Shown here piece after piece: positions 1 through 37,270 of a stretch of DNA of 37,270 nucleotides. The DNA comes from an uncultured Mycoplasmatota bacterium (GTDB lineage: Bacteria > Bacillota_I > Bacilli_A > RF39 > UBA660), in assembly GCA_948329525.1 (NCBI GenBank), contig CAOJBM010000007.1, forward strand, positions 1 to 37,270. The letters are read 5' to 3'. The notes below the pieces were generated by a model, which had not been told where the DNA came from, did not search any database, and worked only from the letters and a program-made list of their open reading frames with translations. Both the position numbers and the translations under genes were made by a program. Within the stretch, counting starts at the first letter, position 1. Every line of letters starts with the position of its first letter.

Positions 1-479
1 ATGGCTATGGAATAAGTGGTGGCTATGGAATAAGAAATGGCTATGGAATAAGTGGTGGCTCTGGAATAAGTGGTGGCTCTGGAATAAGTGATGGCTATGG
101 AATAAGTAGTGGCTCTGGAATAAGTGGTGGCTCTGGAATTAATAATTCTTGGGGTCTTACAAATTGTGAAGGTTGTTCAAGATGTATACTATGTTATGAC
201 TATACAGGAAAGTTAGCAATTTTTAATAAAGAAGTAACAGAAGAAAGATATAATAAAGTATTTAATGTATTATATTATAGAAATGATTGGTATCCTAAAT
301 TTAATAATGCTTATGATTTGAAAGGCGATAAAGAATGGGAAGAAACAGATGTTACAAGAATAGAAAGTGTTAGTTTAAAAAATGCCTGGTCTACAATTCC
401 ACAAGAATTAGATAATTTTATAAGAAATTTAGATGAATTTGATGAAGAAATATATAACAAGATTCGAGGTATAGAATAA
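1..479 (+). CDS. Gly-rich hexapeptide-repeat phage protein, 5' partial
   Basis: The reading frame is open from base 3 to the TAA at 477-479; its start is left of the window. The first 48 codons are eight hexapeptide units of the type GYGISG or GSGISG. A globular part of about 110 residues follows, with a cysteine-rich patch (NCEGCSRCILC) and a Trp-rich stretch (NDWYPKFNNAYD, then KNAWSTIPQELDNF). The arrangement of a low-complexity Gly stretch, a Cys patch and this C-terminal part recalls small early-region phage proteins of unknown function; I know no activity for it. The stop overlaps the start of the macro-domain gene, so the two are translationally coupled. Confidence 0.75.
   Translation, partial: GYGISGGYGIRNGYGISGGSGISGGSGISDGYGISSGSGISGGSGINNSWGLTNCEGCSRCILCYDYTGKLAIFNKEVTEERYNKVFNVLYYRNDWYPKFNNAYDLKGDKEWEETDVTRIESVSLKNAWSTIPQELDNFIRNLDEFDEEIYNKIRGIE
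3..146 (+). repeat. 18-bp tandem repeat inside the partial CDS
   Basis: Eight in-frame 18-bp units resembling GGCTATGGAATAAGTGGT stand head to tail and encode GYGISG, GYGIRN, GYGISG, GSGISG, GSGISD, GYGISS, GSGISG and GSGINN. The array is cut by the window edge, so the copy number is a minimum. The period is a multiple of three, so gain or loss of units would keep the frame. Confidence 0.85.
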
Positions 480-931
480 TGGCTTTAATATATAAAAAAG
501 GAGATATTCTAGAAGCTACAGAAGATATTATTTGTCATCAGTGTAATACTGAAGGTATATTTGGTGGAGGACTTGCTAAACAAATAGCAAGTCGATATCC
601 CAAATGTGAGTTATCATCAATAACTCACGTAAAAACTTTAAAAAATAAATGTGATGTTGTTGGAACTTATAACTTTTATTTTACTAATAATGATAAAAAT
701 ATAGTTAATTGTTTTACTCAAGATAAAGATTTTAACACAAATTATGAAGCAATAAAATTTGTATTTAATGATATATTAGAATATTGTAGTTTATTTAATC
801 ATACAATAGCAATCCCTTATAAATATGGTTGTGGTATTGCCAATGGAGATTGGAATATTGTACGTAAATTATTTGAAGATTTATCTAATGAATATAGTGT
901 TGATATAGTTGTGTATCAATTGGAAGATTAG
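479..931 (+). CDS. Macro domain protein (ADP-ribose/O-acetyl-ADP-ribose binding)
   Basis: A single macro domain fills the 150-residue protein. The GGGLA loop (29-33) after the CN.EG strand and the YGCGIANGDW motif (116-125) match the ALC1/TARG1/Poa1p-like branch, which binds ADP-ribose and often hydrolyses ADP-ribose 1''-phosphate or ADP-ribosyl groups. The protein has no extra domain and no signal peptide, so it is cytoplasmic. It starts on the stop codon of the preceding gene. Phages are known to carry macro-domain proteins; a role in reversing ADP-ribosylation or handling tRNA-splicing by-products would suit the RNA ligase 3 kb downstream, but that link is inference. Confidence 0.88.
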   Translation: MALIYKKGDILEATEDIICHQCNTEGIFGGGLAKQIASRYPKCELSSITHVKTLKNKCDVVGTYNFYFTNNDKNIVNCFTQDKDFNTNYEAIKFVFNDILEYCSLFNHTIAIPYKYGCGIANGDWNIVRKLFEDLSNEYSVDIVVYQLED

Positions 932-933
932 AA

Positions 934-1308
934 ATGGAAAGTAATATTGAAACAGAAAAGATATCTTATTTATTTAAGTACATAAATGATAATTATGATG
1001 TTTATGCAGAAATTAAACCAAGATTTCTTTATGAAAATAATATTTACATAAAAACTGAAAAATATGACTTAAATATAAGTATTGGTAAACCAGATGAAAA
1101 ACATTATTTATTTGGAAAATGTGATTATTATATATCTTTTGACTATAAAGCTAATAAAAAATATAGAAGTGAACTTTGTTGGCATGGTGGTGGTAGCCAT
1201 GAAAGTTACAATGAAAAAGATTTTTCAAATGTTGATAAGTTTTTAAGTAAATGGCTCGTAAAAAAAGATACTAAACAATTTACCATTTTTGATTATGAAA
1301 AGGAGTGA
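934..1308 (+). CDS. Hypothetical phage protein, 124 aa
   Basis: Soluble acidic protein of 124 residues, starting 2 nt after the macro-domain stop. Aromatic-rich strands alternate (YLFGKCDYYISFDYKA) and a GGGSHESY loop lies near residue 90. There is no signal peptide or membrane segment, and I recognise no family. Tight spacing on both sides places it in the early operon. Confidence 0.7.
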   Translation: MESNIETEKISYLFKYINDNYDVYAEIKPRFLYENNIYIKTEKYDLNISIGKPDEKHYLFGKCDYYISFDYKANKKYRSELCWHGGGSHESYNEKDFSNVDKFLSKWLVKKDTKQFTIFDYEKE

Positions 1309-1313
1309 ATTTG

Positions 1314-1502
1314 ATGAATATAACAAAAGAAGTAATGAAAGAAATAAAAGATAACTTATTATTGGCTATATTTATGAAGAATATTTGTTATTTATTCTTT
1401 GTAAAAAATACAGCAGTTTTAGGTACTATCTTAGCAGATAATATAACGATAGCAGTAGTTTATATAGTGGCATATTTGATTTGTAAGATTGGAGATAAGT
1501 AG
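1314..1502 (+). CDS. Small membrane protein, 62 aa
   Basis: I take ATG 1314 rather than the in-frame GTG 1305 because AGGAG (1301-1305) then sits 8 nt upstream, and GTG would lie inside that ribosome site. After a charged 12-residue N-terminus come two hydrophobic stretches (LLLAIFMKNICYLFFV and the C-terminal ITIAVVYIVAYLI), giving one or two membrane passes. Function unknown. Confidence 0.65.
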   Translation: MNITKEVMKEIKDNLLLAIFMKNICYLFFVKNTAVLGTILADNITIAVVYIVAYLICKIGDK

Positions 1503-1504
1503 AG

Positions 1505-1861
1505 ATGAAAGAATGTATAAAAGATTTTTGCGATAAAGAAACAAAAGAAAAATGTGATTCGTTTTATAAAGAAGCATTTTTAAACAGAAATGAATTAGTT
1601 AGAATGTTAAAAGAAGAAAATAAGCAACTAAAGTTAGACAATCAAAAATTGGATAGTTGTTTAACCGAATATACATCTTTATATCGTGAAGAATTAGATA
1701 AAAATAATAGAGTTCTTAAATATATCAAAGATAATTCTCATAAAACCGAATGGGGAGATTTAGAACAAGATAATGAAAGCATAGATATAAATGATGATAT
1801 AACTGATACGGAATTTATTGAAAATATACTAAATATATTAAGAGGTGAAGATAGTGAATAA
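1505..1861 (+). CDS. Coiled-coil protein sharing a C-terminal module with the 2789-3133 gene
   Basis: 118 residues. Residues 30-75 are a probable coiled coil (ELVRMLKEENKQLKLDNQKL). The last ~45 residues (from YIKDNSHKTEWGD to the end) are nearly the same as the C-terminus of the protein at 2789-3133, including the segment IDINDDITDTEF, while the N-termini differ. Cys residues near the start (CIKDFCDKETKEKC) might bind metal. Function unknown; the shared tail suggests module exchange between early phage genes. Confidence 0.72.
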   Translation: MKECIKDFCDKETKEKCDSFYKEAFLNRNELVRMLKEENKQLKLDNQKLDSCLTEYTSLYREELDKNNRVLKYIKDNSHKTEWGDLEQDNESIDINDDITDTEFIENILNILRGEDSE

Positions 1862-2259
1862 GGATTTGGAAGTATCTTTTGCAATGACCGAAGAAGAAAA
1901 AGAAAGAATAAAAAAAAATATTACTTGGAGCTGGAGGTTTAAGACATTACTTATTAAAGCTAACTGATGGTACTGAATTAGATGTAGTTGACTATAAAGA
2001 CTATCAAAAGTTAGAAGAAGAGCTTGACGCTCATAGCAAAGGGCTTTGTGAAGCTGTAAATGATAAGAATAAATTACAAGAAAGAATTGATAAAGCTCTT
2101 GAAATAGCTTATCAATATGCACAAATTGATGGAGATCATCATAAAATGTGGGTTATAGACCAAATAATCAGAAAACTTTTAAAAAATAATTATGATAATT
2201 GGGTAAAAGAATATGAAGAAGATGGAGAATATTTATGGGATACAGGAATAAATCCATAA
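1854..2259 (+). pseudogene. Frameshifted phage protein (IDQ..R motif family), broken at a 9-A run
   Basis: From GTG 1854 (AGGTG upstream at 1843-1847) the frame runs through MTEEEKERIKK and dies at a TGA near 1967. After the A9 run at 1910-1918 the coherent protein continues in the +1 frame (ILLGAGGLRHYLL, DGTELDVVDYKDY, coiled coil LEEELDAHSKGL, then DHHKMWVIDQIIRKLL and a C-terminal YLWDTGINP) to TAA 2257-2259. The MWVIDQ..R plus WD.GI.P ending is common in small early proteins of Firmicute phages. One A fewer would restore a ~134-residue protein. This could be a real mutation, an assembly error, or a site of RNA polymerase slippage. Confidence 0.7.
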
Positions 2260-2290
2260 AATCATTTTTACAAGGTAAAGAGGTGAAATA

Positions 2291-2569
2291 ATGAATAAGG
2301 AAATAAAATGTTCTAATTGTATTAAATTTAAAACTCCATATTGTCCTTGTACAATTGATTGCATGGCAACAGATGATTATCCTTATTTTCAAGATAGATT
2401 TATGTTATTAGAAGAAAATCATCAACTTAAAGATAGATTACAACAAAAAGACAATGCTATTGATGAGTGTATTGAATTAGTAAAATATTGGAAATATTGT
2501 ATAGACAAGCTTGATAAATTATTAGAAAAACTACAACAAGCGAAAGGTGGTTGTGATGAAAAAGATTAA
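2291..2569 (+). CDS. Cys-rich N-terminus plus coiled-coil protein, 92 aa
   Basis: Good ribosome site (AAAGAGGTGA) upstream. The N-terminus has six cysteines in about 25 residues (CSNCIKF..YCPCTIDC), likely a small metal knuckle, followed by a long helix/coiled coil (LLEENHQLKDRLQQKD...LEKLQQ). No known family recognised. The 3' end overlaps the next gene. Confidence 0.7.
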   Translation: MNKEIKCSNCIKFKTPYCPCTIDCMATDDYPYFQDRFMLLEENHQLKDRLQQKDNAIDECIELVKYWKYCIDKLDKLLEKLQQAKGGCDEKD

Positions 2570-2792
2570 TATAACAAATGCTGATATAGTTAAAAGTATT
2601 GATGACGAAACGAAACATAATCTTGCTAATTATTGTATGTTAAATAATATTGAACCTAAAGATATTATAGAACCAATTAAAAATATAACAAATTCAACAA
2701 TTAATTTTGCAATAGATTTATGTAATAAATATTTTGAAACACCAACTGGAAAAGAATATTTACGAATAAGAAGTGAAATAGAAAAATTATGA
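2556..2792 (+). CDS. Hypothetical phage protein, 78 aa
   Basis: ATG 2556 is preferred over GTG 2547 because AAAGGTGG (2543-2550) lies 5 nt upstream. The gene overlaps its predecessor by 14 nt, typical of coupled translation. The protein is a small, probably all-helical soluble protein (DIIEPIKNITNSTINFAIDLCNKYFETPTGKEYL) without a recognised domain. Confidence 0.65.
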   Translation: MKKINITNADIVKSIDDETKHNLANYCMLNNIEPKDIIEPIKNITNSTINFAIDLCNKYFETPTGKEYLRIRSEIEKL

Positions 2793-3133
2793 GAAAGGCA
2801 GTGAAGATAATGAGTGAAAAATTTAAAGCAAGCCATTTCGATAACATAGATGATTTATTAAAACATTGTGATATGTGGTTACAAGATGATGATTATGACG
2901 CTTATTGTAGATTTTTTGATATTGGTGCTATGGAAGAATTAAATAATTACATAAATAGTTTACAACAACGAATTGATAAAGCAATTAAATATATTGAAAT
3001 TAATTCTCATAAAACCGAATGGGGAGATGAATTGCAAGATAATGAAAATATAGATATAAATGATGATATAACTGATACTGAATTTATATTAGGTTTATTA
3101 TCAATTCTAAAAGGAGAAGATAAAGAATGTTAA
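2789..3133 (+). CDS. Acidic protein with C-terminal module shared with the 1505-1861 gene
   Basis: 114 residues from ATG 2789, which overlaps the previous stop (ATGA); an in-frame ATG at 2810 with AAAGG 11 nt upstream is an equally possible start. The N-terminal half (DNIDDLLKHCDMWLQDDDYDAYCRFFDIGAMEEL) is unique. The C-terminal ~45 residues (NSHKTEWGD...DINDDITDTEF) duplicate the tail of the 1505-1861 protein. Function unknown. Confidence 0.7.
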   Translation: MRKAVKIMSEKFKASHFDNIDDLLKHCDMWLQDDDYDAYCRFFDIGAMEELNNYINSLQQRIDKAIKYIEINSHKTEWGDELQDNENIDINDDITDTEFILGLLSILKGEDKEC

Positions 3134-3360
3134 AAATAAAAGATAATGCTGATTTAAAAGAATTAGAGAAGTTTGGGTTTGAAGAATACAACAATGGCTA
3201 TTCTCGAAAATATAGTAGTGGATATGAAACTTTTATAAATAAACTAAATAGAGAGGTATTTGACTTGGAAATAACTGATACTCAAATAATAATGCAAGAA
3301 AAAGTTACTAGAGCAGATGACTTAATAAAAACAAATTTAGTAGAGAAAGTAGGGGAATAA
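3127..3360 (+). CDS. Hypothetical phage protein, 77 aa
   Basis: Overlaps its predecessor by 7 nt, with AAAGGAG 8 nt upstream of ATG 3127. Small soluble protein rich in beta-like segments (NGYSRKYSSGYETFINKLNREVFDLEIT) ending in a charged helix. It resembles in size and style other early-operon filler proteins; no family recognised. Confidence 0.68.
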   Translation: MLKIKDNADLKELEKFGFEEYNNGYSRKYSSGYETFINKLNREVFDLEITDTQIIMQEKVTRADDLIKTNLVEKVGE

Positions 3361-3361
3361 A

Positions 3362-3520
3362 ATGATTATTATAGGAATTACAATATATTATATATTTTCA
3401 ACAATATTTTTTATAAGATTATTTCAAAAAGAATTAGGCATTTTTGCAGGTAAAACAGAAACTATTATTTCATTAATACCTATTGTTAGATTTATATATT
3501 ATATTTGGTGGCAATTTTAG
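3362..3520 (+). CDS. Very small membrane protein, 52 aa
   Basis: ATG 3362 is 1 nt after the previous stop, with AGGGG a few bases upstream. The product starts MIIIGITIYYIFSTIFFIRLF, a clear transmembrane helix, and has a second hydrophobic stretch at the C-terminus (IISLIPIVRFIYYIWWQF) separated by about ten polar residues: a two-pass membrane miniprotein. Function unknown. The next gene follows after 15 nt. Confidence 0.6.
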   Translation: MIIIGITIYYIFSTIFFIRLFQKELGIFAGKTETIISLIPIVRFIYYIWWQF

Positions 3521-3535
3521 AAAAGAGGTAATGAT

Positions 3536-3916
3536 ATGGAATTAAAAGAAGGAATGTATTGTTATGATAAAGTGAATCGTAAATTAGGTATAGGGAAAAT
3601 TCTTCTTTTAGGAACTAATAATAACATAATAATTCAATATAAAAATTGTAGAAAACGAGTTTCTAAAGGGAATATTGAAGCAAGCAACGATATAACTGAT
3701 TTAATTGAAGTTGGAGATGTTTTACTATTATTAGATAAAGAATATGACAAAGAATATAAATCAGAAGTAATAGAAGATAATGGTGATGTTTTATCTGTTA
3801 TCAATTTTGAAAATGATAGGATAATACCATTAAATTTAAGTATTTATAAAGGTGATATAAAACTATTAGCAATAGTAACTAAAGAACAATTTAATTTAAT
3901 AAAATATGAAGTATGA
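3536..3916 (+). CDS. Hypothetical phage protein with possible SH3-like barrel
   Basis: 126 residues with AAAGAGGT ahead of the ATG. Mostly short predicted strands (GMYCYDKVNRKLGIGKILLLGTNN, then IEVGDVLLLLDKEY), in the style of small KOW/SH3-like barrels, although I cannot assign a family. It directly precedes the RNA ligase, with 21 nt between them. Confidence 0.68.
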   Translation: MELKEGMYCYDKVNRKLGIGKILLLGTNNNIIIQYKNCRKRVSKGNIEASNDITDLIEVGDVLLLLDKEYDKEYKSEVIEDNGDVLSVINFENDRIIPLNLSIYKGDIKLLAIVTKEQFNLIKYEV

Positions 3917-3937
3917 AATAAAAGGAGAAGATGAAAG

Positions 3938-4561
3938 ATGATAAAAAAAGAAATATATCCTAAAACTAAAAGAGTTAGTTGTTTAGGAGATAAAGTATAT
4001 GTTACTGAAAAATTAGATGGGAGTAATTTAGTATTCTTCAAAAAAGATGAGGAATTATATATTGCTCAAAGAAAAAACATTTTTAAAATAAGTGAATTAG
4101 AAGAAGTTAAAGATATTTTATACAAAGGACTATATCAATGGCTATTAGACAACAAAGATATTTTAATTGCTGAATTACATAACAATAGTGCAATTTGTGG
4201 TGAGTGGCTAGGTATGGGTTGCTTAAAATATACAATAGATGAATTTGATAAAAAATGGTATATGTTTGCTAAGGCTAATATAGATGATGACTTTAATTTA
4301 TATAATCTTATTTATGAACACGAGTTATTCAAATATCCATTTATAAGTCAAGAAATACCTTCATTTATAGGAATAGTTCCAGAAGTTGCAGAACTTAATG
4401 TATTACCTACAAAAGAACATTTAGATAGTATTTACGAAAAATACTTAAATAAAGTAAATAGAAATGTTGAGGGTTTTGTAATTAACTACAAAAATATTAT
4501 TACTAAATATGTTCGTATGAAAAATGGTAAATTGCAAGAACATTTTGATAGGGAAAACTAG
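3938..4561 (+). CDS. RNA ligase, Rnl2/DRB0094-like nucleotidyltransferase
   Basis: 207 residues covering the adenylyltransferase core of ATP-dependent RNA ligases. Motif I is EKLDGSN (24-30) with K25 as the AMP-accepting lysine; motif III is ICGEWLG (86-92); IIIa is WYMFAKA (107-113); motif IV is VEGFVINYK (177-185); motif V is TKYVRMK (189-195). There is no C-terminal domain beyond motif V, so it is shorter than T4 Rnl2 (about 330 residues). Such enzymes seal nicked RNA; in phages, repair of tRNA cut by host anticodon nucleases is the classic role. No polynucleotide kinase partner is visible nearby. AAAAGGAGA lies upstream. Confidence 0.88.
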   Translation: MIKKEIYPKTKRVSCLGDKVYVTEKLDGSNLVFFKKDEELYIAQRKNIFKISELEEVKDILYKGLYQWLLDNKDILIAELHNNSAICGEWLGMGCLKYTIDEFDKKWYMFAKANIDDDFNLYNLIYEHELFKYPFISQEIPSFIGIVPEVAELNVLPTKEHLDSIYEKYLNKVNRNVEGFVINYKNIITKYVRMKNGKLQEHFDREN

Positions 4562-4741
4562 ATGAATGCTTCTGAATTATATAAAAATATTGACTATTCT
4601 GAATCTTGGCTAATTGAACAAATAATTAAAGGAGATTTTGAAACAAAGAAAACTAAAAAAGTATCTTACATTACAATAAAGAAAATTGACTTGTTTAAGC
4701 TAGTGCTAAAGTTTATAAAACTTAATATGAGAGGAGAATAA
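4562..4741 (+). CDS. Small basic helical protein, 59 aa
   Basis: Starts at ATG 4562, immediately after the RNA ligase stop, and ends 2 nt before the next gene. Residues 1-25 are acidic-amphipathic (ASELYKNIDYSESWLIEQII), residues 26-59 are lysine-rich with a hydrophobic helix (KIDLFKLVLKFIKLNM). No family recognised. Tight coupling to the ligase suggests co-expression. Confidence 0.55.
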   Translation: MNASELYKNIDYSESWLIEQIIKGDFETKKTKKVSYITIKKIDLFKLVLKFIKLNMRGE

Positions 4742-4743
4742 AG

Positions 4744-5214
4744 ATGTTAAGTGATGAAATTATAGAAAAAATGAAAGAAATGAACTTTACAGAAGAACAG
4801 ATAGATTTTGTTAATGATGAAGTAGTAAAAGAAGTTAATCATAATAATGGCTATAAAATAGTATGTGGAAAAGAATATATTTGTAGACGACAAAAAGGTG
4901 AAGGCTATTGTTTTTATAAAATTTCTGTATCAAAAAAGGGTCTTGAAAGAAAATATAGTCATGCTTTGAAACCTATAGTTTTTTTAAATTGTGACCCACC
5001 TAATACAGACACATCTAAAATAATTATAAAATCATTTTTTGAGGACTTCTATAAGAATCCAAAAGACCAATATACTTACATTTTTCCTCTAAAGATTACT
5101 GACTATGAATTAGTTGACAAAGAAACTGATGAAAAAATCGCAGAAGAAAAAGCTCTAAAAAGTTATCAAAATAATATTGCAAGTGAATTTGATGACATTG
5201 ATATATCATTTTAA
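4744..5214 (+). CDS. Hypothetical phage protein, 156 aa
   Basis: AGAGGAG lies upstream of ATG 4744. The N-terminus (DEIIEKMKEMNFTEEQIDFVNDEV) is a UBA-like three-helix segment by pattern only. The middle has a beta-rich core with basic residues (KEYICRRQKGEGYCFYKI), suggesting nucleic-acid contact, and the C-terminus is acidic (SEFDDIDISF), as in single-strand-binding or replisome-interacting proteins. The function cannot be assigned from sequence. It is the last gene before the recombinase promoter. Confidence 0.65.
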   Translation: MLSDEIIEKMKEMNFTEEQIDFVNDEVVKEVNHNNGYKIVCGKEYICRRQKGEGYCFYKISVSKKGLERKYSHALKPIVFLNCDPPNTDTSKIIIKSFFEDFYKNPKDQYTYIFPLKITDYELVDKETDEKIAEEKALKSYQNNIASEFDDIDISF

Positions 5215-5219
5215 TAAAA

Positions 5220-5261
5220 ATATCAAAAAGTATTGACTATTTGATATAATGGTGCTATATT
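5220..5261 (+). promoter_or_regulatory. Recombinase promoter with inverted-repeat operator
   Basis: TTGACT (5233-5238), a 17-bp spacer and TATATT (5256-5261) make a sigma-A promoter directly before the recombinase gene. The -35 box lies inside a perfect 8-bp inverted repeat, ATATCAAA (5220-5227) and TTTGATAT (5240-5247), 12 bp apart: a plausible repressor operator. Confidence 0.6.
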
Positions 5262-5284
5262 ATTAATACAAGGAAGTGGTTTAA

Positions 5285-6205
5285 ATGCTAAGTATTTTTA
5301 AAAAGAAAGAAGAAGTTTTTGATATTAACAATTTGTCAAAGAAGTTTTTAGAATACATAGATGTAGCACCTAAAACTATAGAAACATACAAAATTGCTTT
5401 AAGACAATTTGCAAATTATATGACAGAACAAAATATCAAGAATCCTACTAGAGAAGATATAATTAATTATCGCGAAAGTATCAAAGAAGTTTTGAAACCT
5501 ACTACAGTTAATAGTTATATGATTGCTTTAAGAAGTTTCTTTCAATTTTTATCGTATGAAGGTATTTACAAAAATATTGCTGAAAATGTTAAAGGTGTAA
5601 AATTAGAAAAAAGACATCTTAAATTAGGTTTATCTGATGAAGAACTTGAAGAAGTTTTGAATTTATACGGGAATAAAATGACATCTTTGGAAGAAAGGAC
5701 TATTTTAACAATTAAATTTATGTTTACTTGCGGACTTAGAGTTAATGAATTAGTAAATATTAGATTAAAAGATTTTTACAGAGATGGTGACACAATAATG
5801 CTAAAAGTTTTAGGAAAGGGTAGAGATGGAGAAAAACAAGATGTTATTAAGGTAGATGAAAGACTATTTGACCTTATCAAAAAGTATGTAGAAAAGTATA
5901 ACATTACTGATTATTTATTTGTAAGTACTAGTAATAACAATTATGGTAATAAATTAACAACTAAAACGATTAGACTTTTAGTAAAAGATGTATTTAAAAA
6001 GGCTAATTTAGATGATATTGACCTTAAAAGTTGTCATAGTTTGAGACATACAACAACAGAAAAGTTACTTAAGAATAACATAAGTATTGAAGAAGTTTCA
6101 CAATATATGAGGCATAAAAGTATACAAACTACAATGATATATAGCAAAGAACTTGACCAAAAAGAAAGTAATTGTAGTAATATATTAGCAGATAGTTTGT
6201 TTTAA
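5285..6205 (+). CDS. Tyrosine recombinase (XerC/D-like integrase)
   Basis: 306 residues: an N-terminal SAM-like core-binding domain (about 15-95) and a catalytic domain with all expected residues: R152 in CGLRVNEL, K178 in the GKGR turn, H251..R254 in HSLRH, H277 in MRHKS and Y286. It breaks and rejoins DNA through a 3'-phosphotyrosine. The length suits Xer-like enzymes or short phage integrases. It has its own promoter. It sits in mid-prophage, 27 kb from the likely tRNA-Arg attachment site, so it may not be the main integrase; dimer resolution, or service of a second, older insertion, are alternatives. Confidence 0.9.
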   Translation: MLSIFKKKEEVFDINNLSKKFLEYIDVAPKTIETYKIALRQFANYMTEQNIKNPTREDIINYRESIKEVLKPTTVNSYMIALRSFFQFLSYEGIYKNIAENVKGVKLEKRHLKLGLSDEELEEVLNLYGNKMTSLEERTILTIKFMFTCGLRVNELVNIRLKDFYRDGDTIMLKVLGKGRDGEKQDVIKVDERLFDLIKKYVEKYNITDYLFVSTSNNNYGNKLTTKTIRLLVKDVFKKANLDDIDLKSCHSLRHTTTEKLLKNNISIEEVSQYMRHKSIQTTMIYSKELDQKESNCSNILADSLF

Positions 6206-6247
6206 AACTTGAAAAAACTTTGAAAAAGTTTTAAAGGAGAAATAATT

Positions 6248-6478
6248 ATGTTTGATATGAATAAAAATATACAAGAAGAATTAGACAGAATAGAAAACTT
6301 TAATAAAATACTAGGGGAATATTTGGGTTATATTGGAGAACCTTGTTGTAATTGTGGTAGATATAGGGTTCAAAAATTTAGTAGTGGTGCTTTGGTATGT
6401 GAAAAGTGTTGTACTGACCAAAATACTAAAGTAGGATATGAAAACGAATATGGAACATATTTAGAATTGTGTTTTTAA
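6248..6478 (+). CDS. Small Cys-rich zinc-finger protein, 76 aa
   Basis: AAAGGAGAAA precedes the ATG. Residues 1-30 form a helix (NIQEELDRIENFNKILGEYLGYI); then CCNCGRYRVQ and VCEKCC form a Cys2-Cys2 zinc ribbon. Possibly a DNA-binding or adaptor protein; no family assigned. A 7-bp hairpin (AAAACTT/AAGTTTT) lies just before its ribosome site. Confidence 0.68.
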   Translation: MFDMNKNIQEELDRIENFNKILGEYLGYIGEPCCNCGRYRVQKFSSGALVCEKCCTDQNTKVGYENEYGTYLELCF

Positions 6479-6520
6479 GAAATTTGAAAAAGTTTTTCGA
6501 TAGGGAGTGAAAAAAGTTTT

Positions 6521-6757
6521 ATGGGATTTGAAAAAACAGATAAAGAAGTTTTAAGAAGGTATATTCAAAATGCTAATAGAGTTAGATTAAATAATCTTAA
6601 GCCAGAAGAAGAGAAAGCGACAAAGTATCTACAAATTAAAATAACGAAACAAAAAAAAGACACATTTAAAAATATTTGTAAGGAAAATAATACAACACCA
6701 AGCAAACAAATTAAAAAATGGATTGATGAATTAATAAAAGAGTTTGAACAAAAATAA
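6521..6757 (+). CDS. Ribbon-helix-helix (Arc/CopG-like) DNA-binding protein
   Basis: 78 residues. The C-terminal half has the RHH pattern: strand KYLQIKITKQK, helix A KDTFKNICKENN, a TTPS turn, helix B KQIKKWIDELIKEF. RHH dimers insert the strand into the major groove of palindromic operators. It lies just before an operator-rich intergenic region (6895-6956) with an 18-bp palindrome, a natural candidate target. Ribosome site AGGGAGTG upstream. Confidence 0.72.
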   Translation: MGFEKTDKEVLRRYIQNANRVRLNNLKPEEEKATKYLQIKITKQKKDTFKNICKENNTTPSKQIKKWIDELIKEFEQK

Positions 6758-6894
6758 ACTAATTTTTTCTTATAAATATATGACTATTGCCTTGTTTTAT
6801 GTACCTTATAGACACTTTAAGTATAAAATAGTATAACTGTACTATTAACAAATAAAGTCTTTAAAATTGCTTTATTTAAGGTAATAAATGTTAA

Positions 6895-6956
6895 TTGTAA
6901 TTTCTATGAAAATTAGTTATAATTAGCTTGTCTAAATTTAGACAAAATACTATTAA
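6895..6956 (+). promoter_or_regulatory. Overlapping promoters with 18-bp palindromic operator
   Basis: Two plus-strand sigma-A-like promoters are visible: TTGTAA (6895-6900), 17 bp, TATAAT (6918-6923); and TTGTCT (6928-6933), 17 bp, TATTAA (6951-6956). A perfect palindrome, TTGTCTAAATTTAGACAA (6928-6945), covers the start site of the first and the -35 of the second, so one bound dimer could block both. The only product downstream is the two-hairpin RNA. Confidence 0.55.
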
Positions 6957-6962
6957 TCACGT

Positions 6963-7011
6963 AGCTCGCAGTATGCCAGCGACCCACTCATAGAGGTGGG
7001 GTTATTTTTTG
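6963..7011 (+). ncRNA. Short two-hairpin RNA ending in an intrinsic terminator
   Basis: Directly downstream of the promoter pair, about 50 nt hold two hairpins in series: TCGC (6966-6969)/GCGA (6979-6982) with the loop AGTATGCCA, then CCCAC (6983-6987)/GTGGG (6996-7000) followed by GTTATTTTTT. The local GC content is far above its surroundings and no ORF fits. From memory, the TATGCCAGCGACCC stretch resembles the small RNA found beside abiF-type (Abi_2/HEPN) abortive-infection genes, but no such gene is in the window and I could not test this. Otherwise it is a plain terminated sRNA. Confidence 0.5.
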
Positions 7012-7017
7012 TTTAAA

Positions 7018-7048
7018 TATAAAAAATAAGAGCTTTTAACTCTTATTT
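7018..7048 (-). terminator. Terminator of the minus-strand operon
   Basis: AAATAAGAG (7024-7032) pairs with CTCTTATTT (7040-7048) across a 7-nt loop; on the minus strand a run of U follows (the A-run at 7021-7026). It lies downstream of the last minus-strand gene (7123-7422). The stem may also stop plus-strand transcripts that pass the two-hairpin RNA. Bases 7049-7122 show nothing further. Confidence 0.6.
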
Positions 7049-7122
7049 AAAATTTCTTTTTGCACCTTTTGAAAACCCACTAAATGCGGAAAATATCAAG
7101 AATAAGAATCTTAACATATTTT

Positions 7123-7422
7123 CTAGTCCTCGCTTTCATTTTTAGGAATCGCAATATATTCGTAATGTGTATAATCTTCTATGTTGTCGTTATCTTCTTC
7201 GTTAAAATATTGATAATCAATGTATTTTATTTCATAATAATTATAATCAAATACATCATTGTTATTTTCAACATCTGGTTGTATTTCTTTAATTTCTACA
7301 ACTTCATCATTATACTTTTTATTATTTTCAATTTTTGGTAATTCTTCTACTATCTTAAAATATTCATAAAAATGTGTTTTGTCTTCATCTCTATAATTAA
7401 CATAAACTTTTATTTTTTTCAT
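7123..7422 (-). CDS. Acidic Tyr/Asn-rich phage protein, 99 aa
   Basis: GAGAGGTG precedes the ATG at 7422. Highly acidic and aromatic (NNNDVFDYNYYEIKYIDYQYFNEEDNDNIED), with a basic beta-like start (KKIKVYVNYRDEDKTHF). Strongly acidic small phage proteins often mimic DNA or block host enzymes, but nothing here proves that. It is the last gene of the minus-strand operon. Confidence 0.65.
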   Translation of the reverse strand: MKKIKVYVNYRDEDKTHFYEYFKIVEELPKIENNKKYNDEVVEIKEIQPDVENNNDVFDYNYYEIKYIDYQYFNEEDNDNIEDYTHYEYIAIPKNESED

Positions 7423-7467
7423 TTTCTTTGCACCTCTCTAAAATTATTATATCATATTTATTTTTAT

Positions 7468-7698
7468 TTAGTCTTTTTTCTTACTACTTAAGAATGTGAC
7501 TTTTTCGGCTATTATATAAATGTCATTTTCATTTGTTTGTATTCTTTCTTTTTTTAAATTTTTTTTTTAATAAAATATAGCAATTATATCTTTTTTATAA
7601 ATACAAAGAAATCCATCTTTTTTTAAATTTTCGATAACTTTGTGTATATCTTTTGCCTGTTTTAATCTGTTTTTAATGGTTTTTGCTTTATCAATCAT
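7468..7698 (-). pseudogene. 43-aa ORF interrupted by in-frame TAA, with coherent same-frame tail
   Basis: ATG at 7698 follows AGAGAGGTG and overlaps nothing. The first 43 codons (MIDKAKTIKNRLKQAKDIHK...IYKKDIIAIFY) end at TAA 7569-7567, next to a 10-A run on this strand. The same frame then stays open for 32 codons to TAA at 7470-7468 and reads like a protein terminus: RIQTNENDIYIIAEKVTFLSSKKKD with a basic tail. IAEKVTFLSSKK resembles the last core strand of single-stranded-DNA-binding (SSB) proteins. It may be a 76-residue gene with a nonsense mutation, or a real 43-residue gene beside an SSB relic. Confidence 0.5.
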
Positions 7699-7700
7699 TT

Positions 7701-8000
7701 CTACACCTCTCTAGTTTCATCACATTTTATTAATAAGTCCCAAGTATTGAATGAATTAACATCTTTTTTTAATATGTCTTTTTTATAATAAAGTGCTATA
7801 TCACATATATGACTTAAGTCCATATAATGTTCACTTTTTAAATAAGCCTTATGAATAAAACCTATTAAATATATTAAATCTTGCTCGTTTAAATTTTCTA
7901 TGTATAATCTATCGCTACATTTTAAGTTATAATATATAATAAAATGTAACATATAATATTTATGATTTTCTATAAATTTATCATATTCTTTAAAATTCAT
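7701..8000 (-). CDS. Hypothetical phage protein, 99 aa
   Basis: The start at 8000 (MNFKEYDKF) is chosen because GAGGAGTG sits 6-7 nt upstream; the in-frame ATG at 8018 has no such site. The protein is helical and rich in Tyr/His (IENHKYYMLHFIIYYNLKC; HKAYLKSEHYMDLSHICDIALYY). No recognised family. It overlaps its upstream neighbour by 11 nt. Confidence 0.65.
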   Translation of the reverse strand: MNFKEYDKFIENHKYYMLHFIIYYNLKCSDRLYIENLNEQDLIYLIGFIHKAYLKSEHYMDLSHICDIALYYKKDILKKDVNSFNTWDLLIKCDETREV

Positions 8001-8205
8001 TGTTTTCACACTCCTCAATTACTTGTTTAATTTCTTCGAATTCTACTTCATTAATAATGTCACTTAAGTAATAAGCAAGTTGATTTTTACTATTATTAAA
8101 ATTATTAACTGCATAATCAATCATATTTTTAAATGTATTATAAGTGAAATGATTAAATTCACAATTAAATGTATCTTGTAAGTAGTCCATAATTTTATTT
8201 GTCAT
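7990..8205 (-). CDS. Hypothetical helical phage protein, 71 aa
   Basis: AAAGAGGTG upstream of ATG 8205. All-helical by pattern (MTNKIMDYLQDTFN, FKNMIDYAVNNF) with an acidic C-terminus (EVEFEEIKQVIEECENNEF). No recognised domain. Part of the overlapping minus-strand operon. Confidence 0.65.
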   Translation of the reverse strand: MTNKIMDYLQDTFNCEFNHFTYNTFKNMIDYAVNNFNNSKNQLAYYLSDIINEVEFEEIKQVIEECENNEF

Positions 8206-8208
8206 TTT

Positions 8209-8409
8209 TTACACCTCTTTACTTTCTAATATTTTTTTAATATCGTAAATCATTTCGGAACATTGCCAAAATGCTCCATTTAATTGATTTTTATATTTTT
8301 CTTCTTGTTCTTTTAATGCTCTAATAGCTTCTATTTTTCTTAATCTGTCTAGTTCATCATCTAATTTTTTAAGTTTTTCGTCTAAATATTTTATCATTTT
8401 TTCTTTCAT
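8209..8409 (-). CDS. Coiled-coil phage protein, 66 aa
   Basis: MKEKMIKYLDEKLKKLDDELDRL is a continuous charged helix, followed by KEQEEKYKNQLNGAFWQCSEMIYDIKKIL. I start at ATG 8409 because GGAGTG lies about 11 nt upstream; the in-frame ATG at 8427 overlaps that ribosome site. Likely an oligomerising coiled-coil protein; function unknown. Confidence 0.62.
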   Translation of the reverse strand: MKEKMIKYLDEKLKKLDDELDRLRKIEAIRALKEQEEKYKNQLNGAFWQCSEMIYDIKKILESKEV

Positions 8410-8463
8410 ATTACTTTTACACTCCATTAAATTGCAATTTTTCTTTTATTAAATCTATCATCT

Positions 8464-8901
8464 TTACCAACCCATTTCTTCCATTTTTTTAAAGTAGTCA
8501 TCTTGTGCAATTTTCCAAGCCTCTTTCATAATCACATTACTCATAAATTCATCGTAACTTATTCCTAGTTTTGCTAAAGTTTCTGTTTTGTCATATGTAA
8601 CATAATATTCATGGTTGCTCATTTCATATCTAAAAGCACTTATCAAAAATTCTTTATCTTTTAAAGCATTTTCTAGTTCTTTATTATGCCTTTTAAATGT
8701 GTTAATAATTAATTTTTTATCTTTTAATAAGGCAAAGCCACCAAAACCAATACTAAAAATGTTGTCTTCCAGTTCTTCTACAGAGTTGAAATTTAATTCT
8801 TTCGCTTTTTTTTCTAATTGTTCCTTACCAAATGCAAAATGTAAGGGTAGTGAGTTTGTTTCTTTCTCATGTCGTTCTTTTAGTTCTTTATATTTTTCCA
8901 T
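8464..8901 (-). CDS. Conserved phage protein, DUF7659-like
   Basis: 145 residues from ATG 8901, placed 1 nt after the upstream stop with a GAGG-type site inside that gene. The order of conserved blocks is: N-terminal KYKELKERHE, SLPLHFAFGKEQLEKK, IFSIGFGGFALLKDK, FKRHNKEL and YEMSNHEYYVTYD. This pattern (LP..FAF..EQ, then GGGG/GFGG and NHEY.I/VTYD) is widespread in phage and gut Firmicute accessory genes under the DUF7659 label. No catalytic function is known. Confidence 0.75.
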   Translation of the reverse strand: MEKYKELKERHEKETNSLPLHFAFGKEQLEKKAKELNFNSVEELEDNIFSIGFGGFALLKDKKLIINTFKRHNKELENALKDKEFLISAFRYEMSNHEYYVTYDKTETLAKLGISYDEFMSNVIMKEAWKIAQDDYFKKMEEMGW

Positions 8902-8902
8902 T

Positions 8903-9175
8903 TTATTCAGCCTCAATTCTATAAGTTCCATTGTCAAATTCTTGTATGTGATATTCATTACTTGCAACGTATTCAAATATGCCAACTTCTTTATAATTAA
9001 TAATATTTACTATAATGTCATTATCTTCATTAGCAAATAATACATCAAATGCTTTATTTCTTAAACTATAGCCATTTTTTAAATTACTATAATAAAAGTC
9101 TTTTCCTTCTAATTCTAAAATTTCTTCGATTTCATTTCTACATAAATTTTTTGTGTTTTCATAATTCCACTTCAT
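8903..9175 (-). CDS. Hypothetical phage protein, 90 aa
   Basis: A TGGAG-type ribosome site lies 9 nt before ATG 9175. N-terminal helix (YENTKNLCRNEIEEILELEG), then a beta-rich part (DIIVNIINYKEVGIFEYVASNEYHIQEFDNGTYRIEAE) with alternating strands. No family recognised. Its stop is 1 nt from the DUF7659-like start. Confidence 0.65.
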   Translation of the reverse strand: MKWNYENTKNLCRNEIEEILELEGKDFYYSNLKNGYSLRNKAFDVLFANEDNDIIVNIINYKEVGIFEYVASNEYHIQEFDNGTYRIEAE

Positions 9176-9240
9176 TTTTAATTTTCTCCATCTCTCTTTA
9201 AATTAATTTTTTGTAGTAGGGAAGAAAGTATTTTTTTAAG

Positions 9241-9396
9241 TTAGTTTTCTAATAAGTCTTTACAAATCTGCTCTTGAACACCATTTCTTATACAATTATT
9301 ATAGGTTTTTAAGTTTAAGTTGTAGATTATTATAAAAAATAGTATAATTATAAATGTGAAAATTAATATTTGTTTTTTCTGTTTTTTAGTTTTCAT
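9241..9396 (-). CDS. Small single-pass membrane protein, 51 aa
   Basis: From ATG 9396 (AGAAAGG about 9 nt upstream). A basic N-terminus (MKTKKQKKQ) is followed by one strong transmembrane helix (ILIFTFIIILFFIIIYNL) and a polar tail with two cysteines (NNCIRNGVQEQICKDLLEN). The positive-inside rule puts the tail outside the cell. It is the first gene after the 9590-9618 promoter. Role unknown; superinfection exclusion is one possibility for a phage membrane miniprotein of this kind. Confidence 0.6.
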   Translation of the reverse strand: MKTKKQKKQILIFTFIIILFFIIIYNLNLKTYNNCIRNGVQEQICKDLLEN

Positions 9397-9421
9397 AATT
9401 TCTATACCTTTCTAAAACCCC

Positions 9422-9450
9422 TTGACTTGTTTTGGAATTTGGTATAAAAT
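9422..9450 (+). promoter_or_regulatory. Plus-strand sRNA promoter
   Basis: TTGACT (9422-9427), 17 bp, TAAAAT (9445-9450); a TATAAA starts two bases earlier. It faces right, against the surrounding minus-strand genes, and is followed about 50 bp later by a perfect terminator. Confidence 0.55.
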
Positions 9451-9456
9451 TAACTT

Positions 9457-9544
9457 ACTATTAAAAACACGTATAGTGATTTTGATAGTTTGTTATGTTA
9501 GATAGTGTTAAGACGTCCAAATCTTTAGAACACTATCTTTTTTT
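9457..9544 (+). ncRNA. Putative ~88-nt sRNA antisense to the minus-operon leader
   Basis: From the predicted start near 9457 the transcript ends in a perfect 10-bp stem, AGATAGTGTT (9500-9509)/AACACTATCT (9529-9538), which can extend inside by AAGA/TCTT, with U7 at 9538-9544. The U run exists only on the plus strand, so the terminator is directional. No ORF with a ribosome site lies inside. The sequence is antisense to the 5' leader of transcripts from the minus-strand promoter at 9590-9618, suggesting control of that operon. Confidence 0.55.
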
Positions 9545-9575
9545 ATACCATTTTTTAGTAGTATGTCTTTCTTCC

Positions 9576-9618
9576 TGTACTACAATTATAGTATACCAAA
9601 TTGTAGTACACACGTCAA
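9576..9618 (-). promoter_or_regulatory. Minus-operon promoter with TGTACTACAA operator pair
   Basis: Read leftward: TTGACG (9618-9613), 17 bp, TATACT (9595-9590). The spacer contains TGTGTACTACAA (9612-9601 on the minus strand), and an inverted copy TGTACTACAA lies at 9576-9585 on the plus strand, giving perfect 10-bp arms 15 bp apart that bracket the -10. It should drive the genes from 9396 to 7123. Confidence 0.7.
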
Positions 9619-9650
9619 TACTTTTTTGTTAATTTTCTAACATTTTTTTA

Positions 9651-9824
9651 TTATTTTTTATTTAATTCTTTTATCATTTGATTTTGTAACCATGTTTTAA
9701 ATTGTAGATTTTTTTCTTTTAAATTCTCATCAAATAATTTAGATATATCTTTGTTTATCCATGCTTTATATAACTTTTGAGTTTCTCTTCTTCTTTTATC
9801 TACTTTATTATATATACTTTCCAT
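9651..9824 (-). CDS. 57-aa RHH-like putative autorepressor
   Basis: The start at 9824 follows AAAGGAG by 9 nt; longer in-frame extensions to 9974 lack a ribosome site. The C-terminal part, DISKLFDENLKEKNLQFKTWLQNQMIKEL, matches a minimal ribbon-helix-helix unit (strand, helix A, short turn, helix B), and the N-terminus is basic (KVDKRRRETQKL). Its own promoter (9850-9878) and the next promoter downstream (9590-9618) carry the same 12-bp operator in the same place, so an autoregulated repressor of the leftward operon is the simplest reading. The family assignment is by pattern only. Confidence 0.6.
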   Translation of the reverse strand: MESIYNKVDKRRRETQKLYKAWINKDISKLFDENLKEKNLQFKTWLQNQMIKELNKK

Positions 9825-9849
9825 TTTTATATAACTCCTTTCAATAATG

Positions 9850-9878
9850 ATTATAACACGTTGTAGTACACATTTCAA
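9850..9878 (-). promoter_or_regulatory. Promoter of the RHH-like gene with spacer operator
   Basis: Read leftward: TTGAAA (9878-9873), 17 bp, TATAAT (9855-9850). The spacer begins with TGTGTACTACAA (9872-9861), identical in sequence and in position to the spacer of the 9590-9618 promoter. Confidence 0.72.
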
Positions 9879-9879
9879 G

Positions 9880-10536
9880 CATGAATTGTATATCATTCTA
9901 TAATACATATATAGTATATAATAATAAATAATAGTAATATATATTTTTATATTACTATTATTTATATAACTCATATATTATATATATTAAGTATTTAAGT
10001 ATATATATATTATTTAGTATATTTATAGTTTTATATTATTATTTAGTTTATATATTTATTTATAGTGTGTGTATTTATTATACTTATTTATTAGTTTAGT
10101 ATTATATATTTCTTAGTAGTAATTTATATTTACTTATAATTATATCTATGTAGTTATATGTATTATATATGATATTTTATGTATGTAAATAGTTCTTAAA
10201 TATTTATAAGTACTAAATATGTATTATAGCTATATTTTAGCTATTTTTTGTATGTGATTCTTTGTTCGATTGTCGATTGATATTCAATGTACACTATTAA
10301 CGATTAATGAACGTTGGTACCCCTTCCCCCCAGATATGCACCAATATAGGCTGAATTACTCCCTCACAGAATCGCAACATAAAAAAACTTTGATATATAT
10401 GAATACTATCATTAAAATATATATGTACATAGAAATAATAAATAATTTTAATAACAGAAATATTTTCTAGTATTAAATAAATAAAAGAAGAAAATAAAGA
10501 AATTTACCAGTATTTAAAAAATATCAATTTTTTATC
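9880..10536. other. Long AT-only spacer between divergent transcription units
   Basis: Bases 9880-10260 are almost pure A/T, with no credible ORF on either strand. A more mixed island at 10261-10390 has paired TCGATTG copies (CGATTGTCGATTG), a TTGATATTCAA near-palindrome and a C-rich patch (CCCCTTCCCCCC). The rest to 10536 is again AT-rich. Leftward early and rightward late transcription diverge here, so a replication origin or DNA-unwinding region is possible, but I see no clear iterons or DnaA boxes. Confidence 0.5.
9924..9965. repeat. Perfect 18-bp inverted repeat (cruciform/hairpin)
   Basis: ATAAATAATAGTAATATA (9924-9941) and its exact reverse complement (9948-9965) flank a 6-base loop. 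It lies about 45 bp upstream of the RHH-like gene's promoter. Neither side has an adjacent U run that would clearly make it a terminator. Confidence 0.75.
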
Positions 10537-10565
10537 TTGACAAATATAAAAAAAGAGAGTAGTAT
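10537..10565 (+). promoter_or_regulatory. Promoter P1 of the giant ncRNA (TAGTATCT family)
   Basis: Consensus TTGACA (10537-10542), 17 bp, TAGTAT (10560-10565) followed by CT. It shares TAGTATCT with the sites at 12564, 12675 and 15208. Confidence 0.72.
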
Positions 10566-10571
10566 CTTATC

Positions 10572-11520
10572 ACTCTAAAAAGAGAACTTTTTAGAGATAG
10601 ATGTTTTTCAAAGCATTTATACAAAACCTCCAGATTCTTTATGGTTGCCTTTAGTAGGTAACCTAGAGCAGATTAGTCCCCCTACATCTGTTCTAGAGTA
10701 TCTATTAGAGATACAACATTTAAGTTCTTTGACAAGTGAATATTTTGAACTATATGAAAGACTTCATACAATGAAGTATAGATATTATCTAGTCCTTATT
10801 ACCTTTGAGAGAGATTTTAAAGGGGATTGAGTGAACTTTTATAGTGATATAAGAGTTAGAACCTTCAAAGAAGGGAAATAGATAATAGTAGTTTATTATA
10901 AGAGTTTATATGGCATAATGAACTTGTCGTTGACAATCAAAATTGCTAACATAAGGTTAGATGATAACTTGTGAGTAATATTATCTGTGGTGGATAAAGT
11001 GAAATCAAGAATAACCAACAAGTCAATTTGTAGTTGATACCTAGTGATAGGAGTATAAGACAAGAAGTTAGTTCAAGTAGCACAAATTCTACAGTTATGG
11101 ATAATTAAAAGTTTTCGATGAATGCGAAAAAAGAAAATGAACAATAATGGTTTGCCTAACGTGTGTGAAAGTTGATAAGAGAGATTTATCCTAGTATTTT
11201 AAAAGCTAAAGAAGAATAAGTGGTCGCTCCCTTATGAGGCTCTTTAGTGGCTAGTGGCTGAACAATAAATGGTTATAATAAATTAGTGTGAGGAATACCT
11301 AAATATTCATTTTTTAAAGAACTTAAATGATAATGGGAGTTGGTAGTCCTAGCCTAGCTTCGGCGGTCGTAGAAATACGAAGCACAAAATAGATAGCAAC
11401 CATAGCCTAAATACAAAATTAGGATTCTACTAAAATGTATCATCTACCAAAGGTAGACGGATATTCTTAAGTCGTTAGATGTCAGCTAGCGATTTATGTT
11501 TATGTGGAACGTCTACCAAT
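10572..11520 (+). ncRNA. Giant structured phage RNA (GOLLD/ROOL-like candidate)
   Basis: About 950 nt follow promoter P1 without a credible gene, yet are more GC-rich than their surroundings and full of hairpins: CTCTAAAAAG/CTTTTTAGAG near the 5' end; GGTTGCC/GGTAACC; AGAGCAGAT/ATCTGTTCT; GTATCT/AGATAC; CTTCAT/ATGAAG; CGTA-GAAA-TACG with a GNRA loop; CCTAA/TTAGG; TCGTTAG/CTAGCGA (11472-11492). A long-range 8-bp helix GGTAGACG (11452-11459)/CGTCTACC (11510-11517) closes the 3' domain 5 nt before a tRNA. Known giant phage RNAs GOLLD (about 800-900 nt) and ROOL (about 600 nt) are structured, non-coding and typically tRNA-adjacent; length favours GOLLD. The match is by architecture only, not by covariance model. 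Confidence 0.62.
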
Positions 11521-11522
11521 AT

Positions 11523-11598
11523 TGCCTTATGGTGAAATGGTAACACATTAGACTTTGAATCTGACATTTTCTAGGTTCGACCCCTAGCAAGACAACCA
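11523..11598 (+). tRNA. tRNA-Gln(UUG)-like, slightly degenerate
   Basis: The anticodon arm TTAGA-CTTTGAA-TCTGA gives anticodon TTG. The T-arm CTAGG-TTCGACC-CCTAG is perfect and CCA is encoded (11596-11598). The acceptor stem TGCCTTA/CAAGACA has C.A mismatches at pairs 3-70 and 7-66, and the variable region is 6 nt, so charging may be weak. It may act in translation of the CAA-rich phage genes, or as an RNase P signal that frees the 3' end of the giant RNA. A weak AAGAAT/ATTCTT-TTTT hairpin follows near 11610. Confidence 0.72.
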
Positions 11599-11649
11599 AA
11601 TGAATTTTAAGAATTATTTATTCTTTTTGATATTAACTAAAGGAGATAT

Positions 11650-11826
11650 ATGAGTTATAGAGTTAAAAGGAGAGTTAGAAAAAAATTTCTTCAACAAATA
11701 CTTAGAAGTTGGGGAACAGATATAAATTGTAGAAGGAAAGATAGACTAAAAAGTAAATTAGTAAGAACGAGAATTAAGAGGAATACATCAAAAGAGGTAC
11801 AAGAATATGAAAAAGGAAAAATTTAA
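11650..11826 (+). CDS. Small Arg/Lys-rich protein, 58 aa
   Basis: AAAGGAGATAT precedes ATG 11650. MSYRVKRRVRKKFLQQILRSWG and DRLKSKLVRTRIKRN make it strongly basic, about a third Arg/Lys, with no acidic cluster until the end: a likely nucleic-acid-binding protein. It overlaps the next gene by 20 nt. No family recognised. The first protein gene after the giant RNA and tRNA, so the same P1 transcript probably expresses it. Confidence 0.58.
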   Translation: MSYRVKRRVRKKFLQQILRSWGTDINCRRKDRLKSKLVRTRIKRNTSKEVQEYEKGKI

Positions 11827-12043
11827 TAAAGATAAAAGATGTAATATGTGTAATGGCATATCAGGAGAGTCTATTGGTGGCTTTTCATTTCCTTTAGATA
11901 TATTTATATTAAATGATAAATTTGTCTATTTATGGGAAGATGAAAAAGATGAAGAAAATATAATTGATAAAAAGAAAATAAATTTTTGTCCTTATTGTGG
12001 TTGTCAATTAAGAAAAAATATAGATTGGAAATTGTGCGATTAA
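11807..12043 (+). CDS. Zinc-ribbon phage protein, 78 aa
   Basis: Two CxxC pairs, CNMCNG (13-18) and CPYCGC (about 61-66), frame a hydrophobic core (GGFSFPLDIFILNDKFVYLW), forming a small zinc ribbon. AAAGAGGT lies upstream. The stop is directly followed by the RecU-like ATG. A frequent type of small phage protein without a known role. Confidence 0.72.
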   Translation: MKKEKFNKDKRCNMCNGISGESIGGFSFPLDIFILNDKFVYLWEDEKDEENIIDKKKINFCPYCGCQLRKNIDWKLCD

Positions 12044-12544
12044 ATGAAAAATAGAGGAAAAATATTTGAACAAAACTTCAAAGTAAGTGTTCCTAAAGAA
12101 ATACTTTATGAAAGATTTAAAGATGGAACGGCTAATTTTAGAGGAAATGGAAATGGAAATGAAAATGTTAGATTTCAAGCAAAAAATGTTTGTGATTGTT
12201 TTCTCTTTGATGGTTCGATATTACTTTATTTAGAACTTAAAAGCCATAAGAGTAAAAGTATTCCTTTATCTTGTATTAGGAGAAATCAAGTTGACGAACT
12301 TATAAAAAGGCAAACTTATCCTAATGTTATAAGTGGCTTATTAATAGAATTTAGTGATATTGAAAGAGTGTTTTACTTAAATATAGCTGATTTTATGCAC
12401 TTTACTACTAATGAAGAACGAAAAAGTATACCTTTAGAATTTTGTATAGATTGTGGGATAGAAGTGGAAGTGCAAAAATTAAGAAGTAATAACCGATATA
12501 ACGTTCAAAAATTATTTGAAGATGTAGTAAATAGAGATTTGTAG
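12044..12544 (+). CDS. recU: RecU-like Holliday junction resolvase
   Basis: 166 residues in the RecU/PrfA-like restriction-endonuclease fold: NRGKIFEQNF (3-12) start motif, DCFLFDG (51-57), catalytic LELK (E64, K66) and Q82 in RRNQVDEL. RecU cuts four-way junctions; phage versions resolve branched replication intermediates before packaging, fitting its place just upstream of terminase. It is slightly shorter than cellular RecU (about 200 residues). Starts at the stop of the zinc-ribbon gene. Confidence 0.85.
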   Translation: MKNRGKIFEQNFKVSVPKEILYERFKDGTANFRGNGNGNENVRFQAKNVCDCFLFDGSILLYLELKSHKSKSIPLSCIRRNQVDELIKRQTYPNVISGLLIEFSDIERVFYLNIADFMHFTTNEERKSIPLEFCIDCGIEVEVQKLRSNNRYNVQKLFEDVVNRDL

Positions 12545-12563
12545 AAAAATATTTCAAAAATTC

Positions 12564-12592
12564 TTGACATTTATAAGATTATCATTTAGTAT
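12564..12592 (+). promoter_or_regulatory. Promoter P2 (TAGTATCT family), leader promoter before terS
   Basis: TTGACA (12564-12569), 17 bp, TAGTAT (12587-12592), then CT. The predicted start near 12599 leads into a short leader that ends at an intrinsic terminator. Confidence 0.72.
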
Positions 12593-12598
12593 CTAGTC

Positions 12599-12673
12599 GC
12601 ATAAAATTTACGGATTTTATGTACGAGGGTTTTTTGTTTTTAGTCTTGTGAGAGGTGAAAATCCTCTCTTTTT
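12599..12673 (+). ncRNA. Terminated ~75-nt leader RNA (pR'-tR'-like)
   Basis: Hairpin CATAAAAT (12600-12607)/ATTTTATG (12614-12621) comes first, then an intrinsic terminator, GAGAGG (12650-12655)/CCTCTC (12663-12668) with U5 at 12669-12673. No ORF fits. A strong promoter plus terminator just before terS recalls the lambda late leader, which is read through only with an antiterminator; it may equally be a free sRNA. Confidence 0.6.
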
Positions 12674-12674
12674 G

Positions 12675-12703
12675 TTGCTTTTTTATCAAAAATAGTTTAG
12701 TAT
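12675..12703 (+). promoter_or_regulatory. Possible promoter P4 (TAGTATCT family) at terS
   Basis: TTGCTT (12675-12680), 17 bp, TAGTAT (12698-12703), then CT. The -35 box is weak and the predicted start (about 12710) falls in the terS ribosome site, so this may be a protein-binding copy of the motif rather than a working promoter. Confidence 0.4.
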
Positions 12704-12719
12704 CTTGGTGGTGATTATT

Positions 12720-13427
12720 TTGGAAAATTTAAGTAAAGCAGAAAATGCTTTTGAAGAATCCAAGATTAAAAACCAAATTAAGACCCTAGAAAAATTTTAT
12801 GTTAATGCTCAATTAGATAATTTAGAAGAAATTGTACAACAAGAAAAAGACACTATTATAAATAGAATAGTAGAATTTAAAGACAAGTGCTTAACAAAAT
12901 TCGATGAAGAAACAGGAGATATTATACAAAATGGAGTAAAAATGACCCCTTTTGTTATATCTAATTATTTCTTTAGAAGTATTAACAATTTACAAAACAT
13001 TGAGCCACAATATAGTGGTGAACATTTGTCTATTTTATGGAATTTGTATCTTTATATGGTAGAACAAGTAAATTTGAACTTGTGTGAATTTACTCCCAAT
13101 ATAAGCCATTTTTGTAAATTTATTGGAATAACTACTAATGGACTTAAAAAAATGCTTAAAAGCTCAGATGAAGGAATTAAAACAGTTGTTCAAAAGATAT
13201 ACGATGTTTGTTATGACGAACAAATGACAATGTCAGAACTTGGAAAATATAATGCAAGAGCTACAACTTTTAGAATGAAGTCTGAAATGAACATTGTTGA
13301 AAAAGAGACTCCTCAAACTGTTATAAACATACAAAGTCTTGACTTAGATAGTATTAATAAAAGATTAAATGAAATGTCAAAATTTGACTCTAACGTGAAA
13401 GAAGCAGAATATGAAGAAAGACAATAA
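12720..13427 (+). CDS. terS: Terminase small subunit
   Basis: 235 residues from TTG 12720, with GGTGGTG (12707-12713) 6 nt upstream; GTG 12711 is an alternative. The central part NISHFCKFIGITTNGLKKML is a helix-turn-helix-like DNA-binding unit. The C-terminal MTMSELGKYNARATTFRMKSEMN followed by TVINIQSLDL matches the end of many Firmicute phage small terminases. The role is to recognise the cos/pac site and recruit the large subunit; the gene overlaps terL by 17 nt. Assignment rests mainly on position plus this pattern. Confidence 0.75.
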   Translation: MENLSKAENAFEESKIKNQIKTLEKFYVNAQLDNLEEIVQQEKDTIINRIVEFKDKCLTKFDEETGDIIQNGVKMTPFVISNYFFRSINNLQNIEPQYSGEHLSILWNLYLYMVEQVNLNLCEFTPNISHFCKFIGITTNGLKKMLKSSDEGIKTVVQKIYDVCYDEQMTMSELGKYNARATTFRMKSEMNIVEKETPQTVINIQSLDLDSINKRLNEMSKFDSNVKEAEYEERQ

Positions 13428-15180
13428 TTTTGACAAAGATAAAATTAAAAATACTATTTTAGATATATTAAGTTTATTAGAAAAAGAATTTATAAAAAAT
13501 AAAGGCACAAAAATTCCTAAAAATAAAGTTTTTGAAATAATGCAAGATTTAGTAGTATTATTTACTAACTATGTTGAAGAAGATACACACAATGCCGTTG
13601 AAATGATAAAAAAGAGATATATTCCATTAATAAAACTTCTTACTAAAATTGATACTGATATGGAACGTAAAGCCACTTATTTAACTCAATTAGAAAATGC
13701 TTATAGGTTAAGTGCAAAAGATGATTTCGGCTGTTTTTTAATTTATTACGAGTGGAACGAAGAAGATAAACTTTACGAAAAAAGATATTCAATACTTCAT
13801 TCTTATGTTTATTACTTAAATGAGATGGCTCACGATGATACTTTTGAAGTCATAATTGCAAATCTTCCATCTGGTTATGGCAAAACTCGTATAGTTAAAT
13901 TATATGAGGCTTGGAGATTGGGATTGCAACCTAAAGGAACATTCTTAGATTTATGTTCAAATGATACTGTAGTAAAAGGTGGTTCACGTTCTGTAATAGA
14001 TATCATTAAAAATGAAAGATATGGATTAGTATTTCCACATTTGAATTATCAAACTTATGGTAAAGATTTATTTTTAAAAGAAACTGATGGAGAATGGAAA
14101 GTTAAAGATTGTAGTATGCTTGCAAGTTATTATGCTAGTACAACAAATTCCAACGTAGTAGGACAACGTGCTAGTTTAAGTATTCATATTGATGACTTAT
14201 ATGCCGATTATAAAGAGGCTTTAGATGAAAATTTAAATATGTACTATTACAATAAGTATCTAACAGTATGGAGAAAGAGATATATTCAAAATAAAACTCC
14301 GCAAGTTATTATAAGTGGGACTATGTGGTCGCCTAATGATTTTATGGTTAAAGTAATTGACTTGATGAAAACCGAAAATAAATTTATTAAACACCCTAAA
14401 TTTAAGTATACATACATAAGTGAAGATGGCAAAAAAGTTATTATCAAAGTACCAGCACTCGACCCAATAACAGATAAGTCTACTTGCGAAGAATTAAGAA
14501 GTACAGCAGAACTTCACAAAGAACGAAAAAGCATGGATACTTATCTTTGGGAAACAAACTTTCAACAAAATCCTACAACTCCAGAAGGACTAGAATTTGA
14601 TTGGAAAAATTTACAAACTTATGATGAAAAGCCAATTAATCAATATAATTGTGCTTATTCTGTAATAGATGGTACAAGAAAAAGTGGAAAAGACTTCTTT
14701 TCAATGCCAATTTATTATGATTATTACGAAAAATATGCTTTAGTTGATTGTATCTTTACTAAAGTAGCTACAAGTGAACTTATTGATGATATTATTGAAA
14801 AAATAATGAAACATCATATTGTTAAATTAGTAATTGAATCTAATGTCGATGGTGGATTAAAAAAGGTTTTAGAAGAAAAATTACATAAATTAGGAGTCCA
14901 TTATTGTGTCATTATTGAAAAATACAATACTGTTCCTAAAAAGATAAGAATTGAAGCTGAAAAAGGTAATATTGTAAATAAAATAGTATTTCCAAGTAGA
15001 AATTGTATCGAAAATGTTGAGATGTCAAGATTTATGAGCAACTTAACCTTATATAACTCAAGTGGTAGAAATGTTAATGATGATGCTCCAGATAGTAATG
15101 CCATGTTTACGAGTGAAATTATTGGCGAAAAAGCAAAGCCAAACTATGTAAAATTTACAAAAAGACCTTCTTTTATGTGA
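13411..15180 (+). CDS. terL: Terminase large subunit
   Basis: 589 residues. ATPase: Walker A NLPSGYGKTR (151-160) and Walker B SLSIHIDDLY (255-264, acidic pair 261-262), then the coupling segment ISGTMWSPND. RNase-H-like nuclease: D420 in VIDGTRKSGKDF, E475 in VIESNVDGG and the late acidic DDAPDSN. It pumps DNA into the prohead through the portal and cuts concatemers. Length and layout are normal for siphovirus TerL with an N-terminal helical extension of about 100 residues. Confidence 0.93.
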   Translation: MKKDNNFDKDKIKNTILDILSLLEKEFIKNKGTKIPKNKVFEIMQDLVVLFTNYVEEDTHNAVEMIKKRYIPLIKLLTKIDTDMERKATYLTQLENAYRLSAKDDFGCFLIYYEWNEEDKLYEKRYSILHSYVYYLNEMAHDDTFEVIIANLPSGYGKTRIVKLYEAWRLGLQPKGTFLDLCSNDTVVKGGSRSVIDIIKNERYGLVFPHLNYQTYGKDLFLKETDGEWKVKDCSMLASYYASTTNSNVVGQRASLSIHIDDLYADYKEALDENLNMYYYNKYLTVWRKRYIQNKTPQVIISGTMWSPNDFMVKVIDLMKTENKFIKHPKFKYTYISEDGKKVIIKVPALDPITDKSTCEELRSTAELHKERKSMDTYLWETNFQQNPTTPEGLEFDWKNLQTYDEKPINQYNCAYSVIDGTRKSGKDFFSMPIYYDYYEKYALVDCIFTKVATSELIDDIIEKIMKHHIVKLVIESNVDGGLKKVLEEKLHKLGVHYCVIIEKYNTVPKKIRIEAEKGNIVNKIVFPSRNCIENVEMSRFMSNLTLYNSSGRNVNDDAPDSNAMFTSEIIGEKAKPNYVKFTKRPSFM

Positions 15181-15207
15181 AAATTGATAAAAAGTCTTAA
15201 AAAATTC

Positions 15208-15236
15208 TTGACAAATCAAAAATATTCCTTTAGTAT
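15208..15236 (+). promoter_or_regulatory. Promoter P3 (TAGTATCT family) before portal
   Basis: TTGACA (15208-15213), 17 bp, TAGTAT (15231-15236), then CT, in the 89-nt gap between terL and portal. Start near 15243, 27 nt before the AUA start. Confidence 0.72.
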
Positions 15237-15269
15237 CTTCTCGTCAAAATTCAAAAGAGGTGATTTCTG

Positions 15270-16775
15270 ATAAAAACTTATGGAAGAAAAACCATTTATG
15301 CCAATTATACTGAAAAAGAAATAATTGAAGCTAAAGGTAAGAAACTAAAAGACATTGTTATAGACATACTTAAAAATAGTTTAATAATTCATGAACGTAA
15401 TAGAATAGAAACTAATTATTTATTTGCCTATTACAATGGACAACAAGATATTTACATAGAAAAAAAGAAAATCACTAGAACAGATATAAACAATACAACA
15501 GTTGAAAATTGGGCTTATGCTCTTTTGGATTTTAAAAAAGGTTGGTTATTAGGAAAACCTACACAATACTCATTACAAGGAAATCGTTCATCTGAAGAAG
15601 TAACTTCTTTGAATAATTATTGTAGCTATCAAAATAAAAAATCTAAAGACCAATTTATTTTTGAAGATATGCTTGTGTGTGGTCGAGGTTTTAGATTTAT
15701 TGATACAGCTAAGGAAAAAGATAGTGAATCACCTTTTAAAATAATAAATGTAGACTCAAATTGTTGTGAAGTTGTCTACTCAAGTAGTAGTGAGCATGAA
15801 CAATTACTTTCTTTTATCGAAACATCTAAAAAATTTATTTTTACTAACAAAAATAATAAAGAGGAAGAAAGATATTACAAAGAATACACAGTTTACACAA
15901 GAAATATGGTATTAGTTGTAACTAACAAAAATAATGAATTTAATGTTGTTAAAGCAACTCCAAACATTCTTAACGAACACAGAATTACTGAATATTATCT
16001 AAACAGAAAGAGAATATCATTAATAGAAATTGGCAAAGATTTATTTAATGATATAAATTATCTTGAAAGTATGGATAAAGATGATATGGAACAATTTGTA
16101 AATGCATTATTAGTATTTACAAATGCTCAAATTGAAGATGCAAATGATGTCAAAGAATTTAAAGAAATAGGAGCAATTTGTATTAATTCTACAGACCAAA
16201 AACCAGCTAAAGTTGAATCATTAGACCAAAGACTTAATGCAAATTCAACTAATACATATTATTCAAGATTAGTTAATGCTCTCCATCAGATATTAGGTAT
16301 TCCTAAAGCCGGAGATAATGGAGAAGTATCTTATGGAGATACAGGGCAAGCAAGATTAACAGGTCAAGGATATACAAGTGCTGGAATAAGAGCAAATAAC
16401 GATGAAACAATGTTTGAAATGTGTGATTTGAATAGTTTAAAAGCAATTCTTAAAATCTGTAGAGAAACAGAAAGTAAAGTTAAATCACTTAAAAGAATTG
16501 ATGTAAAATTAAACTTTCAAAGAGATATGTCTGATGGTTTGTTAGTAAAATCACAAGCACTGCAAACATTGTATGCTTCTAAAGTTCCAAGAGAAATTGC
16601 AAATGCAATAATTGGTCTATTCCCAGACCCTAATATCGTAACTAACTTACAAGAAAACATATATGGAAAAGAAGGAATAGAAGTAACTCCTAAAGTTACT
16701 ACAAAACCTAATGATATTAAAGAGCAAAATAATAAAATACAAGATATAAATCAAAAAGCAATACAAGGAGTTTAA
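15270..16775 (+). CDS. Portal protein, SPP1 gp6-like, apparently starting at AUA
   Basis: The frame from 15270 gives 501 residues, close to SPP1 gp6 (about 500). The first 85 residues hold conserved portal features (LIIHERNRIETNYLFAYYNGQQDIYI, then NNTTVENWAYALLDFKKGWLLGKP), so the first standard start, TTG 15525, would truncate it. No ATG, GTG or TTG occurs between the upstream in-frame TGA (15261-15263) and 15525. AGAGGTGA (15256-15263) is ideally spaced, 7 nt, for ATA 15270; CTG 15267 is the alternative. The dodecameric ring at the capsid vertex docks terminase and the tail. Confidence 0.88.
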   Translation: MKTYGRKTIYANYTEKEIIEAKGKKLKDIVIDILKNSLIIHERNRIETNYLFAYYNGQQDIYIEKKKITRTDINNTTVENWAYALLDFKKGWLLGKPTQYSLQGNRSSEEVTSLNNYCSYQNKKSKDQFIFEDMLVCGRGFRFIDTAKEKDSESPFKIINVDSNCCEVVYSSSSEHEQLLSFIETSKKFIFTNKNNKEEERYYKEYTVYTRNMVLVVTNKNNEFNVVKATPNILNEHRITEYYLNRKRISLIEIGKDLFNDINYLESMDKDDMEQFVNALLVFTNAQIEDANDVKEFKEIGAICINSTDQKPAKVESLDQRLNANSTNTYYSRLVNALHQILGIPKAGDNGEVSYGDTGQARLTGQGYTSAGIRANNDETMFEMCDLNSLKAILKICRETESKVKSLKRIDVKLNFQRDMSDGLLVKSQALQTLYASKVPREIANAIIGLFPDPNIVTNLQENIYGKEGIEVTPKVTTKPNDIKEQNNKIQDINQKAIQGV

Positions 16776-16790
16776 ATACTCCTTAGAAAT

Positions 16791-16884
16791 GTAGTGTTGG
16801 GTGAGTCAGGCTGAAACCACTCGTCTACTAAACGAGAAGCCTTGTAATAAAGGCTCGAAAGTTCGAATCTTTCACACTACGCCA
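16791..16884 (+). tRNA. tRNA-Ser with anticodon ACU
   Basis: 94-nt class II tRNA: acceptor GTAGTGT/ACACTAC, discriminator G, encoded CCA (16882-16884); D-stem GGT/ACC; anticodon arm CTCGT-CTACTAA-ACGAG giving anticodon ACT; long variable arm AGCCTT/AAGGCT; T-arm GAAAG-TTCGAAT-CTTTC. All stems are perfect. The common bacterial tRNA for AGY serine codons has GCT; A at position 34 is unusual and would favour AGU, a frequent Ser codon in this phage. It lies inside the virion operon, between portal and scaffold. Confidence 0.92.
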
Positions 16885-16904
16885 AATAAGCGCCTTACTA
16901 GAGC

Positions 16905-16959
16905 ATTATCTAGTTAAAATTAAATTCCACGACACTCGGTAAAAGTCGTTAAAATACCG
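16905..16959 (+). promoter_or_regulatory. Hairpin plus H-type pseudoknot in the scaffold 5' leader
   Basis: A small hairpin ACTAGA-GCATTA-TCTAGT is followed by an interleaved pair of helices: ACGAC (16929-16933)/GTCGT (16945-16949) and CGGTA (16937-16941)/TACCG (16955-16959). The connecting loops are A-rich. The scaffold ribosome site (AAGGAAGG) begins 5 nt after the second helix. It may be a 5' stabiliser after tRNA processing or a translation control element; no known riboswitch recognised. Confidence 0.5.
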
Positions 16960-16979
16960 TAAAAAGGAAGGAAATAAAT

Positions 16980-17600
16980 ATGACAAGAGAAAAAGCAACA
17001 GAATATTTGAAAGGAATGTTAGGTCAAGAACCAACTAAAGAGCAAATTGATGATTTGTTAAAAAATGTTAATAAAGAAGACCAAGAACAACAAAAACAAA
17101 TTGAAGATTTGACTAAACAAGTTGAAACTTTAACTAATGAAAAAGCAAAATATGGCGATTATGATGATATTAAGAAACAACTTGATGACATCAATAAAGC
17201 TAAAATGACCGAACAAGAAAAAATTGACGAATTAAAGAAAAAAACAGAAGAAAATTACAAAAAAAGTCAATTAACTGTTAATAAAGCATTAGTTAGAGAA
17301 AAATTATCTAATTTAAATTTAGATTCTAAAAAATTGGACGAACTAGTAGATTCAATGGCAACTGATGATGAAAAGACAACTTTAAATCGTACAGACTTAT
17401 ACATTGAAACTATAACTTCAATAAAGGAATCTACAATAAAAGAAACTAAAGATGATTTGTTAAAAGTTGATGTTCAACCTAATATTAAAGACTCTGTCAC
17501 AGAAGTAACTAAAAAAATGGGTGATTTATCTTACAACGAAAAATTAGAATTAAAAAGAAATAAACCTCAAGAATATGAGTTACTAAAAAAACAAGATTAA
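16980..17600 (+). CDS. Capsid scaffolding protein
   Basis: 206 residues, highly charged and helical. A long coiled coil (about 30-100: EDLTKQVETLTNEKAKYGDYDDIKKQ) is followed by a helical C-terminus ending in YNEKLELKRNKPQEYELLKKQ, the capsid-binding type of ending seen in scaffold/GP20-like proteins. The position between portal and major capsid is diagnostic. Scaffold directs prohead assembly and then leaves or is cleaved. Good AAGGAAGG ribosome site. Confidence 0.82.
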   Translation: MTREKATEYLKGMLGQEPTKEQIDDLLKNVNKEDQEQQKQIEDLTKQVETLTNEKAKYGDYDDIKKQLDDINKAKMTEQEKIDELKKKTEENYKKSQLTVNKALVREKLSNLNLDSKKLDELVDSMATDDEKTTLNRTDLYIETITSIKESTIKETKDDLLKVDVQPNIKDSVTEVTKKMGDLSYNEKLELKRNKPQEYELLKKQD

Positions 17601-17612
17601 AAACAATTTGAC

Positions 17613-17631
17613 CCTATATGAAAAATATAGG
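17613..17631 (+). promoter_or_regulatory. Hairpin containing the major capsid Shine-Dalgarno
   Basis: CCTATAT (17613-17619) pairs perfectly with ATATAGG (17625-17631), 5-nt loop. The AGG of the ribosome site TAGGAGAT lies in the stem. The same layout precedes the major tail gene. Confidence 0.6.
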
Positions 17632-17642
17632 AGATGAAAATT

Positions 17643-18731
17643 ATGGCAAAACAAATTAATGAAACAAAAAGTAAAGGTTTAGCTTTTTACTATGATGAAG
17701 AATTGTTTAATGATGCATGGGGTAATGAAGTCGACCCAACATCATTAGTTCTTTTAGAAAGTGGTGTAGTAGTAAACGACCCAGAAATTGAAAGTCAAAT
17801 TGCTAATGGTGGTAATTATTATACAATTCCATTCTACAAAGATTTAGAAGGCGATGAACAACCTTACGATGGTGAAACAAATATCACAACTGATTACACA
17901 GATAGTGGAAAACAAAGTGGTGTAGTTCTTGGACAAATGAAGAGTTTTGGAAACAAAGTATTTGTTAGAGATTTCACTACAGCTGACCCAATGGCAAATA
18001 TAATTGCTAGAATTGGTAAATATTGGGCAAAAATAGACCAAAAAACTGTTATAAATGTTCTTAAAGGAATTTTTGGAATAACAGGGAATACTGAATGGAG
18101 TAAACATACAACTAATATTGCTACTAAAACAACAACTGTTGCAGAAACTAATAAGATTGGTTTAACAACATTAAGAGATACTGCTGTTAAAGCATTAGGT
18201 GAAAATGCTGATGTATTATCATTTGCTATTATGCACTCTGATGTAGCTAATACATTATCTAATTTACAAGTATTAAAGTTCTTTACTTATCAAAGTGGAG
18301 GAATGTCTTACGATGTTAGAGTTGCAAGAAGTGGAAATATGTTAGTTTTAGTATCAGACCAAGTTCCTGTTGAAAGTAGTTCAACTGCTACAGGCGAAAA
18401 AGAATATACAACTTACTTATGTGGTGCAGGTGCAATATTAACAGCTCCAGCTCCTGTTGAAAAACCAAGTGACTTTGTATATGATGCAAAATTAGCTGGT
18501 GGTACAGAAGAACTTATAACTAGACGTAGAAAAACATATCACCCAAATGGATTTACATTTACATATCATGAAAAGAAAGTTACAGGTGAAGGTGCTAGTG
18601 CTACAACTACTTATGAAGTTAAACCATTACCAACAACTATCACTAAAGAAGACTATGCTTTACCACAAAATTGGACTCTTGAGTTAAGAGCTGATAACAT
18701 TAATTTAGCTAGATTAATTACAAACGGATAG
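17643..18731 (+). CDS. Major capsid protein (HK97 fold, predicted)
   Basis: 362 residues from ATG 17643 (AGGAGA 9 nt upstream; ATG 17634 lies within that site). Typical features: an N-terminal arm, NGGNYYTIPFYKDLEGDEQPYDG (an E-loop-like region near 60-80), the A..W...D spine stretch (IARIGKYWAKIDQKTVINVLKGIF), a SFAIMHSDVANTLSNLQVLKFF peripheral segment, and late beta strands with RRRKTYHPNGFTF. This is the pattern of the Firmicute coat proteins that follow scaffold genes. Forms the icosahedral shell. Confidence 0.87.
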   Translation: MAKQINETKSKGLAFYYDEELFNDAWGNEVDPTSLVLLESGVVVNDPEIESQIANGGNYYTIPFYKDLEGDEQPYDGETNITTDYTDSGKQSGVVLGQMKSFGNKVFVRDFTTADPMANIIARIGKYWAKIDQKTVINVLKGIFGITGNTEWSKHTTNIATKTTTVAETNKIGLTTLRDTAVKALGENADVLSFAIMHSDVANTLSNLQVLKFFTYQSGGMSYDVRVARSGNMLVLVSDQVPVESSSTATGEKEYTTYLCGAGAILTAPAPVEKPSDFVYDAKLAGGTEELITRRRKTYHPNGFTFTYHEKKVTGEGASATTTYEVKPLPTTITKEDYALPQNWTLELRADNINLARLITNG

Positions 18732-18741
18732 GAGAATATAT

Positions 18742-19182
18742 ATGTTTACAGTAATTGATAATGAAATTTATCAAGTTAATGAGGAAAAAGGCAAGATGAT
18801 AAAAGTTGAAATCCAAAACGGAGCTATCAAAATCAAAGGTGAAGTTGTAGATTTTAACTCATCATCAAACTTAATTACTAGCAACGAATTAAGAAGACAA
18901 TATGCGAAATTATTTGAAAAAGAAGAAAGTAATTCAAATATGTCTGATGAATCGCTACTTAAAGAACTTGATGAAAAAAATAAAAAAATAAAAGAATTAG
19001 AAGATTTAATTGTCGAAAAAGACCAAACAATCGCTGACTTAAATAAACAATTAGATGAATATCTTCAAGTTTTGGAGCAAGTAAAAATTCAAAATGAAGA
19101 ACCATCTGATGAAAATCCCAAAGACAACTTAGAAGGACAAAAAAAAGAAAAAGAAACTCCTAAAAAAGGAGAACAAAAGTAA
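18742..19182 (+). CDS. Coiled-coil protein after the capsid gene, 146 aa
   Basis: The N-terminus (MFTVIDNEIYQVNEEKGKMIKVEIQNGAIKIKGE) is beta-rich. A coiled coil follows (about 75-115: LLKELDEKNKKIKELEDLIVEKDQTIADLNKQL), then a lysine/glutamate-rich tail. It starts 10 nt after the major capsid gene, where head decoration or head-completion accessory proteins usually lie. The exact role is not clear from sequence. Confidence 0.65.
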   Translation: MFTVIDNEIYQVNEEKGKMIKVEIQNGAIKIKGEVVDFNSSSNLITSNELRRQYAKLFEKEESNSNMSDESLLKELDEKNKKIKELEDLIVEKDQTIADLNKQLDEYLQVLEQVKIQNEEPSDENPKDNLEGQKKEKETPKKGEQK

Positions 19183-19194
19183 GGAGAAATAAAA

Positions 19195-19581
19195 ATGGAA
19201 GAGCAAGAAAAACCTACTACTTTATTGGATAATTTAAAAGAACGTATTTCATTTAATCAAAATTTATTTATTGATGAAGATGTATATGAGAAAGTTTTAA
19301 AAAATCTTCTTGATGATAGTAAGTTTATCGCTCTTTCTTTAAAATATCCTTTCGACGACACAAAAGAAGAACTACCAGATTTACCGAAGTATAAAAATTG
19401 GCAAATTAGATGTGCTTTAGAATTGTATAATATGCTAAAAAATGGAGGGCATGACTTTGTTTCTTATTCTGAAAATGGAATAAGTTGGACCAAAGATTCT
19501 TCAATAATAAGCAAACAATTAAAAAGCGAAATATCATCAAATATTGGTATTCCCAAAAGAAAAGAGGAAGAAAATGTTTGA
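19195..19581 (+). CDS. Head-tail connector (adaptor) protein
   Basis: 128 residues, helical. LSLKYPFDDTKEELPDLPKYKNWQIRCALELYNMLKNGGHDFVSYSENGISWTKD follows the layout of SPP1 gp15/HK97 gp6-type adaptors: two helices, then the amphipathic S.GIS.T/W stretch. The adaptor ring binds beneath the portal. The gene overlaps the next by 8 nt. Confidence 0.75.
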   Translation: MEEQEKPTTLLDNLKERISFNQNLFIDEDVYEKVLKNLLDDSKFIALSLKYPFDDTKEELPDLPKYKNWQIRCALELYNMLKNGGHDFVSYSENGISWTKDSSIISKQLKSEISSNIGIPKRKEEENV

Positions 19582-19981
19582 TAATCTATATAAACCAATT
19601 TATATTGCGACAAAAAAAGATGTTGAAGTAGATGATTATAATAATGAAATAGTTGTATACAATGAACCATTTTTCTATGGTAATGCAAATTATCAACCAT
19701 TAAGTGGTAACGATTTAATGGCATATATGAGTGTTTATGGTGAAACGAAAAATAAATTAGTAAGAGTTTTTATAGATTCTTATAACCGAAATGCTTTTAA
19801 AGAGTATGATTTAGCATATCTTTATGGAGCAACACCAGAAAACGAGAAAATATATGGTGAGTTTGCTAACTATCGAGTAAGAACATTTGCTGAACAAAAT
19901 ACAAAAATAATGGTGGTTTTTGAAGAAATGATAAAGGAGAAGGTAACCTATGAAAGTGAAAATCAAGAACAAGAAGAGTAA
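19574..19981 (+). CDS. Head-tail joining (stopper-like) protein
   Basis: 135 residues from ATG 19574 with AAAGAGGAAG upstream. Beta-rich (KPIYIATKKDVEVDDYNNEIVVYNEP; FFYGNANYQPLSGNDLMAYMSVYGE; LVRVFIDSYN), compatible with the stopper/head-closure family (SPP1 gp16-like), which seals the portal after packaging. Assignment by position and fold pattern. Confidence 0.65.
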   Translation: MFDNLYKPIYIATKKDVEVDDYNNEIVVYNEPFFYGNANYQPLSGNDLMAYMSVYGETKNKLVRVFIDSYNRNAFKEYDLAYLYGATPENEKIYGEFANYRVRTFAEQNTKIMVVFEEMIKEKVTYESENQEQEE

Positions 19982-20120
19982 TGTTGTTAAAGAAATAGAT
20001 TCTAATTTATTAGGAGATTATTTAGCAACAACTGAATGGGAAAAAGTAGCAAAAGAAGAAAAACCTCAAGAAGATAAACCTAAAAACAAAACTTCTGTAA
20101 CTTCTAATTCTAATGAGTAA
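19950..20120 (+). CDS. Small connector-region protein, 56 aa
   Basis: GGAGAAGG precedes ATG 19950, in a different frame inside the end of the previous gene. Sequence MKVKIKNKKSNVV...LLGDYLATTEWEKV followed by a Lys/Pro/Glu-rich tail. Short proteins with the segment LG.YL..T.W.KV are common in this place in Firmicute siphophages. It overlaps its downstream neighbour by 8 nt. Role unknown. Confidence 0.6.
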   Translation: MKVKIKNKKSNVVKEIDSNLLGDYLATTEWEKVAKEEKPQEDKPKNKTSVTSNSNE

Positions 20121-20709
20121 TAAAAGTATAGCTCCTAGAGTAACAATAGAAATAAAAAACTTGAAGAATATAGACAAAATGATTAAACGTATTTCTAGGG
20201 CTAATAAAGACAATATCTCATTAAATAAGTATATAAAAAAGATGATACTAAAAACTTATATAAGTGTTATGAATAGGGAATTAGTCGGAGGAACGACAAA
20301 TGATGATTCTATAAGTTTATATAAGAAAAGTTATCATATTAAAGATACAGAAGATGGATTTATTCTTTATAATAATGCTTTAATTCCTCAAAGTGAGATT
20401 AAATCTAAAAACAAGCAATCTTATCCTAATGGATTTAGTATTGCAATGGCATTTGAATATGGTGTAGGAATTGTAGGAATTTCTACAGGCAATCCTAATG
20501 CTTGGGATTATAATGTTCATGGATACGAAGAAGGCTGGTTTTATCCAGAACATATTAACAAAGGCTTTATTAATAAAAAATCTTTTGCTAAGAAGTATGA
20601 ATTTACATCAGGTTATAAAGGATTGGAAATATTTAGAAAAACTAAAATTGAAGTTGAAAGCAATTTAAGTAACTGGATTAAAGAATATTATGAAAAAAGG
20701 AAGTGGTAA
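20113..20709 (+). CDS. HK97 gp10-like neck/tail-component protein
   Basis: 198 residues, starting inside the previous gene. The N-terminus (VTIEIKNLKNIDKMIKRISRANKD) is the usual gp10-like strand-helix start. The middle has MAFEYGVGIVGISTGNPNAWDYNVHGYEEGWFYP, with the FEYG segment typical of the family, whose members are about 120-200 residues. Acts at the head-tail interface. Confidence 0.75.
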   Translation: MSNKSIAPRVTIEIKNLKNIDKMIKRISRANKDNISLNKYIKKMILKTYISVMNRELVGGTTNDDSISLYKKSYHIKDTEDGFILYNNALIPQSEIKSKNKQSYPNGFSIAMAFEYGVGIVGISTGNPNAWDYNVHGYEEGWFYPEHINKGFINKKSFAKKYEFTSGYKGLEIFRKTKIEVESNLSNWIKEYYEKRKW

Positions 20710-20711
20710 AA

Positions 20712-21110
20712 ATGTATTATGATACTATTTTTAAAGCATATAAAGAGTTTATATTAAAAAATTCTAATTATGCTCCTAGAGTAGTTAAAATTAATACAAA
20801 TAAATCTACTTACTTTCCAATAATAATATTCCCAAAGCCTAAAAGTGGATTTAGTACTACAACACAAAAGAATATTAATAAAAGCAGAAATAACTATATT
20901 ACCATAGAACAATATGCTCAAAAGAAAGATAAAACACCAGCCCAAGTAATTATAGATGAATTAAGTGACCTTAGTATTCAATTTTTCGAAAAGCTAAACA
21001 TTCCGAATACTTTAGATGAATTAAAACCAAACATTGATACTAATATCTTAAGAAATATCCAACATTATGAATGTAATATTGATAATAGAGGGAATATAAC
21101 AAGAATTTAA
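20712..21110 (+). CDS. Tail terminator/completion-like protein
   Basis: 132 residues from ATG 20712 (AAGGAAGTGG upstream). VVKINTNKSTYFPIIIFPKPKSGFSTTT and SDLSIQFFEKLNIPN suit the small alpha/beta tail-terminator fold expected between gp10-like and major tail genes. Caps the tail tube and stops its growth. Assignment mainly by position. Confidence 0.62.
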   Translation: MYYDTIFKAYKEFILKNSNYAPRVVKINTNKSTYFPIIIFPKPKSGFSTTTQKNINKSRNNYITIEQYAQKKDKTPAQVIIDELSDLSIQFFEKLNIPNTLDELKPNIDTNILRNIQHYECNIDNRGNITRI

Positions 21111-21120
21111 AACAAAGAAC

Positions 21121-21142
21121 CCTTAAATTAATAAATTTAAGG
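21121..21142 (+). promoter_or_regulatory. Hairpin containing the major tail Shine-Dalgarno
   Basis: CCTTAAATT (21121-21129) pairs perfectly with AATTTAAGG (21134-21142), 4-nt loop; the AAGG of AAGGAGAG is inside the stem. The layout is analogous to that before the major capsid gene, with unrelated stem sequence. Confidence 0.65.
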
Positions 21143-21153
21143 AGAGATAAAAA

Positions 21154-21864
21154 ATGAATTTTAATAGTGTAATAGATAGAGCATTATCTGAACATATAGG
21201 TAGTGGAGTTTATAACAAAAAAGATAATGGTAAATATAGCCTATTTATGCCTGTAACAAATACAGGAGAACTTGGTTCAGCACCAGAACAAATGGAAAAA
21301 ACAGTTATTGGTAATATGGCACGTTCTTATATTCAAGGAAGAAAAGACAGCCCTCAACAATCATTAACTATTTACACACATAGAGATAATATACGTATTT
21401 TAGAAAAATATAAAGGGAAGTCAATTGACTTCTTAAGAGTATTTCCTGACTTTTCAGGTGTTAAGTATAGTGGAACAATTGATTATACATTTACTGATAC
21501 TCAATTAAATTCAGCTGAACAAACAACAGTAACAGTTACAATTACTATACCAATGGAAGTTGTTGATGATTGTTACGATTTACTTGAAGATACAACTATA
21601 TTTACTAATGATATCCCTTCAACTTTAACTGTTGAAAAAGGGAAAACTATAAAAGTAAATGTTACTACAAATCCTGGAGACTCAACTGTAACACCTATAA
21701 GTGAAACTGAAAGTGTAGCTGCAGCAACTTATGAAAATGGAGTTGTGGCAATAACAGGAGTAGCAGAAGGTTCAGCAATTATTGAATTAACTACTTCAAA
21801 AACAGGATATGCTAGTTGGAAAACGACAATTCACGTAATTGTAACACCTTCAACTACAGAATAA
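21154..21864 (+). CDS. Major tail protein with C-terminal Ig-like (BIG2) domain
   Basis: 236 residues. Residues 1-150 are the tail-tube beta sandwich (SLFMPVTNTGELGSAPEQMEKTVIG; DFSGVKYSGTIDYTFTD), whose inner-tube strands are typical of Firmicute siphophages. Residues about 153-236 form a bacterial Ig-like domain (STLTVEKGKTIKVNVTTNPGDS...GVVAITGVAEGSAIIELTTS), displayed on the tail surface and thought to aid weak surface adhesion. Expected to be highly expressed. Confidence 0.85.
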   Translation: MNFNSVIDRALSEHIGSGVYNKKDNGKYSLFMPVTNTGELGSAPEQMEKTVIGNMARSYIQGRKDSPQQSLTIYTHRDNIRILEKYKGKSIDFLRVFPDFSGVKYSGTIDYTFTDTQLNSAEQTTVTVTITIPMEVVDDCYDLLEDTTIFTNDIPSTLTVEKGKTIKVNVTTNPGDSTVTPISETESVAAATYENGVVAITGVAEGSAIIELTTSKTGYASWKTTIHVIVTPSTTE

Positions 21865-21888
21865 TTTAATTGAAAGGAATTTAAACTT

Positions 21889-22335
21889 ATGAAAAAACAA
21901 GAGATTATAGAATTAAACGGTCAAGAATATACACTAACATTCAATAGAGAAAGCTATATTAAAATAGACCAATATTCTAATATTAAAAATACTTTTCGTG
22001 TTGTAAATAGTGGGTTATATGATTACATAGATGAAATAACAGATGAAGACAATCCATTTGAAAAAGAAATTGATTTTGAAGCTATGGATTTAGAAATAGA
22101 AAGAAAAGAAAACATTTTTAAACGAATGATTACAAGAGGTTTCTATATTCTTTTATATCCTGAACATCAATTAAAGATTTCAGAAGTTGAACAACTTTTA
22201 AAACCATATTTTGATGATGAAGAAAAAGAAGAAGAACTTAGTGATAAGTTTGGCGAATGTTTAGCTAAGTGTATTCAAATTAGAAATGAATACAATGAAG
22301 AAAGAAAAAACTTGAAAGCCCAAGCCAACAAATAG
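21889..22335 (+). CDS. Tail assembly chaperone, short form (gpG-like)
   Basis: 148 residues, acidic, starting MKKQEIIELNGQEYTLTFNRESYIKID, the standard beginning of Gram-positive tail chaperones (ligand: tape measure). Near its 3' end lies the heptamer A_AAA_AAC (22305-22311), where some ribosomes should slip -1 into the downstream frame. Position between major tail and tape measure confirms the assignment. Confidence 0.85.
   Translation: MKKQEIIELNGQEYTLTFNRESYIKIDQYSNIKNTFRVVNSGLYDYIDEITDEDNPFEKEIDFEAMDLEIERKENIFKRMITRGFYILLYPEHQLKISEVEQLLKPYFDDEEKEEELSDKFGECLAKCIQIRNEYNEERKNLKAQANK
22305..22311 (+). other. Programmed -1 frameshift site (A_AAA_AAC)
   Basis: In the zero frame the codons read AGA AAA AAC. 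Slipping -1 on A AAA AAC moves ribosomes into the frame that reads KKLESPSQQIVETEEDIF and stays open to 22817. This is a canonical X_XXY_YYZ heptamer at the canonical gene junction (lambda gpG/gpGT). Confidence 0.82.
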
Positions 22336-22817
22336 TTGAAACAGAAGAAGATATATTTAAAAAGTATAACGAATCTTATTATGACTATTTTTGTAATTAC
22401 CTTTTTCCAATGGCTATAGAGTACGGTATGACATCAGAAGAATTTTGGAAAGATGACCCACAATTATTCGTTGCCTACCGTACTTCTTTTATTAATAAAA
22501 AGAAAAGAGAAATGGAAGAACTAGATTATAAATGTTGGTTAAATGGGTTATATATATATGATGGAAATAGTAAGTTAAGTGAAGGTATAAAGCAACAAAT
22601 TCGTAATATGTTAGCTGGTTTTTATCAAAATATGCAATTAGATAATAGAACTATAGAAAAATATATGAATAAACCTCTTACTGAACTTATAAAAGATGAA
22701 AAAAATAAAAAACAAATAGAACAAGACAAATATAAAAAACAAAATGAAATCCTTGTTTGTCAAGCAAGCATAAAACAAATCTACTTAGAAAAAATCAAAA
22801 GACAAAATAAAGGATAG
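22311..22817 (+). CDS. Tail assembly chaperone, frameshift extension (gpT-like)
   Basis: The -1 frame extension adds 168 residues to the first 141 of the short form, for a ~309-residue fusion. It begins LESPSQQIVETEEDIFKKYNESYYDYF and continues to the helical part MAIEYGMTSEEFWKDDPQLFVAYRTSF. The internal ATG 22410 has no ribosome site, so independent translation is unlikely. The ratio of short to fused product sets tail assembly. The MTSEEFW..DP segment is common in the T domain of Firmicute phages. Confidence 0.8.
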   Translation, partial: LESPSQQIVETEEDIFKKYNESYYDYFCNYLFPMAIEYGMTSEEFWKDDPQLFVAYRTSFINKKKREMEELDYKCWLNGLYIYDGNSKLSEGIKQQIRNMLAGFYQNMQLDNRTIEKYMNKPLTELIKDEKNKKQIEQDKYKKQNEILVCQASIKQIYLEKIKRQNKG

Positions 22818-22825
22818 TGATAACA

Positions 22826-25800
22826 ATGAATAACGATTATTCTGTATCTATGAAATACAAGAATAGTGTCACAGGATTGAAAAAACTTGAAGAATACGAA
22901 AAAAGACTTAATTCACTGAAAAAGATGATACAGAATATGCCTAGTTCAGTTGTTATAAGTGGCATAGATACAGAAACAAAAGAAGCAAATGAAGATACTA
23001 AAGAATTAAGTAAAAACATAGGTAAAACACATAAAAAGCATTCTTCTTTTAAAAAATCTTTAAAAAGTACTCAAAAACTTTTGAAAAAAGCATTTGGTGT
23101 AGGAATTTTCCTTGCATTTGCTAAAGGATTAAGTAAAGCAACAAATAGTTTGCAAGATAACATTGCCAAAAGTTCTGAATATGTAGAAAATCTTAACTTA
23201 ATGCAAGTTGCTTTTAAAGAAACAGGAGAAGCAAACGACAGATTTAACGAAAGTTTTGTTAATGGATTAGCTGACTCTTTCGGCCTTGATGAAAGTACAA
23301 TGACTAGACAATTAGGTTTTTATAGACAAATAGGTAATGCTTTGGAAATTGACAGTAAATATGCAGATATGTTAAGTAGAAACCTATTAAAAATGCAACT
23401 AGATATTAGTTCACTTTATAACTTAAGTTTCGAAAGGTCTGGAGAAGTAATACAAGCAAGTATAGCAGGGCAAACAAAACCAGTTCGTGGAGCAACCGGA
23501 GCTGATATTACTCAAGCTAGTTTACAAAAAACTTTAGATGATTTAGGTATAGATAGAGCTATATCTGATTTATCTAGAGGAGAAAAAGTATTAACTATAT
23601 ATCTTTCTTTAGTAGACCAATTATCTGAGTCACAAGGAGATTTAGCTAAAACTATTAATTCTGTTGCAAACCAAGAAAAAATATTTACAGAACAAACACA
23701 AAGATTATCTAGAATGGTAGGAAATGTATTTTCTGTTTCTGTAGGTAGGGCTTTACCTTATATTAATGCTTTCTTAATGGTAATAAATGAATTAGTAGAA
23801 AAATTTGCCATTTTAGTAGGATTCGAACTACCAACATATGAACAAAGTGGCGGAGGGTATGACTTAGGTGATTACTTAGATGACACAGCAGATAGTGCAG
23901 ACAAATTAAGTAAATCTTTAAGAGGACTTCGTAGTTTTGATAAATTAAATGTTATAACAACTCCTAAAGATAAAGGCAGTGGTTCATTAAGTGGTGGAGT
24001 TGATAAAAGATTATTAAATGCACTTAAAGACTATAATCTACAATTAGAAAGTATGGAAAATAAAGCTACTAAAATTAGAGATACTATGATGGAATGGTTA
24101 GGCTTTACTAAAGAAGTTGATGAAGCGACAGGTGAGATAACTTGGAAATATGATACTTTAGGTAAAAGTGCTAAACAAATAGCTGAAGAAATAGGAACTA
24201 ATTTAGGTAAAAATTTAAGTATTGCAACAAAAAATATTGAATGGGAAGAAATAGGTTCAAATATTGCTAACGGAATAAATATAGCCTTAAGATTTACTAA
24301 TTCATTTGTAGATAATTACGAATGGTTTGAATTAGGCGAGAGCTTTGCTAAAGGATTAAATAAAACAATAGAAGAGCTTGATTGGAACGATGTAGGAAAA
24401 GCTTTTACTAATAAGTTTAAAATAATCATTTCTACTTCATCAGGATTTTTACAAGAATTTGATTACGGAGAGTTTGGAAAAAGTGTAGCCGAATTTATTA
24501 ATGCAGGACTAGAAAATATTCCAATTGAAGATTTAACAGATGGAATAAATGCTTTTACAAAAGGGTTCTTTAAAGCATTAGGAAATCTTTTTATAAATCT
24601 TGATTGGGGAGCTATAGTAAAAGATGTATTTAAAATAATAGGCGGATTAGAACCGCAATCATATATTTTACTTCTTTTACCATTATGGAAAAAAATATTT
24701 TCTTCTAGCATAAATCAAACTTTACCTACTAGCATGAAAAAAGGATTTAATCTTGGTTTATCAGAGATAGAACTTATTGCAGCCTCAACAGCGATAACTG
24801 TAGGTGTCGTTTATAATATTTCTAAAGATATAAAACAATTGAAAAAAGAAGCATATGAAGCAGGGACAGAAGAAGGACGTGCTCATGTTAAAGGCTATAC
24901 TCAACATTTAGAAGAGAATTTAGCAAATGGAATAATGCCTACTATGGAAGAACTAAATACATTATTTAGTACAAGTAGTGTTAATATTTATAATGCTTCT
25001 GAAAGTTTAAAAAAAGTATTTGATGGAAATATAATTGAAAGACATACTAAAGATTGGAAAGATTATAGAAATATTTTATATCAAACAGGATTAGAATATG
25101 GCAAAAATCTTGAATTTTTAGAAAAATATGTTTCTACTCAAGAACTTAGTGCAGATGAACAACAAAAAATTTATAACTATATACATGATGAATATGATGT
25201 ACTTGAAGAAAATTTAGACTTGTTATTTAAAGGTTCTGACCAATATGAAGAAATTAAAAATCAATTAGACGAATCTGAAAAAATAATTAAAAATATGAGT
25301 GAAAATTATCTGAAAATACCAGATACTCAAGAAAAGTTGAATAATATTTTTTCAAAAAGTAAATATACATTAGCAGAATTAAATTCAGGTTTTAGTGGTT
25401 TAAATGGCAAGAGTGATAAGTATAAAAATACTTTATACAAAGCAGGTATAGAATATGGAAATAACTTAAGTTTCTTGAAAGAAATACTTTCTACTCAAGA
25501 ACTAAGTACAGATGAACAAGAAAAAATTTATGACTATGCCTGTGACTATCGTGATACACTTTCTCAAAATTTAGATACATTACAAGAAGGTACACCAGAG
25601 TATGACAAAATAAAAGGATTAATAAAAGAATCTGATGACCTTATTAAACAGATGGGACAAGATTATCAAGTATTACCTCAAGAACAACGAAATCTAAATA
25701 AAGAAATTGAAAATGCTCAAACTTCTGGAGAAACTACTTTTGGTAAACTTATTAAAGGTTTTGGAAAAGTAATTGGCAGTGCTTCTACAGGCTTAGGAGA

Positions 25801-26371
25801 ATTAACAGGAAAAGATTATTTCTTCAATTTTGCAAGTAAAACAGATAAATTAACAACTGGAGTAAATACAGCAATGGATAAAATTAGTGGTGTTTTCCGT
25901 TCTATATTTGACAAAGAATATCGTATCAAAATGAATGGAGATTCATCAGAACTAGAGAGAAATACGACAAGTACTTTAAGAAAAATAGCCGATAAAATGG
26001 GAAGTACTTTTAGTATATTCAATAGTTTATCTGGTAAGACAGGCATTAGTGCAATAGGAAGTGCTATTAACACTTGGAGTAATTCAATTAAAAATGTACT
26101 TAAGTTTGAAGATGGTGGGTTACCACCAGTTGGGCAATTGTTTGTAGCAAATGAAAAAGGTCCAGAACTCGTAGGACATATTGGTGGTCAATCATTTGTT
26201 GCTAATCAAAACCAAATGATGAACTTACTAGATTCAAAGATAGGCTCATCTAAACAACCAATTAATTTAACAGTAATTAATAAAGTTGATGACGAAGAAA
26301 TATCAAGAAAAACATTTACTAATATTCAAGATATGTTTAGTGCTAATGGAAAGCCAATAGAAATAGGATAG
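22826..26371 (+). CDS. Tail tape measure protein
   Basis: 1181 residues from ATG 22826 (AAAGG 12 nt upstream; GTG 22817 possible). Helical N-terminus, a hydrophobic segment (LLKKAFGVGIFLAFAKGL) near residue 95, repeated W..iG..ia-type segments (about 470-600: EWEEIGSNIANGINIALRF, LDWNDVGKAFTNKF), a membrane-like stretch near 620 and two tandem ~100-residue repeats (about 740-950). The end, FEDGGLPPVGQLFVANEKGPELVG, is the standard Gram-positive tape-measure terminus. At the usual ~1.5 A per residue this predicts a tail near 170-180 nm. Confidence 0.92.
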   Translation: MNNDYSVSMKYKNSVTGLKKLEEYEKRLNSLKKMIQNMPSSVVISGIDTETKEANEDTKELSKNIGKTHKKHSSFKKSLKSTQKLLKKAFGVGIFLAFAKGLSKATNSLQDNIAKSSEYVENLNLMQVAFKETGEANDRFNESFVNGLADSFGLDESTMTRQLGFYRQIGNALEIDSKYADMLSRNLLKMQLDISSLYNLSFERSGEVIQASIAGQTKPVRGATGADITQASLQKTLDDLGIDRAISDLSRGEKVLTIYLSLVDQLSESQGDLAKTINSVANQEKIFTEQTQRLSRMVGNVFSVSVGRALPYINAFLMVINELVEKFAILVGFELPTYEQSGGGYDLGDYLDDTADSADKLSKSLRGLRSFDKLNVITTPKDKGSGSLSGGVDKRLLNALKDYNLQLESMENKATKIRDTMMEWLGFTKEVDEATGEITWKYDTLGKSAKQIAEEIGTNLGKNLSIATKNIEWEEIGSNIANGINIALRFTNSFVDNYEWFELGESFAKGLNKTIEELDWNDVGKAFTNKFKIIISTSSGFLQEFDYGEFGKSVAEFINAGLENIPIEDLTDGINAFTKGFFKALGNLFINLDWGAIVKDVFKIIGGLEPQSYILLLLPLWKKIFSSSINQTLPTSMKKGFNLGLSEIELIAASTAITVGVVYNISKDIKQLKKEAYEAGTEEGRAHVKGYTQHLEENLANGIMPTMEELNTLFSTSSVNIYNASESLKKVFDGNIIERHTKDWKDYRNILYQTGLEYGKNLEFLEKYVSTQELSADEQQKIYNYIHDEYDVLEENLDLLFKGSDQYEEIKNQLDESEKIIKNMSENYLKIPDTQEKLNNIFSKSKYTLAELNSGFSGLNGKSDKYKNTLYKAGIEYGNNLSFLKEILSTQELSTDEQEKIYDYACDYRDTLSQNLDTLQEGTPEYDKIKGLIKESDDLIKQMGQDYQVLPQEQRNLNKEIENAQTSGETTFGKLIKGFGKVIGSASTGLGELTGKDYFFNFASKTDKLTTGVNTAMDKISGVFRSIFDKEYRIKMNGDSSELERNTTSTLRKIADKMGSTFSIFNSLSGKTGISAIGSAINTWSNSIKNVLKFEDGGLPPVGQLFVANEKGPELVGHIGGQSFVANQNQMMNLLDSKIGSSKQPINLTVINKVDDEEISRKTFTNIQDMFSANGKPIEIG

Positions 26372-26381
26372 GAGAGATAAT

Positions 26382-26762
26382 ATGCAATATGAATATGACA
26401 AATTTTATATAAATGATGTAGCTTTTCCTCTTCTTCCAGGCTATGATAAAGGATTAAATGATGTAGATTCAGATTCTTATACAAATACAAAAGGCTTTAC
26501 AATTCGTCAAAGAGTTAGGGCAAACGTAAATGATGATACTTTCAATATTTCTGTTTTAGTTGGAAAACAAATTCACGATTTGATTCAAATGACTAAAGAT
26601 GTATGGTTTACTGCTACATATTTTGATGAAGAAAGTTGGACAATGAAATCAAGGAAAATGTATCGAAGCGGAACTATAAAATATCACCCTTATTACTTAG
26701 ACCCAAAAGACCCCAACAAAAATATATATACGAATATTAATTTCAGTATAATAGAGGAGTAA
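26382..26762 (+). CDS. Small distal-tail protein (DUF6711-like)
   Basis: 126 residues: FYINDVAFPLLPGYDKGLNDVDSD at the start and a beta-rich core (IRQRVRANVNDDTFNISVLVG) followed by TMKSRKMYRSGTIKYHPYYL. Short beta-sandwich proteins of this form lie between the tape measure and the large tail-tip gene in many Firmicute phages, probably at the distal tail hub. It is not a full-length Dit protein. Confidence 0.6.
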   Translation: MQYEYDKFYINDVAFPLLPGYDKGLNDVDSDSYTNTKGFTIRQRVRANVNDDTFNISVLVGKQIHDLIQMTKDVWFTATYFDEESWTMKSRKMYRSGTIKYHPYYLDPKDPNKNIYTNINFSIIEE

Positions 26763-26766
26763 TATT

Positions 26767-29445
26767 ATGGGTTATAGTGTAAGCAATGATTATAAACTAA
26801 ATAGATATAGCGGAGATAATGACCATAAAATCTACATTGAATATGATGGTGTAGAAATAGAAAATGCTCCTTTATTAACTGAAAAAGTAAAATGGACTAG
26901 AAAAATAATAGATAACGGAAGTAAAACACTCAAATTAGATAACTTTGTTTCTCAAACAACAGAACTTATTATAAAAAGTTTTGATGTAACTGATACAACT
27001 AAAGAGTTTTATATAAAAATAGGAACTAAAGTAAATAATGAATATGAATATGTTCCGTTGGGATATTTTCATATAAAAGATAGTCCGTCAACAGCAAGTA
27101 GAAAAACTACTTATAAGTTAGTGGATAGAAGTACTAAATTTGATGTACATATTGATTTAAGTGATTTTATTATTGAAAATGGTGGGAAGATAACTAAAAG
27201 GCAAGCTGTAGAAGAATATTGTAGAAAAGTTGGGGTTGAATTTGCTACTCCTAACTTTATAGGGGCAAACGATGAAATATCAGTATATGATAATACAATA
27301 ACAGCAAGAATACATATATCTTATTTTGCAGAAAATGCTGGGTGTTTTGCTACTATTGGAAGAGATGGGAAATTATATTTTATTCCTTTAGTTAAACCTA
27401 ATTCTAATAATACTCATATAATCCCAGAACGAGTTTTAAATAACAAAATGAATAATAGTAAAGGAACGTTTAAAATATCTAAAGTATTGTATGAAGGTGC
27501 TTTAATGCCTTTTCAAAAAGGTAATGAAGATAATGATACATTATTCATAAACACTTCTAATTTGTATATTTCAAAGCAAGAAGATATAGATAGAATATAC
27601 GAAAATGTTGTGGGTTTAGAAATAGACAATATTAATACTAGTTGGATAATAGGAGACCCTAGTATTGACCCGTGGGACTATATCCAATATTCTCACACAG
27701 ATGATGAAGGTAATGTAATACAAACTTTTACCTCATTAGCTCAATATACTTTAGAATTTAACGGGGTATTTAAACAGAAATTTGAAACTGAAATAGATAG
27801 AGAAGCAAAAAAAATAAATTCTAGTGTCAATAATACTTTAGCTAAATATAGAAAACTTAGACAAGAAATAGATAATGTTGAGGCAGAATTGAAAGTTTAC
27901 TCTGAAGAACAAGATGAAATTAGTTCAAAAGTGGGTAATTTATTAATTAGATTTGATGAAATATCAACTAGAGTTGAAACTGTTGTAGATGTAGATGAAG
28001 AAAAAGAAACAGGTAAAGCAAATTTAAACTTCACAAATATAAACAATGGTACTCCAATATTTATACATATACACCCAATAGATGAAGAAATTGGTGATAA
28101 CTATCCAACACCATATAAAACACCTAGACCTAAACTGACGCCTAAAAGTCATTCAATATTAAGGTTTCATAATATAACTGAAAACGAAGATACAGATTAT
28201 ATAATACCTACTCAACTAAGAGTATTTAACAATGTCTATGATGAATTGTATATAAATTATGTTAAGAAAAAAGCATACGTTACAAGAAGAATAGGTGTTA
28301 ATGAAGATGGTTGGCTTTATTTATTAGAAAATGAATTAATAGAAGATATACCACTGCCAAGTATCAGTTTAAAAAATGGCGATTATAAAGTTTCTTTGTT
28401 AGGATATGATAATGCTTATTTAAGAGTTTCTTTGATGATACAAAATATATATACAACTCAATTTCCTACAAAGGATTTCATGGGAAGTTTAATAAAACAA
28501 CTACGAGATTCTATCTTATTAGAAGTTCGAGAAGGTTATATAGATAAAGATGACATACTTGCTCAAATAAATCTAGCTATTGAAGAAGGCAAAGGTATTA
28601 TAAAATTTCTTGCAGATACTCTTCTTATAGATACTGACAATTTTAAATTAGATGAAATAGGTAAACTTGAATGTATAGGTGCAATACTTAAAGATGTAAT
28701 CATTAATGGTGGATATATTAATTTCACTAAAAATAATGATAAGTATGGATATAAAACATTTATAAGTTATCAAAATTTAACTCTATCAGATGACTTAGGA
28801 AGAAAAATACAACTATATTTAAATGACCCAGACGAAGCAATGACAGGTACAGCAGCTGGACCTTTTGTTACAATACAAAGTAATAAAGGTATGCTTAGTT
28901 TAACTCCAGAATTTATAACTTTGTTTGATTCAAATTATAATACTTTATGCAGCTTAGATGATGACTCTATTACAGCTAACCAATTTTTAACTAATTCAAA
29001 TGGTTACATACCTAGTTCACCAAATATTACAAAGTTCACAATGATGTACTCAAATAAATGGTACTTAGAAGTAATAACAAATGCTGGAGCTTTTGGATTA
29101 GATGTTTGGGAATCGGACAAAAGGCTTAAAAAAGACATAGCTGATACCAAATTAAATGCTTTAGACATAATTGATAAAATTAAACATCGTGAGTTTAAGT
29201 ACAAAGTCGGAGATAGTGAACTAATTAAAATTGGATATGTAGCAGATGAATTGCAAGAGATAGATGAACAAATGATTTTCGAAGTTGGAGAAGATAAAAT
29301 CAAGCAACCTAGTTCATCTTACATTATTCCTCTATTAAGTAAAGGTATTCAAGAACTACAAGAAATAGTTGAAAATCAAAATAAAGAAATAGATGACTTA
29401 AAACAAAGAATAAGTCAATTAGAAAAATTAATTAAAGGAGAATAA
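26767..29445 (+). CDS. Tail tip/receptor-binding protein with S74 intramolecular chaperone
   Basis: 892 residues. The N-terminal ~330 residues (VKWTRKIIDNGSKTLKLDNF, GYFHIKDSPSTASRKTTYKLVDR) form a hub-like baseplate domain. A coiled coil (about 350-395) and a beta-rich stalk follow. The last 110 residues are a peptidase S74 chaperone beginning S783-D-K-R-L-K-K-D, with the expected Ser/Lys pair, then IGYVADELQE and a terminal coiled coil (ENQNKEIDDLKQRISQLEKL). S74 domains trimerise the spike and then cut themselves off just before this Ser. Likely the main host-contact protein. Confidence 0.88.
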   Translation: MGYSVSNDYKLNRYSGDNDHKIYIEYDGVEIENAPLLTEKVKWTRKIIDNGSKTLKLDNFVSQTTELIIKSFDVTDTTKEFYIKIGTKVNNEYEYVPLGYFHIKDSPSTASRKTTYKLVDRSTKFDVHIDLSDFIIENGGKITKRQAVEEYCRKVGVEFATPNFIGANDEISVYDNTITARIHISYFAENAGCFATIGRDGKLYFIPLVKPNSNNTHIIPERVLNNKMNNSKGTFKISKVLYEGALMPFQKGNEDNDTLFINTSNLYISKQEDIDRIYENVVGLEIDNINTSWIIGDPSIDPWDYIQYSHTDDEGNVIQTFTSLAQYTLEFNGVFKQKFETEIDREAKKINSSVNNTLAKYRKLRQEIDNVEAELKVYSEEQDEISSKVGNLLIRFDEISTRVETVVDVDEEKETGKANLNFTNINNGTPIFIHIHPIDEEIGDNYPTPYKTPRPKLTPKSHSILRFHNITENEDTDYIIPTQLRVFNNVYDELYINYVKKKAYVTRRIGVNEDGWLYLLENELIEDIPLPSISLKNGDYKVSLLGYDNAYLRVSLMIQNIYTTQFPTKDFMGSLIKQLRDSILLEVREGYIDKDDILAQINLAIEEGKGIIKFLADTLLIDTDNFKLDEIGKLECIGAILKDVIINGGYINFTKNNDKYGYKTFISYQNLTLSDDLGRKIQLYLNDPDEAMTGTAAGPFVTIQSNKGMLSLTPEFITLFDSNYNTLCSLDDDSITANQFLTNSNGYIPSSPNITKFTMMYSNKWYLEVITNAGAFGLDVWESDKRLKKDIADTKLNALDIIDKIKHREFKYKVGDSELIKIGYVADELQEIDEQMIFEVGEDKIKQPSSSYIIPLLSKGIQELQEIVENQNKEIDDLKQRISQLEKLIKGE

Positions 29446-29447
29446 TT

Positions 29448-29792
29448 ATGGCATTATTAAAAGATATAAAATTAAAAAATGGAGTTGTTACTAATTACCA
29501 CAGAATTGATAATGTAACAATAGAAGTAAATAATAAAATAAAAATACAAGTTCTTTCTTATCTTTCAAAAGAAGAAAGAGAAAGAGAAATAAATTACAAT
29601 GACATCGTAAAAAGAACAAGAAATTATGAAGAAACTACATCAGAAGAATTAAAACTAATACAAAATAGACTTGAAATATTTATTGATAAAAGAAATTATG
29701 AATTAGATTATAACCCAAGTATTAATGTTCAAAATGCTTATGAGTATTTAAAAGAATTAGATGATTTTAAAGATGCAGAAAGCGATGAATAA
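29448..29792 (+). CDS. Conserved phage tail-region protein, 114 aa
   Basis: MALLKDIKLKNGVVTNYHRIDNVTIEVNNKIKIQVLSYLSKEER is the common opening of a small protein that follows tail-fibre genes in Firmicute phages; the C-terminus (NVQNAYEYLKELDDFKDAESDE) is helical and acidic. Probably a fibre-associated structural or assembly protein. Starts 2 nt after the S74 gene. Confidence 0.7.
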   Translation: MALLKDIKLKNGVVTNYHRIDNVTIEVNNKIKIQVLSYLSKEEREREINYNDIVKRTRNYEETTSEELKLIQNRLEIFIDKRNYELDYNPSINVQNAYEYLKELDDFKDAESDE

Positions 29793-29806
29793 GAGAGGTG
29801 TTGTAA

Positions 29807-30421
29807 ATGAAAAAAATAGAATTTGAAACTTTTAAAGAGCCTTATTTGAGTGCTGAAACTATGAATAAATTGCAAGATAACATAGAAGAAGCAATTAACG
29901 AAAAAGGAAGTGGCTCGGGAATACACATAGGAACAGATGAACCAACAGACACTAATGTTTGGATAAATCCTGATGAACCATTAAATGCGATAGGTACAGA
30001 AGTAGTAGATTCATTAAGCGGAAATGAAATCAACAAAGCACCTAGCGTTAGAACAATTAAAGAATATATGTCTAATAGAAATATGTATTCAACAGATGAA
30101 ACAGTTGTAGGTACTTATGATAGAAAAACACTTTACAGAAAGATAATAAAAACAAAAACTCCTACTGTTTCTACTGATTGGACAGTAATTGCAAATGTAG
30201 GAACATGGAATCAAATAAAAAATATTAGAGGTTCACTAGCCAATTATTTACCAATACCATGTTATGTAGATACAGGATACAATATTAATTTTCAATATAA
30301 TAGTGAAAACGGTAATCTTTATTGCATGGTAAAAGGATATTTAAATTCACCTATAGAACTAATAATAGAATACACAAAAACAACAGATTTATTAGAAGGT
30401 GGCGAAACAAATGAAATATAA
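29807..30421 (+). CDS. Tail fibre/adsorption protein
   Basis: 204 residues. The N-terminal helix (YLSAETMNKLQDNIEEAI) attaches to the tail. GSGSGIHIGTDEPTDTNVWINPDE is a short loop common in fibres. The C-terminal half opens STDETVVGTYDRKTLYRKII and ends in beta strands, the well-known fibre-tip domain (VGTW.DGK.LYRK). Likely a side fibre that touches the cell surface. It overlaps the next gene by 11 nt. Confidence 0.75.
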   Translation: MKKIEFETFKEPYLSAETMNKLQDNIEEAINEKGSGSGIHIGTDEPTDTNVWINPDEPLNAIGTEVVDSLSGNEINKAPSVRTIKEYMSNRNMYSTDETVVGTYDRKTLYRKIIKTKTPTVSTDWTVIANVGTWNQIKNIRGSLANYLPIPCYVDTGYNINFQYNSENGNLYCMVKGYLNSPIELIIEYTKTTDLLEGGETNEI

Positions 30422-31349
30422 AGATGAAAATGGTGTTTGGAGAAGTATATCTGTAAAAGTAGCAGATACATTGCCACTTGGAGCTATTGTTCTTTTTGGA
30501 GGAACAAATGCACCAACTGGTTGGCTAATTTGTGATGGTTCAGCAATTTCAAGGACTACTTATAGTAAGTTATTTTCTGCTATTGGTACAACCTTTGGTG
30601 AAGGTGATGGTAGTACAACTTTCAATCTTCCGAATTACAAAGGCAAAGTTGCAGTTGGTTTGGATCCAGGTGACAAAGATTTTAATGTTTTAGGTAAAAC
30701 AGGCGGAGAAAAGAAACATAAAATAACAAAAGATGAATTACCTAATACTGTTTGGACAACAGAACACGACGAAGGTGCACTTAATGGCTTTACTAACAAC
30801 GATGGAGTTTCTTATGGAATAAGTGCCTTGTCTCCAAAAATGGGGCAAGCAATGAATATTATACAACCTTATTTAGTATCAAATTATATTATAAAAGCAA
30901 AACAAAATGTGGTTAGTGTTAATACTGATACTAGTGTTAATAATTCAACAAATATTATAGATATAACACAATCGCAAAATGGAAGATATATTACTTCTAA
31001 AATACCATTTAATACAGAAGGAATTTTATTTTTCATTTTTCAAGCTGTAGGAAATTGGACTAATCACGTGTGCCAAATAGCATTTTTTGATAGAACTAAT
31101 AAAAATATTACAATAATTGGAAATTGGGAAGATAGTAATAATACATTTTTATACAATTCTATATTTGAGATAGTAAATGGAAATCAAATTCGTGTAAAAA
31201 AATATTCTCAAGGAAATGATATAACGTTAAATAATTTTACTAATGCAACTGATTCCAATTATGGCGCAATTAGACCAAACAAAATTTATGCAGTAACAAC
31301 AAGAAAAGATTTATTAAATGAATTACAGAAAAATATGAAAGGAAATTAA
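30411..31349 (+). CDS. Tail collar-domain fibre protein
   Basis: 312 residues from ATG 30411 (GAAGGTGG upstream; GTG 30399 possible). The tail-collar domain is clear: LPLGAIVLFGGTNAPTGWLICDGSAISR, then YSKLFSAIGTTFGEGDGSTTFNLPNYKGKVAVG, and its end IQPYLVSNYIIKA (about 160-172). Residues 173-312 are beta-rich, with the C-terminal segment likely a second receptor-contacting domain. Collar domains sit on short fibres and often bind surface glycans. Confidence 0.85.
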   Translation: MKYKDENGVWRSISVKVADTLPLGAIVLFGGTNAPTGWLICDGSAISRTTYSKLFSAIGTTFGEGDGSTTFNLPNYKGKVAVGLDPGDKDFNVLGKTGGEKKHKITKDELPNTVWTTEHDEGALNGFTNNDGVSYGISALSPKMGQAMNIIQPYLVSNYIIKAKQNVVSVNTDTSVNNSTNIIDITQSQNGRYITSKIPFNTEGILFFIFQAVGNWTNHVCQIAFFDRTNKNITIIGNWEDSNNTFLYNSIFEIVNGNQIRVKKYSQGNDITLNNFTNATDSNYGAIRPNKIYAVTTRKDLLNELQKNMKGN

Positions 31350-31354
31350 TAGAA

Positions 31355-31570
31355 ATGGAATCAATTATAGTTGCTCTTGTTAGTGGTGGAGTTACTTTGT
31401 TAGGAGTATTAATAAGTAATAGTAAAAGTCAAGCAGTAACAGAGACAAAGATAGAAGAACTAACTAGAGAAGTTAGAGAACATAATAATTTTGCTCAAAG
31501 AGTACCAGTTTTAGAAGAACATATGAAAAGAGTAGATGCAAGATTAGATAAATTAGAAAAGAGGAATTAG
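31355..31570 (+). CDS. XhlA-like holin-associated membrane protein
   Basis: 71 residues: a transmembrane helix (IIVALVSGGVTLLGVLI) followed by a charged coiled coil (ETKIEELTREVREHNNFAQRVPVLEEHMKRVDARLDKLE). The combination matches XhlA/hemolysin-type proteins that pair with a holin. Three genes of the lysis cassette are packed end to end from here. Confidence 0.78.
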   Translation: MESIIVALVSGGVTLLGVLISNSKSQAVTETKIEELTREVREHNNFAQRVPVLEEHMKRVDARLDKLEKRN

Positions 31571-31572
31571 TT

Positions 31573-31761
31573 ATGAAAGAAAAAGCAATACAAGCATTTT
31601 TAAATTTAATTAAAGTAAAATCTATAGTTACATTTGTAACAATTGTAGTTTTTGCTTATTTATCATTTAATGATAGATTAGAAATGGCTACAGTAGTAGC
31701 GATAATTATGATGGTATTCCAAAATTTATTTGGAAAAGACAAAGGAAGTGATAAACAATGA
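31573..31761 (+). CDS. Phage holin
   Basis: 62 residues with one strong and one weaker hydrophobic stretch (KSIVTFVTIVVFAYLSF; MATVVAIIMMVFQNLF) and a lysine-rich tail: a small class II-type holin. It would form membrane lesions that time lysis. It overlaps the endolysin start by 4 nt. Confidence 0.8.
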   Translation: MKEKAIQAFLNLIKVKSIVTFVTIVVFAYLSFNDRLEMATVVAIIMMVFQNLFGKDKGSDKQ

Positions 31762-32507
31762 GATATCCAGTAAATTATATTAATATTACAAACCCATTTA
31801 AAAAAGCTGTTCATTACGGCATTGATTTAGGTTGGGGCAACGAATGTGGTAAAAATCAACCGATTTATGCTATAGATGATGGTGTAGTAATTTACAAATC
31901 AATTCAAACGACAGGTGGTAAAGTACTTCATATTAAGCATGCTAACGGCTTTGTTAGTGAGTATGCACATTTAGACACTTGGGACGTCAATAAAGGCGAT
32001 AGAGTATCTAAAGGACAAAGAATCGGAACTATGGGTTGTACAGGAACAAATGCAAGAGGTAATCATTGTCATTTAGGATTATATAAAGGCATTTCTATTA
32101 ACTATAAAGATTTAAGTAAATTCGTAAATCCAATTGACTATTTAACTAGAACTAGTGAACAAGTAGTAACTGATAAAACGGAAGCTAATTATTTTATTAA
32201 ATATCATAAAGAAGAACCAAAAGTAGAATGGACAATAGGTAACTATGAATTATTAGTCTCTAAAGCAATTAGAACATCACATGAACTTATTGATAATATT
32301 GTTAAAGTTGGTGCTTGTATGTCTAGTGTAAAACCTAATTTAACAAGTGCTAACTCAAATGATGATGCTTTCTATAAAATAGGTACTATAGTTGATATTA
32401 CAGAAATATACGTAGATGAAACAAGTCGTGTTTGGGGCAAGTTACAAAATTGTTGGATAGTTTTATGTAATAAAGATGGAACTCCTCAAGCAAAAAAAGT
32501 GCTATAA
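31758..32507 (+). CDS. Endolysin: M23 peptidase plus SH3b-like domain
   Basis: 249 residues. M23 metallopeptidase domain (about 10-125) with zinc ligands H19 and D23 in HYGIDLG and HCH (103-105), plus H71 in AHLD. After a linker (about 130-165), the C-terminal part (VGACMSSVKPNLTSAN...YKIGTIVDITEIYVDETSRVWGKLQNCWIVLC) is SH3b-like and should bind the wall. It cuts peptidoglycan cross-bridges, which shows that the host has a wall. Expected access through the holin. Confidence 0.88.
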   Translation: MRYPVNYINITNPFKKAVHYGIDLGWGNECGKNQPIYAIDDGVVIYKSIQTTGGKVLHIKHANGFVSEYAHLDTWDVNKGDRVSKGQRIGTMGCTGTNARGNHCHLGLYKGISINYKDLSKFVNPIDYLTRTSEQVVTDKTEANYFIKYHKEEPKVEWTIGNYELLVSKAIRTSHELIDNIVKVGACMSSVKPNLTSANSNDDAFYKIGTIVDITEIYVDETSRVWGKLQNCWIVLCNKDGTPQAKKVL

Positions 32508-32546
32508 TATTTATAGCAGTAATTTTTATTATTGTTAAAATGAAAG

Positions 32547-32580
32547 AAGGTAGTCTGTGGCAGTACAGATTACCTTTTTA
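32547..32580 (+). terminator. Strong terminator of the late operon
   Basis: AAGGTAGTCTGT (32547-32558) pairs with ACAGATTACCTT (32565-32576), 12 bp with one G.U, 6-nt loop, then a U run. It lies 40 nt after the endolysin stop and closes phage transcription. Confidence 0.85.
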
Positions 32581-32585
32581 TATTA

Positions 32586-32609
32586 TTGTGGTGCGAATTG
32601 TGGTGCGAA
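32586..32609. repeat. Tandem 12-bp repeat TTGTGGTGCGAA x2 near the attachment site
   Basis: Two perfect, directly adjacent copies at 32586-32597 and 32598-32609, between the last phage gene and tRNA-Arg. Paired short direct repeats beside a tRNA often serve as arm-type integrase sites; here that is inference. Confidence 0.6.
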
Positions 32610-32634
32610 AAATAAAAACTCCCATAAAAGGGAG
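32608..32634 (-). terminator. Terminator downstream of tRNA-Arg (minus strand)
   Basis: On the minus strand CTCCC (32634-32630), a 6-nt loop and GGGAG (32623-32619) are followed by TTTTTATTTTT. It begins 12 nt past the tRNA 3' end, so if the junction is in the tRNA, the phage supplies the terminator. Confidence 0.75.
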
Positions 32635-32646
32635 GAAATTGCTATA

Positions 32647-32723
32647 TGGTGTCCCCGAGGTGATTCGAACACCTGACCGATCGCTTAGAAGGCGATTGCT
32701 CTATCCAGCTGAGCTACGAGGAC
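32647..32723 (-). tRNA. tRNA-Arg(UCU), likely prophage attachment site
   Basis: 77 nt on the minus strand: acceptor GTCCTCG/CGGGGAC (one G.U), D-arm GCTC/GAGC, anticodon arm ATCGC-CTTCTAA-GCGAT giving anticodon TCT, T-arm AGGTG-TTCGAAT-CACCT, and encoded CCA. Its 3' end points to the phage. tRNA 3' ends are the classic integration targets for tyrosine recombinases. Genes of host character begin just beyond its 5' end. Confidence 0.93.
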
Positions 32724-32762
32724 ATAACTATCAGCGATAGAACAATTATATAACAAATAAAC

Positions 32763-33707
32763 CTAATTTTCAATACTTAATTTATCAATTTCTTCATCAT
32801 TTACTTTTAAAACGACTTCTGAGATACCCATACTATCTTTTAAAGACAATAAAATTGTATATTTTACTTCTTCTGAAATTGTTTTATCGTCAAAATTATC
32901 AAAAATATAAGAATTAAAATTAAGGGAAGCTTTACTTTCTTCAAGTTCATAGCTTAAAAGTTCAACAGAGTTAACCATATAACTTAATAAATTAGGATTA
33001 TAAATAGAGTTTCCTTTTAAATTATTAATAACTATTTCAATTTTATTATTGGGATTATTACTAAATGTTGTTACGGGAACATAATAGTATTGCTCATTAA
33101 ATTTTGAAAGATAATAAATAGTTGTAATTGTACAATCTGATAAAGTATTTAAGTCATATATTTTATTTATACCATAATCTCTTGTTAAATAGTGAGGTAG
33201 TTTCTTATTCGAATTAGGAAGTCTTGTTAAAAGTTCACCATCGACAAAAATCATAATTTTTTTAATACTATTAATTTCAGTAAGAGAATATATGAGTGAC
33301 TCAATAACTGCTTCTTCATCTTGTAGCGTAATACTCTTAAAAGTAGTATCAAAATTAATTTTTAATAAACTTCCATCAAAATCGAGAGATAATACCTTAG
33401 TTCCTTCTGGAATTAAAGCAGAAAAACCATTAGGTATATAATCTTTTTTACTACTATTAATAGTTAAAGATTCAATAATTTCCTTAACTTTTTCTTCGGT
33501 TTCTGTTTCTTTCATAATGATATTAGTTCTTGCAATATAATTATTATTATCCCTTAAATAAATAGGATTTTTGTTAGCTTCAATATACTCGATATTTTGT
33601 TCGTATACCTCAGGGTCACTACCATTAGGGAAAAAGTAGACTAAAGCTATGACAATTAATGCTATAGTTGCTACTAATAATTTTTTTGATATTCTTTTAA
33701 AAAGCAT
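32763..33707 (-). CDS. GerM-domain lipoprotein-like/spore protein (host)
   Basis: 314 residues from ATG 33707 (AGGTGAT upstream). An N-terminal signal anchor (ISKKLLVATIALIVIALVYFF) precedes two GerM-like repeats: the first about 75-160 (SALIPEGTKVLSLDFDGSLLKINFDTTF...EEAVIESLIYSLTEI.SIKKIMIFVDGE), the second about 205-310. GerM of Bacillus is a lipoprotein needed for engulfment and the SpoIIIA channel in sporulation. No lipobox Cys is seen here. First host gene beyond the tRNA. Confidence 0.8.
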   Translation of the reverse strand: MLFKRISKKLLVATIALIVIALVYFFPNGSDPEVYEQNIEYIEANKNPIYLRDNNNYIARTNIIMKETETEEKVKEIIESLTINSSKKDYIPNGFSALIPEGTKVLSLDFDGSLLKINFDTTFKSITLQDEEAVIESLIYSLTEINSIKKIMIFVDGELLTRLPNSNKKLPHYLTRDYGINKIYDLNTLSDCTITTIYYLSKFNEQYYYVPVTTFSNNPNNKIEIVINNLKGNSIYNPNLLSYMVNSVELLSYELEESKASLNFNSYIFDNFDDKTISEEVKYTILLSLKDSMGISEVVLKVNDEEIDKLSIEN

Positions 33708-33742
33708 TATAATCACCTAATTAATTATATTGTGAGAATAAT

Positions 33743-33761
33743 AAAAAAAGACCTAAGGTCT
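33743..33761 (-). terminator. Terminator of the XRE regulator gene
   Basis: AGACC (33749-33753)/GGTCT (33757-33761), 3-nt loop; on the minus strand a U7 run follows (33749-33743). It lies 20 nt past the XRE stop. Confidence 0.65.
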
Positions 33762-33780
33762 AAATTTTAATTTATAAAAT

Positions 33781-34119
33781 TTACTTACTATTAAGTCCAT
33801 CAATATATGCTTCTGTTTTATCTTTATCATTTGCAGATAATTTATTTATTTTCGTTAATAACTCAAAATCTCTTTGATTTATATTATTTGGTTTTATTTG
33901 TTCGATGGGTAAATCATATATAGTACGACATAAGATATAATCAATATTAGTATTAAAATATTCAGCTAATTTAATAAGTATTTCTGTACTAGGAACAATT
34001 TTATTTCTCTCATATGAGCTAATTGTTTCTTGCGAAAGCCCTATATCCATAGCTAATTTCAATTGATAAATATCTTTTTTTGTTCGAAGTTTTTTGATAT
34101 TATTTTTTATTCCTGTCAT
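33781..34119 (-). CDS. XRE-family transcriptional regulator (host)
   Basis: 112 residues from ATG 34119 (AAGGAGTG upstream). The helix-turn-helix domain spans 3-60: NIKKLRTKKDIYQLKLAMDIGLSQETISSYERNKIVPSTEILIKLAEYF. The C-terminal part (LLTKINKLSANDKDKTEAYIDGL) is a short dimerisation helix. A divergent gene and an 8-bp inverted repeat (34168-34190) lie upstream, so local autoregulation is likely. It is on the chromosome side of the tRNA and is probably not the prophage repressor. Confidence 0.85.
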   Translation of the reverse strand: MTGIKNNIKKLRTKKDIYQLKLAMDIGLSQETISSYERNKIVPSTEILIKLAEYFNTNIDYILCRTIYDLPIEQIKPNNINQRDFELLTKINKLSANDKDKTEAYIDGLNSK

Positions 34120-34167
34120 ACAATCACTCCTTGTATTAATTTTAATAAAAACCATATCATTCAATAG

Positions 34168-34190
34168 TATTTACAATACGTGTGTAAATA
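34168..34190. promoter_or_regulatory. Candidate XRE operator
   Basis: Perfect inverted repeat TATTTACA (34168-34175)/TGTAAATA (34183-34190), 7 bp apart, in the divergent intergenic region between the XRE gene and the 34267 gene. Confidence 0.45.
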
Positions 34191-34266
34191 ATTAAAAATT
34201 GTATATATTTTTTCTTTTTGTCATTATATAATAAATTTAAGATAACTAGAAGGAGTTGGTAGTTTG

Positions 34267-34749
34267 ATGAGAAAGGTAAGAAAGTTGTTAATGTTAGGAT
34301 TGTTTATGATGTTACTACCATTAATAGTAAATGCAAAAGAGTTAAGTAGTTTGAAAGTAAGGGGAATAAAAGAGGAATTAAGTACAAAAAATAATTGGAA
34401 CTTAACTTATGTATCTCCAAGGGATTCAATGGTTGTTGATGCTATACCTAATAATAGTTCTTATAGTGTAGAAGGCGTAGGAAGAATTCCTTTACAAGAA
34501 GGAGCTAATACTCATGTAGTAATTGTTAAGGATAATAGTGGCAATGAGATAGAAAAATATGTTTTAAATGTATCTTTTTCCCATAGTAGAAGTACTATTT
34601 CTAATAATACTTTTGATAATCTTGGTGACGGAAAAGTTCCAACTAATCCTAGTACAGGATACTTTATAAATTTTCCAATAGTAATTGTTTTTTGTATTTC
34701 TTTCGGACTTATCTTATTTTCAAAAAAGAAAAAAATATATAAAATCTAA
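34267..34749 (+). CDS. Secreted/membrane-anchored Cadherin-like beta-sandwich protein
   Basis: 160 residues. Signal peptide (VRKLLMLGLFMMLLPLIVNA), then one beta-sandwich domain: LSSLKVRGIKEELS, ...VVDAIPNNSSYSVEGVGRIPLQEGANTHVVIVKDNSGNEIEKYVLNV, the typical Cadherin-like (Cadherin_5/BIG-type) repeat, then a linker (KVPTNPSTG) and a C-terminal membrane helix with KKKK outside. Located at the surface, attached by its C-terminus. AAGGAG lies upstream; ATG 34267 is chosen over TTG 34264. Confidence 0.72.
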   Translation: MRKVRKLLMLGLFMMLLPLIVNAKELSSLKVRGIKEELSTKNNWNLTYVSPRDSMVVDAIPNNSSYSVEGVGRIPLQEGANTHVVIVKDNSGNEIEKYVLNVSFSHSRSTISNNTFDNLGDGKVPTNPSTGYFINFPIVIVFCISFGLILFSKKKKIYKI

Positions 34750-34754
34750 AACTT

Positions 34755-34782
34755 AAAAGAGTGCTTATTATAGCGCTCTTTT
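34755..34782. terminator. Bidirectional terminator
   Basis: AAAAGAGTGC (34755-34764)/GCGCTCTTTT (34773-34782), 8-nt loop, between convergent genes; the stem touches the stop codon of the GerE-like gene. Confidence 0.75.
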
Positions 34783-34987
34783 ATAAAATAATCTCATTTA
34801 ATTTAAGCAGTTCAATTATTGCTTGACTTCTTCCTTTAACTCCTAGTTTTTGTATTACATTTGATATATGATTTCTGACTGTTTTTTCACTTATTCCTAA
34901 AATATTTGCAATATCCTTTGTGGTATTATTCTTAATCAAATAAGTAAATATTTCTTTTTCTCTTTGTGTTAGTATGCTATTTCCCAT
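34781..34987 (-). CDS. GerE-like LuxR-type HTH regulator (host sporulation)
   Basis: 68 residues, all one LuxR/GerE-type HTH domain: LTQREKEIFTYLIKNNTTKDIANILGISEKTVRNHISNVIQKLGVKGRSQAIIELLKL. Bacillus GerE is 74 residues and is likewise only the DNA-binding domain; it controls late mother-cell genes with sigma-K. Neighbouring sporulation genes support a GerE-like role; other short LuxR-type regulators cannot be excluded. A sigma-K-like promoter stands upstream. Confidence 0.8.
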   Translation of the reverse strand: MGNSILTQREKEIFTYLIKNNTTKDIANILGISEKTVRNHISNVIQKLGVKGRSQAIIELLKLNEIIL

Positions 34988-35023
34988 AACTTTGACTCAC
35001 TTTCTTTTTATAATCTTCTATTA

Positions 35024-35050
35024 CATACTATGAATAGAAAAAACTTTTGT
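35024..35050 (-). promoter_or_regulatory. Sigma-K-like promoter before the GerE-like gene
   Basis: Read leftward: AC (35050-35049), 16 bp, CATAGTATG (35032-35024), close to the sigma-K consensus AC-N16-CATAnnnTA (last base G for A). It lies 37 nt upstream of the start codon and overlaps the preceding terminator. Confidence 0.4.
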
Positions 35051-35062
35051 GAGTGCAAAAGT
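35038..35062 (-). terminator. Terminator of the SpoIIIAH-like gene
   Basis: ACTTTTG (35043-35049)/CAAAAGT (35056-35062), 6-nt loop; on the minus strand U6 follows (35043-35038). It abuts the SpoIIIAH-like stop codon. Confidence 0.7.
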
Positions 35063-35557
35063 CTATTGAAATTTAACCGTTATATATTTTGAAGTATCAT
35101 ATTCCTCTTGGATTCTTCTCATAACTTTATTAGCTATTTCTTTATTATGTTCTTTATTTTCAATAATAACACTTATTTGGTCATCGTTTATTTTAATAAA
35201 TGAATTATAACCAAACTCCTTTAGTAATATATCTTCTAAAGCTTCTTCTTTCCCCTTAATACTATTTAATGCTACTAAACTTTCATAAGCATCGTTTTTT
35301 TCATTAGCAGTTTTTGTTTCATCTAATAATATTGTTTGTAAGCTTTCCATATTTTTTAGCATTTCTTCATCAGCACTAATCCGAAGTGCCACAAGTTCTG
35401 TACTTTCGCTGACTGTTGTTAATACTTTATTTTCTTCTTTAACAGTATTTTCTATTTCCTTTAAAGAAGAATTATCTGGCATTGCTATATAATAGACAGC
35501 TAATACTACAATTAAAGTAAATAATGTAATGTACCACAAATTCTGTTTGTTTATCAT
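35063..35557 (-). CDS. spoIIIAH: SpoIIIAH-like stage III sporulation protein (host)
   Basis: 164 residues: a single N-terminal membrane helix (NLWYITLFTLIVVLAVYYIAM), an acidic helical linker (ISADEEMLKNMESLQTILLDETKTANEKNDAYESLVAL) and a C-terminal ring-forming (EscJ/FliF-like) domain (LEDILLKEFGYNSFIKINDDQISVIIENKEHNKEIANKVMRRI). The DE..R/M...L...K TANEKN.AY spacing is characteristic. SpoIIIAH binds forespore SpoIIQ and forms part of the feeding channel. GGAGG upstream. Here it stands alone, not in a visible spoIIIA operon. Confidence 0.82.
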   Translation of the reverse strand: MINKQNLWYITLFTLIVVLAVYYIAMPDNSSLKEIENTVKEENKVLTTVSESTELVALRISADEEMLKNMESLQTILLDETKTANEKNDAYESLVALNSIKGKEEALEDILLKEFGYNSFIKINDDQISVIIENKEHNKEIANKVMRRIQEEYDTSKYITVKFQ

Positions 35558-35661
35558 TAAGAACCCTCCATAATCTAATATATAATACTATTTGACATCA
35601 AAAAATATACTAATTATTTACATTATTTTAAAAATAGGATATTATTTTATTAGGTGAGTTT

Positions 35662-36075
35662 ATGAAAAAAGCGTTTAAAATAATGATGTTTTTCCTATTT
35701 AGTTTTCTAATATATACAAATAATGTTTTGGCAACATCAGCAGAGATTGCTTTATGTGAAGACGAAAATGTCTTAAAAGTTTTTCAAATAGGTGGTTATT
35801 TACTTCTTGTTGCAAAGATATTAATTCCTATTTTATTAATAATATTTGGATGTGTAGATATGTTTAAAGCTGTTGTTGGTGATAGTGAAGCTTTGAAAAA
35901 ACAAATTCCTATGTTTATAAAACAATGTATTGCAGCTGTAGTAGTATTTTTAATTCCGACTATTGTTGAATTTGCTTTTACTTTAATTCCTGATGGGGAT
36001 AAATCATTAGAAAAATATGAAGCTTGTAAAGTATGTTTATTTGAGCCAGGTAGTTCATCATGTAAGGCAGAGTAG
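35662..36075 (+). CDS. Two-pass membrane protein, VirB2/TrbC-like
   Basis: 137 residues: a signal-like N-terminus (IMMFFLFSFLIYTNNVLATSA), then two hydrophobic helices (FQIGGYLLLVAKILIPILLIIFGCVDMFKAV; IKQCIAAVVVFLIPTIVEFAFTLI) separated by a short charged loop: pilin-like VirB2/TrbC topology. The tail has three cysteines. Similar proteins are common in AT-rich gut Firmicutes without a known function. AGGTGA precedes the ATG. Confidence 0.65.
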   Translation: MKKAFKIMMFFLFSFLIYTNNVLATSAEIALCEDENVLKVFQIGGYLLLVAKILIPILLIIFGCVDMFKAVVGDSEALKKQIPMFIKQCIAAVVVFLIPTIVEFAFTLIPDGDKSLEKYEACKVCLFEPGSSSCKAE

Positions 36076-36084
36076 GTGAATAAT

Positions 36085-36810
36085 ATGAACTTTAATTTAA
36101 CAAACGTTTTTTTAACTTTTATTATATATAGTTTTTTTGGTTATATTTTAGAAATAATTGTTTGTAGTCTTAGTTATAAGAAAATCGTTAATAGAGGTTT
36201 TTTATTTGGACCTTGGTGTCCAATCTATGGTGTTGGAGCTCTTTTAATATTACTTACTTTATTAAGATATAAATACAATGTAGCTTTAGTCTTTATATTT
36301 GGAGTTTTAATAACGACAACTATTGAATATTATACAAGTTATATATTGGAAAAAATATTTCATAATAAATGGTGGGATTATAGTAACCGAAAAGATAGTA
36401 TAAATGGGCGTATTTGTATTGGAAATATGGTTGGATTTGGTATTGGATCTGTAGCAATTATTTATGTTGCAGAGCCCCTTATTTTATCTTTTTTAGGTTT
36501 ATTTCATCGATATGTTTTAAATATCTTAGCGATTATTTTAGCTCTTATTTTTATTGCTGATTGTATTTATTCCTTTATTATAGCTTATGCTTTAAGAAAT
36601 AGAATAATTATTGCTGAAGAATTAAAAACTGAAAAAATTAAAATGTTACCAGCTTTAATAAAAGATAAAATTAAGTATATAAATATTAAAAGAATCAGAT
36701 ACTTTAAAGCTTTTCCTAATCTTAAGAAAAAATATAATTTTGAATTAGGAGAAATAAAAAATTGGTTAGAAGAAAATTCTAAGAAAAAGAAAAGTTCGAA
36801 AAAAGATTAA
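36085..36810 (+). CDS. Putative ABC transporter permease, CmpB-type (PF06541-like)
   Basis: 241 residues from ATG 36085 (AGGTGA upstream; GTG 36076 possible). At least five membrane helices plus family landmarks: FFGYILEIIVCSL, NRGFLFGPWCPIYGVGAL, YYTSYILEKIF..KWWDYS and NGRICIGNMVGFGIG. The C-terminal ~60 residues are a lysine-rich cytoplasmic tail. No ATPase gene is adjacent. The substrate is unknown. The stop lies in the following bidirectional terminator. Confidence 0.8.
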   Translation: MNFNLTNVFLTFIIYSFFGYILEIIVCSLSYKKIVNRGFLFGPWCPIYGVGALLILLTLLRYKYNVALVFIFGVLITTTIEYYTSYILEKIFHNKWWDYSNRKDSINGRICIGNMVGFGIGSVAIIYVAEPLILSFLGLFHRYVLNILAIILALIFIADCIYSFIIAYALRNRIIIAEELKTEKIKMLPALIKDKIKYINIKRIRYFKAFPNLKKKYNFELGEIKNWLEENSKKKKSSKKD

Positions 36811-36824
36811 TTCGAGCTTTTATT
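36790..36824. terminator. Bidirectional terminator between convergent genes
   Basis: AAAAGTTCGAA (36790-36800)/TTCGAGCTTTT (36811-36821), one G.U pair, 10-nt loop; it overlaps both neighbouring gene ends. Confidence 0.68.
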
Positions 36825-37026
36825 TTGCTAGAATATTTTCTTCTTTTTTGCTGCTTTCTTCTTCTTCTATTTCTTCTAAAGCATACTCACATGCTTGAAT
36901 TACAAATCTTGAAAAAGTTACTTCTGTTCCTTCTAAAACTTTTTCTATATTTTTAATTAATGGTAATGGAAATCTGATTGTTTTGTTTTCTGTTTCCTTC
37001 CTTGCTTTATCTAATTTAAAAGACAT
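36820..37026 (-). CDS. Ribbon-helix-helix protein (host)
   Basis: 68 residues: strand NKTIRFPLPLIKNIEKVLEGTEVTFSRFVIQACEYALEEI is a standard RHH unit (strand, helix A, turn with T-F-S, helix B), followed by an acidic tail (EEEESSKKEENILAK). GGGAGTG precedes ATG 37026. Likely a small DNA-binding regulator or antitoxin-type protein; no toxin gene is adjacent. Confidence 0.75.
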   Translation of the reverse strand: MSFKLDKARKETENKTIRFPLPLIKNIEKVLEGTEVTFSRFVIQACEYALEEIEEEESSKKEENILAK

Positions 37027-37072
37027 GCCATCACTCCCTGCAAAAATTGTAAATCATTTTTATATTTAAAAA

Positions 37073-37093
37073 AGCATTGCAAAATGCAATGCT
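37073..37093. terminator. 9-bp hairpin, minus-strand terminator or operator
   Basis: AGCATTGCA (37073-37081)/TGCAATGCT (37085-37093) with AAA between; read leftward a U6 run follows. No minus-strand gene starts to its right in the window, so an operator for the RHH gene is an alternative. Confidence 0.5.
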
Positions 37094-37149
37094 GAAAAAT
37101 GCTAAATGGGTATGATAGACTTTTGTTAATAAAAGAAAGAGGTATATAA

Positions 37150-37270
37150 GTGAAAATAGAAGTAAAAGAAAAGAAGAATAAGAAAATAGTCATAGGACTA
37201 GTAATAATGATTACCTTATCTATTATGGTCGTAATAGGAGTAAGTTATGCCTATTGGCAAGTAACAAAAA
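37150..37270 (+). CDS. Secreted/anchored protein, 3' partial
   Basis: Starts at GTG 37150 with AAGAGG upstream and runs off the window. The 40 visible residues are a basic start (MKIEVKEKKNKKI) and a hydrophobic signal segment (VIGLVIMITLSIMVVIGVSYA) followed by YWQVTK. This ending recalls the TasA/camelysin-type signal peptides (GVSYAYW/GATYAYF), so the mature protein is probably a surface or matrix protein. Confidence 0.6.
   Translation, partial: MKIEVKEKKNKKIVIGLVIMITLSIMVVIGVSYAYWQVTK

Follow-up and report, generated by a model that had tools for sequence, protein, structure and literature searches.

A prophage ROOL RNA adjoins a second structured RNA that may be a decoy for a predicted nuclease of gut Bacilli

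In a prophage of an uncultured Mycoplasmatota bacterium, a ROOL RNA is followed by a second, separate structured RNA (the element) which, in related bacteria, is encoded upstream of a gene for a predicted nuclease of the PBECR4 family. Both RNAs lie in the 37,270-nucleotide stretch of DNA that was analyzed (the window). Because related bacteria have the element in front of a gene for a predicted RNA-cutting toxin, the phage may hold a decoy antidote. By analogy with known toxin-antitoxin systems, our preferred reading is that the site is a counter-defense island of ROOL and tRNA in which the element would be an RNA antitoxin in the bacterial cassettes and a decoy antitoxin in the phages. We give this reading a probability of about 0.5.

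The locus is a prophage, as an earlier note on this DNA had supposed, since integrase, terminase, SPP1-type portal, and major head protein genes are all present (Table 1). A RecU-type resolvase gene is also found among the phage genes around the RNA stretch, and host sporulation genes start near 32.7 kb. Viral contigs gave no close relatives of the terminase, and named phages and plasmids had no usable match at either the DNA or the protein level. The note had described positions 10537 to 11520 as free of credible genes, richer in G+C than the flanks, strongly structured, and adjacent to a tRNA, and each of these statements held. The ORF check of the stretch found no ORF of more than 61 amino acids and no protein frame running through the region, the G+C content is 0.28 to 0.36 versus 0.12 to 0.25 in the left flank and 0.23 to 0.27 in the right flank, the predicted fold of the 965-nt transcript has a z of -6.3 (0 of 20 shuffles equally stable), and the tRNA was confirmed as tRNA-Gln. 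The consensus promoter is there, but sites of its quality are as numerous in shuffled sequence. What had been taken for one RNA of about 950 nt turned out to be composite, as there is a leader of about 145 nt upstream of ROOL, a separate element of about 103 nt, and a hairpin segment of about 75 nt. The whole is a noncoding RNA island of the prophage, with leader hairpins, ROOL, the second structured RNA, and tRNA-Gln, probably made as one transcript. A perfect 9-bp pairing between leader and element (10640-10648 with 11396-11404) was rejected, as it is within chance for a region so long.

Table 1. Positions of the features discussed in the text
Feature	Position	Strand	Remark
Integrase	5285-6205		phage-type gene of same locus
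Promoter-like TTGACA-17-TAGTAT	10537-10565	+	upstream of RNA island; 10/12 matches
5' leader with hairpins 10573-10596 and long hairpin about 10650-10711	10573-10716	+	outside Rfam ROOL model
ROOL RNA (RF03087), P1 included	10717-11329	+	Rfam match 10726-11318
Extended ROOL P1, 5' strand	10717-10745	+	pairs with 11301-11329
Extended ROOL P1, 3' strand	11301-11329	+	no terminator after
Structured RNA element (PBECR4-associated RNA)	11335-11437	+	covariance model, alignment
Element P1	11340-11346/11427-11433	+	
Element P2	11352-11354/11362-11364	+	
Element P3 with GAAA loop, TCGTA-GAAA-TACGA	11367-11371/11376-11380	+	
Element P4	11406-11410/11419-11423	+	
Hairpin segment between element and tRNA	11442-11517	+	~75 nt
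tRNA-Gln (TTG)	11523-11598	+	confirmed
Phage terminase large subunit	13411-15180	+	
SPP1-type portal	15525-16775		phage-type gene of same locus
Major head protein	17634-18731		phage-type gene of same locus

The core of the island is, with near certainty, a new representative of an established kind of RNA, ROOL, and it matches the covariance model over its full length (model positions 1 to 574 of 574, 158.9 bits, E 7.8e-34, gathering score 99.1). Of the two identities offered at first, GOLLD or ROOL, the former can be ruled out. Like GOLLD, the RNA is a giant phage RNA near tRNAs, but the Rfam GOLLD model has no match in the window at the gathering threshold or in the stretch at E up to 10. The helix GGTAGACG/CGTCTACC, proposed as the long-range closing helix, does exist (11452-11459/11510-11517), but it lies outside ROOL, between the element and the tRNA, and the dominant long-range helix is ROOL P1 (29 nt, 90% complementary), which had been missed. 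Octameric cage assembly was shown for ROOL env-120, and phage ROOLs near tRNAs have been described (PMC12286853). By homology, the ROOL in the window would be expected to fold and assemble like other ROOLs into a homo-octameric cage. It resembles them in its full-length model match, its prophage site by a tRNA, its long P1, and its variable linker region, and it differs in its added leader and in the second RNA and tRNA that follow on the 3' side without a terminator. To our knowledge, the cage structure of ROOL has been solved and no function is known.

P1 is immediately followed by a terminator-like hairpin in three ROOLs (L024, L025, and L029) that come from the same bacterial family. No terminator was found after ROOL P1 in the window, and transcription should therefore run through the element into tRNA-Gln, which probably forms part of the ROOL transcript. 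Two of these ROOLs with a terminator-like hairpin after P1 (L024 and L025) lie beside apparently chromosomal genes, and one (L025) has a promoter-like site at P1; these two are possibly nonphage ROOLs. The host genome of the window has one ROOL, five more were found in related genomes and phages (L023, L024, L025, L029, and L163), and another is present in a 104-kb viral contig (G195). Carriers known from DNA similarity amount to at least 5 of 146 genomes of the order, a minimum figure and not a frequency. The ROOL pattern ACAAGNNNNTNGTNCAAGTAGC gave 18 matches in viral contigs, all due to chance, and the single yield of a tightened sequence pattern was a distant ROOL (L021).

That the element is a real RNA family missing from Rfam is nearly certain. 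When 146 genomes of the order were searched at the DNA level, three places (L028, L030, and L031) had matches confined to 11334-11433, and no ROOL was found beside them. The shared segment is a separate RNA. No Rfam family matched it at E up to 5. The new class that the earlier note had considered thus holds for the 3' element and fails for the core. A covariance model (R1), built from four copies, matched in 11 of 193 genomes, and a scan with the core pattern CCAGCCTAKCTTCGGCG, its matches verified with the covariance model, raised the count to about 60 distinct copies. Since most relatives were fetched by this exact pattern, the conservation of the core is partly imposed, and this holds as well for part of the near invariance of the P2 hairpin GCC-UAGCUUC-GGC. 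Covariation, which the note had named as a check, is strong: among 59 sequences, 18 of 25 pairs are altered on both sides, and the covariation score is 0.326, whereas shuffling the partners gives 0.145 and sliding them no more than 0.079. An independent RNAalifold prediction from the alignment recovered P1, P2, and P4, with 11 of 14 pairs covarying. The GAAA-capped stem that had been counted within the giant RNA is present as described (11367-11380), but it lies outside ROOL and is P3 of the element. A possible pseudoknot between the P2 loop (CUUC) and a later GAAG fails in copies of the GAUAG type, including that in the window, and was rejected. With a further covariance model (R2), nothing was found outside the bacterial family in 295 genomes of the phylum, which indicates a system restricted to this lineage and to phages.

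The element is linked to the PBECR4 gene, which is the first same-strand gene downstream in 28 loci (27 distinct) and is found at no other place within those 27. The protein has about 190 amino acids, and its only Pfam match above the cut-off is PF18813 (E 7e-8 to 9e-10 in the six scanned), described as a phage Barnase-EndoU-ColicinE5/D-RelE-like nuclease; PADLOC gave no match for the cassette proteins. Among 193 genomes of the order, the element accompanies stand-alone PBECR4 proteins of about 195 amino acids above the Pfam cut-off in 5 of 5 genomes but none of five longer PBECR4 proteins. In most cassettes, a TATACT-like box lies 9 to 10 nt upstream of the element, and an intrinsic terminator follows it directly. 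Distances between RNAs and between PBECR4 proteins are correlated (Mantel r 0.52, 0 of 5,000 permutations), a result that co-inheritance alone would also give. A model of the protein (pLDDT 92.4) gave weak structural alignments, with Z up to 3.3, and most of the chains listed were RelE, BrnT, YoeB, HigB, or RegB RNases. Against the PDB, Foldseek returned no match below an E of 0.1 and a sequence profile search none at all, and PBECR4 is not named in the literature that was searched. Another 17 chromosomal copies stand without PBECR4, among them L088, L126, L136, L100, L138, and L141, and several have their own promoter box and terminator. They may be solitary antitoxin-like RNAs or have a second function.

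In type III toxin-antitoxin systems, a promoter, a structured RNA, and a terminator precede a gene of RNase type, and the antitoxin RNA requires short tandem repeats (PMC5086642). The cassettes resemble ToxIN, CptIN, and TenpIN in having a promoter, a structured RNA, a Rho-independent terminator, and a predicted RNase gene. The order of RNA, intrinsic terminator, and toxin-type gene is found in 27 relatives; the copy in the window has no such gene. Also as in type III systems, the cassettes occur in widely varying, unrelated surroundings, some of them beside recombinase or integrase genes (directly before such a gene in L058, L097, L158, and L161). In contrast to the short tandem pseudoknot repeats of type III antitoxins, the element is a single four-helix unit of about 100 nt, and alignments and model searches found one unit per locus and no tandem repeats. 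The protein also differs, as PBECR4 is a predicted BECR/RelE-like protein and is not of the ToxN, CptN, or TenpN type. Because both the tandem repeats and a ToxN-type toxin are missing, we do not file the cassette as a type III member.

Copies of the element in phage-like surroundings number 15 distinct ones, that of the window included; for four of them (L144, L149, L171, and L156), phage status was judged by eye from the neighboring genes. Six lie between a phage gene and TerS or TerL (L054, L055, L068, L099, L108, and L143), and others lie beside tRNAs (L062, L073, L163, and the window, as well as L156, judged by eye). None of the 13 genomes or records with phage-type copies contains PBECR4. 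As the host genome of the window also has no PBECR4 gene, a decoy would have its target in other hosts. Promoter box and terminator are both absent from most phage copies. The phage copies nevertheless covary as a group, with a score of 0.337 versus 0.167 when shuffled, and thus retain their structure although no toxin is present. The RNA tree has low resolution, and its well-supported branches force at least three switches between phage and nonphage copies. Four phages have both ROOL and the element. The distance between the two is shortest in the window (5 nt), followed by L163 (about 440 nt), G195 (about 10 kb), and G138 (17 kb). The order in L163 is tRNA-Gln, ROOL, element, and a tRNA-like sequence, and in G195 there are 16 tRNAs between and around ROOL and the element, plus an OLE-type RNA.

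Phage mimicry of an RNA antitoxin has a demonstrated precedent in the pseudo-ToxI of phage phiTE (PMC3475682). As in phiTE, a phage here has a copy, without the nuclease, of an RNA that is encoded elsewhere before a nuclease gene. Whereas the phiTE mimic was obtained from escape mutants and arose by repeat expansion, the case made here is built from sequences, and single copies are stably kept in several phage lineages, some by ROOL and tRNAs. The putative gut Bacilli cassette would consist of a promoter, an RNA of about 100 nt, a terminator, and the PBECR4 nuclease gene, and its RNA would be the antitoxin of a type III-like toxin-antitoxin system and would either bind the nuclease or serve as its substrate. 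We infer that the nuclease is toxic and that binding of the RNA neutralizes it. On infection or lysogenization of a cassette-holding cell, the phage RNA alone would then neutralize the nuclease as a decoy. In the island, the element would be cotranscribed with ROOL and would be freed from the transcript through the adjoining tRNA and possibly also through the nuclease. That this is a new RNA-protein toxin-antitoxin system of a single RNA of about 100 nt and a PBECR4 RNase across gut Bacilli, whose antitoxin RNA is used by unrelated phages as counter-defense in ROOL/tRNA islands, we propose tentatively and at somewhat less than even odds. That one cage could bear eight decoys, through a 3'-terminal element on each ROOL transcript, seems very improbable to us; if it were true, it would be the first testable role for ROOL.

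Among the other explanations, the least improbable, though still unlikely, is that the element acts in cis on the next gene as an attenuator or riboswitch-like leader, this gene being PBECR4 in the cassettes and a phage gene in the phages. An RNA followed by a terminator and a gene is the layout of an attenuator too, but the phage copies precede unrelated genes (TerS, scaffold, and HNH) or tRNAs, mostly without a terminator, and orphan copies stand before opposite-strand genes. Given these varied downstream genes, missing terminators, and opposite-strand neighbors, a trans-acting RNA fits better. The element could also be a functional partner of PBECR4, such as a guide, scaffold, or cofactor, the phage copies then being decoys or dominant-negative partners. 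The same adjacency and codivergence with PBECR4 would agree with this, as would the fully conserved GCCUAGCUUCGGC hairpin, a candidate protein-binding site, but the alignment shows no obvious variable segment resembling a guide, and we consider such a role distinctly unlikely. We know of no RNA partners of this kind for BECR nucleases. It is less probable still that the phage copies are inert remnants of cassettes that lost the nuclease; orphan and cassette copies do interleave on the RNA tree, but the covariation persists when the phage copies are taken alone, the loss of promoter and terminator has left their structure intact, and they turn up repeatedly in tRNA islands. Finally, that this is an ordinary phage ROOL beside a tRNA, with an unremarkable extension or transcript tail as its 3' segment, agrees with the secure ROOL identity and with the known phage ROOLs near tRNAs (PMC12286853) but is hardly credible and for that segment is refuted by its independent copies, as about 60 relatives were found, most of which have no ROOL; they covary strongly and come with a promoter and terminator of their own.

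The occurrence of ROOL beside an RNA that is encoded elsewhere before a predicted RNase gene provides a concrete context for testing ROOL, namely, counter-defense in islands of tRNAs and noncoding RNAs. The element itself is a well-supported RNA family outside Rfam, tied to the nuclease family PBECR4. If the decoy reading is true, it predicts that the phage RNA neutralizes the PBECR4 nuclease.

Several further observations concern the island and its surroundings. In the hairpin segment, GGTAGACG can pair with CGTCTACC or with ATCTACC just upstream, and a direct repeat, TGTATCATCTACCAA/TGGAACGTCTACCAA, permits alternative pairing. A segment AGACG...AACGTCTA(C/A)CA after ROOL is common to the window (11442-11517) and to G138, downstream of the L023 ROOL; its appearance suggests either a degenerate tRNA acceptor end or a further small RNA. 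Between the portal and scaffold genes of the window, ARAGORN predicts a tRNA-Ser (ACT) at 16791-16884 (+) without Rfam support, and the same gap in the G138 prophage holds the new element and tRNA-Gly, -Pro, and -Ser. One copy of the element (L099, 2729-2837, minus strand) is in a contig filed under a Methanobrevibacter MAG with the gene order of bacterial phage contigs, probably a misbinned phage. A partial match to OLE RNA (RF01071, 107.5 bits, gathering score 50) at 5177-5380 (-) of IMGVR_UViG_3300028832_000114 (L062) lies within an array of phage tRNAs that includes the element as well, and a ROOL is present on the same contig, so that three odd RNAs (OLE, ROOL, and the element) are found in one phage. 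The prophage of the window also encodes a stand-alone DarG-like macrodomain protein at 479-931 (+) (NCBIfam DarG E 2.7e-9, far below the cut-off score; Pfam Macro E 0.0036), beside which no DarT was noticed and which is a possible second antitoxin mimic, and an RNA ligase at 3938-4561 (+) (Pfam PF09414). Phage RNA ligases are able to mend RNAs cut by host nucleases, and a counter-defense role of both proteins is plausible.
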